The position numbers and the translations under genes are program-made. The notes under the pieces are model-generated. The model worked only from the letters and a program-made list of their open reading frames with translations, did no database searches and was not told the DNA's origin. This document shows, one piece after another, positions 1-64,000 of a stretch of DNA of 64,000 bases (its first letter is position 1; each line of letters begins with the position of its first letter). Origin of the DNA: Lachnospiraceae bacterium (GTDB lineage: Bacteria > Bacillota > Clostridia > Lachnospirales > Lachnospiraceae); the NCBI GenBank assembly GCA_016281605.1, contig JAEEJA010000027.1, positions 151,123 through 215,122 of the forward strand. Reading direction: 5' to 3'.

Positions 1-519
1 CTTTTTCTTAGCTGCTTTAATCTTTTTGGCTTTATTTTTTATAGCTACCTGTAAGAGTTGCTCTTTATCTCCGGCTTTAATTAGGATATTTACTCTCTTA
101 CCTCTTTCTTTAGCTGATTCTCCTGTAGCAGAAACACTTAGTACACCGGAAGCAGTCGTAACCTTTATAAGGGTAGGATCAGAACACTCTACACCTATGG
201 ATGAAAAAGTTGCAGGTGCTATCAATGTTGTAATCCTCTTAGTCTCATTGGGAGCAATTACTATCTTATCCTTCATAAGCATCAAAGCTGCTACAGATGT
301 ACTTTGAGTAATAATTGAAACATTAGTCGTAACAACAGAAGGGGTAGTAGGCTTTATAATAGCTCCACCGGTACTGGCACTGCTTTCTACTTTTTTTATA
401 TCTTTATAAGCATTACTGCTAACTTCCTTTGCTGAAATCTGAACAAAAGGAAGAAGCATAGCAAATATGAGGCAAATACATATATTGTATCTAATCTTAT
501 GTAAATATTTATTATCCAT
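1..519 (-). CDS. Exported bacterial Ig-like (Big_2-type) protein, 3' end outside window
   Basis: This reading frame is missing from the ORF track because it runs off the left edge; 173 codons are visible. The start is ATG at 519, preceded by a strong GGAGG site (about 525-530). Residues 1-30 form a signal peptide (MDNKYLHK, then a hydrophobic stretch ending VQISAKE). A Ser/Thr-rich linker follows, then a beta-rich stretch around KDKIVIAPNETKRITT that resembles a group-2 bacterial Ig-like domain. The visible end is Lys-rich (KNKAKKIKAAKKK), which may link to a further domain. A probable promoter lies at 571-599. It is likely a cell-surface or secreted protein; the function cannot be assigned from the visible part. 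Confidence 0.75.
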   Translation of the reverse strand, partial: MDNKYLHKIRYNICICLIFAMLLPFVQISAKEVSSNAYKDIKKVESSASTGGAIIKPTTPSVVTTNVSIITQSTSVAALMLMKDKIVIAPNETKRITTLIAPATFSSIGVECSDPTLIKVTTASGVLSVSATGESAKERGKRVNILIKAGDKEQLLQVAIKNKAKKIKAAKKK

Positions 520-570
520 CTTTTCCTCCATCCCAAAAAAACTAATACAATCCCATCTTCTAATATTATA

Positions 571-599
571 ATTTTATTGAAGATTTATAATTTTGTCAA
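571..599 (-). promoter_or_regulatory. Probable sigma-A promoter of the truncated exported gene
   Basis: On the minus strand TTGACA (594-599) and TAAAAT (571-576) are separated by exactly 17 bp. They lie about 50 bp upstream of the ATG at 519. The -35 is perfect and the -10 has one mismatch. Confidence 0.65.
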
Positions 600-610
600 A
601 TTATTTTTAA

Positions 611-621
611 TAAGTGGAAAA
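611..621 (+). promoter_or_regulatory. Candidate operator motif upstream of tetR (TAAGTGGAAAA)
   Basis: The 11-mer TAAGTGGAAAA lies 67 bp upstream of the TetR start. It recurs exactly, on the coding strand, upstream of the condensation/carrier/adenylation genes (4719-4729). It may be a TetR-family half-site, but only two copies are visible and no clear dyad is present. Confidence 0.25.
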
Positions 622-687
622 TTATAGGCAAATATAGTATTATATTAGTATGATTTTTATATATTAATTACTAATGAGGTTAAATAA

Positions 688-1272
688 ATGACAAAAAACA
701 ACAATGAAACTTACGATGAAAGATATTCAGTAGTGGATAAAGCCATAAAAGACGCTTTTCTCCTTCTTGCAAAAGAAAAGGATATAGAGAAAATATCAGT
801 TTCTGATATCATCAAAAAAACCGGTATTGTTAGATCTACCTTCTATAATCATTATGAAAATGTATCGGATCTTATTACAGCTTTAGAAGAAGAAACCATA
901 AATGATACGCTAAAGTTTATAAAAAGCCAAAAACTAGATAAAGATAAGGATATATGTGAAGCATATTTTCTAACCATATGTTGTTATACAAAGAAAAATC
1001 CATTTTTTTCCAGACTCATCCAGTGTAAGAGGGGTGATGTGTACATGAATAAAGCAATTAATATTCTTCATGATTTTGTATTTTTACTATCTGAAGATAA
1101 AAAGAATAAAAACAACAATAAACAATACAGCTTTATAGTTGCAGGTGCTATCGGATTTACTCTGGGTATACTCCATAAGTGGATTTCAGACGGATTTGAT
1201 GCTTCTGAAGAGTATGTAGCCAATCTTTTGTCAAGTATTTTCCTTGAAAGCATATTGCCATACATGAATTAG
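688..1272 (+). CDS. TetR/AcrR family transcriptional regulator
   Basis: A 194-residue protein with a typical TetR N-terminal helix-turn-helix (about residues 18-62; recognition region IIKKTGIVRSTFYNHYENV) and a diverged all-helical ligand-binding domain. The start follows a GAGG site. It is the only accepted gene on the plus strand. It is convergent with the adenylation-enzyme gene that ends 46 bp away. TetR proteins usually repress a neighbouring operon until a small molecule binds. The shared 11-bp motif at 611-621 and 4719-4729 suggests it controls itself and the condensation/carrier/adenylation set. The DNA-binding assignment is firm; the target is inferred. Confidence 0.9.
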   Translation: MTKNNNETYDERYSVVDKAIKDAFLLLAKEKDIEKISVSDIIKKTGIVRSTFYNHYENVSDLITALEEETINDTLKFIKSQKLDKDKDICEAYFLTICCYTKKNPFFSRLIQCKRGDVYMNKAINILHDFVFLLSEDKKNKNNNKQYSFIVAGAIGFTLGILHKWISDGFDASEEYVANLLSSIFLESILPYMN

Positions 1273-1292
1273 ATGTAATACATGTATGGCAA
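1255..1292. repeat. 12-bp inverted repeat over the tetR stop codon
   Basis: TTGCCATACATG (1255-1266) pairs with CATGTATGGCAA (1281-1292) across a 14-nt loop. It lies between the convergent tetR and adenylation genes. Neither strand has a proper U-tract after the stem (plus strand TAAAAAAAG), so a canonical terminator is doubtful. It may still act as a 3'-end stability hairpin. Confidence 0.5.
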
Positions 1293-1318
1293 TAAAAAAA
1301 GTTTATAATTGGTTAAAG

Positions 1319-2872
1319 TTACTCTATAGGCTCGTCTATAAGCACTTCCTGTCTCTTTATCTTTCTTGTGGAGTTCTTTATAAACGGATATTTCCTAATA
1401 TAAAGACCTGTTATCTGTCTGTAGGTTGGCTGCTTTTTATTATATTCATCTATACACTCTCTTAATTTACTTTCTATCTCAGTATCTGACATCTGAAGTC
1501 TTTCAGCTGCTTCCTTATCAGGATAGATTCTTGCCATAAGACCATTATCCTCACCTGTGATAACTACCTCTCCTACAAGCGGATTAAGTGCAAGCTTTCC
1601 TTCTATTTCCTCAGGTGAAACATTTTCTCCGTTTGATAATATAATAAGATTCTTTACACGTCCGTTTATGAAGAGGAAACCGTCTTCATCTAAGTACCCC
1701 TTATCTCCGGTATGTAACCATCCATCTACTATTGTTTCATTAGTCTCAGAAGGCATTTTGTAGTATTCTCTCATGACAGATGTACTTTTTACAAGAATCT
1801 CACCAATTTCTGAGATTTTTATTTTTACATTAGGTAATGGTCTTCCTATAGAACCCACTTTATGATCTTCAATACTGTTTGAACTTATTACAGGTGCACA
1901 TTCTGACATACCATAACCCTCAAGTATAAGTACTCCGTAGTCTTCAAATTCCTTGATGTAATATGGATCTAAGTGAGCTCCACCTGTAAAAACAACCTTA
2001 AGATTGCCACCTAAAACCTTTTCCTTAAGCACTTCCTTAGGAGTTGTTTCACTGGCTACAGCAAGTCGCTTATAGATAGTCTCAATCATAAGCGGAACCA
2101 TAAGCATAACCTTTGGCTTAAATATTCCTATATTCTTTATCATATGAAGCAGTGAATCATTTATACATAAGGTTGAACCTATAGAAAATCCCTTAAACCA
2201 ATCCATAACGAGACAAAATGCATGATGTATGGGAAGTACACTTAATACAGTATGCTGTGATTCAGCATTAAAACCTACTGCTTCAACATTTTCTGCCAGG
2301 TTATAATGAGTAATAACAACACCCTTACTCTTTCCTGTTGTACCTGAAGTAAATATAATCATCGCAGTATCATTTGCCTTAGGTGCATTGCTTTCGATAT
2401 TAACATCATCTCCCTTTATAAGCTCATTTAAAGGTCTTACAATATCGTCAGCTTCTTCTATGTCATCCTCAGTAAGAATCCATATCTTCTCAATAGCAGG
2501 GCAGTTTTTCTTGATTTCATCTATATAACCCTTTAATTTTACTCCTATAAATACTCCTACTGAATCAGAGCGATTTAAAAGCTCAATAAGATCTTCTAAA
2601 GGGAGTCCTGCGTCCAAAGGCACTGCTACATTGTTTCCGGTAACAATCGCATAATATGATTCAATCCATTCTATAGAGTTCTGACCTATTAAAGCAAAAT
2701 GTTTTTTTTCATAACCCATCTCAGTAATACTGTTACGAATCTTTCTTATATAAGCTATGGTATCAGTATAATTTCTCTCCATAATCTCTTTCTTTTTTAA
2801 CCATTTTACTGCTATAGTGTCACTGAATTTTTTTTGACTGTCATCTAATATTTCTCTTATTAATTTACTCAT
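1319..2872 (-). CDS. Free-standing AMP-binding adenylation enzyme (acyl-CoA synthetase/NRPS A-domain-like)
   Basis: A 517-residue member of the ANL superfamily. The ATP-binding P-loop TSGTTGKSKG (about residue 176), the GYGMSECAP motif and the HTGDKGYLDEDG hinge region are all present, as is a C-terminal Lys-containing tail (NSTRKIKRQ). The enzyme should activate a carboxylic acid as an acyl-adenylate. With a carrier protein gene 94 bp upstream, the product is probably loaded onto that carrier as a thioester. There is no sign of the other dlt genes, so DltA is unlikely. The start is ATG at 2872; its GGAG is only 1-2 nt from the ATG, so initiation may be weak or coupled. The substrate (fatty acid, aryl acid or amino acid) cannot be told. 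Confidence 0.85.
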   Translation of the reverse strand: MSKLIREILDDSQKKFSDTIAVKWLKKKEIMERNYTDTIAYIRKIRNSITEMGYEKKHFALIGQNSIEWIESYYAIVTGNNVAVPLDAGLPLEDLIELLNRSDSVGVFIGVKLKGYIDEIKKNCPAIEKIWILTEDDIEEADDIVRPLNELIKGDDVNIESNAPKANDTAMIIFTSGTTGKSKGVVITHYNLAENVEAVGFNAESQHTVLSVLPIHHAFCLVMDWFKGFSIGSTLCINDSLLHMIKNIGIFKPKVMLMVPLMIETIYKRLAVASETTPKEVLKEKVLGGNLKVVFTGGAHLDPYYIKEFEDYGVLILEGYGMSECAPVISSNSIEDHKVGSIGRPLPNVKIKISEIGEILVKSTSVMREYYKMPSETNETIVDGWLHTGDKGYLDEDGFLFINGRVKNLIILSNGENVSPEEIEGKLALNPLVGEVVITGEDNGLMARIYPDKEAAERLQMSDTEIESKLRECIDEYNKKQPTYRQITGLYIRKYPFIKNSTRKIKRQEVLIDEPIE

Positions 2873-2966
2873 TCTCCATCTTATATAATTATGGTATTGT
2901 TTTTAATCCATAATCATACTTTCCTTTCTGAATTATAAATGATTCTAATATAATAAAACATTTCTT

Positions 2967-3200
2967 TTATTCGCCTTCTGTCAAATTCTTCATAATTTCA
3001 AGAGCGTCTGCCACTGTGAATACGGTTGCAGCATTCTCTTCTTCGAACTCAACATCAAATTCATCTTCTAATTCACCAAGAAGAGACATAAAATCAAGGG
3101 ATGTAAGTCCTAAATCCTCTCTGAATTTCTTGTCATCTGTTATTTCCTCAACAGGTACCTTTGCATACTGTGCGATAATTTCCTTAAATTTCTGTTCCAT
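2967..3200 (-). CDS. Acyl/peptidyl carrier protein
   Basis: A 77-residue acidic carrier protein with the usual four-helix pattern. Ser34 in GLTSLDFMSL is the expected phosphopantetheine attachment site (the family consensus is DSL; here it is TSL). The start follows AAGGAG at good spacing. It sits between the condensation-like gene and the adenylation enzyme on the same strand, so it is probably the dedicated carrier for that pair rather than the fatty-acid-synthesis ACP, which would normally sit among fab genes. Confidence 0.9.
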   Translation of the reverse strand: MEQKFKEIIAQYAKVPVEEITDDKKFREDLGLTSLDFMSLLGELEDEFDVEFEEENAATVFTVADALEIMKNLTEGE

Positions 3201-3227
3201 TTTCTTAATCTCCTTTTATTATTATTT

Positions 3228-3255
3228 AGTCAAGACTCGCTTGCGAGTCTTGACT
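3228..3255. repeat. Perfect 13-bp palindrome between the condensation and carrier genes
   Basis: AGTCAAGACTCGC and its exact complement are separated by 2 nt. A run of seven T follows on the plus strand, which is the wrong side for terminating the minus-strand operon. It lies 7 bp past the condensation gene stop. It could be an RNA processing or stability hairpin inside the operon, or a mobile palindromic repeat. Confidence 0.6.
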
Positions 3256-3262
3256 TTTTTTA

Positions 3263-4645
3263 TTATACGGTCTCCATGATTTCGCCTATTGTTTTATCAG
3301 GCTCATCGACACCGGTAAATATTATTCTCATTAAGTAGTAATATAATAATTCCATATCATGTTCATCATATACAGCTGTCTGATAATGGAATGAAAAGTT
3401 CATACCACCTTTTGCGTGAGAAACCGTTAAGTACATTTTTTTTGTTGCAGCACCGTTAGCAAACCACTTTGCATGAACATTAATGTTCTTAAGCTTTGGA
3501 TTACTTACCTTAACAGGCATTGGCTGATAAGTCAGATAACAGCTTTCATAAGCTGTATTATCAGGTGTTTTGTAACGCTTCTTCATTTCATCTCGTATAA
3601 AAGCAGGATCATAATTACTGTGAAGATAGGTTTTATTCTGCATATTCTGTATTTCATAAGCGGCTGTCAAAAAGTCTGTATCCGGTGTAATTATGGTTCT
3701 GCAGGGGAACATTATCGTTCTGCTGCCGCCTGATGTCCATTCATCCTGAGTTGATCGTCTGGATATGAAGTTTTGTATAGTTATATCTTCCTGACCATTA
3801 TTTACCTTTGATAAATATGTCCTTATGCCTAAAAGTAACAGATTTGTCATAGATATCTGATGAGTCATACAAAAATCTATAAGTCTTTGAGTTGGCTCTG
3901 GTTCAAGTAAATAGTCTTTCACTGTAACAAACAAGTCATCCATTACTATATCTGCAGAACGTAGTTTTTTATTCTTATGTTTTTTTCTGGCTTCTTCTAA
4001 AACAGAAGGTCCTTTTATATCAGAGTAAAGTGGTTCTCCCCAATTATCCAACATGTCATCCCAGAATTTTTTATCTTTTGCAAATCTTTTTTCGTTGGTT
4101 GCCTTTTTTATATCCTTCATAAGTACTTCTTCATAATCCGCAAGAGGATCCGGATAATCTCCTTTGTATCTATAATGAATATAAAGACTTATGATATCTG
4201 ATATCATAACTACAAGTGCACAGGAATCAACCAATCTATGATCCATATGAACAAAAAAACCGTTATATCCTTCTGGTAGCTTAACCATGATAAATTCACA
4301 CATTGGGATATCATCACCATCAAATGTGTTATATGCCCATGTCTGCATCAAATCATCTGCTTCCTTTAAAGTCATACCTGTTAAATCCTTTAAAGGAATA
4401 TCTCCTCTCTTTCTATCTATCAGATATTGCTTAACCTGACCATCTTTATCCGGCTTCGTAAACTGAAGTCTTAAGCATCCATATCTTTGATACTCTTCCT
4501 GGATACATTTTTTCATCAAACCAAAGTCCATCTCAATCTGTAACGAAGCAACAACGCTTACTCCTGAAACCTGTTGAGTCTTATAATTCATAATCCAGTC
4601 ATGATGCATCCTTTGAGCCGCTGTAAGTGGATATAACTTTTGCAT
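3263..4645 (-). CDS. Condensation-domain-like acyltransferase, free-standing
   Basis: A 460-residue protein of the chloramphenicol-acetyltransferase-like fold (NRPS condensation, alcohol acyltransferase or wax-ester-synthase type). The opening YPLTAAQRMHHDW resembles the C1 core motif of condensation domains. The active-site motif reads MDHRLVDSC near residue 135, that is HxxxD with DS in place of the usual DG. A C-terminal half with SRRSTQDEWTSGG-type segments is consistent with the second lobe. It is probably the first gene of the condensation-carrier-adenylation operon. By family it should join an acyl group from the carrier protein to an amine or alcohol acceptor; donor and acceptor are unknown. 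Confidence 0.8.
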   Translation of the reverse strand: MQKLYPLTAAQRMHHDWIMNYKTQQVSGVSVVASLQIEMDFGLMKKCIQEEYQRYGCLRLQFTKPDKDGQVKQYLIDRKRGDIPLKDLTGMTLKEADDLMQTWAYNTFDGDDIPMCEFIMVKLPEGYNGFFVHMDHRLVDSCALVVMISDIISLYIHYRYKGDYPDPLADYEEVLMKDIKKATNEKRFAKDKKFWDDMLDNWGEPLYSDIKGPSVLEEARKKHKNKKLRSADIVMDDLFVTVKDYLLEPEPTQRLIDFCMTHQISMTNLLLLGIRTYLSKVNNGQEDITIQNFISRRSTQDEWTSGGSRTIMFPCRTIITPDTDFLTAAYEIQNMQNKTYLHSNYDPAFIRDEMKKRYKTPDNTAYESCYLTYQPMPVKVSNPKLKNINVHAKWFANGAATKKMYLTVSHAKGGMNFSFHYQTAVYDEHDMELLYYYLMRIIFTGVDEPDKTIGEIMETV

Positions 4646-4718
4646 AGTTTCTTTTTCTTCCTTTCATTTTTTATTTCGTGAAAAAAAATACCATAAAAAA
4701 AACAAAAAGAAAACCCCC

Positions 4719-4729
4719 TTTTCCACTTA
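4719..4729 (-). promoter_or_regulatory. Candidate operator upstream of condensation/carrier/adenylation operon
   Basis: On the minus strand this reads TAAGTGGAAAA, identical to 611-621 in front of tetR. Just upstream lies a weak promoter-like pair (TTATCA, 17 bp, TATACA), which would put the motif near the transcription start, where a repressor would act. The evidence is two copies only. Confidence 0.25.
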
Positions 4730-4830
4730 ATGAACACTTATGTATAAATTGTCTTATAATTCTTGATAATAATATTAAAGACTAACTTTCTTTCTGGATT
4801 TCCTTGAAACGCGCTCTACAAGGCACCCAA

Positions 4831-4865
4831 TAAAAAAAGATCTTTGAAAAAATCCAAAGATCTTT
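4831..4865 (-). terminator. Rho-independent terminator after the C39-like peptidase gene
   Basis: On the minus strand an 11-bp stem AAAGATCTTTG/CAAAGATCTTT with an 8-nt loop is followed by TTTTTTTA. It lies about 30 bp past the stop codon at 4897. Confidence 0.85.
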
Positions 4866-4882
4866 GAAATCCAATAAAACTT

Positions 4883-4895
4883 CGACTGAGTTAAA
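4883..4895. repeat. Repeat motif CGACTGAGTTAAA next to a stop codon
   Basis: This 13-mer is 1 bp from the stop codon of the C39-like gene. It recurs exactly at 33556-33568 and with one change at 57013-57025, where it is the edge of palindromic IS200/IS605-end-like repeats. Here only the edge motif is present. Confidence 0.55.
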
Positions 4896-4896
4896 G

Positions 4897-6366
4897 TTAT
4901 TCTGTAGCTTCAAGCAAGAAGTACATTCTTGATTTTAGCGACCCGGATAAGAATCTTTTTCCTCTTATCCAGCATCCAAATGGATTTGTTTTTCTTATAT
5001 AAGTTGCATAAGGATCTAATACAAGGTACTTACCGTTACTAAAATCCGCAACAGCTATGTAATGATTAGGAACATTGGCAACTGCCGTACCACCATTTAT
5101 AAGATGCTTTTTTACTTCCGAAAGAGAATAGGTGTATTTAACAAATCTATATCCATAATCTCCACCAAACTTATCAGCACAGGCCTTTACAAAATGATAA
5201 TCTGTACCTTGTCCTTCCACACGATATCCACTCTTTACTGCATAATCTGCAACCATCATCGGATCCATAAACTGTCCGTTAAGGGCATAAACTGCATTAA
5301 CAGAAGATAATACCCCACAAGCTGAGCCGGCCATAGTGTTATATTTACCATAGAGATTAGCTCCCCATGCTGAATCATATTGAGAAAAGACATGCCAGTA
5401 TTTAAGATTCTTTCCTCCATACATAACTATTCTATACCTTTGATTTGCTGTATTATCTTTATTATCAACTAAGAAATTCTTATTAAAGCAAAAATATTTA
5501 TTATTATACTTATTCTTTAAATAATAATATCCTTCACTTCTTTCAAGTATCCAAAGCTGTGAATCGTTATATGCATTGTTTTCAACTGCGCTTAAAAGAA
5601 TTTTATTATTATATATTTCTCCTTCAGGTGTCAAGCCTATGCAAAGCTGAGTAGTATTATTCTTTATAACATAGGTTCCATCCCCTAAAAAATCAATAAA
5701 AAATACATCATTAGCGCTTATACCTTCGGCTTTATTCTTAAAAGTAAGGGTATTACTCTCTCCTAACGAAAGCAGCATACTATTATCAGCACTTGTTAGA
5801 GTATAAGTTCCTTCTGACATTATCTTTTTCTCTGCTCCGTCAAAAATCCTTATACATCTTAAATATTCCTTTTTCTTGAGCCATGAAATCCAATAATTCT
5901 CATTATATTTATAAAGAAGTTGAAACCATTTTCCTCTTTTTCCTATAACATCTACATCTGTATAATCCGGAATTGTTCCTACGCTTAATCCTTTTGGACG
6001 AGTGTAAGCCATTGCATCATAACGTAGCATCCCATCAATTTTTTCAAATCCGGGATTTGATAGTATTATTGACTTCTCAATCCAACCACTGTAAGTCTCA
6101 CCATCTATCTGATATCTGCAATGATATGAATTATTTTCTCTTGATGTTATAACAAGCTTAATATCCTTATCGTTTACATGATTAATCTTAGTAGAAAGTG
6201 CTGAATCCATATATATATCAAATCCACTTGGTGCAACCGTATATGTATTTACATTGATTTCATCCGATAGAATCTCAATTTCAGCCGCATATACACCTTT
6301 CTTAAATAAAATCATAAAAGAAAGAATAAATAAAAAGCTAATTAACTTTAATATATGTTTTTTCAC
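4897..6366 (-). CDS. Exported C39-like cysteine peptidase with N-terminal SH3-like region
   Basis: A 489-residue protein. Residues 1-28 are a signal peptide (hydrophobic core FLFILSFMILF, ending VYAAE). The N-terminal third carries segments resembling bacterial SH3 repeats (for example VDVIGKRGKWFQLLYKY). The C-terminal about 160 residues match a Peptidase_C39-like domain: candidate Cys near 347 (SACGVLSSVNA), His near 435 (NHYIAV) and Asp near 451 (VLDPY). The start overlaps the deoB stop (ATGA), so the two are translationally coupled although functionally unrelated. It is probably a secreted or wall-associated peptidase. The substrate is unknown, and no bacteriocin precursor or C39 ABC exporter is nearby. 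Confidence 0.75.
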   Translation of the reverse strand: MKKHILKLISFLFILSFMILFKKGVYAAEIEILSDEINVNTYTVAPSGFDIYMDSALSTKINHVNDKDIKLVITSRENNSYHCRYQIDGETYSGWIEKSIILSNPGFEKIDGMLRYDAMAYTRPKGLSVGTIPDYTDVDVIGKRGKWFQLLYKYNENYWISWLKKKEYLRCIRIFDGAEKKIMSEGTYTLTSADNSMLLSLGESNTLTFKNKAEGISANDVFFIDFLGDGTYVIKNNTTQLCIGLTPEGEIYNNKILLSAVENNAYNDSQLWILERSEGYYYLKNKYNNKYFCFNKNFLVDNKDNTANQRYRIVMYGGKNLKYWHVFSQYDSAWGANLYGKYNTMAGSACGVLSSVNAVYALNGQFMDPMMVADYAVKSGYRVEGQGTDYHFVKACADKFGGDYGYRFVKYTYSLSEVKKHLINGGTAVANVPNHYIAVADFSNGKYLVLDPYATYIRKTNPFGCWIRGKRFLSGSLKSRMYFLLEATE

Positions 6367-7568
6367 TTAATAATCACATCCTCTAAAAAACTTTCCCCAA
6401 TTTGCAGTGGTTTTATATTATCTTCCGGTAATAATAGTTTTAATACACTTTGACCAATACATGCAAAGCTTTTAAGTGTGTGTAAATTAATACCTTTTTT
6501 AATATTATTACCATATATTATCAATGGCACATACTCTCTGGTGTGATCTGTACCTTTAAATGTCGGATCACATCCATGGTCAGCTGTAATAATAAGATAA
6601 TCATCTGAAGGAGAATCTTTATATTTCCCCATTTTTGAAAGTAGCTCTCCTAATCTCTTATCAAAAGCCTCTAACCCCTTAGCATAACCCAAAGCATCTC
6701 TTCTATGCCCCCAGGTGGAGTCAAATTCTACCAAATTAGTAAAAATTAACCCTGAAGCTTGTTTCCTAAGAGCCTCTATAGTTTTATCCATACCATCTTC
6801 ATTATCTTTGGTATGAATAGCTTGTGTTATTCCGCTTCCTGCAAATATATCTTCTATCTTCCCCACAGCATATACATTCTGTCCATGATTCTTTAATCTC
6901 ATAAGCAGATTATCATCATCCGGAAGTCGCGAAAAATCCCTTCTTGAAGAGGTCCTTACGAAGGAATCACCTTTCTTGATAAAAGGCCTTGCTATTACTC
7001 TGGCCACATTATCCTTCCCTGTAAGTATCTCACGGGCCGCCTCACACATCTTATATAGCGAGTTTATATCATATATTTCTTCATCACATGCTATCTGAAA
7101 CACACTGTCTGCAGAGGTATAAATAATAGGTTTTTTGGTCTCTCTATGTAGGTTTCCATACTGATTTATAACAACCGTACCGGAAGCAATACTGTTACAC
7201 AAAACTCCTGGAACGGAAGTTTTTTCAATAAACTTAGAGATTATCTCATCACTAAAGCCTTCAGGATAAACCGGGAATGGCTCTAAAGTATGAATACCTA
7301 TCATTTCCCAATGTCCGGTTGTAGTATCCTTTCCGGCACTGATTTCCTCAAGTCTTGCATACGAAGCAAGTGGTGAGTCAACTCTTTTTAACCCCTCCAT
7401 ACCATCTATATTGCCATATCCTAGGGATAATAGATTAGGTATATAAAGTTCAGGATACTTTTGTGCTATATGACCAATGGTATTAGCTCCATTATCTCCA
7501 AATGAGCCTGCATCCGGAGCTTCTCCCATACCAACACTATCTAAAACTATCCATATAACTCTGCTCAT
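6363..7568 (-). CDS. deoB: Phosphopentomutase
   Basis: A 401-residue alkaline-phosphatase-superfamily metalloenzyme that interconverts (deoxy)ribose 1-phosphate and 5-phosphate in nucleoside catabolism. Visible motifs include the metal-binding N-terminus IVLDSVGMGEAPDAG, the phosphothreonine region GKDTTTGHWEMIG, the cap-domain SADSVFQIA, and the C-terminal metal ligands TADHGCDPT and DHTREYVPLI. Length matches the family. It ends in a 4-bp overlap with the C39-like peptidase gene and begins 11 bp after the transglutaminase-like gene. No other deo or pup genes are adjacent. Confidence 0.96.
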   Translation of the reverse strand: MSRVIWIVLDSVGMGEAPDAGSFGDNGANTIGHIAQKYPELYIPNLLSLGYGNIDGMEGLKRVDSPLASYARLEEISAGKDTTTGHWEMIGIHTLEPFPVYPEGFSDEIISKFIEKTSVPGVLCNSIASGTVVINQYGNLHRETKKPIIYTSADSVFQIACDEEIYDINSLYKMCEAAREILTGKDNVARVIARPFIKKGDSFVRTSSRRDFSRLPDDDNLLMRLKNHGQNVYAVGKIEDIFAGSGITQAIHTKDNEDGMDKTIEALRKQASGLIFTNLVEFDSTWGHRRDALGYAKGLEAFDKRLGELLSKMGKYKDSPSDDYLIITADHGCDPTFKGTDHTREYVPLIIYGNNIKKGINLHTLKSFACIGQSVLKLLLPEDNIKPLQIGESFLEDVIIK

Positions 7569-7579
7569 ATATAATTCCT

Positions 7580-8947
7580 TTATTTTATTTTTATCTTAAA
7601 ACTTAGTTCTTTGCTCTCACCATTATCCATTGTAACAGTTACCTTAACTAAAGCAACACCCTTTTTTCCCTTTGCTTTTACAAAATAATCATAGAAGTGA
7701 TATCCATCTTCTTCATCCATACCGTAATCTACAAGTTTAATTAGCTTCTTACCCTTAGTTACAGTATAATCCACGGTATCTACGTTATTTATATAATCCT
7801 TGGAAAATACAATCTGTATATCGTTACTTCTTTTTCTTTTAAGCTTCATAACACCCTTTGGATATCTTAAGAGTATAACATCGTCAAAATTATAGCTTTT
7901 TGAATTTGAAGCCTGGGTTGCAGTGCTACCGGTAACACCACTATTATTAGGGTTTGTATTTGTATTATTATTAATTACAGGTTGCTGAGTCGGTGTCACG
8001 CTAGGCTGAGACGGATTATAGGGCTCTACAGGAGTGTTATCTTCCTTTGGTGCAGGCGGATTGGCTGGATCGTATGAATTAGCTTCTATCGGAAATTCAA
8101 TAAGATATAAAGAATTGTTGTATTCATCATCTAATGTATGTGGCTGTGATGGATCTGCTTCATCAAAATCAGACTTACCCTTCAAAAAGTAATCATGATT
8201 ATATGAATTATTCTCATCATCATCGTCCCAAGTAGAATCAACATAATACCATCTTCCACCTATCTTTACTATATTCCATGCATGTCCTCCGGCATCCTTT
8301 CCGGTCCCGGCTTTTCCTCCTATATACTTACATCCTATACCGGCAGTATTTAAAAGCTTACACATGCAAAGAGCATAGGAATTACATAATCCCTTTCCTT
8401 CTATAAGTCCACTGTAAGCTGATGAACCATTATCAGAATCATCAACATAGGTTACATTACTGCATATATAATCATGTATAGCTTTAACTTTATCATATTC
8501 ACTTGACATAGTACTTATCTGAAGCTCATTTAGGATTTCGTTAGCCTTTTGATTAACACTAATAGTTTCCTCTAAGCTTTCAAAATACTTATGATTAAAG
8601 ATCATCTCACCATTTTCATCCGTTTCAAACGAACCGAAAGATGTAGGATCGATAAGCCCCAAAAGATAATCACCATCATCTGTTGAAGAAGGATCATCAA
8701 AACGTAAAGAAACAAGATTATAATAATAAATAGAATAATCCTTGAAAAAATATTCAAAATCAGCATCAGTACCATTGTATGCTACCGTGAATTCTGTATC
8801 TCTTTCTAAAGCGGTTGTCTTTATAATCTGAGTAAGCTCATCGATTGTTGAAGCATTGTAATCAGCAGCAAATGCAGACACCTGACTAAAAAGAATGGAT
8901 GAAATCAGTAAAAATGAATAAAATACATTTTTGAATTTTTTAAACAT
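7580..8947 (-). CDS. Exported transglutaminase-like (TGc) protein
   Basis: A 455-residue protein with a signal peptide (residues 1-28, ending SAFAAD). A transglutaminase-like core has candidate Cys near 186 (GLCNSYALC), His near 222 (GGHAWNIV) and Asp near 236 (YVDSTWDDD), the usual Cys-His-Asp triad. A Pro/Asn/Thr-rich linker (about 290-350) leads to a beta-rich C-terminal domain of about 100 residues. Such proteins are thought to crosslink or cleave peptides at the cell surface. A hairpin AAGTGA/TCACTT (8957-8972) sits directly upstream of the start region. Confidence 0.85.
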   Translation of the reverse strand: MFKKFKNVFYSFLLISSILFSQVSAFAADYNASTIDELTQIIKTTALERDTEFTVAYNGTDADFEYFFKDYSIYYYNLVSLRFDDPSSTDDGDYLLGLIDPTSFGSFETDENGEMIFNHKYFESLEETISVNQKANEILNELQISTMSSEYDKVKAIHDYICSNVTYVDDSDNGSSAYSGLIEGKGLCNSYALCMCKLLNTAGIGCKYIGGKAGTGKDAGGHAWNIVKIGGRWYYVDSTWDDDDENNSYNHDYFLKGKSDFDEADPSQPHTLDDEYNNSLYLIEFPIEANSYDPANPPAPKEDNTPVEPYNPSQPSVTPTQQPVINNNTNTNPNNSGVTGSTATQASNSKSYNFDDVILLRYPKGVMKLKRKRSNDIQIVFSKDYINNVDTVDYTVTKGKKLIKLVDYGMDEEDGYHFYDYFVKAKGKKGVALVKVTVTMDNGESKELSFKIKIK

Positions 8948-9015
8948 AATACCTTTAAGTGAATAATCACTTTTTCCTTTCTAAAAAATAATTAATAAAA
9001 TCTAATCACTGTTTT

Positions 9016-9043
9016 AATATAAAGTAATGTATAATAAAAGCAA
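9016..9043 (-). promoter_or_regulatory. Possible promoter of the transglutaminase-like gene
   Basis: TTGCTT (9038-9043) and TATATT (9016-9021) on the minus strand with 16-bp spacing, about 70 bp upstream of the start. The match is moderate. Confidence 0.4.
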
Positions 9044-9058
9044 AAACAATTGCATATA

Positions 9059-11047
9059 TCATGTTTTTTTCTTTTTCTTTTTATTATCCTTATCATTCTC
9101 ATTATCTTTATTATTTTCTTTTTTGAATGATTTACGGTTATTTGAGTCTTTTTCTGATTTTTTCTTGTTTTTTGCTTTATCTTTATTCTTTTTATTATCC
9201 CTTAAGTTCTTATCTTTCTGAGTCTTGTTAGTCTTTAAGGCCTTTTCTTCTTGATTTTTAAGGCTCTTCTTAAGAGATTTGGTATATGTAAAATAATAAT
9301 ACTTTTCCAATGCTGTATACTCATCTGAATATATATAATTAACATCAGATATCATATCATTATCATCCACATCTTCATTTTGAGAGTTTCTTGAAAGCAC
9401 CCTTATAGATATAGTTCTTGAATGATAAGCAATTCTCTCGCAACTGTTAATAATATCATAAAATACAGTTTGAGCTTTTACAGAGCACTGTCCTTCCTGT
9501 AGTCTTTCCACATGATGATTTTTAAGTAATTCATTGAATCTGGAAAGAGCAGCTACCATAGCTCTTATCTTCCTTGCTGTAGCTATATCATCATTATCAA
9601 AGGATATAAATGTATTATCCAATATTTCACGTAGATTAGAAAGTAGGATTTTAAGCTCTTTCTTAGCATTGTTAGAAAGATCTATCTTTTCCTGATTCAT
9701 ATTCGATAATGCATAAGCAATATTCATGCAATAATCTCCTATTCTTTCATAATCTCCTACCGACTTAAGGATTTCAGTTACCAAAAGCTTACTTTCTACA
9801 GGAAGTCGTTTTCTGTTTATATGTATAACATAGCCTGAAAGATAGGTTTCACATTTATCGATATAAGCTTCATTATCATCTAAATCTTTAAATTGATTTT
9901 CATCATACTTTTCAAGAAGTGAACTGATAATAACCATATTATTTCTTATTCTGTCTCCTGCATTTTTCATTATAAGCTTAGACTGATTAAGTGCGATTGC
10001 AGGAGTTTTAAGAAGCATATCATCAAGTCTCTTGAAGTCTTCATCCTTAACATCTTCATCATTATCCTTAAGAATAACGGCAGAAAGACGGGAAATTGCA
10101 TTGGAGAAAGGCAAAAGCACAATACTAGTGATGAGATTAAACAGTAAATGAACGTTAGCTATGTCTCCTCTGTTTACAATTTTTTTCATTGATTCAATTT
10201 CATTTATTGCATTTACGGAATAAATGATTATACCAAACATAGTAACGAGAATTATATTGAAAAAAATATATACAAATGCTGCTCTTTTTGCCTTTTTATT
10301 AGAGCCTATACTTCCCATAAGTATAGCACTGCACTTACCTATATTCTGTCCAAGTATAAGAGGGATGGCAATTCCGTAAGAAATGGTTCCGGTAGCACTT
10401 AACGCCTGAAGTATACCAACAAAAGCACTTGAGCTTTGTATAACTGCAGTAAGAGCAACACCGGTCAATATACCAATAATAGGATTTTCAAAAGAAGTAA
10501 ATAGCTTTTGGAATTCTTTTGACTCTTTTAGCGGCGCAAAAACACCTTCCATAATAGTCATACCATAAAACAACACTCCCAATCCTACCATTATTCCGGC
10601 TATATCTTTATATTTTTGTTTTTTGGAAAAAATCATGACTGCAACTCCTGATGCAATAAGCATCGGAGCAAATGAAGAAGGTTTTAAAAGAGTTAAAACT
10701 ATATTTCCTGAACCTAGATCACCCAATCGAAGTATCTGAGCTGTAACAGTACTACCTACATTAGCACCAAATATAACAGGTATCGACTGAGATACCTTCA
10801 TAATTCCGGCATTAACAAAGCCGATAATCATAATAGTAGTTGCGGCAGAGCTTTGTATAACTCCGGTTACACCCATACCAAGAGCCCACCCCTTGATAGC
10901 ACCTACGCCTTTTTTCTTACTAGTTGTGAGAGTTTCAAGTATCTTTTCAAGTTTAGATCCGGCAAGCTTTTCCAAAGACTTTCCCATAAGGCTCATACCA
11001 AATAAGAAAAGCCCGACACCTCCAAATAATTCTATAACAGCTAGCAT
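9059..11047 (-). CDS. Na/Pi cotransporter family protein with PhoU-like domain and Lys-rich tail
   Basis: A 662-residue protein. The N-terminal half holds two inverted Na/Pi-cotransporter repeats with the diagnostic QSS motifs (IQSSAATTIMI and IQSSSAFVGIL) and about 8-9 membrane segments. Residues about 340-560 form a PhoU-like helical domain. The final about 70 residues are a Lys/Asp/Asn low-complexity tail (ending KDNKKKKKKT), longer than usual for the family and likely disordered in the cytoplasm. It should import phosphate using sodium, though some relatives move other anions. The start follows GGAGA. It is downstream of a small membrane protein gene and probably cotranscribed with it. 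Confidence 0.9.
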   Translation of the reverse strand: MLAVIELFGGVGLFLFGMSLMGKSLEKLAGSKLEKILETLTTSKKKGVGAIKGWALGMGVTGVIQSSAATTIMIIGFVNAGIMKVSQSIPVIFGANVGSTVTAQILRLGDLGSGNIVLTLLKPSSFAPMLIASGVAVMIFSKKQKYKDIAGIMVGLGVLFYGMTIMEGVFAPLKESKEFQKLFTSFENPIIGILTGVALTAVIQSSSAFVGILQALSATGTISYGIAIPLILGQNIGKCSAILMGSIGSNKKAKRAAFVYIFFNIILVTMFGIIIYSVNAINEIESMKKIVNRGDIANVHLLFNLITSIVLLPFSNAISRLSAVILKDNDEDVKDEDFKRLDDMLLKTPAIALNQSKLIMKNAGDRIRNNMVIISSLLEKYDENQFKDLDDNEAYIDKCETYLSGYVIHINRKRLPVESKLLVTEILKSVGDYERIGDYCMNIAYALSNMNQEKIDLSNNAKKELKILLSNLREILDNTFISFDNDDIATARKIRAMVAALSRFNELLKNHHVERLQEGQCSVKAQTVFYDIINSCERIAYHSRTISIRVLSRNSQNEDVDDNDMISDVNYIYSDEYTALEKYYYFTYTKSLKKSLKNQEEKALKTNKTQKDKNLRDNKKNKDKAKNKKKSEKDSNNRKSFKKENNKDNENDKDNKKKKKKT

Positions 11048-11087
11048 ATGTATTCTCCTGTGATAATCGAAAATCCTGAATTTCTTA

Positions 11088-11591
11088 TTACTTATGTTTA
11101 TAATCTGTAAGTGATACTCTTACAACAATATCTGTTCCAAGGTAATCATGTATTTCTCTTACAATATCGTTGCAAACCTTGGTTCTTGTAATATCAGACT
11201 CTTTATAATTCTTAATGACCTTTACTACAATATCTGTAATATCATCTTGATTCTTTACTATTCCTTTTTTTGCCTTATTGAATTTGGGATAATTGGAATT
11301 TAAAACCAAAGTATATCCGTCTATTTCTACATAATGAGGATCTTCACCCTCTAAAACCTTTATTTCAATGGTTTTTTTCTTATCAAAAATCACAGGATAA
11401 TTAACAAGCTTTTCTTCAACTATCTGTGTATCTATTTCATCCAGATTTATCTTTAATAGTTTTGTTACCTTTAGAATAATATCATCTGTATGCGCATATT
11501 TGGGCACATTTAATGCAATTATTGCGACAGTCCCGATTATCAGTAATATAGTAACTACAAATACTATAATATTGACTGCATTTTTCTTCAT
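11088..11591 (-). CDS. Small single-pass membrane protein, unknown function
   Basis: A 167-residue protein with one N-terminal membrane segment (about 8-30, IIVFVVTILLIIGTVAIIAL) and an extracellular or periplasm-facing alpha/beta domain of about 135 residues (YVEIDGYTLVLNSNYPKFN). I do not recognise a family. It is 40 bp upstream of the Na/Pi cotransporter gene on the same strand and follows its own probable promoter, so a shared role with that transporter is possible but unproven. The start follows GGAGG at good spacing. Confidence 0.75.
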   Translation of the reverse strand: MKKNAVNIIVFVVTILLIIGTVAIIALNVPKYAHTDDIILKVTKLLKINLDEIDTQIVEEKLVNYPVIFDKKKTIEIKVLEGEDPHYVEIDGYTLVLNSNYPKFNKAKKGIVKNQDDITDIVVKVIKNYKESDITRTKVCNDIVREIHDYLGTDIVVRVSLTDYKHK

Positions 11592-11650
11592 GAAAAACCT
11601 CCATGTCTAAACACTTATCTTTGTATTATAGGAAAACCCATACAAAGTAC

Positions 11651-11679
11651 ATGATACACTAAAACCAAATGATTGTAAA
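11651..11679 (-). promoter_or_regulatory. Probable promoter of the membrane protein and Na/Pi transporter genes
   Basis: TTTACA (11674-11679) and TATCAT (11651-11656) on the minus strand with 17-bp spacing, between the codY stop and the downstream gene. Confidence 0.55.
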
Positions 11680-11700
11680 CTATTTAGTTTATTATATAAT

Positions 11701-12483
11701 TTAGTTTACGCTGTAATAAGACTGAACAAGTTCAGTACATAAAAGATCATTGGTAATAGTAATCATAGTCCCCTTCATTCCCAGTGACTTTGTACATAAA
11801 ATTCCGGCAGACTCACACTTTTTAAGGGCATTTATAATAACAGTACGGGTTATACCAAGCTCATTTGCGAGCTTACTCGATACTATCCTACCTTCCTTTT
11901 GTCCATTAAGCATATTTAATATACTTATAAGAGCCTTTAACTCAAGCATGGAAAGCGATGATAAAGCGATAGATACATCATCTGTTTTCATGTTTTTCGT
12001 TAAGTTCTCCTCTGTCTTAGATATTCTCATAGCAAGTCCAATTAAAGTAATACTGTGCTCTAAAAGTATGATATCATCAATTGTAAACGGACTGGAATTA
12101 TTGTAAACAATCAAAGAACCCATTCTGTTTTTTGAAATCTTTACAGGTGATATCATGGCGTGATAGTTGTCAGCGCCTTCAAAATCCATGCCCATTGTTG
12201 TTAAATTTATATTTTCATGAGTAGAGAGTATTGACATAAATCTATCTTTTATAACATTATCTATCATCATCCCTCTCTCAAGATGTTTTAGTTTAGGTAT
12301 TGATGGAATTGATGGTTGTTCTTTTACTCCGAGCACCTTTCCTTTTCTGCTGAATAATACAACATTTACATTCATAATGTCAGACAAGTATCCACAAAAA
12401 GTATTAAAATCAAGCTTTTGAGAGCTATCCTCTATTATAAGCCAGTTTATCTTCCTTGTCTTATCCAATAAATCCAGACTCAT
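11701..12483 (-). CDS. codY: GTP-sensing pleiotropic transcriptional regulator CodY
   Basis: A 260-residue protein, the normal CodY length. The N-terminal GAF domain binds branched-chain amino acids (segments LFSRKGKVLGVKEQ and NRMGSLIVYNN). The C-terminal winged helix carries the highly conserved recognition region LANELGITRTVIINALKKCESAGI. CodY represses nutrient-starvation genes while GTP and branched-chain amino acids are plentiful. It begins 2 bp after the topA stop, so the two are probably cotranscribed, a neighbourhood also seen in other Firmicutes where codY lies near topA. Confidence 0.97.
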   Translation of the reverse strand: MSLDLLDKTRKINWLIIEDSSQKLDFNTFCGYLSDIMNVNVVLFSRKGKVLGVKEQPSIPSIPKLKHLERGMMIDNVIKDRFMSILSTHENINLTTMGMDFEGADNYHAMISPVKISKNRMGSLIVYNNSSPFTIDDIILLEHSITLIGLAMRISKTEENLTKNMKTDDVSIALSSLSMLELKALISILNMLNGQKEGRIVSSKLANELGITRTVIINALKKCESAGILCTKSLGMKGTMITITNDLLCTELVQSYYSVN

Positions 12484-12485
12484 CT

Positions 12486-14567
12486 TTACTCCTTATTCTT
12501 ATCTTCTTTTATATCCATAACATGTTCGCACTCTTCATTGGTACAAACAAGTTTATTTTTCTTTTCAACCATTACACTACCACACTTAGGGCAAGGAGAG
12601 GCTGATGGTTTTTGCCATGAAACAAAGTCACACTCAGGGAATGATATACATCCGTAAAATCTTCTTCCCTTTCTGGTTTTCTTTATAACTAGGTCCGACT
12701 TACACTTAGGACATAAAAGACCTGTTTTTTCAAAATATGGTTTAGTGTTTTTACACTCAGGAAAACCGGGACAAGCCAAGAATTTACCATATGGACCGTA
12801 CTTTATTACCATATTTCTTCCGCATTCTTCACATATTTCATCGGAAACCTCATCGTGTATCTCTACATGTTCAAGCTCTTCGGATGCTATATCAACAGCT
12901 TCCTTAAGATCCGGATAAAAGTTTTCTATAACAGTTTTCCATCTTATATTTCCGTTTTCAACGCCATCCAGAAGGCTTTCAAGATTAGCTGTAAAATCAA
13001 CATTTACAATACTTGGAAAGGATGTAAGCATAATATTGTTTACAACTTCTCCAAGCTCTGTCATATACAGGTTCTTTTTTTCTTTTGAGACATAATGCCT
13101 GTTTATAATAGTTGATATGGTAGGTGCGTAAGTACTAGGCCTTCCGATGCCAAGTTCCTCTAAAGTCTTTACCAAAGAGGCCTCAGTAAAATGTGCAGGA
13201 GGTTGTGTAAAATGCTGCTTTTCTTCTAATTGAAGCAAATCAATCTTCATTCCTGTTGAAAGATTCTTAGGAAGATGAGTTTTACTTGTTTCTTTATCCT
13301 CATCCGTCTGATAAACATTCATATATCCGGCAAATACTGATTTTGAGGAGCTTGTATTAAATACATAATCCTTCGATGATATCTTTACCGATGTACTTTC
13401 ATACTGCGCCGGAGCCATACAGCTTGCTAAAAATCTTCTCCATATAAGCTGATATAATCTGAATTGATCTCTATTTAGATCATCCTTTACCTGGGCAGGT
13501 GTCAACTCAACGTAAGTAGGCCTTATAGCTTCATGTGCATCCTGAATCTTTTTTGAGTTTTTAGCATTATTTACATTTGATTTACCTACATACTCTTTTC
13601 CATAGGTATTTTCGATGTAATCAGATGCAGCTAAAGCCGCCTCTTCTGATATTCTGGTTGAATCTGTTCTTAAATAAGTTATAAGACCAATATTTCCTCT
13701 TCCCTTAATCTTTACACCTTCATAAAGTCCCTGAGCAATTCTCATGGTCTTTACTGTTGAAAAATTGAGACTTTTTGAGGCTTCCTGCTGTAGAGTTGAT
13801 GTTGTAAACGGAAGTGGTGATTTTTTATTAATTGTTCTTTTCTTAATATCTGAAATCACATACTTCTGTTTTAATATCTCTTTTTTTATTTTATCTACTT
13901 CTTCTATGCTCTTTAATTCCAGCTTACCATTAGTGCTTCCATAAAATAAAGCATCAAAAGAAAGCTTGGACTTTTCAGGTGAAAAATCACCCTTTATAGA
14001 CCAATACTCATCAGGTATAAAGTCATTTATACTATTTTCCCTGTCACATATAATTCTAAGAGCAACAGACTGTACTCTTCCGGCACTTAACCCTCTTTTA
14101 ACCTTCGCCCATAGAAGAGGACTTATTTGATAGCCAACCATTCTGTCAAGCACTCTTCTGGCTTGCTGAGCGTCTACCAAATCCGTATCTATCTCTCTTC
14201 CGTTTTTTATAGCATTTTTAACTGCGTTTTTGGTTATCTCATTAAATGTGATACGTTTGGCTTTTTTATCTTCAAGCTTAAGTGCCGCCATCAAGTGCCA
14301 GCTTATAGCTTCTCCCTCACGGTCCGGGTCGGTTGCAAGATATATCTTATCAGCCTTCTTTACAGCCTTTCTAAGTCCTGCAAGAAGTTCTCCCTTTCCT
14401 CTGATAGTTATGTATTTAGGCTCAAAATCATTTTCAACATCAACACCCATAGTGCTTTTAGGCAAATCTCTAACATGACCGTTAGAAGCCATAACTTCAT
14501 AATTTTTCCCTAAAAACTTCTTAATTGTAGCTGCCTTAGCAGGCGACTCAACGATAACAAGATTCAT
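12486..14567 (-). CDS. topA: DNA topoisomerase I
   Basis: A 693-residue type IA topoisomerase that relaxes negative supercoils. The TOPRIM domain opens with VIVESPAKAATIKKFLG and includes ATDPDREGEAISWHL. The catalytic Tyr is in YLRTDSTRIS. Three C-terminal zinc ribbons follow (CEECGRNM, CPKCKSDL, CPKCGSVM, each with a second Cys pair). Length is normal for Firmicutes. The start follows GGAGG. It has its own probable promoter and continues into codY. Confidence 0.97.
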   Translation of the reverse strand: MNLVIVESPAKAATIKKFLGKNYEVMASNGHVRDLPKSTMGVDVENDFEPKYITIRGKGELLAGLRKAVKKADKIYLATDPDREGEAISWHLMAALKLEDKKAKRITFNEITKNAVKNAIKNGREIDTDLVDAQQARRVLDRMVGYQISPLLWAKVKRGLSAGRVQSVALRIICDRENSINDFIPDEYWSIKGDFSPEKSKLSFDALFYGSTNGKLELKSIEEVDKIKKEILKQKYVISDIKKRTINKKSPLPFTTSTLQQEASKSLNFSTVKTMRIAQGLYEGVKIKGRGNIGLITYLRTDSTRISEEAALAASDYIENTYGKEYVGKSNVNNAKNSKKIQDAHEAIRPTYVELTPAQVKDDLNRDQFRLYQLIWRRFLASCMAPAQYESTSVKISSKDYVFNTSSSKSVFAGYMNVYQTDEDKETSKTHLPKNLSTGMKIDLLQLEEKQHFTQPPAHFTEASLVKTLEELGIGRPSTYAPTISTIINRHYVSKEKKNLYMTELGEVVNNIMLTSFPSIVNVDFTANLESLLDGVENGNIRWKTVIENFYPDLKEAVDIASEELEHVEIHDEVSDEICEECGRNMVIKYGPYGKFLACPGFPECKNTKPYFEKTGLLCPKCKSDLVIKKTRKGRRFYGCISFPECDFVSWQKPSASPCPKCGSVMVEKKNKLVCTNEECEHVMDIKEDKNKE

Positions 14568-14675
14568 CTCTGTTTTTACCTCCGATTACCATATGCAAAG
14601 ATAAATATAGTATATTTAGGCATTTACCCCTATTGTATATCACATAACAGTAATTATTTATACAAAACATTACAA

Positions 14676-14704
14676 ATAGTACACCATTTAAAAAAATGTT
14701 GCAA
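14676..14704 (-). promoter_or_regulatory. Probable promoter of topA-codY
   Basis: TTGCAA (14699-14704) and TACTAT (14676-14681) on the minus strand with 17-bp spacing, directly after the dprA stop. It would give a leader of about 100 nt before the topA ATG. Confidence 0.5.
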
Positions 14705-14712
14705 GACTTATT

Positions 14713-15813
14713 TTATAATCTTATAGCATAATTATGATTTCCTATATCTCTTATATACCCTTTTATCTCCATTTTTATTAGTATTTTCATGATTTTCGGT
14801 AAAGGAAGCATAGTTTTTTCTAATATATACTCTAGGGGGCAAGGATTTAGGTTTAGTAATCCTATAACTTCTTTTTCGGTACTGTTAAGATCCTTATATA
14901 TCTTTGTTTTTTCTTCCTCTATGTCATTATCATAAAAAATGCCCAGGCAATCTAGTATATCCTTGACTTCCGTAACAAGACAAGCTCCTCCTTTTATAAG
15001 CTCATTACTTCCAAAATAAAGCCGGTCTCTTATATTTCCCGGTATGACCATGAGTTCACGTCCCTGATCAAGTGCCATAGATGCAGTAATAAGTGATCCA
15101 GAGTTTTTACCTGCTTCAATTACTAAAACTCCATCGGATAGTCCTGATATTATTCTGTTTCTCATCGGAAAATTCCTTGCAATGGGTGGAGTTTTGGGCG
15201 GAAATTCTGAAATTATACCACCGTTATTAATAAGTTCTATATATTCATTTATATTACTTCTTGGATAACATATATCCACGCTACAACCTAAACAGGCAAA
15301 TGTTTTCCCTCCTGTTACACTCAAAGCTCCTCTGTGTGCACAAATATCAATTCCATATGCAAGGCCGCTTATAACTTCTATTCCATACTCTGCTATCTGC
15401 TTTGAATACTTTTCTGAGAGCTCTCTTCCTTCATGATTAGCATTTCTGGCTCCAATTACAGCAATGCTCTTTTTATTATCATCCGGTAATTCTCCTTTAT
15501 AATAAAGACAAAATGGAGGATTTTGTATATGCCTTAATTTTTTAGGATATCTAATATCCTGTAAATATGTAAAGTTGATATTATCCTTATCCATTATTTC
15601 TCTTGTTAAATTGTATTTTTTCATATTTTTTGATTCTATCATCATTAAAATCTGCTTTTCATTAAGTATGTTAGTATTGATCAAGGATTTTTCTGATGCT
15701 TTAAATATATCCTCGAAGCATTTATATACATTAAGAAGCTTACTTATATGAGCATTTCCAATACTGTAATCTATATTTGCTATCCATATAGCATAATCAT
15801 AATCATTCATCAC
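14713..15813 (-). CDS. dprA: DNA-processing protein DprA
   Basis: A 366-residue DprA/Smf protein that loads RecA onto incoming single-stranded DNA during transformation. The Rossmann-like core shows IGARNANHEGRELSEKY, SGLAYGIDICAHRGAL and the MRNRIISGLSDGVLVIEA segment typical of the family. A C-terminal winged-helix-like region (about 300-366) is present. It overlaps the comM-like gene by 4 bp, so the pair is coupled. No other competence genes are in the window. Confidence 0.95.
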   Translation of the reverse strand: MMNDYDYAIWIANIDYSIGNAHISKLLNVYKCFEDIFKASEKSLINTNILNEKQILMMIESKNMKKYNLTREIMDKDNINFTYLQDIRYPKKLRHIQNPPFCLYYKGELPDDNKKSIAVIGARNANHEGRELSEKYSKQIAEYGIEVISGLAYGIDICAHRGALSVTGGKTFACLGCSVDICYPRSNINEYIELINNGGIISEFPPKTPPIARNFPMRNRIISGLSDGVLVIEAGKNSGSLITASMALDQGRELMVIPGNIRDRLYFGSNELIKGGACLVTEVKDILDCLGIFYDNDIEEEKTKIYKDLNSTEKEVIGLLNLNPCPLEYILEKTMLPLPKIMKILIKMEIKGYIRDIGNHNYAIRL

Positions 15814-17351
15814 ACTACACCCCCATTATACTTTTTATCTATTCCTCTATAACTTATAGCCTCCGTTATATGTTCTTCTTCTATTATTTCTTTTCCCATG
15901 GTATCAGCTATGGTTCTGGCCACTTTTAATACCTTATGATAGCCTCTGGCCGAAATAAACTCCGAGTCAAATATTTCCTTTATAAGATCTGAAGCATACT
16001 TATTTAATTTACAGTATTTTTTTATACTGCCCGGTGAAAGCTCACAATTAAAGGAATAATCCTCATTCTTATACCTTTCTTTCTGTATATTATGAACCTC
16101 ACAAACTCTTTCTCTCATATTGTTGGTACTGTAATAGTCTTCATTATCAGAAGTATTTATATCCGAGTACTTTAAAATATCTGTTTCGGTACTTATATCA
16201 ATCCTATCGAGTATGGGTCTGCTTACCCTTGAAAGGTATTTTTTCACGGATACTACAGAACAATTACACTTTTTATAATCAGGGTAATACCCACAGGGAC
16301 AGGGATTCATAGCAGCAACTAACATAAAGTTAGCCGGATAAACTGTATTAAATCCAACTCTTGATATGTTTACAAGACCTTCTTCCATAGGTTGTCGAAG
16401 TACTTCAATTGTCCTTCTGTTAAATTCCGGAAGTTCATCTAAGAAAAGAACTCCTTTATTTGCAAGGCTTATCTCTCCAGGTTTAGGATATAATCCGCCA
16501 CCTGCTAAAGCTGTCTGAGTTATGCTGTGATGGGGCGATCTAAAGGGCCTTTTATCTATAAGAGGCTTATCTTCCGAAAGAAGTGCTGATACACTATAAA
16601 GCTTAGAAATCTCCATAATATCATCAAATTCCGGTAAAGGCATAATCCCGGGAATCCTTTTAGCAAGCATAGTTTTACCTGATCCCGGAGGACCTATCAT
16701 AAGTACATTATGCATACCACTGACGCCTATTTCTATAGCTCTTTTGGATCTAATCTGACCTTTAACATCTATAAAATCAATATTATCATTGCTTTTAGTA
16801 TAATCAGTAAAACTTATCTTTTCTGTTTCAACATATGCTTCCGGATCTTTTAAAATATCAAAAAGATCATTGATATGGGTTACGCCTATAACTTTAATAT
16901 TTTCAACTATAAGGGCTTCTTTTACGTTTTCTTTTGGTAAAATGATATATTTGAAACCTTTATTGGCAGCAGTATAAGCCATGGGTAATATTCCCTTTAT
17001 CCTTCTTATGCTTCCGTCTAAAGATACTTCACCCTCAAATACCATATCAGGAACAAATGTATTATCCAACACCTCTAATGCTGTTAAAACAGCAACAACT
17101 TTGGTTAAATCGTAAGACGTCCCTTCCTTCCTAAGGTTTGCAGGAGCCAGATTGATTGTGATTTTTTTTGGTGGAAATCTAAAACCGGAATTTTTGACAG
17201 CTATCCACACTCTTTCTCGAGCCTCTCTTAATTCACTTGAGAGATAGCCAACCAAAGAAAACCCAGGCAGGCCGTCAGATACGTCTGCCTCGGTTTTTAC
17301 GACATGCCCATTGATACCATCAATGGCAATAGAATTTGTTTCATGATACAT
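15810..17351 (-). CDS. comM: YifB/ComM family Mg-chelatase-like ATPase
   Basis: A 513-residue AAA+ protein of the YifB family. The N-terminal domain (about 1-170, Lon-protease-like fold) has the conserved GLPGFSLVG and PANLRKEGTSYDL segments. The Walker A is GPPGSGKTMLAKRIPGI and the Walker B is GVLFLDELPEF. A Cys-rich MNPCPCGYY motif and a C-terminal Mg-chelatase-like domain follow. ComM helps branch migration during natural transformation in some bacteria. Coupling to dprA fits a DNA-uptake or recombination role; whether this organism is competent cannot be told here. Confidence 0.95.
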   Translation of the reverse strand: MYHETNSIAIDGINGHVVKTEADVSDGLPGFSLVGYLSSELREARERVWIAVKNSGFRFPPKKITINLAPANLRKEGTSYDLTKVVAVLTALEVLDNTFVPDMVFEGEVSLDGSIRRIKGILPMAYTAANKGFKYIILPKENVKEALIVENIKVIGVTHINDLFDILKDPEAYVETEKISFTDYTKSNDNIDFIDVKGQIRSKRAIEIGVSGMHNVLMIGPPGSGKTMLAKRIPGIMPLPEFDDIMEISKLYSVSALLSEDKPLIDKRPFRSPHHSITQTALAGGGLYPKPGEISLANKGVLFLDELPEFNRRTIEVLRQPMEEGLVNISRVGFNTVYPANFMLVAAMNPCPCGYYPDYKKCNCSVVSVKKYLSRVSRPILDRIDISTETDILKYSDINTSDNEDYYSTNNMRERVCEVHNIQKERYKNEDYSFNCELSPGSIKKYCKLNKYASDLIKEIFDSEFISARGYHKVLKVARTIADTMGKEIIEEEHITEAISYRGIDKKYNGGVV

Positions 17352-17411
17352 ACGCTTCCTTTCCTGATGTAAAAGAAGCTTATTCCCGGATTAAATACAA
17401 AAATATTATTT

Positions 17412-17861
17412 TTAATTTTTTAATTCTTGAATAACATCAATAAATGTATCGACGTCATTAAACTCTTTATAAATAGATGCAAATCTTACATAGGCAACGC
17501 TATCTAAATCCTTAAGCTTTTCAAGAACAAGCTCTCCTATGAAACTACTCTGAATTTCCTTTGCATCCTGCTTAAATATATCATTTTCAATGCTGTTAAG
17601 CATTTCAGAAACCTGCTCCATAGATATAGGTCTTTTATTTATGGAGCGGAATATACCACTTTTAATTTTATTCCTGTCATAACCCTCTCTGGACTGATCC
17701 TTCTTTATGACTACAACCGGAATTGCTTCTACTCTTTCATATGTTGTAAAACGTTTTTTACACTTTATACACTCTCTTCTTCTTCTGATTGACGAGTTAT
17801 CGTCAGCAGACCTTGAGTCAATTACCCTGGTATCATCGACACCGCAAAACGGACACTTCAT
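17412..17861 (-). CDS. nrdR: Transcriptional repressor NrdR
   Basis: A 149-residue protein of the usual length. The N-terminal zinc ribbon has CPFCG and CIKCKKRF; the ATP-cone domain covers about 48-138 (VVIKKDQSREGYDRNKI). NrdR represses ribonucleotide reductase genes when dATP is abundant, binding NrdR boxes. No nrd genes are in the window. It lies 9 bp downstream of the LTA-synthase-like gene. Confidence 0.97.
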   Translation of the reverse strand: MKCPFCGVDDTRVIDSRSADDNSSIRRRRECIKCKKRFTTYERVEAIPVVVIKKDQSREGYDRNKIKSGIFRSINKRPISMEQVSEMLNSIENDIFKQDAKEIQSSFIGELVLEKLKDLDSVAYVRFASIYKEFNDVDTFIDVIQELKN

Positions 17862-17870
17862 ATAAACCTC

Positions 17871-19928
17871 CTACTGATAGTTTAAGTCTTTATAATAAAT
17901 AGGATCTGTCTGACTTAGTATGACCCCACTTTTATTCTCAACTACTATTTTAAATGAATTTGGTCTTTCTGTCGATAACTTTTTTTCTTCATCCCAAGTC
18001 TCATAATCTACATCGGCATCTTCATCAATCTCTATTTCACCATCTATACGTAGATTATTTGTATTTAGGACTGTTCCTTCCACTTCTTCTCCGTTAAAAT
18101 ATAATTTTGTATAATCAGAGAAGTATTTTCCTTTTGCATACTTCACACCATCTTCATCATTAATACTGTCAAATACGAGTTTATGGGTACCAAGCTGCAA
18201 TTCGGTAGGAACAAACGGGTTCTCACCACCATATAAATAATTATCACCATAGAGGAAGTCATACTCAAGCTCTTTAAGGCTTTCCTGATAATCCGGTGCA
18301 TTCCAATCATATTGCTGATGAAATTTATTTATAATACCATCGTGAATACCTATCATATTTAATAAATATGGATACACCTGATATGATTTAATATTCATAT
18401 TCTTTTTTTGTAAATTAAAATTATCCCATATCAAATAATCCGTCTGATAAATACTTCCATTCTTAAGATCGTCCTTCGTAAGACCAAGAGTAGGTAGATG
18501 ATCTCCGTAAAAGAAAACTATTGTTTCTTCATCACGCTTTTCCAAAGCCTCTGTTAATTCTCCTATCATTTTGTCAACTTCGTATATCTGGTCAACATAA
18601 TAATTAAACTGAGACTCAAAGGTTTCAGGACCTCCTGAACATGTCAAATGCGTATTTTCATATCCTTCGATATCATATATTCCATGACTTTGAACTGTTA
18701 TCGCAAGAATAAAGTCAGATTCTTTTGTTGCATCCAAACTATCTATAACTTCCTTTGTAAGACAAGCATCCTTTGCCCATCCATTAGGTGTTTTCGATAT
18801 GTTTTTCATGAATTCCAATGTTTGAAATGTATCAAATCCCAGATTCTTAAATACTTTATTTCTTTCGTAAAATGTTGCGGTATTGTTATGTACTACATGA
18901 CACTTATAATCCTCATTTTTTAAATCATAACAAATACTTTCACAGGTTGTATCCTTAAGCTGCGTTTTATAAGGATATTCACTGGTTCCAAAGTCTAACT
19001 GACTCATACCCGTAAGCATCTCAAATTCAGTATTAACAGTTCCTGCACCTACTGTGGGCACAGTAAGATAACCATGAGAGTATTTCTTTTGCAGACTATG
19101 AAAATTAGGAATAGGGTCTTTTGAAAACGTCATTCCCTTAACACTTGTTACATCGAAAAATGATTCGAGCTGAACAAATATAATATTTGGTTTTTTTGTA
19201 TTATTCTTAACCTTATGTAAATTTTTAAGTAAATCATCAATCTTTTCATTGGAGTAAGATTCAGGCTTTTCAATACCCGAATCCACTACACTGTTAGCAA
19301 AACAGTATACAAAGCCGTAATTTTTATATACTTCGGTTATATTGGTATAATTATCCTTTAATGAGTAAACAGGATAACTAAAATTAATAAATAAAAGGAT
19401 TACTATTATATCAAGAACAAAGGCAAATGAAGGAATAATTATATATACTTTATCCTTTTTAGAATCCTGTGGACATTTTAAGAACAGAATAACAATAAAA
19501 AATGTCACAGCCAAAAGTCCTAATATAATAAGCACTATACCAAAACCACTAAAATAATGACTTGAAACATCAATAGCACTTTTAATCAACGAAAAATCGA
19601 CCGCAGAAAATGGTGTAACCCTGTACTGCAACATAATAAAGTCAACTACACCTATCCCTATCCAGAATATGTTAACAAGACAAAATACAAATATTCTTCT
19701 TTTAAAAAACAGTGAAACCTCATATGTAAACAATACTATCAAAGTTCCAAAAATCCATAAAATAGGATTTTCAATCAAAAATTTCACCCCTGATATGACG
19801 GATTTCCTATTAAAGCACTCTAATAAAACATTAATAAATAATGCAAACACAAAATATATAAGAATAATTTTAGATAAATCTTTTAAAGTATTTTTAAATT
19901 CAGGCTTTTTAAAAAAATCTTTAAACAT
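17871..19928 (-). CDS. LTA synthase family membrane sulfatase
   Basis: A 685-residue protein with about five N-terminal membrane segments (to about residue 190) and an extracellular sulfatase-like domain. Metal and catalytic motifs are visible: IFVQLESFFDV, the Thr region VGAGTVNTEFEMLTG (about 295), and FFYGDHLPTLG. A C-terminal beta-rich extension follows the sulfatase fold. The family transfers glycerol phosphate from phosphatidylglycerol or modifies surface glycans. Together with the L,D-transpeptidase and TagGH-like exporter upstream it marks a cell-envelope block. Whether it makes true type I lipoteichoic acid is not certain. Confidence 0.88.
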   Translation of the reverse strand: MFKDFFKKPEFKNTLKDLSKIILIYFVFALFINVLLECFNRKSVISGVKFLIENPILWIFGTLIVLFTYEVSLFFKRRIFVFCLVNIFWIGIGVVDFIMLQYRVTPFSAVDFSLIKSAIDVSSHYFSGFGIVLIILGLLAVTFFIVILFLKCPQDSKKDKVYIIIPSFAFVLDIIVILLFINFSYPVYSLKDNYTNITEVYKNYGFVYCFANSVVDSGIEKPESYSNEKIDDLLKNLHKVKNNTKKPNIIFVQLESFFDVTSVKGMTFSKDPIPNFHSLQKKYSHGYLTVPTVGAGTVNTEFEMLTGMSQLDFGTSEYPYKTQLKDTTCESICYDLKNEDYKCHVVHNNTATFYERNKVFKNLGFDTFQTLEFMKNISKTPNGWAKDACLTKEVIDSLDATKESDFILAITVQSHGIYDIEGYENTHLTCSGGPETFESQFNYYVDQIYEVDKMIGELTEALEKRDEETIVFFYGDHLPTLGLTKDDLKNGSIYQTDYLIWDNFNLQKKNMNIKSYQVYPYLLNMIGIHDGIINKFHQQYDWNAPDYQESLKELEYDFLYGDNYLYGGENPFVPTELQLGTHKLVFDSINDEDGVKYAKGKYFSDYTKLYFNGEEVEGTVLNTNNLRIDGEIEIDEDADVDYETWDEEKKLSTERPNSFKIVVENKSGVILSQTDPIYYKDLNYQ

Positions 19929-19967
19929 AGGTCCTCTCCCATAAAAAAAGAAAGAATTGGTGATATA

Positions 19968-20008
19968 ACAAAACGGGTAAGGGGAAGGTATTTAACTCCC
20001 CATACCCG
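19968..20008 (-). terminator. Rho-independent terminator after the L,D-transpeptidase gene
   Basis: On the minus strand CGGGTATGGGGA pairs with TCCCCTTACCCG-like sequence (one mismatch), followed by TTTTG. It lies 7 bp past the stop codon. Confidence 0.85.
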
Positions 20009-20014
20009 AAAAAC

Positions 20015-21418
20015 TTACCTCGACACTACCGACCCTGTAACCGGTTGATTGGTTGGCGAAACCGGTGTAGGAGTTGGTGACACAAGAGGCGACTGCTGCT
20101 GTGTAAAGTAAATAATCACCTTTCTCTTTCTACCTGCAGCATCAAATGCCTTATAGACAACCTTCACTCTGGTGGTTTCATTTACAATCTTTATCTTAAC
20201 ACTATCTTTACTTATAACTGTAATATCATCACTTACTTCGATAAGACTTCTTGCATACTCTTTACTTACCGCTGACATGGAAGCTAAGTAGTAAGTATTG
20301 CCATTAACAACACCTGTAATTGTAGGCTTCTGTTTATCTAAATAAACATATATGTAAGCATTAGCAGGCTTAGATGCATACTGAGCAGTAATATCAGCCT
20401 TCCACTGACCCTGTTTAACCTTCTTAAATGATACGGTTATATACTTATTATCAAGCTTAGTAGAACCCTGAGTTACAGTAATTGAGTTCTTAACAAGATC
20501 CGGCTTAAGAGCGCTCTTAGACTTGATATAAAGATCATGTGTACCTGTAATAACAGGAGTCACTTCAGCACCTGTAACAAAAACTTTTGTTTTAACAGGC
20601 TTAGCTTTTCTTCCTATCTCATCTTTAAGCTTATATATTACTCTATACATACCCGGCTTCGAAGTATCAAGCTTCTTTACCTTAGCTCCGTTATACTTGA
20701 TTACAGTCTTTACAAGACTCTTTGCATCGCAACCTGTAGTATTGGTAGCTGTAACATTACTCATTACATCATAAGAAGTACCAAAAGGAACATCTACCTT
20801 CTTCTTAGCCTTAATTACAGGCTTCTTTGAATTCCAAGGATTACCCTCGCTCCAGATATCTGTAGGATCCCATGCAACATTGTTAGGAATTTTAATTGAT
20901 GCTGGCTTTCCAAGAGGTCCGGGATTAGAATCAGCATAAATCTGAACGGTTGAACCTGTAGGCACATTGTCATATAACCACTTTGCATCAGCAACAGTAA
21001 GTCTGATACATCCGTGTGAACAGGTAGTTCCAAGCTGATTATATGAGCTTACGGAAAGTGTGCCCGGATTACTCTGTCCATAATACCATACAGAGTGGAA
21101 AAGAACTCCTCCGTAGATTCTTGCACAGTACTGTCCATAGCAAGGACCATCGAGAGTATGCCAACGAATCTTTTCTCCCATAGCAAATGTACCGGACTGT
21201 GTAGCATATCCGGATGAACAAATCATAGCCTTAACAGGCTGATATTTACCATTATCATCCATCTTATAAACAGTAACACAGTTAGCCTGTTTATTTACTT
21301 TTACAAGATAAGTTGTAGCAGCACTTGCTTTATCAGAAGCAAACATAACGCCTGCTATAGCAAATACAGCAAATAAAAGTAGCGCCTTTTTTGTAATCAT
21401 TTCCTTTAATGATTTCAT
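20015..21418 (-). CDS. Exported L,D-transpeptidase (YkuD) with C-terminal repeats
   Basis: A 467-residue protein. The signal peptide ends near SDKASAAT (about residue 34). The YkuD catalytic domain (about 36-160) has HSVWYYGQ and the active-site motif SHGCIRL with Cys near 135. The remaining 300 residues are beta-rich Ig-like repeats and a Pro/Thr/Val-rich tail (SPTPTPVSPTNQP) that may span the wall. L,D-transpeptidases form 3-3 crosslinks or attach proteins to peptidoglycan. It follows the TagGH-like exporter genes with a 26-bp gap and is closed by a terminator, so all three probably form one operon. Confidence 0.93.
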   Translation of the reverse strand: MKSLKEMITKKALLLFAVFAIAGVMFASDKASAATTYLVKVNKQANCVTVYKMDDNGKYQPVKAMICSSGYATQSGTFAMGEKIRWHTLDGPCYGQYCARIYGGVLFHSVWYYGQSNPGTLSVSSYNQLGTTCSHGCIRLTVADAKWLYDNVPTGSTVQIYADSNPGPLGKPASIKIPNNVAWDPTDIWSEGNPWNSKKPVIKAKKKVDVPFGTSYDVMSNVTATNTTGCDAKSLVKTVIKYNGAKVKKLDTSKPGMYRVIYKLKDEIGRKAKPVKTKVFVTGAEVTPVITGTHDLYIKSKSALKPDLVKNSITVTQGSTKLDNKYITVSFKKVKQGQWKADITAQYASKPANAYIYVYLDKQKPTITGVVNGNTYYLASMSAVSKEYARSLIEVSDDITVISKDSVKIKIVNETTRVKVVYKAFDAAGRKRKVIIYFTQQQSPLVSPTPTPVSPTNQPVTGSVVSR

Positions 21419-21444
21419 AATATCCTCCTAAATTAATTAGTTGA

Positions 21445-22185
21445 TTATTCTGTCATATTCTTATAAATCTTAGCAACCTTTTCAACATTACCCTTTGCAA
21501 CAATATGGCCTCCGTCCAAAATTATCGCTTTATCACATATTCTGAGAACCTGATCAAGTGAATGCGATACGAAAAGGACGGTAACACCCTTATCAAACAT
21601 GTTCATGACTTTTCTTTCACTTTTTCTCTTAAATCTCTTATCACCAACAGATAAGACTTCATCAAGTATAAGTATATCGGGTTCAACTATGGTAGCAACT
21701 GAAAAGCCAAGTCTTGCTTTCATACCTGAAGAATAATTCTTTATAGGAACATCTATAAACTCTCCAAGCTCTGAAAAATCAACGATTTCATCAAACTTTT
21801 CATCTAACAATTCTTTACTGTAACCTAACATAGCGCCGTAAAGATATATATTTTCTCTACCTGTATACTCAGGTGTAAAACCAGCCCCTAATTCAAGTAA
21901 TGGAGCAACCTTACCTCTGGTAACCACATTTCCCTTTGTGGGTTTAAGTACTCCGGAAACAATCTTTAATAATGTCGACTTTCCCGAACCATTTAATCCA
22001 AGTACTCCTAATCTTTCACCTTTATGTATCTCAAAACTAACATCTCTGAGAGCCCAAAAGTCGTTAAATCTTAGTTTTCTCGTTAAAAGCTTTATAATAT
22101 ACTCTTTAAGGTTATCTACTCTTTCCTGGGTAAGATTAAATCTCATCCCAACATTAGAAACCTTAACAGTTACTTCCTTTTTCAA
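21445..22185 (-). CDS. ABC transporter ATP-binding protein, TagH/polysaccharide-export type
   Basis: A 246-residue ATPase. Walker A is GLNGSGKSTLLKIVSG, the signature is YSSGMKARLGFS, Walker B is PDILILDEVLSVGD, and the H-loop is VLFVSHS. The TRGKVAPLLELGAGFTPEYTGREN segment is characteristic of the TagH/RfbE/KpsT-like group, which powers export of wall teichoic acid, O-antigen or capsule-type polymers. It lacks the long C-terminal extension of B. subtilis TagH. It pairs with the permease 16 bp upstream. Confidence 0.93.
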   Translation of the reverse strand: MKKEVTVKVSNVGMRFNLTQERVDNLKEYIIKLLTRKLRFNDFWALRDVSFEIHKGERLGVLGLNGSGKSTLLKIVSGVLKPTKGNVVTRGKVAPLLELGAGFTPEYTGRENIYLYGAMLGYSKELLDEKFDEIVDFSELGEFIDVPIKNYSSGMKARLGFSVATIVEPDILILDEVLSVGDKRFKRKSERKVMNMFDKGVTVLFVSHSLDQVLRICDKAIILDGGHIVAKGNVEKVAKIYKNMTE

Positions 22186-22201
22186 TTTATATGCCTCCTG
22201 A

Positions 22202-22990
22202 TTATAGGTAAAGTATAAATTTATCTTGTTTCTTATAGAATAACAAAATGCCTATAAGCATAAGAAATATTCCAAGTCCAAGCGAAACAAGTGTATACTG
22301 CATATTAAGCGGTTTACCGTAAAGAACGGTATTTCTGAAGTTTGCAATGCACATATATATAGGATTTAAGTCAAATACAAAGCCATAACCGTTTTTATAT
22401 AATCTCTCTACAGGATAAAATATAGCGCATGTATAGGAAATAAGCATGCTTCCTACTTGCCATATATAGTCTATATCTCTGAAGAACACATTAAGTGTAG
22501 CTAATATAAGCGAAGCTCCGCTTGTTATAATAAATATAATAATAAGTGGTACAATGGCTTCGAGCAGGTATATAGTAGGTCTTACATCCAATACTGCTGC
22601 AACAACAACAAGAACTATAAGTGATAAAAGGAATGTTACAAAATTTGAAATTATATTGGCAAGTACATACATATACTTTGGAACATATACTTTTTTTATC
22701 ATTGAAGCATTACCACTGACACTTCTTAAAGCTGATTTTGTTCCTGATGAGAAAAACGAGAATAATAATCTTCCTGTAAGTATGTAAACCGGCCACTGTT
22801 TATCATCTCTACCAAAGAAAACTCCAAATACCACAGAAAGCACAATCATTACAAGGAGTGGTTCTAACAGTGTCCATAAAATTCCAAGATACGATCTTCT
22901 ATATTTAAGCTTTATATTTTTCTTAACTAATTCATACAATAAAAACTGATATTTCCTAAAATTGGCTATACTAGTTTTAAATGCATTCAT
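22202..22990 (-). CDS. ABC transporter permease, TagG/polysaccharide-export type
   Basis: About 262 residues with six membrane segments of the ABC-2 type and the family signature KLKYRRSYLGILWTLLEPL. The ORF track starts at 23008 (MRVGNF...), but AGTAGG lies 7 nt before the internal ATG at 22990 (MNAFKT), whereas the upstream ATG has no ribosome site; I prefer 22990. With the adjacent ATPase it should export an undecaprenyl-linked surface glycan or teichoic acid. No glycosyltransferase genes are in the window, so the polymer is unknown. Confidence 0.92.
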   Translation of the reverse strand: MNAFKTSIANFRKYQFLLYELVKKNIKLKYRRSYLGILWTLLEPLLVMIVLSVVFGVFFGRDDKQWPVYILTGRLLFSFFSSGTKSALRSVSGNASMIKKVYVPKYMYVLANIISNFVTFLLSLIVLVVVAAVLDVRPTIYLLEAIVPLIIIFIITSGASLILATLNVFFRDIDYIWQVGSMLISYTCAIFYPVERLYKNGYGFVFDLNPIYMCIANFRNTVLYGKPLNMQYTLVSLGLGIFLMLIGILLFYKKQDKFILYL

Positions 22991-23045
22991 AAAATTACCT
23001 ACTCTCATCTGTAATCACATACATAAAGATGCATGCGTAACCGAT

Positions 23046-23073
23046 ATTATAACATACTACAATTAAAAGTCAA
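23046..23073 (-). promoter_or_regulatory. Probable sigma-A promoter of the exporter/L,D-transpeptidase operon
   Basis: TTGACT (23068-23073) and a perfect TATAAT (23046-23051) on the minus strand with 16-bp spacing, about 50 bp upstream of the permease start. Confidence 0.7.
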
Positions 23074-23081
23074 ATCAAAAA

Positions 23082-23115
23082 CAAATAAAAAGGAGCGCCT
23101 TTAAACGCCCCTTTT
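23082..23115 (-). terminator. Rho-independent terminator after the hydrogenase gene
   Basis: Minus-strand stem AAAAGGGGCG/CGCTCCTTTT with one G-U pair, loop TTTAAAGG, followed by TATTTG. It lies about 60 bp past the hydrogenase stop. Confidence 0.75.
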
Positions 23116-23175
23116 ATCGTACTTCATGGTTATTTTCAAAAAGTTTTCAAAAAAATGTCATTTAATATTAATAAT

Positions 23176-24648
23176 TTACATAGAACCATCTCTCTTCATA
23201 GAGAATTTATCCATAGGATAATCCTTAAGATTATCAAGAACTTTTCTTGAATCAGCCTGCTTGAAGAGGTTTTCACGAGCCTTTATGATATCGTTACTGG
23301 CAACTGTATTAGAAGGTCCGCCTACACAACCTCCAACACAAATCATACCCTCAATAAAGTCAGCCGGAAGTCGTCCTAACTTAAGCAAGGTGAGTGCCTT
23401 CTTACATTCATTTCCTCCTGCACACTTTTCAAGCTTAATATCTTTAGTATCTTCTCCTCTTTCCTGCATTACTTCGATAACTGCCGCTGCAACACCACCG
23501 CTTCCCGCAAACTTCTTACCGAATAATGATGCTTCCTGATACTCACTTTCAACCGGTTTAAGCTCTACATTGGCTGATTTAAACAGTGATAAAAGCTCAC
23601 CAAATGTAATTACATAATCTGCATTATCGGGAACTTCAGGATCCTTTGCTTCTGTTTTCTTTGCTATACATGGACCAACAAATACTGTTATGCATCCGGG
23701 GTGAATAGCTTTAAGGTATCTTGAAACCGCACACATAGGTGAAACTGTGGATGACATATTTTCTTTATACTGATCAGGAAAATGCTTTTTAAGCATATTT
23801 ATAAATGCAGGACAGCAGGAAGTGGTCATCTTCTTACCCTCCTTGTAGGCCTCAGACCACTCTTCAGCTTCATAAGCTGCAGTCATATCACCTCCGAGAC
23901 CAACCTCGACCATATCTGTAAAGCCTATCTCTTTTAAAGCATTTTTAATTGATAACATAGAAATATCTGATCCAAACTGTCCTTCAGCAGCCGGTGCACA
24001 CATAGCATATATTTCTTTTCCTTCTTTAATAGCTTTAATAATCTGAGTAAGATAAGTCTTTGATCCGATAGCTCCAAAAGGACAATTATGTATACAGTGA
24101 CCACAATGTATGCACTTTTCTTCGTCTATCTTACAAAAACCGTATTCATCGAAGGAAATAGCATCAACAGGACATGCTCTCTTACAAGGTCGAACAAGGT
24201 GAACTATTGCTCCAAAAGGACATGCCTTAGCACATAATCCACATTCTTTACATTTATCTGAATCAATATGGGTTCTGAACTCTCCTTGAGTTATAGCCCC
24301 GAATTTACAAGCACTTAAGCATGCTTTACCGAGACAAAGTCTGCAATTATCCGTTACCGAATAAGAAGCAATAGAGCACTCATCACATGCCGGTTTTATA
24401 ACCTGCACCTCATTGGTTGAATCCTTATTTGCTCTGGTATTTTCACCCATTGCAAGCTTTACTCTTTGTCTGACTATCTCTCTTTCCTTATAAACACAAC
24501 AACGATAAGCGGGTCTCGGTCCGGGAATCACCTCATATACCAAATCCTCAAGATGCTCTTCATCAAGTTCATCTTTCCATGCCAATCTTGCTACATCCTC
24601 CATAATACGATGTTTAAGGTCTACTATCCCCTTATCATTCTGAATCAT
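23176..24648 (-). CDS. Monomeric [FeFe] hydrogenase
   Basis: About 490 residues. The N-terminal half carries several [4Fe-4S] ferredoxin motifs (CRLCLGKACLSACK, CKECGLCAKACPFGA, CIHCGHCIHNCPFGA). The H-cluster domain shows all three signatures: TSCCPAF (TSCCPxW with F for W), GPCIAKKTEA and GMICVGGCVGGPSN. This fits a group-B-type ferredoxin-linked hydrogenase, which evolves or oxidises H2 during fermentation. The ORF track begins at a TTG (24663), but that TTGGAGGAA contains the ribosome site GGAGG for the ATG at 24648, so I moved the start. It is single-gene, with its own terminator. The hydEFG maturases are not in the window. Confidence 0.94.
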   Translation of the reverse strand: MIQNDKGIVDLKHRIMEDVARLAWKDELDEEHLEDLVYEVIPGPRPAYRCCVYKEREIVRQRVKLAMGENTRANKDSTNEVQVIKPACDECSIASYSVTDNCRLCLGKACLSACKFGAITQGEFRTHIDSDKCKECGLCAKACPFGAIVHLVRPCKRACPVDAISFDEYGFCKIDEEKCIHCGHCIHNCPFGAIGSKTYLTQIIKAIKEGKEIYAMCAPAAEGQFGSDISMLSIKNALKEIGFTDMVEVGLGGDMTAAYEAEEWSEAYKEGKKMTTSCCPAFINMLKKHFPDQYKENMSSTVSPMCAVSRYLKAIHPGCITVFVGPCIAKKTEAKDPEVPDNADYVITFGELLSLFKSANVELKPVESEYQEASLFGKKFAGSGGVAAAVIEVMQERGEDTKDIKLEKCAGGNECKKALTLLKLGRLPADFIEGMICVGGCVGGPSNTVASNDIIKARENLFKQADSRKVLDNLKDYPMDKFSMKRDGSM

Positions 24649-24803
24649 AAGCAATTCCTCCAATTTAAATAATAATAAAACTCTATTATGTTTTTGCCAT
24701 AGTAATATCCGTCATCTAATAAAATTAATAAAATCAATCTTAATCTACGGACTCTCTTTTATATTATATATTAAAAAATCAAAAGATTAAAGTATTTTTT
24801 ACA

Positions 24804-24837
24804 TAAAAAAAGGCTCTGATGATATCACCAAAGCCTT
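24804..24837 (-). terminator. Rho-independent terminator of the dnaK operon
   Basis: Minus-strand stem AAGGCTTTGGTGA against the complementary TCATCAGAGCCTT, with G-U pairs, followed by TTTTTTT. It lies 8 bp past the dnaJ stop. Confidence 0.85.
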
Positions 24838-24844
24838 AAAAAAA

Positions 24845-26020
24845 TCATTTCTTTTTCTTGTCCTTTTTAAAGAAGTTTTTCTTTGAGCTACCTTCTTCTT
24901 TTTCCTCTTTTTTATCATTCTTTTCTTGATTCTGAGGATACACAGATTTATCAAACTCTTTTAAAAGTTCAATTTGTGCGTGCGTTAGTTTTGTTGGAAC
25001 CTCAACAACCAAAGTTACATAATGATCACCACGTATATTAGCATTCCTTAAAGATGGAACACCTTTTCCTTTAAGTTTAATCCTTGAGTCTGTTGGCGTT
25101 CCTGATTTAATTTTCTGCAGTACATCGCCATCTATGGTAGGTATACGAATATCCCCTCCAAGAGCAGCCTGAGGGAATGTAATACCTACTGTTGAGAATA
25201 TATCATTTCCCTGGCGTTGGAACTTAGGATGACGAGCAACCGTAACCTCAACTAAAAGATCTCCTCTTTCGCCACCGTTAATTCCAGGCTCTCCTTTTCC
25301 TCTGATACGGATACTCTGACCATTATCTATTCCAGCAGGAACAGAAACAGATATGGTCTTACGTGATCCTATATACCCTGTTCCGTTACAATCAGAGCAC
25401 TTTTCTTTAATTATCTTTCCTGTACCTCTACAATCAGGACAGCTTTGAACATTTCTAACTGTTCCAAAGAAGGATTGTTGTTCATATACGACTTGACCGT
25501 TTCCGTTACACTTTGTACAGGTAACAGGACTGGTTCCCGGTTTAGCACCGGTACCATGACAGGTTTCACATTCTTCTTTTATATTTAATGATAGTTCTTT
25601 ATCAACACCAAAGCAAGCTTCTAAAAAAGTTATTCTAACGGAAGCTCTCACATTCTGTCCTCTCATTGGACCATTTCTGCTTCCTCTGGATCTTCCTCTG
25701 CCTCCACCAAAGAGATCTCCGAATATATCTCCGAATATATCTCCCATATCGAAGCTGTTAAAGTCAAATCCACCTGCACCACCTGCACCGCCTTCAAATG
25801 CAGAATGACCAAATTGATCATACTGGTGACGTTTATCCTCATCACTAAGAATTGCATATGCTTCAGAAGCTTCTTTAAACTTAGCTTCAGCTTCTGCATC
25901 ACCCGGATTCATATCCGGGTGATACTTTTTAGCAAGCTTTCTGTATGCTGATTTAATTTCCGACTCAGAAGCGTCCTTTGAAACCCCTAAGACTTCATAA
26001 TAATCACGTTTGTCAGCCAT
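24845..26020 (-). CDS. dnaJ: Chaperone protein DnaJ
   Basis: A 391-residue type I Hsp40. The J domain (1-70) has the HPD motif in [10 protein letters not shown]; a Gly/Phe-rich region follows ([14 protein letters not shown]). Four CxxCxGxG zinc repeats ([36 protein letters not shown]) and the C-terminal substrate-binding domains complete it. The last 25 residues are a Lys-rich tail ([12 protein letters not shown]) not typical of the family. It stimulates the DnaK ATPase. Last gene of the hrcA-grpE-dnaK-dnaJ operon. Confidence 0.98.
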
Positions 26021-26038
26021 ATATTATCTCCATATTAA

Positions 26039-27925
26039 TTATACTTCTCTGTAATCTCCATCTACCACATCATCGTCGGCACCACTGTTGTCCTGAGGAC
26101 CAGCTCCACCTGCAAATCCACTCATGTCCGGACCTGCACCACCCATGTTAGGGTTAGCACCTGCTGTCTGCTCATACATCTTTGAGAATACTGACTGAGC
26201 AGCTTCCATAAGTTTCTGTGTACCGCTCTTAAGTGCGTCCACATCGCTGTCAGAAATATCATCAGGATTTACCTTTTCAACTAAAGACTTGAGAGAATCG
26301 ATTTCTGTCTGAACCTTGCTCTTCTCATCAGCATCAATCTTATCTCCAACCTCATCTAATGCCTTCTGTGTCTGGAATACAGCTGAGTCCGCTTCATTTC
26401 TGGCATCTACTGCCTCTTTTCTCTTCTTATCCTGAGCTTCGTACTCAGCAGCTTCCTTAACTGCCTTATCTATTTCATCATCTGAAAGATTTGAACCACC
26501 TGTAATTGTGATATGATTCTCTTTATTAGTTCCCATATCCTTTGCAGATACATTTACAATACCATTTGCATCTATATCAAATGTTACTTCTATCTGTGGG
26601 ATTCCTCTTGGAGCAGGTGGAATTCCATCAAGTCTGAACTGTCCAAGTGACTTATTGTCCTTAGCAAACTTTCTTTCACCCTGAAGAACATTGATATCAA
26701 CAGCACTCTGATTGTCAGCTGCTGTTGAGAATACCTGACTCTTCTTCGTAGGGATTGTAGTATTTCTTTCAATAAGAGGAGTAGCTATACCTCCCATAGT
26801 CTCGATAGAAAGTGTAAGAGGAGTTACATCAAGAAGAAGAATATCTCCTGCACCCTCATCACCTGAAAGCTTACCACCCTGAATTGAAGCTCCGAGAGCT
26901 ACGCACTCATCAGGGTTAAGACTCTTACTTGGCTCCTGTCCTGTAAGCTGTTTAACTTTATCCTGTACAGCAGGAATACGTGTAGAACCACCAACTAAAA
27001 GAACCTTTCCTAACTCAGAAGCAGTAATACCTGCATCAGAAAGAGCTGTACGTACAGGCTCTGCTGTAAGTTCAACAAGATCTGATGTAAGTTCATCGAA
27101 TTTTGCTCTTGTAAGATTCATATCAAAATGCTTAGGACCCTCTGCAGTAGCTGTAATGAATGGAAGGTTTATATTAGTGGTTGTTGCACTGGATAATTCC
27201 TTCTTTGCCTTTTCAGCTGCTTCTTTAAGTCTCTGAAGAGCCATCTTATCTGTTGAAAGATCAATTCCCTCTGTCTTCTTAAATTCATCTATCATGTATT
27301 TGGTAATCTTCTCATCGAAGTCATCACCACCAAGACGGTTATTACCGGATGTTGCAAGAACTTCGATAACTCCATCACCGATTTCAATGATAGAAACATC
27401 AAATGTACCACCACCAAGGTCATAAACCATTATCTTCTGCTCTTTTTCATTATCAAGACCATAAGCAAGAGCTGCAGCTGTAGGCTCATTGATAATACGC
27501 TTAACGTCAAGTCCTGCAATCTTTCCTGCATCCTTAGTTGCCTGACGCTGTGAATCGTTAAAGTAAGCCGGAACTGTAATAACTGCCTCTGAAACAGATT
27601 CTCCAAGATAACCTTCAGCATCACTCTTTAACTTCTGAAGTACCATAGCTGATATTTCCTGTGGAGAATACTTCTTATCATCAATTGAAACTCTGTAATC
27701 TGAACCCATATGTCTCTTGATTGATGAAATAGTTTTGTCTGCATTTGTAACTGCCTGACGCTTTGCAGGCTCTCCTACAAGTCTCTCACCTGATTTTGTA
27801 AATGCAACTACAGATGGAGTTGTACGAGCACCCTCAGTGTTTGTAACTACTACAGGTTTTCCACCTTCCATTACTGCAACACATGAGTTTGTTGTTCCTA
27901 AATCGATACCAATTATCTTACCCAT
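26039..27925 (-). CDS. dnaK: Molecular chaperone DnaK (Hsp70)
   Basis: A 628-residue Hsp70. The nucleotide-binding domain opens with [18 protein letters not shown] and contains [17 protein letters not shown] and [13 protein letters not shown]. The substrate-binding domain follows ([14 protein letters not shown]), then a helical lid and a Gly/Ala/Asp C-terminal tail. It lacks the insertion found in Gram-negative homologues, as is usual in Firmicutes. The start follows GGAGGAAA. It sits between grpE (84 bp upstream) and dnaJ (18 bp downstream) in the HrcA-controlled operon. Confidence 0.99.
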
Positions 27926-28009
27926 AATAATTTCCTCCTATTCTTATTAAAATACATTAATTGCTGTAAAAAATTCATCATGAATATATATTAACAAGCT
28001 AAAAGCTTA

Positions 28010-28714
28010 TTAATTAACCACTTTAACCATGCTGTGTCTTACAACCTGATCTTTAAATATATAACCCTTCTGAAGCTCTTCTGCTACTGTTCCGCTTTCC
28101 TTTTCTTCATCGTCAACCATCATTACAGCGTTGTGAAGTTCAGGATTAAACTCAGTTCCAACAGCCTCTATAGGCTTAACGCCAAGTTCATCAAAAATCT
28201 GATCAAACTGCTTAAATATTAACTGTATACCATCTACAAAAGCCTTACTTTCTTCACCTTCAGGTAGATTGATAAGCGCTCTTTCAAAGTTATCTTTTAC
28301 GGGAAGCATCTTTTCAATAACATCTCTCTGCCCCATCTCAAACCTTTGACTTTTTTCCTTTTCGGAACGATTTCTAAAGTTTTCAAATTCAGCAAGCTGT
28401 CTAAGTCTTTGATCCTCTAATTCTTTAATCTTTTCTTTGAGTTTCTTTAACTCTTTTGCAGCTCTTTTGCTAAAAATTGACATTTTATCTCCATCACCTT
28501 CTTCGGTGTCTTCATCTGAAGAATTATCATCTTCAGAATCATCTTCATCGTCTAAGGCTTCTTTTGTATTTGGTTCTACGATTACTTCTTCATCTGTTTC
28601 AGAAGAATCTACGGAAGAATCGTTAAGCTCTAACGAATCAGTATTTTCAATATTTTCAGCTTCTTCAGAAAAATCATTAATAAAATCATTTTCCACTTCA
28701 TTGTTAATATCCAT
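28010..28714 (-). CDS. grpE: Nucleotide exchange factor GrpE
   Basis: A 234-residue protein. The N-terminal 75 residues are highly acidic and low-complexity (Asp/Glu/Ser), followed by a long coiled coil (ELKKLKEKIKELEDQRLRQLAEFENFRNRSEKE) and the beta-wing domain with VEAVGTEFNPELHNAVM and the C-terminal VVRHSMVKVV. It releases ADP from DnaK. Second gene of the hrcA operon. Confidence 0.97.
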   Translation of the reverse strand: MDINNEVENDFINDFSEEAENIENTDSLELNDSSVDSSETDEEVIVEPNTKEALDDEDDSEDDNSSDEDTEEGDGDKMSIFSKRAAKELKKLKEKIKELEDQRLRQLAEFENFRNRSEKEKSQRFEMGQRDVIEKMLPVKDNFERALINLPEGEESKAFVDGIQLIFKQFDQIFDELGVKPIEAVGTEFNPELHNAVMMVDDEEKESGTVAEELQKGYIFKDQVVRHSMVKVVN

Positions 28715-28737
28715 CAGATAACCACCTTTTAAATAAT

Positions 28738-29769
28738 CTAATCATTTTCCTTAAAGATATCATCAAGCTCATTCATAAGAGTCTGTAAGGTCGATACAAC
28801 TTTATCATAATCCATACGTTTAGGACCTACTATACCGATTTTACCATATACACCATCATTTACTCTGTAAGTTGCTGTAACCATAGAGCAATCCTTCATA
28901 GATTCAACATTGGTTTCGTTACCGATGTAAACCTGTATAGCATGACCGTTATCCTCAACCGTCTCAGGAGGTTGCCACTTAGTTATAAGCTCTCTTTCTT
29001 CAAATGTATCTAAGAGCTTTACAACATTTTCCTTATCAGCAAGCTCCGGATACTTAAGAATATTGGTAGCTCCGCTGGTATAAACCTCAAAATCGTCGTC
29101 CTGAGTAAGTGCATTACCAATAACATTTAGTACCGAATCTATAATCCTATTATGATCACCTGCCTGCTCTTTTATGGATTGAATCACAGCAAGATTCATC
29201 TCTGATACATCAAGACCGTTTAAACATGTGTTTAGAACAAAATTCAATTTTGCAACACCTTCAGTATCTACTTTACTATCAGTCTTAATGATTTCATTCT
29301 TAACTATATTGCCATCTAAGACAACTATGGTAAGTAAATGACTTTCATCAACTTCTGTTAGCTGTATAAACTTAACTCTTTTAGACTTATATTGAGGTCC
29401 TGAAACCATGGTAGCATAATTGGTTGAATTGGCTAACAGTTTTGCAACTGACTTTAATAAGGTCTCCATCTTGTCAGCTTTTTCACGAAGGTTTTCCTTG
29501 AGATCCATAACCTCCTGAACCTTGTCATCCATCATGGTATCCACATAGAGTCGATATCCCTTATCTGTTGGAATACGTCCTGCTGAAGTGTGAGGCTGTA
29601 TAATATAGCCCATCTCTTCAAGATCTGACATCTCATTTCTTATTGTCGCAGAGCTTAAGTTTAAATCAGAGAACTTAGAAATAGTTCTGGAACCAACAGG
29701 TTCACCTGTTTCAAGATAAGTCTTAATAATGGCATTCATTATTTTTTGCTTTCTGTCACTCAGTTCCAA
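28738..29769 (-). CDS. hrcA: Heat-inducible transcription repressor HrcA
   Basis: A 343-residue repressor. The N-terminal winged helix has GEPVGSRTISKFSDLNLSSATIRNEMSDLEEMGYI; a GAF-like domain and the C-terminal IGPKRMDYDKVVSTL follow. It binds CIRCE, found here 50 bp upstream, and represses its own operon; refolding by chaperones sets its activity. The start is a TTG: AGGAG lies 7 nt upstream and there is no better ATG, so translation is probably kept low. Confidence 0.97.
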   Translation of the reverse strand: MELSDRKQKIMNAIIKTYLETGEPVGSRTISKFSDLNLSSATIRNEMSDLEEMGYIIQPHTSAGRIPTDKGYRLYVDTMMDDKVQEVMDLKENLREKADKMETLLKSVAKLLANSTNYATMVSGPQYKSKRVKFIQLTEVDESHLLTIVVLDGNIVKNEIIKTDSKVDTEGVAKLNFVLNTCLNGLDVSEMNLAVIQSIKEQAGDHNRIIDSVLNVIGNALTQDDDFEVYTSGATNILKYPELADKENVVKLLDTFEERELITKWQPPETVEDNGHAIQVYIGNETNVESMKDCSMVTATYRVNDGVYGKIGIVGPKRMDYDKVVSTLQTLMNELDDIFKEND

Positions 29770-29818
29770 AAAACCACTCCTTTCCTGTCTGATATCTTTT
29801 AGTATACTAATTTTCTTG

Positions 29819-29845
29819 TTAGCACTCTTTAGTGTGGAGTGCTAA
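29819..29845. promoter_or_regulatory. CIRCE operator (HrcA binding site)
   Basis: TTAGCACTC and GAGTGCTAA separated by exactly 9 nt, a perfect match to the CIRCE consensus. It begins about 12 bp after the -10 element, at the transcription start, where HrcA would block initiation. No second CIRCE is seen in front of dnaK. Confidence 0.98.
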
Positions 29846-29857
29846 CATCTAATTAGT

Positions 29858-29886
29858 AAGATAACACTCCCCTAGATAATTGTCAA
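29858..29886 (-). promoter_or_regulatory. Sigma-A promoter of the hrcA operon
   Basis: Perfect TTGACA (29881-29886) and TATCTT (29858-29863) on the minus strand, 17-bp spacing, immediately upstream of CIRCE. Confidence 0.85.
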
Positions 29887-29939
29887 GCATTTTATAGGAT
29901 TATTTCTGTGTTTTTTATGTTTTTTCGTTAACAGACATG

Positions 29940-29970
29940 AAAAAAAGCCCATTATTAAAAAATAATGGGC
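29940..29970 (-). terminator. Rho-independent terminator after the aldo/keto reductase gene
   Basis: A perfect 10-bp stem GCCCATTATT/AATAATGGGC, 4-nt loop, followed by TTTTTTT on the minus strand, 10 bp past the stop. Confidence 0.95.
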
Positions 29971-29979
29971 ATAAATATA

Positions 29980-31158
29980 CTATTTTAACATGAATCTACG
30001 AGCTACTCTTACTCCAACATTCAGTGGAAATGGCATAAGTGCTCTGTTTGCTTCCTTTAACTTCTTTCTTATCTCTATATGCTGCGGACAATGACTTTCA
30101 CATTTACCACATCCTACGCACTGACTGGGAAAAGCAGGCTCCTTTCTGATTCCAACTGCTCTAAAGTACTCAAATCTTGCCTCTGTCTTTTTACTGATGT
30201 ACATTTCATTATAAAATCTAAATGCTCCCGGTATATCGACTCCCTTTGGACAGGGCATACAGTATCCACAACCGGTACACCCCACCTTGGTTCTTTCGTT
30301 AATACTATCTTTTATACGTTCTATAAGCTCAAAATCGGCTTGTGAAAACTCATCAATCTCAACTTCAGATGCAATCCTACAGTTTTCTTCAACCATCTCT
30401 ATAGAGTTCATACCCGAAAGCACACAGGTAACCTCCGGCTGATTCCAAAGCCATCTAAGTCCCCACTCAGCTGCAGAACGCTTTTTTTCATATAGCTCTA
30501 TATACTTTTTAGCCTGATCAGGAAGCATATCTACAAGCTTACCACCCCTTAAAGGTTCCATAATAATAACCGGTATATGCTTAGCTGCAGCGGCTTTTAA
30601 ACCCTTTACTCCTGCCTGAGATACATCATCCAGGTAATTATATTGTATCTGACAGAAGTCCCAATCATACGCATCTAATATCTTTATAAACATATCAGAG
30701 TTTCCATGAAAGGAAAAACCGATATTTCTTATAGCTCCTTCTTTCTTTTTTCTTATAATCCAATCCTTTATGCCCAGCTTTACAAGGTTTTCCCAAGCAG
30801 ATATATCCGTAAGCATATGCATTAGATAATAATCTATATAATCAGTTCTTAGTCTTTTTAGTTGTTCATTAAAGTACTTATCTATAGCTGATTTTGAACT
30901 GATTAGATATTGAGGAAGCTTAGTTGCAATATTAACATTTTTTCTAATATTATTTCTTTCCAGGATTTCTCCTAAGCACTCTTCACTTCCGCTGTAGATA
31001 TAAGCTGTATCATAATAATTAACACCTAACTCATATGCCTTCATTATTTCTTTTTCTGTTTTAGAAATATCTGTAGATAGTCCTTTTTTGGTAAATCTCA
31101 TACATCCATATCCAAGCAAGGACATAGGTTCACCATATTTATCATTTCTATATTGCAT
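29980..31158 (-). CDS. Aldo/keto reductase with C-terminal [4Fe-4S] ferredoxin domain
   Basis: A 392-residue protein. The N-terminal TIM-barrel (about 1-275) has NYYDTAYIYSGSEECLG with the catalytic Asp/Tyr pair, the KLP segment with the active Lys, and YYLMHML in place of the usual LxH. The C-terminal about 100 residues hold two Cys clusters, CTGCGYCMPCPKGVDIP and CVGCGKCESHCPQHIEI, as in the widespread clostridial ferredoxin-type AKRs. It probably reduces a carbonyl with NAD(P)H or ferredoxin; the substrate is unknown. It is followed by a strong terminator and preceded by the formyl-THF cyclo-ligase gene 76 bp upstream. Confidence 0.93.
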   Translation of the reverse strand: MQYRNDKYGEPMSLLGYGCMRFTKKGLSTDISKTEKEIMKAYELGVNYYDTAYIYSGSEECLGEILERNNIRKNVNIATKLPQYLISSKSAIDKYFNEQLKRLRTDYIDYYLMHMLTDISAWENLVKLGIKDWIIRKKKEGAIRNIGFSFHGNSDMFIKILDAYDWDFCQIQYNYLDDVSQAGVKGLKAAAAKHIPVIIMEPLRGGKLVDMLPDQAKKYIELYEKKRSAAEWGLRWLWNQPEVTCVLSGMNSIEMVEENCRIASEVEIDEFSQADFELIERIKDSINERTKVGCTGCGYCMPCPKGVDIPGAFRFYNEMYISKKTEARFEYFRAVGIRKEPAFPSQCVGCGKCESHCPQHIEIRKKLKEANRALMPFPLNVGVRVARRFMLK

Positions 31159-31234
31159 ATGCTTTCCTCCAATTAGAAGTCATGCTTTTTGACTATTAGC
31201 AAAAGATTTATAAAAAGACTCTAGCTTTCATTAA

Positions 31235-31804
31235 TCATGCATATATAACAAAATCACATTTCTGATCTTTATCATCTATAGGAATATACTCGGTTATTTG
31301 TGCTTTAAAGCATATTCCTACAGAAATAAAGCCATTATTTTTATATTTTTCTATATATCTGTCATAAAACCCCCCACCATAACCAAGTCTGTTTCCATCT
31401 TTACTGAAAAGAAGTCCGGGTATCAAAAGAAGGTCTCCTTTTTGAGGAATTCTTATATTTTCATCTCTGTTGCTATCATCTATCACAGGTTCAGGTATGC
31501 CAAGCTTTGACTCTTTTAAGGCTTCTAAATTATTAATATTATAAAAATTAATCATATCCCCTTCTACAACAGGTACATTAACTTCTACATCCGTATCATT
31601 AAGAAGCTTTAATATTATATTTCTAGTATCTGTTTCTGACTTATAGGATACATAAGTAAAAACATTTTTTATATTTTCTTTATCTATATAATCCATAACC
31701 TTTTGGCATATAATACAATTACCATCATCTCTTTTTTCCTTGGATATAGTATTTCTGACCAATGTAGCGTTCTTTCTGACTTTGTATTTATTATCATAAA
31801 ACAT
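31235..31804 (-). CDS. 5-formyltetrahydrofolate cyclo-ligase
   Basis: About 189 residues. The family signature GYGGGFYDRYIEKY and the N-terminal basic ATP-binding segment (DNKYKVRKNATLVRN) are present. It converts 5-formyl-THF to 5,10-methenyl-THF using ATP. The ORF track starts at a GTG (31813), but AAGGTG overlaps that codon and is well spaced for the ATG at 31804, so I chose 31804. A strong promoter lies directly upstream. Confidence 0.93.
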   Translation of the reverse strand: MFYDNKYKVRKNATLVRNTISKEKRDDGNCIICQKVMDYIDKENIKNVFTYVSYKSETDTRNIILKLLNDTDVEVNVPVVEGDMINFYNINNLEALKESKLGIPEPVIDDSNRDENIRIPQKGDLLLIPGLLFSKDGNRLGYGGGFYDRYIEKYKNNGFISVGICFKAQITEYIPIDDKDQKCDFVIYA

Positions 31805-31837
31805 ATGCATCACCTTGTTTCATATTATTTTTTGTAA

Positions 31838-31866
31838 ATATTAAACTATAAAAATAAAAATGTCAA
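31838..31866 (-). promoter_or_regulatory. Sigma-A promoter of the cyclo-ligase gene
   Basis: Perfect TTGACA (31861-31866) and TAATAT (31838-31843) on the minus strand, 17-bp spacing, about 35 bp upstream of the start. Confidence 0.7.
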
Positions 31867-31889
31867 ATCAGACCATAATCTCTTTAGTC

Positions 31890-31925
31890 TAAAAAATAGG
31901 CAGAAGTCAAAAAACTTCTGCCTAT
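31890..31925 (-). terminator. Rho-independent terminator after htrA
   Basis: A perfect 12-bp stem ATAGGCAGAAGT/ACTTCTGCCTAT, 6-nt loop, followed by TTTTTT on the minus strand. Confidence 0.95.
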
Positions 31926-31972
31926 CGTCACTTTCCTATGTATATGTATTCATAATAATTTATAAGATATTA

Positions 31973-33262
31973 TCAACCAAATGGGAATAATCCAAAGCCT
32001 GATCCGTAATTATCATTATATGAGTTTCCATTTTCATCGTCCTTGGATCTATCCTCATTATCCTGTCCATCCTGATTATTCTGCTGATCATTGGATGCAT
32101 AATCAGATTTCTTTCCTAATGTTACCTTGATTTCTTTCTCTACATACTCATTTCCGTCAAGTCTCTTAACTGTGATAGTAACTGTATCACCACTTGTTTT
32201 TCTAAGAAGCTTTTCTTTAAGCGATTCATAACTGGATATCTCTGTATCATCAACCTTAACAATTATATCTCCACGAAGGATTCCGGCTTTCTCTGCCGGA
32301 GAAGAACTAACTACCTCATTTATGTATATACCACTTGGTATATCTAATGCAGACTCTTCATTGTCAGTATAATTACCAACTATACCAAGATAAGCTCTAT
32401 CTCCTTCTGATACTTCTTTAGCTTCAACTATTTCTTTGATTACAGGAACAGCTGTGCTGATTGGAATTGAAAAGCCCATTCCTTCAATTTCAGAATCTAC
32501 ATACTTAGCTGAATTAATGCCAATAACCTCTCCTTTACTGTTAATCAAAGGTCCGCCACTGTTACCCGGATTTATAGCTGCATCAGTCTGAATAAGAGTA
32601 ATATTGAAATCATCTCCTGCATACTCTCTGTCTTTGGCGCTGACAATACCTACAGTAACACTTGTACCATATCCTAAAGAATTACCGATTGCAATTGCTT
32701 CTTCTCCGACTTTTATTTCATCAGAATCGCCTAGTTTTGCAACCTTTATATTATCAAGAGTAGTTTCCTTAATGCTATCCTTTGGAACAAAAACAACTGC
32801 AACATCTATATCACTGTCAGCCCCCTTAACAGTAGCATCGTATGACTCTCCATCGTTAAACTTAACCTTAACTGAAGTTGTATCCTTTACAACATGGTTA
32901 TTAGTTGCTATATAAAGATTGTCATCATCTTCGCCTACTATAAAGCCTGATCCACTACCCTTGCTCTTCTGGGTATATTGCTGTCCAAATATATCGGAAA
33001 CTGTAGAATTCATTTCTACATCTATAGCTACAATACTTGGAAACAATTCTTCTGCTACATCCGAAACACCATCTGATGAAGAAGAGCTTGATGATACTGT
33101 CTTTACTTCAGGTATGGTTTCACTTGTTTTTGTTTCAGAAACCACTGCTGTGTCATTATTGAATCCACCAACAGCATAATTAACACCTTCAAAAGCACAA
33201 CCACTTACCAATCCAAACACTGCCGCATATGCAGTTACCTTTAAAAATTGTTTTTTATTCAT
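31973..33262 (-). CDS. htrA: HtrA/DegP-like trypsin-family serine protease with PDZ domain
   Basis: About 429 residues. A short N-terminal membrane or lipoprotein signal (AAVFGLVSGC, a possible lipobox) leads to a Ser-rich linker. The trypsin-like domain has His (TNNHVVKD), Asp (DSDIDVAVV) and Ser (INPGNSGGPLI) and one PDZ domain (about 310-390). The tail is Asn/Asp/Gly-rich. It degrades or refolds damaged extracytoplasmic proteins. The track starts 23 codons upstream at 33331, but GGGAGG sits before the ATG at 33262 (MNKKQF), so that is the start. The 5' UTR carries a hairpin-rich element and a possible leader ORF. A terminator follows the gene. Confidence 0.95.
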   Translation of the reverse strand: MNKKQFLKVTAYAAVFGLVSGCAFEGVNYAVGGFNNDTAVVSETKTSETIPEVKTVSSSSSSSDGVSDVAEELFPSIVAIDVEMNSTVSDIFGQQYTQKSKGSGSGFIVGEDDDNLYIATNNHVVKDTTSVKVKFNDGESYDATVKGADSDIDVAVVFVPKDSIKETTLDNIKVAKLGDSDEIKVGEEAIAIGNSLGYGTSVTVGIVSAKDREYAGDDFNITLIQTDAAINPGNSGGPLINSKGEVIGINSAKYVDSEIEGMGFSIPISTAVPVIKEIVEAKEVSEGDRAYLGIVGNYTDNEESALDIPSGIYINEVVSSSPAEKAGILRGDIIVKVDDTEISSYESLKEKLLRKTSGDTVTITVKRLDGNEYVEKEIKVTLGKKSDYASNDQQNNQDGQDNEDRSKDDENGNSYNDNYGSGFGLFPFG

Positions 33263-33353
33263 AATAACCTCCCTGCCGAACACTTTGTGTGAGGCACCGC
33301 ACGAGAATCTCAAATTCTCGTGTCGGATCATTAGCTATTTGGGTTCGGTTCAA
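33255..33353 (-). other. Possible 32-codon leader ORF overlapping the htrA start
   Basis: A TTG at 33353 follows GGGAGG (33364-33369) by about 10 nt and opens a 32-codon frame (MNRTQIANDP...). Its stop TAA overlaps the htrA ATG region (TATTATGAATAA), the layout expected of a translationally coupled leader. It runs through hairpin-rich repeat sequence, so it may be chance. Confidence 0.25.
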
Positions 33354-33362
33354 ATAGCTTTT
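33275..33362. repeat. 88-bp hairpin-rich element in the htrA 5' UTR, flanked by AGGGAGGT
   Basis: Three tandem hairpins: ACAC/GTGT (33280-33290), CACGAGAAT/ATTCTCGTG (33300-33322) and AGCTATTTG/CAAATAGCT (33333-33359). On the minus strand the 88 bp are bounded by exact copies of AGGGAGGT (33267-33274 and 33363-33370). This looks like an insertion that duplicated the Shine-Dalgarno sequence. No terminal inverted repeats are evident. Confidence 0.55.
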
Positions 33363-33491
33363 ACCTCCCTTAATTAAGTATTTCATTTAAGATGAGATTA
33401 TATTATTCCTTATTTGTGAATGAAATGTGACTTATTATTGAACCGTTTGTGAAAAAAACATTTATAATCAAGACTCATTTGGATATTCAAG

Positions 33492-33568
33492 CTCCGACTG
33501 AGTGAAGCTTGTTATAACCCCCACCTATGCTACGCTTAGAGGTGGGGGATTTCTCCGACTGAGTTAAA
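33492..33568. repeat. Palindromic repeat, IS200/IS605-end-like (copy A)
   Basis: Stem CCCCCACCT (33518-33526) / AGGTGGGGG (33540-33548), flanked by direct repeats CTCCGACTGAGT (33492-33503 and 33553-33564). The right edge contains the rsfS stop codon. Together with the htrA leader element it fills the 301-bp gap between htrA and rsfS (33263-33563); the rest of that gap is AT-rich with a possible htrA -10 (TATAAT) and no gene. Confidence 0.7.
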
Positions 33569-33905
33569 TTTCAACAATATCAGCATCCTTCCAGATTCTC
33601 TCTAAATCAAAGAAAGAACGACTGTCGCGATCAAAAAGATGAACTACAATATCCTTAAAATCTATTAAAACCCAACCGGATTCATTGTCTCCCTCAATGC
33701 TTTTAGCATATGATTTATCCTTCATCATAGCTTCTTCCACATTATCTCTTATTGCCTTCATCTGCTGCTTATTATCTACTGTTGCAATAACAAAATAGTC
33801 TGCTAAAACAGAAATTTTACTAATATCAAGTACTTTAATATCCTCTCCCTTTTTATCATCAATAGCCTTTACTATGATATTAACTTTATTTAGTATCTCG
33901 TTCAT
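33564..33905 (-). CDS. rsfS: Ribosome silencing factor RsfS
   Basis: A 113-residue protein of normal length with the conserved ISVLADYFVIAT and SGWVLIDFKDIVVHLF...R.FFDLERIW segments. It binds L14 and blocks 30S/50S joining in starvation. Last gene of the LCP-yhbY-nadD-yqeK-rsfS block, 44 bp after yqeK. Its stop codon lies inside the palindromic repeat copy A. Confidence 0.97.
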   Translation of the reverse strand: MNEILNKVNIIVKAIDDKKGEDIKVLDISKISVLADYFVIATVDNKQQMKAIRDNVEEAMMKDKSYAKSIEGDNESGWVLIDFKDIVVHLFDRDSRSFFDLERIWKDADIVEI

Positions 33906-33949
33906 ATGTACCTCCGAAATAATTATTAGTGTTTTTATTTACTGTATTT

Positions 33950-34558
33950 CTATCTTTTATTTATAGTTTTATAAAAGTTATAAGCCTCCATAGTAAATTT
34001 ATCAAAGCTCTTTGCCTTTTTTTCATCACTTTCAAGATAATTGATAGTGGACTCTAATTCTGTTAAAACTGCATTATCCAAATTTTTAAAGGCCTCTCTT
34101 CTTGCCTTTATAATAGAGTCAATAGGTTTTCTGTTTGGTTCTATATAATCAGCAATAAATATGATTTTTTCAAGTAAATTCATATCTGCTCTTCCGGTTG
34201 TATGCCATCTTATGGCTGATAGTATCTCTTCGTCCTTGATTTTGTACTTATGCTTTGCAAGATGGGCACCAACAGGTGCATGAAGTAAGTTGTTGGGTGC
34301 AACTTTAGAAGACTCATTTACCTCTATATCATGCTCTAAGGCATAAATAAGGATTTCTTCATCAGACATTGATTTTGCACAATCATGTAAAATACCTGCA
34401 ATTTGTGCTTTTGTAATATCTGCACCGTAAGTCATCGCAAGACTGGCAGCTGTGTATCTGACACCTATGGTATGTATATATCTCTTATCCTTCAGATTAT
34501 CCTTAACCTTTTTTTGTAATTTTGTAAGATCTATATCATATATATTATCTGTTTTCAT
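33950..34558 (-). CDS. yqeK: HD-domain phosphohydrolase YqeK
   Basis: A 202-residue HD protein: RYIHTIGVRYTAASLA, GILHDCAKSM (the HD pair), NLLHAPVGAHLA and IRWHTTGR metal-ligand segments. YqeK homologues hydrolyse diadenosine tetraphosphate symmetrically. It follows nadD by 15 bp, the conserved Firmicutes order. Confidence 0.95.
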   Translation of the reverse strand: MKTDNIYDIDLTKLQKKVKDNLKDKRYIHTIGVRYTAASLAMTYGADITKAQIAGILHDCAKSMSDEEILIYALEHDIEVNESSKVAPNNLLHAPVGAHLAKHKYKIKDEEILSAIRWHTTGRADMNLLEKIIFIADYIEPNRKPIDSIIKARREAFKNLDNAVLTELESTINYLESDEKKAKSFDKFTMEAYNFYKTINKR

Positions 34559-34573
34559 GTTTTCCTCTCTAAA

Positions 34574-35209
34574 TCATAAATATAATTCATTATTTAAAAT
34601 ATAATCATATACTGACAAAGGAAGCTTATCCGAAATATCTTTTTTCTCTTTAATAGATTCTCTTATGTTCGTTGAACTTATATCCATACCTTCCATAGAG
34701 ACCACATTAATATCAGCATTATACTTTTCTTTTAGAAAGTCTATCTGATTATACAAATCATTATTATCAAGAAAACCTCTTCTTTTAATGACTACGATTC
34801 CGGATAAAGAACAAATAATATCCGGTTTATGCCACTTATGGAGGTAAGCCAGAGAATCTGCTCCCATTATAAAAAAGAATTTTATATCCGGATAATTATT
34901 AGTTAAATATATCAATGTATCGGATGTATAGGTCACTCCATCCCTTTTTAATTCTATATTCGAAAACAGGAAGTCTTTATTATCCTTAATCGCCAGCTTA
35001 ATCATATTTACTCTATCTTTATCAGATACGCCTATAATCTGTTTATGAGGTGGTTTCCTATCAGGTATAAACAAAACCTTATCAAGCTTTAAGCCTGATA
35101 AGGCAGTCTGAGCCATCCGAAGATGTGCATTATGAATCGGATTAAAGGTTCCACCCATAATTCCAACACGCTTAAAACCTGTAAGATCAAGATTTTCGTC
35201 TTGAAACAT
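34574..35209 (-). CDS. nadD: Nicotinate-nucleotide adenylyltransferase
   Basis: A 211-residue nucleotidyltransferase: GGTFNPIHNAHLRMAQ (nucleotide-binding HxGH-type motif), FIPDRKPPHK, FIMGADSLAYLHKWHK and ISSTNIRESI. It makes deamido-NAD from nicotinate mononucleotide. Functionally it belongs with nadB and nadC 10 kb away. It starts 5 bp after yhbY. Confidence 0.97.
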   Translation of the reverse strand: MFQDENLDLTGFKRVGIMGGTFNPIHNAHLRMAQTALSGLKLDKVLFIPDRKPPHKQIIGVSDKDRVNMIKLAIKDNKDFLFSNIELKRDGVTYTSDTLIYLTNNYPDIKFFFIMGADSLAYLHKWHKPDIICSLSGIVVIKRRGFLDNNDLYNQIDFLKEKYNADINVVSMEGMDISSTNIRESIKEKKDISDKLPLSVYDYILNNELYL

Positions 35210-35214
35210 ATGTT

Positions 35215-35637
35215 TTACCCTTTCCGCTTTTTTGATTCAAGTTTTTTTGACCTTTCCTTCATAGACTTTTTGTTATAATTAAATGTCTTTGAAGACTTAG
35301 AAGTATTTGTGGATTTATGATTCTTGTTAGATTTTGATTGAGACTTACTATCCTTCTTCTCTTTTTTATGCAAATCCGGATTCTCTTTGTAAAGAACAAT
35401 CTTTCTGCCTATAACCTGAACAACCTGAGAATGGGTTCTTTCAGCAATAGTTATGGCAAGTTCCTTGATATCATAATCACAATTCTTTAAAACGCTTATC
35501 TTTATAAGCTCCCTTGTTCTCAGAGCTTGTAAAACAGCTTCCGTAAACTCCGGTGTGAGCCCAATTTTTCCAATATTAAATATTGAATCTATAAGCATCG
35601 CTTTGCTTTTAAGCTCAGCTCTTTCCTTTGTTGTCAT
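35215..35637 (-). CDS. yhbY: YhbY-family RNA-binding protein with Lys/Ser-rich tail
   Basis: A 140-residue protein. The first about 95 residues are a CRM domain (ELKSKAMLIDSIFNIGKIGLTPEF, then the GxxG-type loop and VVQVIGRKIVLYKE), which binds 23S rRNA precursors in 50S assembly. The last about 45 residues are a Lys/Ser/Asn low-complexity tail, longer than in most homologues (which are about 97 residues). Confidence 0.93.
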   Translation of the reverse strand: MTTKERAELKSKAMLIDSIFNIGKIGLTPEFTEAVLQALRTRELIKISVLKNCDYDIKELAITIAERTHSQVVQVIGRKIVLYKENPDLHKKEKKDSKSQSKSNKNHKSTNTSKSSKTFNYNKKSMKERSKKLESKKRKG

Positions 35638-35660
35638 ATAAACCCTTTCTGAAATTATCG

Positions 35661-36743
35661 TTAAACTCCGGTAGACATGGCTCCGGCTGTCACGGAAGGG
35701 GTACCTGAATACTTAAATTCTCCCTTTCCGTTATAATCAAATATAAACTCATTTAAACCACTGGCATTATCATCTCTGGTATCAAGTATAAGACTTGATC
35801 CGGCATTGGTTGTGCCACCGTAGAAATAACCATTCATAGGAATCTGAAGCGTATCTATCGAAGTCTGACCCATGGTTATAACGTCAGTAATAAAAGATAA
35901 TATTTCTTTTTTACTGATATCTGTTCTTATATTCTTTGAAATATCTTCAAATATATCAAGCCACTTAGACATAGGCATGGTTTTAACTCTGTCAAATGCA
36001 GCTGAAATCGTTGTTCTTTGTCTGTAAGTACGAGCATAATCATCAGTCAATCCTGTAACCGTAGTACAATTCTTTCTGATTCTGCAGTATCCAAGAGCTT
36101 GAACACCATTCATATGATTCCAGCCCTTTTTAACATTTCTATACTTCTTTCTGCTGATATAATTGGTTGTATTTAAGTACTCAGCCTCAGACTCTGAAAG
36201 CTCTATATCTACACCACCGACGCCATTAATAACCTTTACAAAGGATTCAAAACCAACCTCAACATATCCATCTAGCTTTATACCGAAGTTATAAGCTATG
36301 GTCTGATATAATAAGGATATACCTCCGCCGTCCTTAGCACCGCCTCCAAGAGGATATGCAGCATTTAACTTATTACCGCCGTGACCCGGAATTTCTACAT
36401 AACAGTCTCTAAGAAGTGATGATAATTTTAATCTCTTATGTTTCAAATCCATAGTACCAATCATCATAACGTCAGAAAGACCACCTTCTGTATAAGTACC
36501 ACCGTAGGCATTCTTCTCTTCTCTTTGATCATTACCGACAATAAGTATGTTTATAATGTCCGAATCAGATTTAAGCTTTACATCCGGTAATTCAACATCA
36601 TCCAAATCTACGTCAACGTCAGTATGAAAGTTTTCTGTCACCTTAGTAAAGGTAGCATTTATTCGTCCGGCATAAAATCCACCAAAGCCACTCAAAACCA
36701 TTGCAATTATAAGTAAAACACTTTTTACTATCTTGCTTACCAT
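35661..36743 (-). CDS. LytR-CpsA-Psr (LCP) family protein
   Basis: A 360-residue protein with an N-terminal membrane anchor (about 7-27) and an extracellular LCP domain: NILIVGNDQRE, LSDVMMIGTMDLKHKRLKLSSLLRDCYVEI, the KLNAAYPLGG segment and QRTTISAAFDRV. LCP enzymes move teichoic acid or other glycans from lipid carriers to peptidoglycan, which fits the TagGH-like exporter and LTA-synthase-like gene elsewhere in the window. First gene of the yhbY-nadD-yqeK-rsfS block. Confidence 0.94.
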   Translation of the reverse strand: MVSKIVKSVLLIIAMVLSGFGGFYAGRINATFTKVTENFHTDVDVDLDDVELPDVKLKSDSDIINILIVGNDQREEKNAYGGTYTEGGLSDVMMIGTMDLKHKRLKLSSLLRDCYVEIPGHGGNKLNAAYPLGGGAKDGGGISLLYQTIAYNFGIKLDGYVEVGFESFVKVINGVGGVDIELSESEAEYLNTTNYISRKKYRNVKKGWNHMNGVQALGYCRIRKNCTTVTGLTDDYARTYRQRTTISAAFDRVKTMPMSKWLDIFEDISKNIRTDISKKEILSFITDVITMGQTSIDTLQIPMNGYFYGGTTNAGSSLILDTRDDNASGLNEFIFDYNGKGEFKYSGTPSVTAGAMSTGV

Positions 36744-36780
36744 TATTATCCCTCCGAATTATAATAATCTGAATAATTGA

Positions 36781-39069
36781 TTATTGATGATTTCTGTAAT
36801 AATTTATCAGACATCCGTCTGCAATTATCTCACGTTCATCATCAGTAAGATCACCAACACTAAGATAAAATTCCTTTAATTCATCACCTACTACATACGC
36901 TTTTATTATGTCTTCCTTCTCTGTTATTGCTTTTCTAATTCCTTTAACTACGATATAATCACCGTTTTTAAATGGAATTTCATCTGGGAATATAAATGGA
37001 AGCATACCCCAGTTAATCAGATTAGAGCGATATCTCTTAGTTGCATACTCTTTGGCAACATTAGCAAAGCCACCTAAAACCTTCTGACAGGAAGCTGCCT
37101 GCTCTCTTGCTGAACCATCTCCCGGTTTAACAGCATATACAAAGCTACCAATCTGAGTATTTTCTTTATCGATATTAAGAGAAGCGATTCTCTTATAAAC
37201 ATCTTCAAGCTCCGGTAAAGCTTTTATTATATCCTCACCATTTACTCTTGCCTTTTCAGCAAGCCCAACTTCCTTAGCACGTCCTACATAAAGCGGATCT
37301 TTTCTGGATAAAGTAAATTCTGCAAGGCCAAGAGGATTTGATCTGTAAGATGATGTCTCACCTGAAGGAATGAGCTCATCTGTAGTTGTAACAGGATCAT
37401 GGATTTCTGATACACATTTTAAGATTATATCATCTGTTAATGCTGTCATCTCAGGCCAATCCTTTATATTGGGCCCAAACTTTATCTCTGTTTCCGGCTT
37501 TGGATTCTTATATCCATTGTATACTCTGTTTTCATATATCTTTGAATCAAAGTAATACTTTGGTTTTGTAAAGTTAATATCAAAGTCGGTTGCAGGTGTA
37601 AGTATGCCCTTATTCGCTGCTGTAGCTGCTATAGAACGAGCATCCATAAGCGCTACCGAAGCTATCTGACCATTGGTAACCTTTGAGCCTTCTCTATTAG
37701 GGAAGTTTCTGGTTGAATGTCTTATAGATAAACCGTTATTGCAAGGTACATCTCCTGCACCAAAGCAAGGTCCACAGAATGCAGATCTTATAGTTGCTCC
37801 TGCCTCCATAAGAGTTGCAATACTACCATTCTTAACCAATTCCATAAATACAGGCTGACTGGATGGATAAACATTTAAAGTAAATTCATCAGATCCTGTT
37901 GATTTACCCTTAAGTATATCAGCTGCATCACAAATATTTTCAAAGCCACCGCCTGCACAACCTGCGATTTCTCCCTGTTCTACATAAAGATGACCATCTC
38001 TGACCTTATCCTTAAGGGTATACTTGATATTCTTATTATTACTAAGTGAAACCAATGCACTCTTCTCTACTTCATCAAGTATATCAAGAAGATTTGTATT
38101 TAATTCTTCGATAGTATATACATTGCTTGGGTGGAACGGCATAGCGATCATAGGCTTTATCTTAGAAAGATCTACATAAACCATTCCTTCATAATATGCA
38201 ACCTGTCCAGGCTTTAATTCTGCATACTCTTCCGGTCTTCTGTGAATCTCATAGAACTCTTTAATAGTATCATCAGTTTCCCAGATAGATGAAAGACAGG
38301 TTGTTTCTGTTGTCATAACATCGATACCGATTCTAGTATCTGCAGAAAGATTATGAACTCCGTCTCCGACAAACTCCATAACTTTATTTTTAACATAACC
38401 GTTTTTAAATACGGCTCCGATTATTGCAAGTGCTATATCCTGAGGTCCAACACCCTTTTGTGGCTTTCCGGTAAGATAGACAGCAACAACATCCGGAAGC
38501 TTAACATCATATGTTCTGTTTAGAAGCTGTTTTACAAGCTCAGGTCCGCCCTCACCTACTGCCATTGTACCAAGAGCTCCGTATCTGGTATGTGAATCAG
38601 AACCGAGAATCATCTTTCCGCATCCGGCACTCATTTCTCTAGCATACTGATGAATAACTGCCTGATGAGGAGGTACATATATACCGCCGTACTTTTTAGC
38701 ACAAGAAAGACCAAACATATGATCATCTTCATTTATTGTTCCTCCAACAGCACAAAGTGAATTGTGACAATTGGTTAAAACATAAGGCATCGGAAACTCT
38801 GTAAGACCTGAAGCTCTTGCTGTCTGTATGATACCAACAAATGTAATATCATGAGAGGTAAGCTTATCAAATCTTATCTTGAGATTATCCATATTATCTG
38901 AGGTATTATGCGCTTTTAATATGTTGTATGCAATAGTACTTTGCTTTGCCTCGCTTTTAACAACTTCCTTTCCGATGTTTTCTTTAATCTTAAGAGTAGC
39001 ATCCTGAGTATCTGCGATTATCTGTTCACCGTTTACAAGATATACTCCCGAATCATATAACTTTATCAT
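36781..39069 (-). CDS. Aconitase-family hydratase
   Basis: A 762-residue protein. N-terminal domains 1-3 show [21 protein letters not shown]; Fe-S ligand candidates are in [12 protein letters not shown] and in [13 protein letters not shown], matching the three Cys of aconitase. The swivel domain is C-terminal ([11 protein letters not shown]). It resembles the YbhJ-like branch rather than AcnA/AcnB and bears no adjacent citrate cycle genes, so citrate/isocitrate activity is likely but not certain. It has its own strong promoter and lies next to the LCP gene. Confidence 0.85.
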
Positions 39070-39120
39070 CTTATATCAGCCTTTCATATTTTTTAGGGTA
39101 ATAGTACCCACATCCTTCTA

Positions 39121-39149
39121 ATTATCATGGAAAAATCCATAATTGTCAA
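39121..39149 (-). promoter_or_regulatory. Sigma-A promoter of the aconitase-family gene
   Basis: Perfect TTGACA (39144-39149) and GATAAT (39121-39126) on the minus strand, 17-bp spacing, about 50 bp upstream of the start. Confidence 0.7.
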
Positions 39150-39152
39150 GAA

Positions 39153-39596
39153 TCAACTGTTAATACCATGCTTTTTATTAAATTTTGTCTCGCAGTATAC
39201 ACATCTATATATACCTTTTTCTCTGTCTGTAAGCTTGAATTTATGTACAAGGCCCTGTTCTATGGAGGTTATACAACGAGGATTTTTACATTTGATAACA
39301 TTGGTAACGTAGGCCGGAAGATCAAGTTTTCCTTTTTCAACAATCTTATCATCCTTTATAATGTTTATCGTTATATTTCTATCCATGATTCCTATTACAT
39401 TAAGGTCAATATTATCAAGAGGCCCTTCAATCTTAATAATATCTTTTCTTCCCATAACATTACTGGTAGCATTTTTAATAATGGCAACAGTATAATCATA
39501 ATTATCAAGATCAAGATAATCATAGATTTCCATAGCCCCACCTGCTTTAATATGGTCAATAACCACACCTTCATGAATACCACTGATATTTAACAT
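39153..39596 (-). CDS. pyrI: Aspartate carbamoyltransferase regulatory subunit
   Basis: A 147-residue protein. The N-terminal allosteric domain (IKIEGPLDNIDLNVIGIMDRNITINII) and C-terminal zinc domain (CKNPRC and CVYC) are complete. It binds the ATCase catalytic subunit PyrB and conveys nucleotide control. The track starts at 39608, but that ATG is part of ATGGAGGTATAT, the ribosome site for the ATG at 39596, so I moved the start. Oddly, pyrB is not adjacent: the neighbours are scpB and an aconitase-family gene. Confidence 0.95.
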   Translation of the reverse strand: MLNISGIHEGVVIDHIKAGGAMEIYDYLDLDNYDYTVAIIKNATSNVMGRKDIIKIEGPLDNIDLNVIGIMDRNITINIIKDDKIVEKGKLDLPAYVTNVIKCKNPRCITSIEQGLVHKFKLTDREKGIYRCVYCETKFNKKHGINS

Positions 39597-39673
39597 ATAT
39601 ACCTCCATTCCTGATAATTAATTATTTATATAATAAAAGATATAATAATCATATATATTTGACATTGAAAAAA

Positions 39674-40243
39674 CTAAAAATCAAATTTTAATTGAGCTTC
39701 TTCCTCTGCTTCGTTTTTAAAGTCTTCAACTGTTTCAGGCTTTATTTCAGGCAAATCAGATAATGAACCCAGGCCGAAATTGCGAAGAAAATCTTCTGTA
39801 GTTGCAAAAAGTATCGGACGTCCGGGTGCATCAAGTCTTCCTGCTTCACAAACAAGATTATACTCAATTAGCTTATTTACGGCATGATCTGACTTAACAC
39901 CTCTTATTCTTTCAATCTCCAACTTTGTTACAGGCTGCTTATAAGCCACTATAGATAGGGTTTCTAATAGAACATCTGTTAACATATGTTTTTTAGGAAC
40001 ATGAGTAATATTTACAATATGCTCATACATTTCAGGTTTAGTACACATCTGAAACGAGCCCTCAAGCTCTATAATTTGTATTCCATGGCCTTTTTCGTTA
40101 TAGTTTGCCATCATGTTTCTGATTACATTTCTGACTGTTTCTTCGTCCTGATCGGTGGCCGCAGCTATAACCTCTGATGAAACAGCATCTCCCATGGTAA
40201 AAAGTATAGCCTCAATAGCCGCTTCTAATTCTTTTATGTTCAC
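39674..40243 (-). CDS. scpB: Segregation and condensation protein B
   Basis: A 189-residue protein with two winged-helix domains (ELEAAIEAILFTMGDAVSSE and VAYKQPVTKLEIERIRGVKSD, then GRPILFATTEDFLRNFGL). Partner of ScpA and SMC in chromosome segregation. The start overlaps the scpA stop by 4 bp. Confidence 0.97.
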   Translation of the reverse strand: MNIKELEAAIEAILFTMGDAVSSEVIAAATDQDEETVRNVIRNMMANYNEKGHGIQIIELEGSFQMCTKPEMYEHIVNITHVPKKHMLTDVLLETLSIVAYKQPVTKLEIERIRGVKSDHAVNKLIEYNLVCEAGRLDAPGRPILFATTEDFLRNFGLGSLSDLPEIKPETVEDFKNEAEEEAQLKFDF

Positions 40244-41091
40244 GTATTATCCACCACCATTTCTTCTGCGTTCTCTTTTTTTCCTAAGTTAGAATTATCT
40301 TCTGTTTCTTTATCTTTTACTTCATCATCCTTAACTGTCTCAATATTAATATCAGCAAAGATTTCATCTTGACTTACTCTGATTTTACCAATCTTCATAA
40401 GCTCTAAAACCCCAAGAAAAGTTACAATAACAGTTACTTTGTCCTCTGCCTTAAGTAAAAGCTCTTTAAAAGAAAATCTGTCATGAGTATAGGCATAATT
40501 CTCTATGTAATAAATTCTATCTTCCAAAGAAACAGGTTCTTTTTTTATGGTACCAAAGCTACTTCTGATAGGATCTTTTCTATCAATCTGACGATGCATA
40601 ACATCGTAAAAAATTTTTTCTAATTTTGAAAGAGTTACATCTTGAAGTATCTCAGCTACATTTATCTCTTCTTTTATGTCATACAGGTCTTTTGGTACGC
40701 TAGAGCCTCTAAATACAAGCTTTTCAGCATCATTATGCTTATCTCTGAGTTCTTCGGAAACATACTTATAAACCTTATATTCCAACAATCTTTCAACGAG
40801 CTCTAATCTAGGATCTATCTCCTCTCCTGTCTCATCATCAACCTGTTTAGGCAGAAGCATCTTGGATTTGATATTGAGTAGAGTAGCTGCCATAAGCATA
40901 AAATCACTCATTTCATCCATGCTCTCTTCTACGCCCTCATTTTGAAGAGTCATTTCGGATATATACTGAAGATATTGATCTGTTATCTCAACTATAGGGA
41001 TATCAAATATATCAATTTCATTCTGCTCTATCAAATGTAGGAGAAGATCTAACGGTCCATCAAAGCTTTCCAATTTAATTGATAATTTCAT
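40240..41091 (-). CDS. scpA: Segregation and condensation protein A
   Basis: A 283-residue kleisin: N-terminal ESFDGPLDLLLHLIEQNEIDI, central acidic region, C-terminal winged helix (VTFLGVLELMKIGKIRVSQDEIFADI). The last about 35 residues are an acidic tail. It bridges SMC heads. It lies 36 bp after obgE. Confidence 0.97.
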   Translation of the reverse strand: MKLSIKLESFDGPLDLLLHLIEQNEIDIFDIPIVEITDQYLQYISEMTLQNEGVEESMDEMSDFMLMAATLLNIKSKMLLPKQVDDETGEEIDPRLELVERLLEYKVYKYVSEELRDKHNDAEKLVFRGSSVPKDLYDIKEEINVAEILQDVTLSKLEKIFYDVMHRQIDRKDPIRSSFGTIKKEPVSLEDRIYYIENYAYTHDRFSFKELLLKAEDKVTVIVTFLGVLELMKIGKIRVSQDEIFADINIETVKDDEVKDKETEDNSNLGKKENAEEMVVDNT

Positions 41092-41127
41092 ACTTTCCTC
41101 TTAAACCTCTTGAAGTAAGATATGTAT

Positions 41128-42417
41128 TTATTTAAAGTATTCAAAGCTTAAGCTTACAAGTCTTACAGTATCGCCCTCTTCTATACCAAGCTTTTCAAGT
41201 TCATCTATAATGCCATTGTTTCTTAAAAACTTCTGGAAGAAATCAAAACCCTTCTCTGAATCAAGATTGGTATATCCAAGCATCCTTTCAACTCTAGAGC
41301 CTTCCACAACATATTCCTTTTCATCTTCGTCATAATAAACGCTGATAGGCTCTTCTGATTCTTCTGTAAGCTCAGGAAAGAATTCCTGTTCATATGTTAA
41401 TGTTTCTTCAGGTAATTCGTCAAGCATTTGTCTGACTTTAAACAAAAGTTCTTTTATACCCTTACCGCTAACAGAAGAAATACTAAAAACAGGATACCCA
41501 AGAGGTTCATACTTTTCTTTAAGTGAAGTAATAACCTCATTTTCTTCATTCTCAGCAAATGCATCTGCCTTTGAAGCAACTATTATCTGAGGTCTCTTGA
41601 CAAGCTCTTCGTTATACTTTCTTAACTCACTGTTAATTATCTCAATATCTTCAATAGGATTTCTGCCTTCTACACCGGCTCCATCCACCATATGTATAAA
41701 AAGCTTGGTTCTCTCTATATGTCGTAAAAACTCATGACCAAGACCTATTCCCTCGCTTGCGCCTTCGATAAGTCCGGGAATATCAGCAACTACAAACCCT
41801 TTATTTCCAGGCATATCCACAACTCCCAGCATAGGAGTCAGTGTAGTAAAATGATAGTTTGCAATCTTTGGCTTAGCATTACTGATTCTCGATAATAAAG
41901 TAGATTTACCAACATTCGGAAATCCAATTAAACCGACATCAGCTATAAGCTTTAATTCTAACAAAACCTCTAACTCTTTTGCAGGACGTCCTGGTTGTGC
42001 ATACTTCGGAACCTGCATAGTAGGAGTGGCATAGTTCATATTTCCTTTTCCACCTCTACCACCTTTAAGTACAGTAAATCTCGTTGTCTCTCCGGACATA
42101 TCTACTATTACTTTCCCACTCTCTGCATCCTTTATGACAGTACCCTCAGGAACCTTAAGCACGAGGTCTTCTCCGTTTTTACCGTGCATCTTACGTTTGC
42201 CGCCCTCATCACCGTTTCCGGCACTATATTTACGCTTATATCTATAATCATTAAGGGTATTTATACTTTTATCAACTTCAAATATAAGATCACCGCCATC
42301 ACCGCCATCACCGCCATCCGGTCCGCCGGCTGCTACATAAAGCTCACGTCTGAAGCTTACATGACCATCTCCACCTTTACCTGACCTTATAAATATCCTC
42401 ACTCTGTCAGCAAACAT
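41128..42417 (-). CDS. obgE: GTPase ObgE/CgtA
   Basis: A 429-residue GTPase: the Gly-rich Obg domain (SGKGGDGHVSFRRE), the G domain with GFPNVGKSTLL (G1), DIPGLIEGA (G3) and ASKADA (G4-like), and a C-terminal OCT domain of about 80 residues. It links ribosome assembly to stress signalling. It is separated from rpmA by a hairpin-rich stretch and a terminator, so it needs its own promoter or read-through. Confidence 0.98.
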   Translation of the reverse strand: MFADRVRIFIRSGKGGDGHVSFRRELYVAAGGPDGGDGGDGGDLIFEVDKSINTLNDYRYKRKYSAGNGDEGGKRKMHGKNGEDLVLKVPEGTVIKDAESGKVIVDMSGETTRFTVLKGGRGGKGNMNYATPTMQVPKYAQPGRPAKELEVLLELKLIADVGLIGFPNVGKSTLLSRISNAKPKIANYHFTTLTPMLGVVDMPGNKGFVVADIPGLIEGASEGIGLGHEFLRHIERTKLFIHMVDGAGVEGRNPIEDIEIINSELRKYNEELVKRPQIIVASKADAFAENEENEVITSLKEKYEPLGYPVFSISSVSGKGIKELLFKVRQMLDELPEETLTYEQEFFPELTEESEEPISVYYDEDEKEYVVEGSRVERMLGYTNLDSEKGFDFFQKFLRNNGIIDELEKLGIEEGDTVRLVSLSFEYFK

Positions 42418-42481
42418 AAATTACATCCTTTCATCTGGAATCATAAAAAATCATCAATAATATATTAAAGTTATATATGTT

Positions 42482-42517
42482 ATAAAAAAGACTGCCTTAA
42501 AAGCATATTCAAGGCAG
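42482..42517 (-). terminator. Rho-independent terminator after rplU-prp-rpmA
   Basis: Minus-strand stem CTGCCTTGAA/TTTTAAGGCAG followed by TCTTTTTTATA, between rpmA and obgE. Confidence 0.9.
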
Positions 42518-42546
42518 CCTATAGTCGATTACATAGTACAACTTCA

Positions 42547-42625
42547 GCAGGTTTCGTTTACGAAATCTGCGTAGACACGAAGTGTCTCATAAGTCATCGT
42601 GAAAATTTCAAAGGAAATTTTTACG
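42547..42625. repeat. Tandem hairpin element downstream of rpmA
   Basis: Three hairpins in about 80 bp: GCAG-TTTCGT/ACGAAA-CTGC (42547-42570), AGACAC/GTGTCT (42573-42587) and CGTGAAAATTTC/GAAATTTTTACG (42598-42625). The plan (short ACAC/GTGT hairpin, about 10-nt linker, longer hairpin) resembles the element in the htrA leader. ATAGTA flanks it on both sides (42533-42538 and 42648-42653). Confidence 0.55.
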
Positions 42626-42653
42626 GTTAAACCTAAATTTACTTCGTATAGTA

Positions 42654-42941
42654 TTACTGAGCCTCTACAGGATAAACAGAAGCCTGCTTCTTATCTCTAC
42701 CCTTACGCTCAAATCTGAGGATACCACTCTCTGTAGCAAAAAGTGTATCATCACTACCACGTCCTACATTGATACCTGGGTGAATCTTAGTTCCTCTCTG
42801 TCTGTAAATAATATTTCCAGCCTTTACGAACTGACCATCAGCACGCTTAGCACCAAGTCTCTTTGACTCAGAATCTCTACCGTTCTTAGTAGAACCAACA
42901 CCCTTTTTATGAGCAAATAATTGAAGATTCATCTCTAACAT
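42654..42941 (-). CDS. rpmA: 50S ribosomal protein L27
   Basis: A 95-residue protein. The N-terminus [14 protein letters not shown] carries the Firmicutes extension ending LQLF before AHKKG, which the Prp protease removes; prp is the next gene upstream. The core [15 protein letters not shown] is conserved. The ATG at 42941 has AGGAAGG at about 9 nt. Confidence 0.98.
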
Positions 42942-42947
42942 GAGTAA

Positions 42948-43292
42948 TTACCTTCCTTTCCTTGTTATCTCTAATTCAACATACTCTTTTCCATAAGCCT
43001 GAGCAATCTTCTCAAGTCCCAGACACATGGACTTCAGAAGAAGTTGCGATTCCGATGATATATCTCCATCAAAAATAAAACTCAAAGAATCCTTTGATAA
43101 ATCTCCGGTAAAATCTGAATTCACTTTGAACCCGTCATCGGTAAATATTTCAATCGAATTGATGAAATTAATCATAAGCGCTGAAACACCGGCACAAACT
43201 ATGTCTTCGTCTTTATCAGCAAAGCAAGCATGTCCAATTGTTTCAAAACCATCTAAAATCCCATCTTGATTTTCATATACAACAATCTTCAT
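42948..43292 (-). CDS. prp: Ribosomal-processing cysteine protease Prp
   Basis: A 114-residue protein with the conserved IGHACFADKDEDIVCAGVSALM block; His21 and Cys33 are the expected catalytic pair. It removes the L27 N-terminal extension. It lies between rplU and rpmA as in most Firmicutes. Confidence 0.96.
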   Translation of the reverse strand: MKIVVYENQDGILDGFETIGHACFADKDEDIVCAGVSALMINFINSIEIFTDDGFKVNSDFTGDLSKDSLSFIFDGDISSESQLLLKSMCLGLEKIAQAYGKEYVELEITRKGR

Positions 43293-43307
43293 ATCTCTAA
43301 CTATTCA

Positions 43308-43613
43308 CTAAGCATTGATAGATTCAATCTTAACCTGTGTAAATGCCTGTCTGTGACCATTCTTCTTATGGTAGCCTGATTTTCTCTTGTATCTGTAAAC
43401 GATAACCTTTTTAGCTTTTCCTTCTTTAACAACACTTGCGTTAACAGAAGCGCCCTTAACCTGATCGCCTGCTTTGAGAGATGAACCGTCATTAACAGCT
43501 ACAACATCAAATGAAACTGAAGCTCCTTCTTCAAGACCAAGCTTCTCAACATTGATAACATCTCCTTCTGATACCTTATACTGCTTACCACCTGTTGCAA
43601 TAATAGCGTACAT
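43308..43613 (-). CDS. rplU: 50S ribosomal protein L21
   Basis: A 101-residue protein: MYAIIATGGKQYKVSEGD at the start and YKRKSGYHKKNGHRQ near the end, both family signatures. First gene of rplU-prp-rpmA; the start follows AAGGAGG. A structured leader and strong promoter precede it. Confidence 0.98.
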   Translation of the reverse strand: MYAIIATGGKQYKVSEGDVINVEKLGLEEGASVSFDVVAVNDGSSLKAGDQVKGASVNASVVKEGKAKKVIVYRYKRKSGYHKKNGHRQAFTQVKIESINA

Positions 43614-43702
43614 GTTTCTTCCTCCTTACTAATATTTACTCGCCGGTTTTGGTGATTATCATATGATGATAATGCTTCTGGGAACCTCGCCGAGCGGCAT
43701 AC
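43614..43702 (-). promoter_or_regulatory. L21-type ribosomal protein leader
   Basis: The about 90-nt leader between promoter and rplU has GCCGCTCGGCGAGG, a TTATCATCATATGATAA hairpin and ACCGGCGAGT before the ribosome site, consistent with the Firmicutes L21 leader that mediates autoregulation. Assignment is from recalled consensus, not from a covariance search. Confidence 0.7.
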
Positions 43703-43708
43703 CTTGGT

Positions 43709-43737
43709 ATAATAGCATTACAATATATCTTTGTCAA
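43709..43737 (-). promoter_or_regulatory. Sigma-A promoter of rplU-prp-rpmA
   Basis: Perfect TTGACA (43732-43737) and TATTAT (43709-43714) on the minus strand, 17-bp spacing, beginning 7 bp after the nadC stop. Confidence 0.85.
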
Positions 43738-43743
43738 CTCATT

Positions 43744-44601
43744 TTAATCCAAATTCTTTAAATTTTTCATGGAAATATCTAAGATTGGAGCAGAATGTGT
43801 CAGCGCTCCGCTAGATACATAATCAACTCCTGTTGATTTTATCTTTTCAATATTTTCTTTTGTTACATTACCGGAGCACTCAGTCAGTGCTCTCTTATTT
43901 ACTATCTTCACAGCTTCCCTCATCTGTTCAGGTGTCATATTGTCAAGCATAATTATGTCCGCTCCTGCCTCGCAGGCTTCTCTTACCATATCAAGATTCT
44001 CTGTCTCAACCTCAATCTTATGAACAAAAGATGCATAATCCTTAGCAGCCTTAACAGCCTCCTTTACACCACCCGCCGCTGCAATATGATTATCCTTAAG
44101 CATAATAGCATCAGAAAGATTGTATCTATGATTTTTTCCACCTCCGATTCTTACAGCATATTTTTCAAATATACGCATATTCGGAGTGGTCTTTCTAGTA
44201 TCAAGCAAGGTGATTTTTGTTCCCTCAAGCAGCTCAACAAGCTTTGATGTATAAGTTGCTATGCCACTCATCCTTTGAAGATAATTTAAGGCTGTTCTTT
44301 CACCTGAAAGTAACACTCTTATATCTCCTGTAACTACTCCTAACAGATCTTTATTTTTAACTTTATCCCCATCCTTAAAAAAAAGCTTAACCTCTGTAGT
44401 TTCATCGAGTAGTTCAAAGGTTCTTTTATATACATCAAGTCCACATATTACTCCGTCTTCCTTTGCTATAAGCTCTACGCTTCCCTTTTTATACTCCTTT
44501 ATAACACAATTTGTTGATATATCTTCACTTGTTATATCTTCCTTCAATGCTGATAAAATGTATTTATCCACATTTACTTTAAATTTAATCAAATCTGCCA
44601 C
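43744..44601 (-). CDS. nadC: Nicotinate-nucleotide pyrophosphorylase (quinolinate phosphoribosyltransferase)
   Basis: A 285-residue enzyme: GERTALNYLQRMSGIAT, LLDTRKTTPNMR and AVRIGGGKNHRYNLSDAIMLKDNH are all present. It converts quinolinate and PRPP to nicotinate mononucleotide. It follows nadB by 18 bp. nadA, needed for quinolinate synthesis, is not in the window. Confidence 0.98.
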   Translation of the reverse strand: MADLIKFKVNVDKYILSALKEDITSEDISTNCVIKEYKKGSVELIAKEDGVICGLDVYKRTFELLDETTEVKLFFKDGDKVKNKDLLGVVTGDIRVLLSGERTALNYLQRMSGIATYTSKLVELLEGTKITLLDTRKTTPNMRIFEKYAVRIGGGKNHRYNLSDAIMLKDNHIAAAGGVKEAVKAAKDYASFVHKIEVETENLDMVREACEAGADIIMLDNMTPEQMREAVKIVNKRALTECSGNVTKENIEKIKSTGVDYVSSGALTHSAPILDISMKNLKNLD

Positions 44602-44619
44602 TTTTTTATCTCCTTATGT

Positions 44620-45954
44620 TTACTTGATTTCTTTATGCTTTTGCACTTTACTCTTTTGCTTTTCAATAAGTTCGTTTTTTAATGTTTCAATGGTCTGCAG
44701 AACCATTTCTTTATTATCCTTTTGAAGCTTCTTAAGATCATTATACTTGCTGTAATCAACTAAAAATCCTGCTTCATCGGATATCTCTACTCCATCTATG
44801 TGCACAGCCACTTCAGAAGCCGCCTTTTCAGCAAATACCATAGATTCAAGAAGAGAATTACTAGCCAAACGGTTTTCGCCATGTACTCCGTTACATGCGG
44901 TTTCGCCAACAGCATAAAGCCTATCCATGGAGGTTTTACCTGAGTACCCAACCTTTATGCCTCCCATGAAGTAATGCTGCGCCGGTACTATAGGCACCGG
45001 TTCCTTAAGGCAATCGTAGCCTTCCTCTAAACACTTTCTGTATATATTAGGAAAATGTGTCCTTATCTTTTTTTCCGGTATCTTCTCAAACGAAATCCAC
45101 TCATAAGGTGTCTTATCCTTCTCCATTTCCTGCCATATAGCATTTGCAACTACATCTCGCGGCAAAAGTTCATTAACAAATCTCTCATGATTCTTATTCA
45201 GAAGAATTGCACCCTCACCTCTTACAGACTCAGATATAAGAAATCTTCTTCCGGGCTTTTCTGAGTAAAGAGTTGTAGGATGGATCTGCACGCACCCCAT
45301 ATCTCTAAGCTCTATACCGTGATTCATGGCAATAGCTATGGCATCAGCCGATATATGCCTAAAATTAGTTGTGTTTCTGTATATACCTCCTACGCCACCA
45401 CATGCAAGAATAGTATACTTGGCCTGTATAATGGATACGGAACCATCGGAATTTTCTACAACAATACCTTCACACTGATTATCATCACTTACAATCAGAT
45501 CTATCATAGTTGTATACTCAAGGATGCTTATGTTTTCTCTTTCTCTTACTCTCTTAAGAAGCTTACTCGTTATTTCTTTACCGGTCTGATCTTCATGAAA
45601 TAGTATCCTCGGTCTTCCGTGAGCACCTTCCTTTGTAAACGCCAAATGACCATGATGATACTCAAAATCAACTCCGTATTCCATCAATTGATTTATAATA
45701 CTCTGTGATGATCTTATCATAATATCCACAGATTTCTTATCATTTACATAATGCCCCGCCTTCATGGTATCCTCAAAGTACCCGGAATAATCCTCTTCAT
45801 CTCTGAGCATACATATACCACCCTGAGCAAGATATGAATCACTTTGTTCTGCTTCCTTTTTTGTTATCATCAATACATGTTTTCTCGAAGGCAGGTGTAA
45901 TGCCGCAAATAATCCGGCCGCTCCTGTTCCTACAATCAATATATCTGTTTTCAT
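44620..45954 (-). CDS. nadB: L-aspartate oxidase
   Basis: A 444-residue flavoprotein: FAD site ILIVGTGAAGLFAALHL, YLAQGGICMLRDEED, HGEHRPRILFHEDQ-like region (GAHGRPRILFHEDQTG) and GENRLASNSLLESMVF. It oxidises aspartate to iminoaspartate for NAD synthesis; under anaerobic conditions fumarate would serve as electron acceptor. It is shorter than E. coli NadB (about 540 residues), with a reduced C-terminal helical domain. The start overlaps the stop of the GH2 gene by 4 bp. Confidence 0.96.
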   Translation of the reverse strand: MKTDILIVGTGAAGLFAALHLPSRKHVLMITKKEAEQSDSYLAQGGICMLRDEEDYSGYFEDTMKAGHYVNDKKSVDIMIRSSQSIINQLMEYGVDFEYHHGHLAFTKEGAHGRPRILFHEDQTGKEITSKLLKRVRERENISILEYTTMIDLIVSDDNQCEGIVVENSDGSVSIIQAKYTILACGGVGGIYRNTTNFRHISADAIAIAMNHGIELRDMGCVQIHPTTLYSEKPGRRFLISESVRGEGAILLNKNHERFVNELLPRDVVANAIWQEMEKDKTPYEWISFEKIPEKKIRTHFPNIYRKCLEEGYDCLKEPVPIVPAQHYFMGGIKVGYSGKTSMDRLYAVGETACNGVHGENRLASNSLLESMVFAEKAASEVAVHIDGVEISDEAGFLVDYSKYNDLKKLQKDNKEMVLQTIETLKNELIEKQKSKVQKHKEIK

Positions 45955-48356
45955 GTAAAAAATCCTCTCCTTTCAGGTGCCCTTAGCTGTTTAGATTTTT
46001 TCTTAACTTCTTCAACAACCAACAAAGGTTCCTTTCTCATAAGCGGTATAACTATTGTTCCTACACCTAAATCCTTAGAGCTCACTGTAAGTATAAGTTC
46101 CTTTTCCCCTTGCAGAGCACGTACTATCGCTTGTCCTTTACCATTAAAAAGCTTAAATATATTGTTATCCGAAGTATCATTATATACTGGATCTCCATTG
46201 TTTAGCAATAGTATTTCTCCACCTTTACAATCAACTTTAACTTCTATGTCAGCATCTACAACCTCATTACCTCTCGAATCAATTGCAACAATTTTTACAG
46301 GGATTGTATCCGCCCCATCATTATACATCTTAGTGCGATAGGGAACAACCTTTAATCTGACAGCTCTTCCGGTTGTAATCTTGACATCATGAGCTATCCT
46401 GACTCCTGAATTGTATCCAATAAGCTCAATATAACCGGGTTCGTAAGGAACTTCCCATACTACTTGCTTAAAAAGATTTACTTTCTTTCTTCCCATAGAT
46501 TTTTTATTAACGATTAACTCAGCCTCTTCACAATTAGTCATGGACATAACACGTATAATCTCTCCTTCTCTTCCCTTATGATTCCAATGAGGAAGTACGT
46601 GAACAAAAGGCTTAGAGTTAAAAAGTGCCTTAATATAAAAGTAACCATCCTTAGGGAAACCGCAACTATCCATAAGACCTGTTACATTGAAGACTTCCGG
46701 CCAATCACAAGGCATGTTGCCACCCATATAGTCAAAGCCTGACCACATACATGCACCTATAATATAATCATGAGTAAATACCTGTTTCCACGTATCTCTC
46801 AATGATTGACCTATAACACCGAAATCCTCATCATAATTAGAGAATTTGATTTTTTCTTTGTCAGTATTATATTCACCCCTTACTGCATAGGCAGATGTTG
46901 TAGCCATAGCAATTATAGGCTTATCAGGAAATAGTTTATGATATTCATCATACTTATCATGATTGAAATTAATTCCACATATATCCAGCTCATTATCTAC
47001 GCTTACATCATCTAAAAATCCATCAGAAAGCCCTGCGGTTATTAATTTATCCTGATCCAGACGAAATATCTCATTACACATATGTCTTGCTATTCTTTCA
47101 CCCTCTTCCTTGTTCTGCAGATATTCATCATCACATAGAGAATACATAATAACAGAAGGGTGATTTCTGTCTCTCATCACCATGGTTCTTAAGGATCTTA
47201 AGTTGTTTTCAGATGTATCAAGATGAGAGTTTTCATCTATTAGAAGAATACCTATCTTATCGCAATAAGAAACCAATTCATCCGAAGCCATACCCTTCTT
47301 ACATCTGTAAGCATTACTTCCCATATTCTTTAATCTGTGCAGCTTATATTCGAGTATACCATCCGGAAGAGCCGCTCCAAGACCTGAAAAAGTATGAGAA
47401 TTAACTGTTCCAAACAGCTTTATTGGTCTTTTATTAAGTAAAAAGCCTTTTTCAGGGTCAATCTCTATAGTTCTGAAACCACAAACTGTCTTATCTTGAT
47501 CTATTATTTCATCTTTTAAGTAAATCTGAGTCAAGACATTATAGGTATTGGGCTCATCTATATCCCATATTTTTGGATCTTCTATGGTGAACTCCGTTTC
47601 AACCTGACACTCTTCACCGGCTTCACTTAAAACACCTTCATTGTTGATATCAATCTGCAGTTCTCTATCCGCATCAACCAGAGTAGTTACTATCCTAAGC
47701 TTCTCATTTTTAGAAGTCATATTTATAACATTTACAAAAAGATTTACCTTCCAGACATTAGATGACACTTCCTTCATCCTTATGTTTATACCATACTTAG
47801 GAATATGAATATAATTCATAACCTTCATGGTAACATGTCTATATATACCGGCTCCTTCATAGGCAGCATCTTCATACTCGGATGCATCAACATAAACAGC
47901 CAATACATTTTCCTCATCTCCGAACTTTGCTCTATCGGTAATATCAATTTCAAAAGGTGTATAGCCCGAATAACTTCTGTGCATAACAGCGCCGTTAAAA
48001 TATACCTTAGCATGAGTTAGTATTCCGCCAAAATCAATTGTTATATTGCAATCCTTATACTCTTCAGGCAAATTGAATACCTTTCTGTACCATGCTTTTC
48101 CTCTTTTTTTATAACCAAAGGTCTTAATAGCATCACTTTCAAAAGGCATATGAGCCTGCCAATCATGAGGAATAACTACATGTTCCCAATCACTATCATC
48201 GTAGTTAATATCCGGAACACCCGGTGTCAAACCGGATCTCACCTTCTTTTTAATCCCTTCATAGGTTAAATCCAAATCATCTTCGGTTACACTTACATCA
48301 CCAAGATGAAATGTCCAACCCGTGTCCATAGATAATACTTTTCTTCCGTTAATCAA
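45951..48356 (-). CDS. GH2-family protein (beta-galactosidase-like), catalytic residues apparently altered
   Basis: About 801 residues with the GH2 layout: N-terminal sugar-binding sandwich (AWYRKVFNLPEEY), Ig-like domain, TIM barrel (about 290-590) and C-terminal Ig-like domains. The acid/base site, usually NHPSV..WS..NEE, reads NHPSVIMYSLCDDEYLQ (NE replaced by DD). The nucleophile site, usually P..GSE.AS..., reads KPIIAMATTSAYAVRGEY, with Ala where Glu is expected, and FDYRGE reads FDYMGG. It may be inactive, a binding protein, or unusual. The track starts at a TTG (48395) without a ribosome site; AGGAGG precedes the in-frame TTG at 48356 by 12 nt, so I prefer that. It overlaps nadB by 4 bp. 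Confidence 0.85.
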   Translation of the reverse strand: MINGRKVLSMDTGWTFHLGDVSVTEDDLDLTYEGIKKKVRSGLTPGVPDINYDDSDWEHVVIPHDWQAHMPFESDAIKTFGYKKRGKAWYRKVFNLPEEYKDCNITIDFGGILTHAKVYFNGAVMHRSYSGYTPFEIDITDRAKFGDEENVLAVYVDASEYEDAAYEGAGIYRHVTMKVMNYIHIPKYGINIRMKEVSSNVWKVNLFVNVINMTSKNEKLRIVTTLVDADRELQIDINNEGVLSEAGEECQVETEFTIEDPKIWDIDEPNTYNVLTQIYLKDEIIDQDKTVCGFRTIEIDPEKGFLLNKRPIKLFGTVNSHTFSGLGAALPDGILEYKLHRLKNMGSNAYRCKKGMASDELVSYCDKIGILLIDENSHLDTSENNLRSLRTMVMRDRNHPSVIMYSLCDDEYLQNKEEGERIARHMCNEIFRLDQDKLITAGLSDGFLDDVSVDNELDICGINFNHDKYDEYHKLFPDKPIIAMATTSAYAVRGEYNTDKEKIKFSNYDEDFGVIGQSLRDTWKQVFTHDYIIGACMWSGFDYMGGNMPCDWPEVFNVTGLMDSCGFPKDGYFYIKALFNSKPFVHVLPHWNHKGREGEIIRVMSMTNCEEAELIVNKKSMGRKKVNLFKQVVWEVPYEPGYIELIGYNSGVRIAHDVKITTGRAVRLKVVPYRTKMYNDGADTIPVKIVAIDSRGNEVVDADIEVKVDCKGGEILLLNNGDPVYNDTSDNNIFKLFNGKGQAIVRALQGEKELILTVSSKDLGVGTIVIPLMRKEPLLVVEEVKKKSKQLRAPERRGFFT

Positions 48357-48440
48357 ATTAAATCTATACCTCCTAATTCCTATCCCTAAGTCCAAAAAAC
48401 AGTTATGTTTATTTTACAATATTTGCAGTTTAATGTAAAG

Positions 48441-48533
48441 AAAAAGGGTGCTTATCCGCACCCCTAAGTATGATATAAAACAAACAAAAATTATGTGAAT
48501 TTATCATACTACACAAAATGCAAACAAGCACCC
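48441..48533 (-). terminator. Terminator with possible antiterminator between GH94 and GH2 genes
   Basis: On the minus strand a local hairpin GGGTGC-GGATAA-GCACCC (48446-48463) followed by TTTTTC is a good terminator. Upstream, GGGTGCTT (48526-48533) could instead pair with AAGCACCC (48446-48453), enclosing a 9-bp stem AGTATGATA/TATCATACT (48467-48475 with 48502-48510). The two pairings exclude each other, as in an attenuator. Confidence 0.6.
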
Positions 48534-48564
48534 AAATATTCATAATAATTTTTATTAATTTGTA

Positions 48565-50967
48565 TTAAAGAACAACCTTTACTTCTGTAACATCGGTAAG
48601 CTTATCCTCAGGAACATAATTATCATCAAGTTGCTCTCCGTTTACATAGAACTCTGAGAAACCGCTCTCCTTACCATTCGGATTAGAAACACTTATAACA
48701 AGCTTCTTACCTCTGAATGATTTTTCCATAGTAAACTCTTTCCAATCAGAAGGAATAGAAGGAGCAATACGAATTCCGTGAAGGTCCGGTCTAATACCGC
48801 ATATACCCTCAACACAACCTACCATACATGTAGAAGCTGTACCTGTAAGCCAATGTACATGAGAACGTCCATGGAAAGGACTTTCATTACCCTCTGTATA
48901 CTGACCGTGTACATAAGGCTCTAACTTACGTATTTCAGCCTTATCATTCTGTGAAGATGGTGAACTCTCTTCGAAGTACATAAAAGCTTTATTACCATGT
49001 CCCATAAGAGCTTCAGCAAGTATTATCCATCCCTGTGTCTGAGAGAAGATACCACCATTTTCCTTAGTTGATGGTGGGAAAAGACCTGCAAGAGCTCCAT
49101 CAAAGTAATGATCCACATAAGAAGGTGCCATAACACGAGCTCCATAAGCTGTATTAAGTTCTCTCTCAACAGACTCTAAAGCCTTTTCAGCCTGTTCCTT
49201 TGTTGCAAGTCCTGAAATTACTGCCCATGACTGAGGATTGAGCCACATACTTGCTTCAGGATCCTTCTTAGAACCGATAAGCTCTCCTGTATCCTTGAAA
49301 CCACGATTGTATCTGTCATCCTCCCACCAGAGGTCATTAATCTTATCGCCAACCTCCTTTTGTGTCTTGTCAAGATATGCAATATAATCAGCATCATTCT
49401 TTTCCTGTGCAAATATACGCATGATATTAAATGCATAGTATAGCTGCATAGCTACGAATGAAGACTCTCCATCCTTACCAAGTCTTAAGCAATCGTTCCA
49501 GTCAGCATGTAAGCCTGCAGGAAGACCATGTGGTCCTAAGTGATTCATAGAGAAATCTATAGCTCTTTTAAGATGTTCATAAACAGAGGCCTTTTCTTCA
49601 ATATTTGACCATGTTATCTCTTCATCCATAAATGCAAGGTTTCCTGTTTCGGAAACATACTTAAATACAGTTGGGAAAAGCCAGAGAGCATCGTCTGCTC
49701 TGTAAGCAGGATGTCCTGTCTCCTTTACATAATCCGGATCATCCGGTGTTCCCTCATGTCCTGCTCTTTCATCATGATCAAAACGAACCAGAGGAAGTCC
49801 TCCACCATTATCAACCTGTGCTGAAAGCATAAAACGAATCTTATCAAGTGCTGCTTCAGGATCTGTATGGATAACACCCTGAATATCCTGAACAGTATCT
49901 CTATATCCATAACCGTTTCTCTCACCGCAATAAACGAAGGAAGCTGCTCTTGACCATGTAAATGTAAGGAAACACTGATATGCGTTCCATGTATTTACCA
50001 TAGCATTAAAAGCTTCACTTGGTGTATTAATCTTGAAATTCTCTAATTTAGCATGCCAATGAGACTTAAGCTCTTCAATTTCCTTATCACATACAGATAC
50101 ATCTTCATAAGAAGCGATTATCTTATCTGCTTCTGATTCTTTATATCTTCCAAGAAGGAAAACTACTGTCTTTGTCTCGCCCGGCTCAAGCTCTAAAGCT
50201 GTATGAAGACCTCCGCAACTGTTCTCATTATAATTGCAAACACCGTCACACTCGCCTCTTTCAACAGCAACAGGATTACCATAATCATGATACATACCTA
50301 TAAAAGCTTCCTTATCACCATTATAAGATGTAACACTCTGTCCTGCCATACCGAAGAAACGCTCTTTTCCGTTGCTTCCATCCTCGCCCTTGTACCAGTT
50401 AGGATTAATCTGCTGATAAATCTTATTGGTTCTAAAGGATGTAACTGTAGTACAAAGTGTGTACTGAAGATTAACCTGATCCTGATTATAATTATCATCG
50501 TTGGATAACTCAGCATATCCGAATACAGATATCTTACGTTTCTTATCAGAAAGATTTGTAACCTTTTCACACCAAACTTCATAAACCTTGTTAAGAGGTA
50601 CGTAATACATAGCTTCCGACTTAATATCAGAGTACTCTGCAAACATCTTTGTATATGCAGTACCATGTCTAACCTCTGATTTATACTGATCTAAAGGCTT
50701 TCCTACAGGTTGCCATGAAGCAGACCAATAATCACCTGTTTCATCATCTCTGAGATAGATATAACGTCCCGGTGTATCATCACTGTTAAAATGATATCTT
50801 AATATACGTCCGTTTGCTCCACTTTTTACAAAGCTGTAACCCCCCGCATTATTTGAAATGATTGCACCATACTCAGGTGAACCAAGATAATTACACCATG
50901 GTGCCGGAGTATCCGGTCTGGTTATAACATACTCCCTATTCTGCTCATCAAAGTAACCAAAATTCAT
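48565..50967 (-). CDS. GH94 glycoside phosphorylase, probably cellobiose phosphorylase
   Basis: An 800-residue enzyme. The N-terminus MNFGYFDEQNREYVITRPDTPAPWCNYLG is typical of cellobiose phosphorylases. The catalytic-acid motif HADWNDCLRLG and the phosphate-site region HWLTGTASTCMVGCVEGI...RPDLHGI are present, and the length is right. It would split cellobiose with phosphate into glucose 1-phosphate and glucose, saving ATP. Other GH94 specificities (cellodextrin, cellobionate, laminaribiose) cannot be excluded. The start follows AGGAGG. An extended -10 promoter and a direct repeat lie upstream. Confidence 0.88.
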   Translation of the reverse strand: MNFGYFDEQNREYVITRPDTPAPWCNYLGSPEYGAIISNNAGGYSFVKSGANGRILRYHFNSDDTPGRYIYLRDDETGDYWSASWQPVGKPLDQYKSEVRHGTAYTKMFAEYSDIKSEAMYYVPLNKVYEVWCEKVTNLSDKKRKISVFGYAELSNDDNYNQDQVNLQYTLCTTVTSFRTNKIYQQINPNWYKGEDGSNGKERFFGMAGQSVTSYNGDKEAFIGMYHDYGNPVAVERGECDGVCNYNENSCGGLHTALELEPGETKTVVFLLGRYKESEADKIIASYEDVSVCDKEIEELKSHWHAKLENFKINTPSEAFNAMVNTWNAYQCFLTFTWSRAASFVYCGERNGYGYRDTVQDIQGVIHTDPEAALDKIRFMLSAQVDNGGGLPLVRFDHDERAGHEGTPDDPDYVKETGHPAYRADDALWLFPTVFKYVSETGNLAFMDEEITWSNIEEKASVYEHLKRAIDFSMNHLGPHGLPAGLHADWNDCLRLGKDGESSFVAMQLYYAFNIMRIFAQEKNDADYIAYLDKTQKEVGDKINDLWWEDDRYNRGFKDTGELIGSKKDPEASMWLNPQSWAVISGLATKEQAEKALESVERELNTAYGARVMAPSYVDHYFDGALAGLFPPSTKENGGIFSQTQGWIILAEALMGHGNKAFMYFEESSPSSQNDKAEIRKLEPYVHGQYTEGNESPFHGRSHVHWLTGTASTCMVGCVEGICGIRPDLHGIRIAPSIPSDWKEFTMEKSFRGKKLVISVSNPNGKESGFSEFYVNGEQLDDNYVPEDKLTDVTEVKVVL

Positions 50968-51011
50968 CTTATTAACCTCCTAAGTTTTATTCTTGGATAA
51001 ATGTACAAATG

Positions 51012-51020
51012 ATTATATCA
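51012..51020 (-). promoter_or_regulatory. Extended -10 promoter of the GH94 gene
   Basis: TGATATAAT on the minus strand: perfect TATAAT (51012-51017) preceded by TGN. No good -35 is present, which suggests that an activator is needed. Confidence 0.55.
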
Positions 51021-51047
51021 TGTAAGCAAATTAACGTCTAGAAATAT

Positions 51048-51076
51048 ATTTTGATATAATAACACAATTTTGATAT
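51048..51076. promoter_or_regulatory. Direct repeat ATTTTGATAT, candidate activator site for the GH94 gene
   Basis: Two exact copies (51048-51057 and 51067-51076) spaced 19 bp start to start, about two helical turns, lying just upstream of the expected -35 position. This is a layout used by AraC-type activators; no regulator gene is adjacent. Confidence 0.35.
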
Positions 51077-51101
51077 TATTAAATTCAAATTATATTCCCA
51101 T

Positions 51102-51134
51102 AAAAAGGCTAAACACCATAAAATAAAGCTTTTT
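51102..51134 (-). terminator. Weak terminator after galT
   Basis: Minus-strand AAAAAGCT pairs with AGCCTTTTT with one bulge across a loop of about 16 nt; the U-tract is part of the stem. Confidence 0.35.
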
Positions 51135-51139
51135 CAATC

Positions 51140-52651
51140 TTAAACGCTTTCGATAAATCTTAAGAATGCTTCTCTTCCTTCATTTGTATCCTTATAGACA
51201 CCTGCACACGAAAGAACTTTCATAAAGACAATACCAACCTCATCCTGAACTATTTGAGTTACATTTTCTTCATTGATATCTGCATACTTTTTTCTTATCA
51301 TGTCAACCCAATCAGCATGCTTTTCTAAATCCTTATCCATTCTTACATCTTGATTTGATACAAGCGCCTTCTCAACCTTCTTAAATTCTTCTTTAAGACG
51401 GGCAGGCAGAACCGCAAGTCCCATAACCTCGATTAGTCCGATATTTTCTTTTTTGATATGATGAAGTTCTTGATGTGGATGGTAAACTCCCAGCGGATGC
51501 TCTTTTGTAGTTATATTGTTCCTCAACACCAGGTCAAGCTCATATTCAGAATCTCTCATACGCGCAATAGGAGTGATGGTGTTATGGGCTACTCCTTCGG
51601 TCTTTGCGTAGATAAATGCTTCTTCATCGGTATAACCTCTCCATTTATCCAATATACGTGTAGCCAAAGAAACCATAGATTCAGCATTCTTTGATTTTAA
51701 TCTAATAACAGACATAGGCCACTTAACAATACCTGCCTTTATATCATCAAAGCCCTCAAATACTATCTCTTTATCAATCGGAGCCCTGGCCATAGCAAAC
51801 TCATAATTACCACCCTGGAAATGCTCGTGAGCAAGGATAGAGCCGCCTACTATGGGAAGATCAGCATTAGAACCCACGAAGTAATGAGGGAAACTCTTTA
51901 CAATTGATAAGAGTTTTCTAAATACAGCCTCATCAATCTTCATAGGAACATGCTTAGTATTAAAGACTATACAATGCTCATTATAGTAAACATAAGGAGA
52001 GTACTGAAATCCCCATTCAGAATTATCGACATTTATCCTTATTACTCTGTGATTTCCCCGTGCAGGATGATTAAGTCTGCCCTTGTAACCTTCATTTTCA
52101 AGGCAAAGCTGACATCTGGGATAGACAAAACCTGTTTGAATTCCGGCTAAAGCAATTGCTTTCGGATCTTTTTCAGGTTTAGAAAGATTAATGGTAATAT
52201 CAAGTTCACCATAATCTGTTTGAGCCTTCCACTTAACATCCTTTTTTATCCTGTCACGCCTAATATAATTATTATTACATGAAAGCTTATAAAAGTAATC
52301 TGTTGCTTTAACAGGTGATTCTTTATATAATTCATTAAATGTATTGTTAACAACAGAAGGGGCCGGAGTAAGACAAGCCATAAGAGAACTATCAAATATA
52401 TCTTTATATGTTATACTATCCTCTATAAGCGATTGAGAACATGCATATCTAAGTATATCCTCTAATATTTCATGTAATTGTCTATTGATTTCTATGCGAC
52501 TACCGTCCCACTGTTCATATATTCCTTCATATGAGTCAAGCAAAAGAAGGTCTAAGATGTTATTAATAACATAATTTACATCAGTTTTTTCTATCAGTTC
52601 TTTATCTAAACCATATGAAATTAGTTCATCTATTAATTCATTTATTTTCAT
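51140..52651 (-). CDS. galT: UDP-glucose--hexose-1-phosphate uridylyltransferase (type 2 GalT)
   Basis: A 503-residue enzyme of the Firmicutes-type GalT family. The active-site motif GGSILAHEHFQGG and the N-terminal helical region are typical, and the length matches. It exchanges UMP between UDP-glucose and galactose 1-phosphate in the Leloir pathway. galK and galE are not adjacent. It lies 34 bp after dut and upstream of the GH94 gene, which has its own promoter. Confidence 0.95.
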   Translation of the reverse strand: MKINELIDELISYGLDKELIEKTDVNYVINNILDLLLLDSYEGIYEQWDGSRIEINRQLHEILEDILRYACSQSLIEDSITYKDIFDSSLMACLTPAPSVVNNTFNELYKESPVKATDYFYKLSCNNNYIRRDRIKKDVKWKAQTDYGELDITINLSKPEKDPKAIALAGIQTGFVYPRCQLCLENEGYKGRLNHPARGNHRVIRINVDNSEWGFQYSPYVYYNEHCIVFNTKHVPMKIDEAVFRKLLSIVKSFPHYFVGSNADLPIVGGSILAHEHFQGGNYEFAMARAPIDKEIVFEGFDDIKAGIVKWPMSVIRLKSKNAESMVSLATRILDKWRGYTDEEAFIYAKTEGVAHNTITPIARMRDSEYELDLVLRNNITTKEHPLGVYHPHQELHHIKKENIGLIEVMGLAVLPARLKEEFKKVEKALVSNQDVRMDKDLEKHADWVDMIRKKYADINEENVTQIVQDEVGIVFMKVLSCAGVYKDTNEGREAFLRFIESV

Positions 52652-52685
52652 TTTAATTTACATCCTTTTTAACTTTAAATAATTA

Positions 52686-53120
52686 TTATGAAACTCCCGT
52701 ACTTCCAAAACCTCCTCTGTCAGGTCCCGTTAGCTTATCTACTTCTTCGAATTCTATAGGAGGCTGATTTTTAAATATTCGAAATTGGCAAATCCTGTCA
52801 TTAACACTTATATGAGTGTCGCGTATGGCATAAACCGGCATTTTCCACTCATCATTATCACCACAGTATGTAGAATCAATTATTCCACAGTGATTTGTCT
52901 GTATAATACCGAAATTTTTAAAAGTAGAGCTTCTCGGAACTATATGTGCTTCATATCCTGCAGGAAGCTTCATGGCAACACCTAATGAAATAAGACAAAA
53001 CTCACCTGCCTTTAAATCATAATCCGAAGCAGCACGCAGATCAATCCAATCACTTTTTCCATCTATATACTCCAATTTTTCTATCTTATCGGTAAAATAC
53101 TTGATAATTATCTTTTCCAT
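52686..53120 (-). CDS. dut: dUTP diphosphatase (dUTPase)
   Basis: A 144-residue trimeric-type dUTPase. Motif 1 ASDYDLKAGE, motif 2 VPRSST, motif 3 GIIDSTYCGDNDEW (variant of GxIDxxYxG), motif 4 RICQFRI and motif 5 GGFGSTG are all present. It removes dUTP. The start overlaps the stop of the lipid kinase gene by one base (TAATG). Confidence 0.93.
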   Translation of the reverse strand: MEKIIIKYFTDKIEKLEYIDGKSDWIDLRAASDYDLKAGEFCLISLGVAMKLPAGYEAHIVPRSSTFKNFGIIQTNHCGIIDSTYCGDNDEWKMPVYAIRDTHISVNDRICQFRIFKNQPPIEFEEVDKLTGPDRGGFGSTGVS

Positions 53121-54037
53121 TATTGATCCCCTTTTATAGAAAGAGTTTCCAAAGGAACTGCAATATTTATCGCTCTCCTTAGATTCTTAATTCTGATTTC
53201 CTTATATTCGCCACCATTTTCTCCATCCAATGTCCAAAGAATATCATTCTCGCATGTCATCTTCACATCTGATGATTGGAATCTCACTATATATTCCGAA
53301 TGAAGATTTCTGGTAACAAGTGCATTAATTACACTTTGAGCCTCTATCACATTTTTGATTTTTTTGACGAGAAGCACTTCAAAGACACCATCATCCATCT
53401 TTATATTCTTCTTACTATATGCATCAAATCCAGCAACATACTCTGAATTACTTATAAGACCAAGTATAAAATCATCTTCTATATTCTTATCTTCACTCTC
53501 GATTTTTATATGATTTGGTGTATACTCATTAAATCTCTTAATTGCTTCAAAGATATAAGCCATCTTACCCCATGTATTCTTTAAGTCTTGTGGTGTAGTA
53601 AATGAAACATCTGTAAAAAGTCCAAATCCTGCAACATATGAAAAAACATTATTGTTAAATTCACATAAATCACAATTAAAATAGTTTTCCTCAGTTATCA
53701 TCATAGCAGCTTCTTTTAACTTCATAGGAATCCTTAAGCTATTAGCAAAATCATTTACTGTTCCTGTAGGTATATAGCCACAATTTGGTTTAGTATCAAT
53801 CATCATAAGAGCATTTGCCATCTCATTCATAGTGCCATCACCACCGCTTGTAACTATGACATCATACTCATTAGCATAAGTCTTAATAAATTCTATCACG
53901 TCTCCCTTTTTTTGAGTAGGCATAACAGTAACTATAAACCCTGCATAACTAAAGGTTTCAACTATAGTTGATAAATCTTTTCTTACCATTTCTTTTCCGG
54001 CTATAGGATTAAAAATAAATAATAATTTCTTTACCAT
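53120..54037 (-). CDS. Diacylglycerol kinase-like lipid kinase (YegS/DagK family)
   Basis: A 305-residue protein: FIFNPIAGKEMVRKDL, VTSGGDGTMNEMANALM (the GGDGT nucleotide motif), GYIPTGTVNDFANSL and GGEYKEIRIKN. It probably phosphorylates diacylglycerol or a related lipid for phospholipid recycling. It lies between queA and dut with tight spacing. Confidence 0.94.
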   Translation of the reverse strand: MVKKLLFIFNPIAGKEMVRKDLSTIVETFSYAGFIVTVMPTQKKGDVIEFIKTYANEYDVIVTSGGDGTMNEMANALMMIDTKPNCGYIPTGTVNDFANSLRIPMKLKEAAMMITEENYFNCDLCEFNNNVFSYVAGFGLFTDVSFTTPQDLKNTWGKMAYIFEAIKRFNEYTPNHIKIESEDKNIEDDFILGLISNSEYVAGFDAYSKKNIKMDDGVFEVLLVKKIKNVIEAQSVINALVTRNLHSEYIVRFQSSDVKMTCENDILWTLDGENGGEYKEIRIKNLRRAINIAVPLETLSIKGDQ

Positions 54038-54063
54038 TTGAGCACCTCCTATTAAAAAAATAA

Positions 54064-55089
54064 TTATATAATTATCATAGCGTCACCGAATGAAAAGAAT
54101 CTGTATCTCTCATTTACTGCTTCGGTGTACGCTTTTAATACATTTTCTTTACCTGCAAAGGCACTTACAAGCATAAGCAAGGTGGATTTTGGAAGATGAA
54201 AATTGGTAATAAGCCCATCTACAGCTTTAAAAGTATAACCCGGATAAATAAATATATCTGTATCTCCCTCTCCTGCTTTTACATGTCCATCATTATCAGA
54301 ACTTGATTCTACAGTCCTTACACTCGTTGTACCAACGCATACAACTCTTCCGCCATTATCTCTAGCTGTATTTATAATATCAGCTGCCTCTTTGCTAACC
54401 CTGTAAAATTCAGTATGCATATGATGTTCTGCAATATTTTCAGCCTTAACCGGTCTGAAAGTTCCAAGTCCTACATGAAGTGTAACCCTTGCAATTTTAA
54501 CTCCCATGGTCTCTATTTCTTCCATGAGATTGTTAGTAAAATGAAGTCCTGCAGTTGGTGCTGCAGCAGAACCATCGTACTTTGCATATACTGTTTGATA
54601 TCTGTTTTTATCCTTTAATTCATGAGTTATGTACGGCGGGAGCGGCATCTGACCAAGCTTATCCAGGATTTCTTCAAATATTCCATCATAGGAAAACTGA
54701 ATTATCCTGTTTCCCTCATCAATTATATCCTTTACACAACCCTTTAACAGACCGTTTCCGAATACAATATTTTGTCCAATATGAGCTTTTCTTCCGGGTC
54801 TTACAAGAGTCTCCCAACTATTATCGGATAATCTTTTAAGAAGCAAAACTTCAATCTTTCCTCCGCTTCCCTCTCTCTGACCATAAAGCCTTGCAGGTAT
54901 TACCTTAGTATCATTTATTACAAGGACATCACCCTTTTTAAGATATTTTTTTACATTTTTAAATATTGTATGTTCTATATCTCCCGTTTGTCTCCCTAAT
55001 TTAAGAAGTCTCGAGGATGTCCTGTCTTCCAATGGATCCTGAGCTATAAGCTCCTCAGGAAGATAATAATCAAAATCCGATGTTTTCAA
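54064..55089 (-). CDS. queA: tRNA preQ1(34) S-adenosylmethionine ribosyltransferase-isomerase
   Basis: A 341-residue enzyme with [24 protein letters not shown] at the start, [26 protein letters not shown], and [10 protein letters not shown] and [22 protein letters not shown] near the end. It makes epoxyqueuosine in tRNA. Other queuosine genes are not in the window. It begins 1 bp after the ABC permease stop. Confidence 0.98.
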
Positions 55090-55090
55090 T

Positions 55091-55978
55091 TTATTTCCTT
55101 GACCTCCGTAATCTATCTTTATTCTTTACAGGCGAAAGCAAATGTGCCGATATACAAAGAATAATAATTGAAATGATAATTCTCATGGAAATACTTATTA
55201 ATTCCCAATATTTCATAATATCAGCACTATCAATCATATTTATTATCTGCGTATTAAGCGATCCTATAAAAAAACTGTCTCCCGATACAGCATGAATTAT
55301 ATCTATAACAGGATTAAGCATAATAACAAATGCAATCCAATTTAAATTTAAATCCTGTATATTTAACCCAAAGAATCTTATGTACATATACGTAATCAAT
55401 ACAATGCCCACTGTAAATATACTTACAACTACTATAGTTACATAAGAACATATGGTTGCACTTATAACCTTTTTAAATATACATGAAGACAGTATACCCA
55501 TACTTCCGATAAATATACTACTAACTATTATTTCAAATATAAACTGTATTATATTTAATATGGATATACCTCCTATAGTAAATATAATGGATATAACAGG
55601 CAGACTAGATAAAACATAAAGTATCAACAGACTTAATGATTCAAGCAGTTTTCCAAGAACTATTGTATAACTATTTATCCCTGTAGACAAGATTAAATCC
55701 AAAGTTTGTTTTTCTCGCTCCGAAGCAATACTGGCAGCCGTAAAGAAAGGAACCATTATAAGAACCATGAGCGTCTCTAATACTATCATAATATTGTATA
55801 TATCCTGTGAAGCAGCATAATCAATATTATCGTTAATATTTATATTAAATTTCATTTCAAATATAAACATAGATATAATAAGCAATATGAGATTATAAAT
55901 CATAATACCGAAAACAAACTTAAAAGAACGACTTCTAAGTCTCATTTGTTTTAAAAAAATAGAATTTATCCTTAACAT
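55091..55978 (-). CDS. ABC-2 type transporter permease
   Basis: A 295-residue protein with about six membrane segments and the cytoplasmic [22 protein letters not shown] segment typical of ABC-2 permeases that pair with NatA-like ATPases. A large extracytoplasmic loop lies between the first two segments. It pairs with the ATPase 39 bp upstream. The substrate is unknown. Confidence 0.9.
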
Positions 55979-56017
55979 AATCTATCTCCGTTTAATATTA
56001 AGAAAAGTATACTTAAT

Positions 56018-56938
56018 TCATGCATTATCTTTAATATGCAAAAATACTTTTTCCAGATTACCTTTTTTCCTATCAAAGCTTTGTATCTTAACTCCACTTT
56101 TTATAAGACTTGTCAAAAGATCTGCTTCATCGTTTTTTGTGCCGTTAAAATTGATCATAAGAAGCATGTCATCAATTGAAATACTATTTACAAATCTGTT
56201 TTCCTTTAGTATTTTAATTGCTCTTTGCTTCTCTTCGCATATATTTATGTATATGGGATCTTTCTCATTTATAGATTTCATTATTTCGTCCATAGAGCCA
56301 TTAATAACCATCTGATTCTGATCAAGCACTCCTATAGATGTACATAGATCAGAAAGATCGGTAATTATATGTGAACTTATTATTACTGAAGTTCCATCCA
56401 TTGCCAATTCACTTAAAAATTGCTTTACCATTATCCTAGAGGAAGTGTCCATACCGGAGCAGGGTTCATCTAATATTAATAGTTTAGGTGAATGTATGAC
56501 ACTCCTTAACAGACACAGCTTTTGTTTCATACCCTTTGATAAAGTATCAACATACTCCTGCATAATATCCTTCATGCCAAAAAGTTCTAGAAGCTCTATA
56601 CATCTTTTATCCGCCTTTTTATCATAAATACCGTATATTCCTGCAAAAAAGAGCATGTATTCAATAACCTTTATATTATCATAAACTCCGAAAAAATCAG
56701 GCATATAACCAATATTTTTTTGATACGAATTTATATTTGCATATATATTTTCATCATAAAAATATATATTTCCCTTGTCAGGCATTAAAAGTCCGGATGT
56801 AATCTTCATTAAAGTGGTTTTCCCGGCTCCATTTTCACCCATTAAGCCAAATATACTGCCTTCTTCAATCTCGATATTTATATCCTTTAAAGCGCTAAAC
56901 CCAGAATAGCTTTTACTAATATTGTCAATTCTAAGCAT
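56018..56938 (-). CDS. ABC transporter ATP-binding protein (ABC-2/NatA type)
   Basis: A 306-residue ATPase: Walker A GENGAGKTTLMKITSG, signature TLSKGMKQKLCLLR, Walker B KLLILDEPCSGMD, H-loop IISSHI. The C-terminal about 90 residues are a regulatory extension. It lies 89 bp downstream of the 927-residue exported protein gene, separated from it by palindromic repeat copy B. Confidence 0.94.
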   Translation of the reverse strand: MLRIDNISKSYSGFSALKDINIEIEEGSIFGLMGENGAGKTTLMKITSGLLMPDKGNIYFYDENIYANINSYQKNIGYMPDFFGVYDNIKVIEYMLFFAGIYGIYDKKADKRCIELLELFGMKDIMQEYVDTLSKGMKQKLCLLRSVIHSPKLLILDEPCSGMDTSSRIMVKQFLSELAMDGTSVIISSHIITDLSDLCTSIGVLDQNQMVINGSMDEIMKSINEKDPIYINICEEKQRAIKILKENRFVNSISIDDMLLMINFNGTKNDEADLLTSLIKSGVKIQSFDRKKGNLEKVFLHIKDNA

Positions 56939-56972
56939 ATTAACCTACTTTCATCAGGATTCGCTTGTCAAT

Positions 56973-57025
56973 ACCCCTGCCTACACTTAAGCTTAGAGGT
57001 GGGGGATTTCTCCGACTGAATTAAA
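56973..57025. repeat. Palindromic repeat, IS200/IS605-end-like (copy B)
   Basis: CCCC-TG-CCT (56974-56982) pairs imperfectly with AGGTGGGGG (56997-57005), then GGATTTCTCCGACTGA as in copy A. The edge CGACTGAATTAAA (57013-57025) lies 2 bp from the stop codon of the 927-residue gene. Confidence 0.7.
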
Positions 57026-57027
57026 GC

Positions 57028-59811
57028 TTATTTCTTCGAAATCAAAAGATTCGGCAATTTTAAGCCTGTAGACTCAATCTTTGAATCAATCCTATAATTA
57101 AGTGTCATATAACCATCTTTATCTATATAATCTTCCAACTTTATAAGAGTTTTTTCCACTCCACTTTCAAAAACAACATCATAATCTTTGGTCCTTAGGT
57201 TATAAGCTGCTATATTTCCGTTAAAAACTTCTGAATATATGGAGCTGTATATATTAAATTCAGGATTGTCCTGAGTACTGTAAATAATTGCATTTGGCAA
57301 GTCATTTGGATCAAATTTATATTTTATGGATACATTTTTACTGTCCTCAAAGAAGATATTAATACCATCAGTAATGCTGTCATCAAATAAAACAGCATAC
57401 ATATCAATAGATGTATCTGCTTTTCTTCCTTCAAACATGTAACTAATATCAATGTTTTCACTAAAAGCCGTAACTCCATGACTATTTAGTTTCATCTCAT
57501 CTATAAAATAATTGGATGGAGAATCTAAAAATCCGTAAATATATATTCCCTGCGTATTTAAAGGAGATGTAACATAAGCATCTATCAAGCTTTTCATACG
57601 TTGCTCCGTTATACTGTATGAAGATTTGGATGCATTTATATTCTCTTTAAGAACAAGGGCGCTGATATTTTTCAAATCATAATTATAATCCTGGGGAGTC
57701 ATATAATTAACACTTGATACTATTGTACTATTCTCCTTGGTTACAGCGCTGATTTCTTCATTAACATCAGCCTCTTCAACCGAAGAATCAAAAGAAAACT
57801 CTTCTCCCTTCTTTAAGTCACCTATACAAACTATATAACCATTTCTGTATATAAACGCTTTTTTTATATCAGCCTCAAAATTATTGATGATTTTTCCATA
57901 TATACGTTCCGAATCATTATAAATATCAGCAATAACCTTTTCATCAGAATTTATAGAAGCCCTGTCTAAAAAGTTTTTTCCGTTAAACGACTTATTGTTA
58001 TTTAATAAAAGGCTTGTACCCTCCTTAGTATACTCTATTCCAAAATCATATTCTGAAGATTTTTCTTCTGAGTCCTTTACTATCAGTGAAGTATCTGGGT
58101 TATTACTTATATCATCATCTACAAAAAAAGGCGTAATATCTCTATTTTCTTCAAATTCCATATTTAAATTAAGACTCTTTACAGGCACAATACTAAAATA
58201 AGTATCCATTTGAAGCTTTCCGCCATCATTAACCTTTATCTGAGACAAATAATTTACAAAAGATTCATCTAGTCTCGTACTGGATCCCAGCAAAAATATC
58301 AATACTGAAAAGAAGCATGAAAAAGCAGGAATCGATACCCATAAGAGCATATTTCTGTTTCTTTTGTTTAAAAAACTGTATAATAAAGGACAACTTATAA
58401 TTAAATATATGACAACTATTATAGCATATAATTTAAGATTTGGTAAGGATGTAGCATCATTTTTACTTAATCCCTCAAGATAAGTTGTCTCGGAATTATT
58501 GGTAAAACTGTTAAATCTTTCTCTCTTAATCCTAGTCTTTGCGTTATCAGAAATATTGTCATTTATTAATTGATATATATTTGTGCCTAAAACCTTTGAG
58601 TCATTATCATCATTAAAAGAAATATCGGTTTCAAAAAATAACACTCTTCCCAGTCTGACATCTTTATATTGTATTATGGGTTCATTATTTTCCAGTATCA
58701 AATGAGTCGAATCCATAATATTTATATTGGTTATATCTCTTTTTAAAACCTTTATTTTTAAATTTGAAACATACTCTTCTTCATCTGTTGAAGGAGATAA
58801 TGATAATCTTTTATCGAGCTCGGAAGAAGGATATGTTTCAAGTAATTTGTTATATAATTCGCCCGACTTTGAAACAAGATAAGTATTATCCTCAAGATGG
58901 GCTATTTCATAATTCCACTTTTTATAATCCTGAGAATTTAAATTATCAACAAGAAATTGTTTAACATCCTCATAAATCTGTTTCTTTAAATCTTCCTTTA
59001 AGAATTCTTTTATCATTGGAAGCCTGGATTTCTGAAGACCGAATGTTGTTTGATTAATAAGTGCTGAACCAATGGACTTAATACTATACATATCAGAAGC
59101 AAATTCATTTATATATCCGATATCTTGATCCTTCGCAGAAAGAACAAGAGTCCCTCCGTTATATACCCACTCTTTCAAAGCCAAAATAACATCGTTAGAA
59201 AGTGATGTAGCTGTAGGATCGATAATAATACAATCATATTGATCATATACTTTATAATCATCCATTAAATCATTTTCAGTCATATAAAAAAGTTCCGAAT
59301 CTGATTTATCCAGATAATCATATGCAGAATAATTCTCTGATATTACACCAATATATATTTTTTCTGAATTTGAAACAAGGTTTAAACCTAAATTATCAGA
59401 AAGAATAACATTTTGCTTTTTATCCACCAAAGAAAAAATAAAATAATAGTTATTAAATTCGGCAGGAAATATAAGAGAATAATCTTGTTCTCCCTGTTTT
59501 ACGGATATTTGTTTTTGAAACATGTTTTTTTGTTTTCCGGGAAATGTTACTCTTAAATATCCGCTGAAATCATCTCTTTCGGATTTTAAATTAATATTTA
59601 ATACAACGTACCTATCTTCCTTTACATATCTGGAATTCCTGCATGTAATATCACAGGAAATCTTGTCGCCTTTGATATTTACGCTTATCCTACTTGAAAG
59701 CTTTTTTATGGAATCCACATTTGCATACGAGTTTTTGGGATTAAATGCTAAAATACCAAAGACAAAAACAAACAAATATAAAGATATTTTAAATATTTTT
59801 AATATTTTCAT
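57028..59811 (-). CDS. Large exported membrane protein with glutamine-amidotransferase-like fold region
   Basis: 927 residues. The signal peptide ends near NSYANVD (about residue 30). The N-terminal about 120 residues are beta-rich. Residues about 155-260 (IGVISENYSAYDYL, then YDCIIIDP and LKEWVYNGGTLVLSAK) resemble the class I glutamine-amidotransferase-like domains of ABC-associated exported proteins. Two membrane segments lie near 457-479 and 487-507, followed by about 400 extracytoplasmic residues rich in beta structure. I do not recognise a named family. Neighbours are the two-component system upstream and an ABC-2 transporter downstream, which suggests an envelope-sensing or transport complex. 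Confidence 0.8.
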   Translation of the reverse strand: MKILKIFKISLYLFVFVFGILAFNPKNSYANVDSIKKLSSRISVNIKGDKISCDITCRNSRYVKEDRYVVLNINLKSERDDFSGYLRVTFPGKQKNMFQKQISVKQGEQDYSLIFPAEFNNYYFIFSLVDKKQNVILSDNLGLNLVSNSEKIYIGVISENYSAYDYLDKSDSELFYMTENDLMDDYKVYDQYDCIIIDPTATSLSNDVILALKEWVYNGGTLVLSAKDQDIGYINEFASDMYSIKSIGSALINQTTFGLQKSRLPMIKEFLKEDLKKQIYEDVKQFLVDNLNSQDYKKWNYEIAHLEDNTYLVSKSGELYNKLLETYPSSELDKRLSLSPSTDEEEYVSNLKIKVLKRDITNINIMDSTHLILENNEPIIQYKDVRLGRVLFFETDISFNDDNDSKVLGTNIYQLINDNISDNAKTRIKRERFNSFTNNSETTYLEGLSKNDATSLPNLKLYAIIVVIYLIISCPLLYSFLNKRNRNMLLWVSIPAFSCFFSVLIFLLGSSTRLDESFVNYLSQIKVNDGGKLQMDTYFSIVPVKSLNLNMEFEENRDITPFFVDDDISNNPDTSLIVKDSEEKSSEYDFGIEYTKEGTSLLLNNNKSFNGKNFLDRASINSDEKVIADIYNDSERIYGKIINNFEADIKKAFIYRNGYIVCIGDLKKGEEFSFDSSVEEADVNEEISAVTKENSTIVSSVNYMTPQDYNYDLKNISALVLKENINASKSSYSITEQRMKSLIDAYVTSPLNTQGIYIYGFLDSPSNYFIDEMKLNSHGVTAFSENIDISYMFEGRKADTSIDMYAVLFDDSITDGINIFFEDSKNVSIKYKFDPNDLPNAIIYSTQDNPEFNIYSSIYSEVFNGNIAAYNLRTKDYDVVFESGVEKTLIKLEDYIDKDGYMTLNYRIDSKIESTGLKLPNLLISKK

Positions 59812-59820
59812 TATCTGCCT

Positions 59821-61053
59821 CTATTCTTTATCATCGCCCTTCATCTGAGGAAGGCTCATGGTAAAGGTCGTACCTGTTATATCACTTTTTACCGTTAAAT
59901 CACCATCATGCATAAGCATAACTTCTTTTGCTATGTTAAGTCCAAGACCTGTTCCACCCGTGGATTCTGACCTGGAATCTTCAACTCGATAAAACTTTTC
60001 AAACAGATGAGAAAGACTTTCTTCCGGAATGACAAGTCCAAAATTAGTAACAGCTATATAATACATATCATCCTTCTTAGAAAATTTAACTATAAGTTTC
60101 TTTCCATCTTTGCCGTATTTACATGCATTTGAAAACAGATTAGATAAAGCTCTCGCAAAAAGTGAAACATCTACACAAACCGTAGCCGTCTTTTCATCAT
60201 TTATAAATGTACACTCCATCTGATTAGATTCAAGCATAGGATAGAATTCTTCTATCATCTGTTCTATAAGCATTACAAGATCAATCTCAGTCTTTTTTAG
60301 CTTTAACTCACCACTTGAAATTTTAGTATAGTTAAATAAGTCTTCTATCATTTTTTCAAGTCTATTGGATTTTTGGACTGCAATATCTGCATATTTCTTT
60401 CTTTCTTCCGAAGTAAAGTTTTCTTCATCCACAGCTAACTGTATATAACCAACAACCGATGTAATAGGCGTTCTTAAATCATGGGCTATGCATGTAATAA
60501 GATCTTTATTAGCTTTAAGAACCTGTCTTTCCTTATCCATAAGATTTTTTACGGTTATATTCAAAGCATTTACACTTTTTGATATATCTCCAATTTCATC
60601 ATTCTTTTTATATTTTATCTTTTCATCGGTTTCGCCCTTTGCAATTCTTTTGATATTATAAGAAATCATAGATAAATCATTGGTAATTTTTCTACAAAAA
60701 AGACTGTAATAAAAACCAAATAATAATATACTTGAAATAACAACAAGCAAAATAATAATGATCATGGTGGATAAATCAATTCCAAAAAGCGTCTTTATCT
60801 TATCTTCAAGTCTTTCAGGGCGCGCCTTATAAACACCGCCTAACCCCATAATATCACTTGAAGGAGGTTCATCTTGAACCTCCTCATAATTCATACCAAA
60901 TCCTTTATCAGTGCTTCCTAAATTAACAGAAACAAGATAAATAAGACTTCCTATAACAAAAATTGTAGTCATAGTTAAGATAAGACTGATAATAGCATAT
61001 AAAACCAGACTTAATCTTAGACTCTTAAATAAACTTCTTTTATTATATGACAT
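59821..61053 (-). CDS. Sensor histidine kinase
   Basis: A 410-residue protein: membrane segments near 13-38 and 93-115 flank an extracytoplasmic loop of about 55 residues, then a HAMP domain, a HisKA domain (ITCIAHDLRTPITSVVGY, His near 190) and HATPase (NLFSNACKYGKDG, GGTGLGLNIAKEV). The small sensor loop suggests intramembrane or accessory-protein sensing. It lies 2 bp after the response regulator gene and 9 bp before the 927-residue protein gene. Confidence 0.96.
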   Translation of the reverse strand: MSYNKRSLFKSLRLSLVLYAIISLILTMTTIFVIGSLIYLVSVNLGSTDKGFGMNYEEVQDEPPSSDIMGLGGVYKARPERLEDKIKTLFGIDLSTMIIIILLVVISSILLFGFYYSLFCRKITNDLSMISYNIKRIAKGETDEKIKYKKNDEIGDISKSVNALNITVKNLMDKERQVLKANKDLITCIAHDLRTPITSVVGYIQLAVDEENFTSEERKKYADIAVQKSNRLEKMIEDLFNYTKISSGELKLKKTEIDLVMLIEQMIEEFYPMLESNQMECTFINDEKTATVCVDVSLFARALSNLFSNACKYGKDGKKLIVKFSKKDDMYYIAVTNFGLVIPEESLSHLFEKFYRVEDSRSESTGGTGLGLNIAKEVMLMHDGDLTVKSDITGTTFTMSLPQMKGDDKE

Positions 61054-61055
61054 AA

Positions 61056-61748
61056 TTATTTATTAACCTTATATCCGACTCCCCATACCGTCTTTATAAT
61101 TTGTGAACCATCTTTACCCTTTTCTATCTTTGCTCTGAGTCTTCTTATATGAACCATAACAGTATTACTCATCTGACAGACTTCTTCCTTCCATACATTC
61201 TCAAAAATCTCATCAGTGCTATATGTAACTCCCGGATGTGAGGCAAGGAAATACAATATATCAAACTCTATTGGTGTTAATTCTACAAATTCACCGTAGG
61301 CCTTTACTCTTCTTCCATCCTTATCCATCCAAAGATTTTCAACAGTAAGCTCACTTGTATGTTTATTATCATTAGCGCCACCGAGTTCATTATATCTTCT
61401 TAATGCAGATTTAACACGAGCCAGTAGCTCTAAATTTTTAAAAGGTTTTGTTATGTAATCATCAGCACCATTTTCAAGTCCGGTGACCTTGTCAAATTCA
61501 GTATCTCTGGCACTTAACATGATAATCGGTATCTGACTGCTTTGTCTTATATTACGGCATACTTCGTTACCATCAATCCCCGGCATCATGATATCGAGTA
61601 TAGCAAGATTAATATCATTTTCTTCAAATATTTTTAAAGCAGTATTACCATCATTTGCTTTTAAAACATTGTACCCCTCTGATGTTAAATGAATTTCAAT
61701 CAAATCAGCAATTTCTTTTTCATCATCAACAACAAGAATATTATACAT
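61056..61748 (-). CDS. OmpR-family response regulator
   Basis: A 230-residue protein: receiver domain with Asp8/Asp9, phospho-acceptor Asp52 (LAILDIMMPG) and Lys in ITKPFKN; OmpR/PhoB winged helix (VELTPIEFDILYFLASHPGV, HIRRLRAKIE). Paired with the adjacent kinase. The ribosome site GGAGG is followed closely upstream by a 12-nt homopolymer (61761-61772) in the gap from metK. Likely targets are the 927-residue protein and ABC genes. Confidence 0.97.
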   Translation of the reverse strand: MYNILVVDDEKEIADLIEIHLTSEGYNVLKANDGNTALKIFEENDINLAILDIMMPGIDGNEVCRNIRQSSQIPIIMLSARDTEFDKVTGLENGADDYITKPFKNLELLARVKSALRRYNELGGANDNKHTSELTVENLWMDKDGRRVKAYGEFVELTPIEFDILYFLASHPGVTYSTDEIFENVWKEEVCQMSNTVMVHIRRLRAKIEKGKDGSQIIKTVWGVGYKVNK

Positions 61749-61796
61749 TATTTACCTCCGTTTTTTTTTTTTAGTACAAAAAAACTATATACTTTT

Positions 61797-62990
61797 TTAC
61801 TTGATTAGAGCTTTAAGTTCCTCAACTTTATCAGTTTTTTCCCAAGGAAGAGAACAATCCAAGCGACCAAAATGACCATATGCCGCAGTTTGCTTATAGA
61901 TAGGCCTTCTAAGATCAAGCATCTTTATTATTCCGGCAGGTCGGAAGTCAAATACTTTTCTGATTGTTTCAGCTATTTTTTCGTCATCTGTTATTCCTGT
62001 TCCGAATGTATTAACAGAAATACTGGTCGGCTCTGCAACACCTATAGCATATGAAAGCTGAATCTCACACTTCTTGGCAATAGCTGCAGCAACAATATTC
62101 TTAGCAGCATACCTTGCAGCATAACAAGCAGACCTGTCAACCTTTGTACAATCTTTTCCGGAAAATGCACCACCGCCGTGACGAGCATAACCGCCATAAG
62201 TATCAACTATAATCTTTCTTCCTGTCAATCCACTGTCTCCGTTAGGACCGCCTATAACAAATCTACCGGTTGGATTTATATATATCTTGGTATTATCATC
62301 TATTAGTTCCTTAGGAACAACTGTATCTATGACATACTTCTTAATATCATCATGAATCTGCTCCTGAGTAACATCAGGAGAATGTTGAGAAGATACAACA
62401 ATTGCATCAACAGATGCAACACAACCTTCTTCATCATACCTAACCGTAACCTGACTTTTACCATCAGGTCTTAAATAAGGTAAGGTATTATTCTTTCTAA
62501 CTTCCGTAAGTTTTCTGGATAACTCATGAGCAAGAGCAATCGGAAAAGGCATGAGCTCTTCAGTTTCATCTATAGCATAACCAAACATCATCCCTTGATC
62601 TCCTGCACCTATACCCATAAGTTCATCATCTGACATTTCGGATTCATTTCTCTTTTCAAGACTTTCATTAACTCCCATGGCTATATCAGAAGACTGTTTA
62701 TCAAGTTTTATATGAACCTGACAGGTATCACAATTAAATCCTTTTTCATCAGAGTCATAACCTATCTCTCTGATTGTTTCTCTCACTATGGTTTCATAAT
62801 CAATATCTGCATTAGTAGTAATCTCTCCCATAACAAGGACAAAATCTGTAGTGATACAGGTTTCACATGCAATCCTGGCATAAGGATCCTTCTGTAAGAT
62901 TGCATCAACTATTGCATCCGAAATAGTATCACATATCTTATCCGGATGTCCTTCGGTTACAGACTCAGATGTAAACAAACGTTTTTCCAT
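61797..62990 (-). CDS. metK: S-adenosylmethionine synthetase
   Basis: A 397-residue enzyme: [34 protein letters not shown] and [23 protein letters not shown]. It makes SAM from methionine and ATP. It has its own promoter and I see no SAM riboswitch in its 96-bp upstream gap. No terminator separates it from the response regulator gene 48 bp downstream, so read-through is possible. Confidence 0.99.
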
Positions 62991-63029
62991 TCTAATATTT
63001 CCTCCAAAAAATCAAACAATATCACTTAA

Positions 63030-63058
63030 ATTTTAAACTTAATACACTCTAACGTCAA
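63030..63058 (-). promoter_or_regulatory. Probable sigma-A promoter of metK
   Basis: TTGACG (63053-63058) and TAAAAT (63030-63035) on the minus strand, 17-bp spacing, about 40 bp upstream of the start. Confidence 0.65.
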
Positions 63059-63082
63059 GAAGAAAATAAAATGAGTAAAGAA

Positions 63083-63118
63083 GAAAAAAGAGACAACAAA
63101 AAACTCTGTTGTCTCTTT
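63083..63118 (-). terminator. Rho-independent terminator after the Lys/Ala-rich protein gene
   Basis: A perfect 12-bp stem AAAGAGACAACA/TGTTGTCTCTTT, 8-nt loop, followed by TTTCTTC-type U-rich sequence on the minus strand. Confidence 0.9.
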
Positions 63119-63146
63119 AAAATGCTTTAACAAAATGAATTCAAAA

Positions 63147-63584
63147 TTAGAATTCTACGCCATCACCAAATGGCTTTCCATTAATTACAGGATATGCCTT
63201 GCGCTCATCAATATTTAAGTATACTCTGAGATCCTTAATAGATGAAGCATAGTGACCATCTGCAACGTAAAGAGCTTCAATACGCTTTAAAAGATCCATG
63301 GTCTCTACTACATCCTGTCCACCGTTCTGTACGAATACCTGATTAATTCTTTCAACCTTCTTTGCAGGCTTCTTAGCTGCCTTCTTAGCAGCCTTATCAG
63401 CATCACTCTTAGTAGCTTTTTTCTCTACCTTCTTAGCAGGTTCCTTCTTTGCAACAGCCTTAGCAGTTTCTTTAACCTCAGCCTTTACTTCAGCCTTCTT
63501 AGCAGTTGTAGCTGCTACTGTAGAAGCAGTTGCCTTCTTGGTATCTGCGGCCTTTGTGGTAGTAGTCTTCTTATTCTCTGCCAT
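63147..63584 (-). CDS. Lys/Ala-rich basic protein with DUF6465-like C-terminal domain
   Basis: About 145 residues. The first about 85 are a histone-H1-like Lys/Ala/Thr repeat region (for example ADKAAKKAAKKPAKK), probably disordered and nucleic-acid binding. The last about 65 (INQVFVQNGGQDVVETMDLLKRIEALYVADGH) form a compact domain that I associate with the DUF6465 family of Lachnospiraceae. The track starts at the first of two ATGs; AAGGAG is better spaced (6 nt) for the second, at 63584. It has a structured 5' leader and its own promoter and terminator. Function unknown; nucleoid association is a guess. Confidence 0.85.
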   Translation of the reverse strand: MAENKKTTTTKAADTKKATASTVAATTAKKAEVKAEVKETAKAVAKKEPAKKVEKKATKSDADKAAKKAAKKPAKKVERINQVFVQNGGQDVVETMDLLKRIEALYVADGHYASSIKDLRVYLNIDERKAYPVINGKPFGDGVEF

Positions 63585-63618
63585 CATTTTCTCCTTTTCT
63601 AATATGATAATATTTAAT

Positions 63619-63685
63619 ATCTCTAAAAGTAGAGATACAAGAAACTAAATTACACAACAAAAATTCTTAAATGATTTTTGTTGTG
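63619..63685. repeat. Two hairpins in the leader of the Lys/Ala-rich protein gene
   Basis: CACAACAAAAAT/ATTTTTGTTGTG (63653-63685, 12-bp stem) starts at the predicted transcription start; ATCTCTA/TAGAGAT (63619-63636, 7-bp stem, 4-nt loop) follows. Neither has a U-tract, so they are not terminators. This is part of the 370-bp gene-free stretch 63585-63954, which holds these hairpins, a promoter and a terminator; the 79-codon ORF there is rejected. Confidence 0.6.
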
Positions 63686-63688
63686 AAA

Positions 63689-63717
63689 AGTATAATCCTT
63701 TTCTTTTTAATATTCAA
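63689..63717 (-). promoter_or_regulatory. Probable sigma-A promoter of the Lys/Ala-rich protein gene
   Basis: TTGAAT (63712-63717) and TATACT (63689-63694) on the minus strand, 17-bp spacing; it gives a leader of about 100 nt. Confidence 0.65.
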
Positions 63718-63842
63718 GACTTTTTTTGAAATTTTTTTGAAATATTCCTAAAAAAAGCTTTTTTATATAAGTTTTTAGAATTTTTAATTGTAAATTTTGC
63801 ACAATTATTTTCGAAAATATAGTCATTTTTACTTCAAAAATA

Positions 63843-63880
63843 TTTAAAGCCACTTTTAATTTTATAAAAGCGGCTTTAAA
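63843..63880 (-). terminator. Terminator after the right-edge gene
   Basis: A 16-bp stem TTTAAAGCCGCTTTTA/TAAAAGTGGCTTTAAA on the minus strand, with one G-U pair that exists only on that strand, followed by TATTTTTG. About 75 bp past the stop of the partial gene. Confidence 0.7.
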
Positions 63881-63954
63881 TATACAAAAAAAAATCAAAA
63901 ATACAGTAAAATATTTGTGCAAATTCACAAAATCAACTAAAATCAATTAAAATA

Positions 63955-64000
63955 TTATTTACTTAAATATTCATCAATAGCCTTCGCAGCCTTCTTTCCG
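63955..64000 (-). CDS. C-terminal end of a gene, probably an NADPH glutamate synthase-like oxidoreductase
   Basis: Only 14 codons and the stop are visible; they read GKKAAKAIDEYLSK. This ending is typical of the small-subunit-like NADPH-dependent glutamate synthase (GltA) and related FAD oxidoreductases. The frame and terminator downstream support a real gene; the identity is tentative. Confidence 0.45.
   Translation of the reverse strand, partial: GKKAAKAIDEYLSK

Follow-up and report, generated by a model that had tools for sequence, protein, structure and literature searches.

A probable two-component-controlled variant of a Clostridia-wide GIFT-domain ABC-2 module in a Lachnospiraceae bacterium

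Five adjacent genes on the minus strand of a Lachnospiraceae genome encode, in this order, a response regulator, a histidine kinase, a 927-aa exported protein (given here the working name BIG), an ABC ATPase and an ABC-2 permease. With moderate confidence, we consider these genes to be a two-component-controlled variant of a GIFT-domain ABC-2 module found throughout the Clostridia, in which BIG would act as a non-catalytic extracellular accessory subunit. As the original prediction for this DNA had it, no named system with exactly these five genes was found. What is new here is the two-component-linked form of the GIFT-domain ABC module; its relatives, the GldAFG-like operons and the DUF4350-MoxR-VWA clusters, are of an already known kind. 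The architecture and history of the module are well supported, and proposals for its substrate and signal are given below.

The DNA analyzed was a 64,000-nt stretch, referred to here as the window, of Lachnospiraceae bacterium assembly GCA_016281605.1 (contig JAEEJA010000027.1, positions 151,123-215,122, forward strand), and nucleotide positions without a locus label are given in window numbering. The module lies at 55091-61748 on the minus strand, where the open reading frame list and Pfam searches recovered all five genes in the order, at the coordinates and with the families previously proposed for them. The OmpR/VanR-like response regulator (61056..61748, 230 aa) matched Response_reg (3.6e-31) and Trans_reg_C (7e-25), and the sensor histidine kinase (59821..61053, 410 aa) carries two transmembrane (TM) helices and HAMP-like, HisKA and HATPase_c domains. 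BIG (57028..59811), whose domain set was taken from relatives and a structural model, is followed by a DrrA/GldA-like ABC ATPase (56018..56938, 306 aa; ABC_tran 9.6e-32) and a weakly GldF-like ABC-2 type permease with 6-7 TM helices (55091..55978, 295 aa; ABC2_membrane_3 2.4e-6).

The intergenic gaps are 2 nt between regulator and kinase, 9 nt between kinase and BIG, 89 nt between BIG and ATPase (56939..57027) and 39 nt between ATPase and permease. The earlier description of tight spacing with one repeat insertion was thus accurate and needed only the refinement that the tightness runs on into queA (54064..55089, minus strand), which begins 1 nt 3' of the permease gene by open reading frame spacing. 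The transcript is therefore probably longer than the five genes, and queA, which also adjoins the operon in the congeners L071 and L072, is probably co-transcribed with the module without being a functional member of it. Because the housekeeping genes metK and queA closely flank the five-gene unit, its dedicated regulation is offered here as a proposal only. Rfam searches gave no match in the module region, promoter-like sites in the region were not more frequent than in shuffled sequence, and a single-protein scan of the genome contigs returned no match. Loci L074 and L075 carry a second two-component pair between metK and the regulator-kinase-BIG operon.

A repeat search placed a dispersed palindromic repeat of ~60 bp (CCCCCACCTCTAAGC...GTAGGTGGGGG) at 56957-57020, within the BIG-ATPase gap, and a second copy inside the window at about 33507-33568. 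At least 40 scored matches to this repeat were found in the genome, several of them near contig ends. The repeat is missing from the BIG-ATPase gap of L071 and L072, the two congeners with the operon, and it is therefore a lineage-specific insertion that is no part of the system. We take it to resemble an IS200/IS605-type end or a MITE; the genome has one TnpB-like gene.

BIG had been described as an exported membrane protein with two membrane segments, and TM prediction agreed, placing a signal-like helix at the N-terminus and two central TM helices at residues 463-481 and 489-507. Its parts were assigned as a signal peptide, an Ig-like domain (~47-147), a GIFT/DUF7408-like domain (~150-240 and 352-420), a TM hairpin (459-512) and a beta-rich extracellular C-terminal half (518-926). 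The window BIG stayed below the cut-off of every Pfam and NCBIfam model, so that the naming of domains leans on relatives and on the structural model. Amongst 58 family members, including the window's, weak matches to DUF4350 were seen in 21 and to DUF7408 in 17, and the matches in 34 phylum-wide relatives were to DUF7408 (16), DUF4350 (9), ABC_transp_aux, which is the GldG domain (2), and IFT52_GIFT (1). The DUF7408 cut-off of 27 bits was exceeded by relatives L121 (34.4 bits) and L202 (31.4 bits), and a Syntrophomonas wolfei copy scores above this cut-off; the window BIG, with its own DUF7408 and DUF4350 scores below cut-off, aligns with its family over the full length.

In the model of full-length BIG (mean pLDDT 69.7, pTM 0.69), an Ig-like sandwich is followed by an alpha/beta domain and then by two long TM helices, and the second half of the protein is rich in beta structure. 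A PDB search with this whole model returned generic beta-sandwich matches only, and the GIFT domain was therefore modeled alone (pLDDT 75), yielding moderate structural matches (E 5e-5 to 1e-2, TM-score about 0.45) to GATase1-like proteins, GH42 enzymes and the N-terminal domain of IFT52 (5fmr). Archaeal DUF4350 has been linked by HHpred to GldG and to the GH42 trimerization domain in the section of the literature cited here (PMC5898192). In the family alignment, no Cys or His reached 60% conservation, which makes amidotransferase activity unlikely, and a catalytic amidotransferase was ruled out as a candidate on this ground. The fold behind the region originally called amidotransferase-like is thus real, but its catalytic residues are not conserved and it is better named a GIFT/DUF7408/DUF4350 domain, modeled as a GIFT/GATase1-like fold without the catalytic Cys-His pair. 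The TM hairpin ranks amongst the best-conserved parts of BIG, with the pattern GPG[LI]Y..L[KR]K in the alignment of the Hungatella-type subgroup, and this conservation would fit a predicted role in docking.

A single-sequence search detected relatives of BIG in 61 of 200 genomes from the same family, and a profile search did so in 52 of 300 genomes from the phylum; within the genus, 3 of the 4 genomes have one. In the 60 family loci, the ATPase gene was directly downstream of BIG wherever this could be assessed (59/59), the permease gene followed in 58/58, and a two-component pair or kinase was upstream in 52/60, with MoxR downstream in 11/49. These counts bear out both the treatment of the five genes as one conserved unit and the proposed tie of BIG to an ABC-2 transporter, and the same arrangement was seen in 61 named loci that partially overlap with the family set. 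Outer neighbors vary while the five-gene order holds across dozens of genera, which places the grouping far above chance.

Phylum-wide, the ATPase and the permease were each scored in 31 of 34 loci, and this scoring missed the ATPase of L142 and the permease of L143 owing to its distance limits. Only two of these loci, L145 and L153, were without both genes. BIG homologues without ABC-2 neighbors, which the original prediction had named as evidence against it, therefore amounted to 2 of 34 phylum-wide loci and to none of the assessable family loci, leaving it standing. Its implied uniqueness did not hold up, as the BIG-ATPase-permease core is spread across the Clostridia and, in loci outside Lachnospiraceae, commonly has MoxR-DUF58-VWA genes after it and no two-component pair upstream (pair or kinase upstream in 0/33 phylum-wide loci, MoxR downstream in 21/33).

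The fuller operon has the order BIG, ATPase, permease, Gly-rich coiled-coil membrane protein, MoxR, DUF58 and BatA/VWA. Such Bat-like MoxR-DUF58-BatA operons lie downstream of the trio in most assessable phylum-wide relatives and are absent from the window locus, where no MoxR, DUF58 or VWA gene was found. Seven family loci, near relatives of the window amongst them, hold both the two-component pair and the MoxR-DUF58-VWA genes, and all nine genes are kept in the near relatives L033 and L034. A collagen-like, Gly-rich coiled-coil membrane protein is encoded between permease and MoxR (L033:4563-6095 and homologues); a GldG-like identity was ruled out for it, as profile tests picked up nothing beyond coiled-coil and collagen-like repeats. 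The genome has two MoxR clusters at other sites (L227:4626-9213 and L228:8091-12444), which are of another type and unlinked to BIG; besides MoxR, each encodes a DUF58-like and a long membrane protein, both named by eye.

In a quickly built maximum-likelihood phylogeny of 103 BIG proteins, which has open forks and carries a long-branch warning, the two-component label changed 3 times and the MoxR label 9 times, counts that by themselves do not separate gain from loss. The phylum-wide loci, none of which has the two-component pair, fall outside Lachnospiraceae, and from this we infer, as the simplest course, one gain of the pair in that family and repeated losses of the MoxR genes. The five-gene set of the window has the look of a Clostridia-wide operon that was reduced and came under the control of a sensor.

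The regulator and the kinase both scored below the cut-offs of the vancomycin-type models, with 285 bits for VanR-F/M (cut-off 460) and 253 bits for VanS (cut-off 400), and a Van resistance regulator was ruled out on this basis. The small sensor loop noted earlier for the kinase was borne out, the external loop measuring ~59 aa in the window kinase and, at the median, 29 aa in 91 kinases of such loci. The ATPase was below cut-off for both drrA (200 bits) and GldA (189.8 bits, cut-off 402.6), and the permease scored 31.6 bits against a GldF cut-off of 288.5. Anti-phage defense was also ruled out, as the ATPase alone gave matches and these were to generic models of ATPases. The pairwise-distance correlation was 0.65 for kinase and BIG (permutation maximum 0.21) versus 0.33 for kinase and ATPase, values that are confounded by shared species history. 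BIG is the fastest-evolving component, with 22% mean identity versus 66% for the regulator.

The trio resembles GldA-GldF-GldG, which combines an ATPase, an ABC-2 permease and a membrane-anchored extracytoplasmic GIFT-domain protein in Bacteroidota gliding, with GldG-like operons occurring elsewhere too. Compared to GldG, however, BIG adds an Ig domain, a central TM hairpin and a large beta-rich half, and it gave no match to the GldG model; the gene order of the trio also differs, and the window ATPase and permease fall far under the GldA and GldF cut-offs. A separate GldAFG-like operon is present on contig C93 of this genome (L233:3933-7440); a putative DUF4340 gene follows it, and the two together span L233:3933-8876. 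The fuller bacterial operons additionally resemble the archaeal DUF4350 (arCOG01314)-MoxR-VWA clusters in having a GIFT-domain membrane protein, a MoxR ATPase and a VWA protein. The cited section on archaeal clusters presents these as a predicted secretion or remodeling complex and mentions no ABC transporter (PMC5898192), whereas the window lineage is without MoxR and VWA and has an ABC-2 transporter and a two-component pair.

A further likeness is to Bce-type systems, in which a regulator, a loop-poor kinase, an ATPase and a permease are encoded in one operon together with a large extracellular domain. In Bce modules, the transporter itself bears the large external domain and pairs with a loop-poor kinase, the kinase loops being 3-11 aa long (PMC3023708). 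In contrast, the extracellular domain here sits on a separate protein, BIG, the kinase loops, at ~59 aa here and a median of 29 aa in related loci, are longer, and the permease is a 295-aa ABC-2 protein with 6-7 TM helices, where the Bce definition calls for a 10-TM permease with a ~200-residue external loop. Given these departures in permease type and loop length, the Bce analogy is functional only.

By analogy with these systems, the best reading is an ABC module of the GldAFG-like kind, which would serve export or maintenance of the envelope and which the kinase would watch in the fashion of Bce modules. The two-helix hairpin of BIG would dock on the ABC-2 permease, its Ig, GIFT and C-terminal beta domains, exposed on the outer side of the membrane, may hold a substrate or cell-wall partners, and the ATPase would power export or envelope remodeling, in the way that GldG supposedly serves GldA-GldF. 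The BIG-permease contact, the outward direction of transport and the substrate are all predictions of this scheme. In the fuller operon, the MoxR-DUF58-VWA genes after the trio would supply an assembly or chaperone module, which most Lachnospiraceae would have lost while gaining the adjoining short-loop kinase and regulator. Since the kinase loops are small for a ligand domain and BIG has a large exposed surface, we propose, by the Bce analogy, that the kinase most likely senses which state the BIG-transporter complex is in and controls how strongly the complex is expressed.

Other explanations would place the same genes in a different context. The original prediction had raised a response to envelope damage or antimicrobial peptides, which is a candidate role. 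Tentatively possible is a secretion or surface-assembly system, in which surface proteins or polymers would be the cargo that the trio exports or puts in place, with the two-component pair merely tuning expression. The cited section of PMC5898192 makes the same proposal for the archaeal DUF4350-MoxR-VWA clusters, to which the DUF4350/DUF7408 and MoxR-VWA links of the BIG family correspond, and Flavobacterium psychrophilum without GldG has fewer secreted proteins (PMC5682007); however, the window lineage is without the MoxR-VWA part and the window holds no linked dedicated cargo gene. An antimicrobial-peptide sensing or resistance module, with a transporter that removes or shields against peptides and BIG as an external sensor like the large BceB loop, seems unlikely, even though the gene content resembles that of two-component/ABC modules, the kinase loops are short, the regulator and kinase are VanR/VanS-like, the extracellular protein evolves fast and the Bce definition (PMC3023708) lends it support. 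The permease is of the ABC-2 type and not a 10-TM BceB, the kinase loops exceed those of BceS, and the core occurs phylum-wide without an adjacent two-component pair, so that peptide sensing via this kinase cannot have been ancestral. The close flanking by metK and queA would also suit a pair and a transporter that are unrelated and stand together for transcriptional convenience, but this is highly improbable considering that their order is constant in dozens of genera despite changing outer neighbors and that few changes were found on the BIG tree.

The two-component-controlled GIFT-domain ABC-2 module, which we prefer over these explanations, could be taken further to a new class of two-component/ABC signaling, in which a separate GIFT-domain surface protein would sense the envelope and signal via an ABC-2 transporter to a short-loop kinase, and in which the kinase pair would have replaced MoxR-VWA during Lachnospiraceae evolution. 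We regard this extension as rather doubtful.

The BIG-ATPase-permease trio is Clostridia-wide, and gut bacteria of the genera Hungatella, Enterocloster and Fusicatenibacter are among its carriers, yet DUF7408 had no mention in the literature searched. As the Lachnospiraceae variant couples the trio to a sensor, its inducing signal could be screened for directly, and this would open a way to learn what the wider GIFT-ABC-MoxR family does in bacteria and archaea. In Hungatella/Enterocloster-type loci (L079:10990-15009, and similarly L051, L064, L155-L158 and L161), the five genes are followed by genes for TIM-barrel, SPFH/Band 7, zinc-finger and TPM-domain proteins, a conserved set that may hint at a membrane-stress context.
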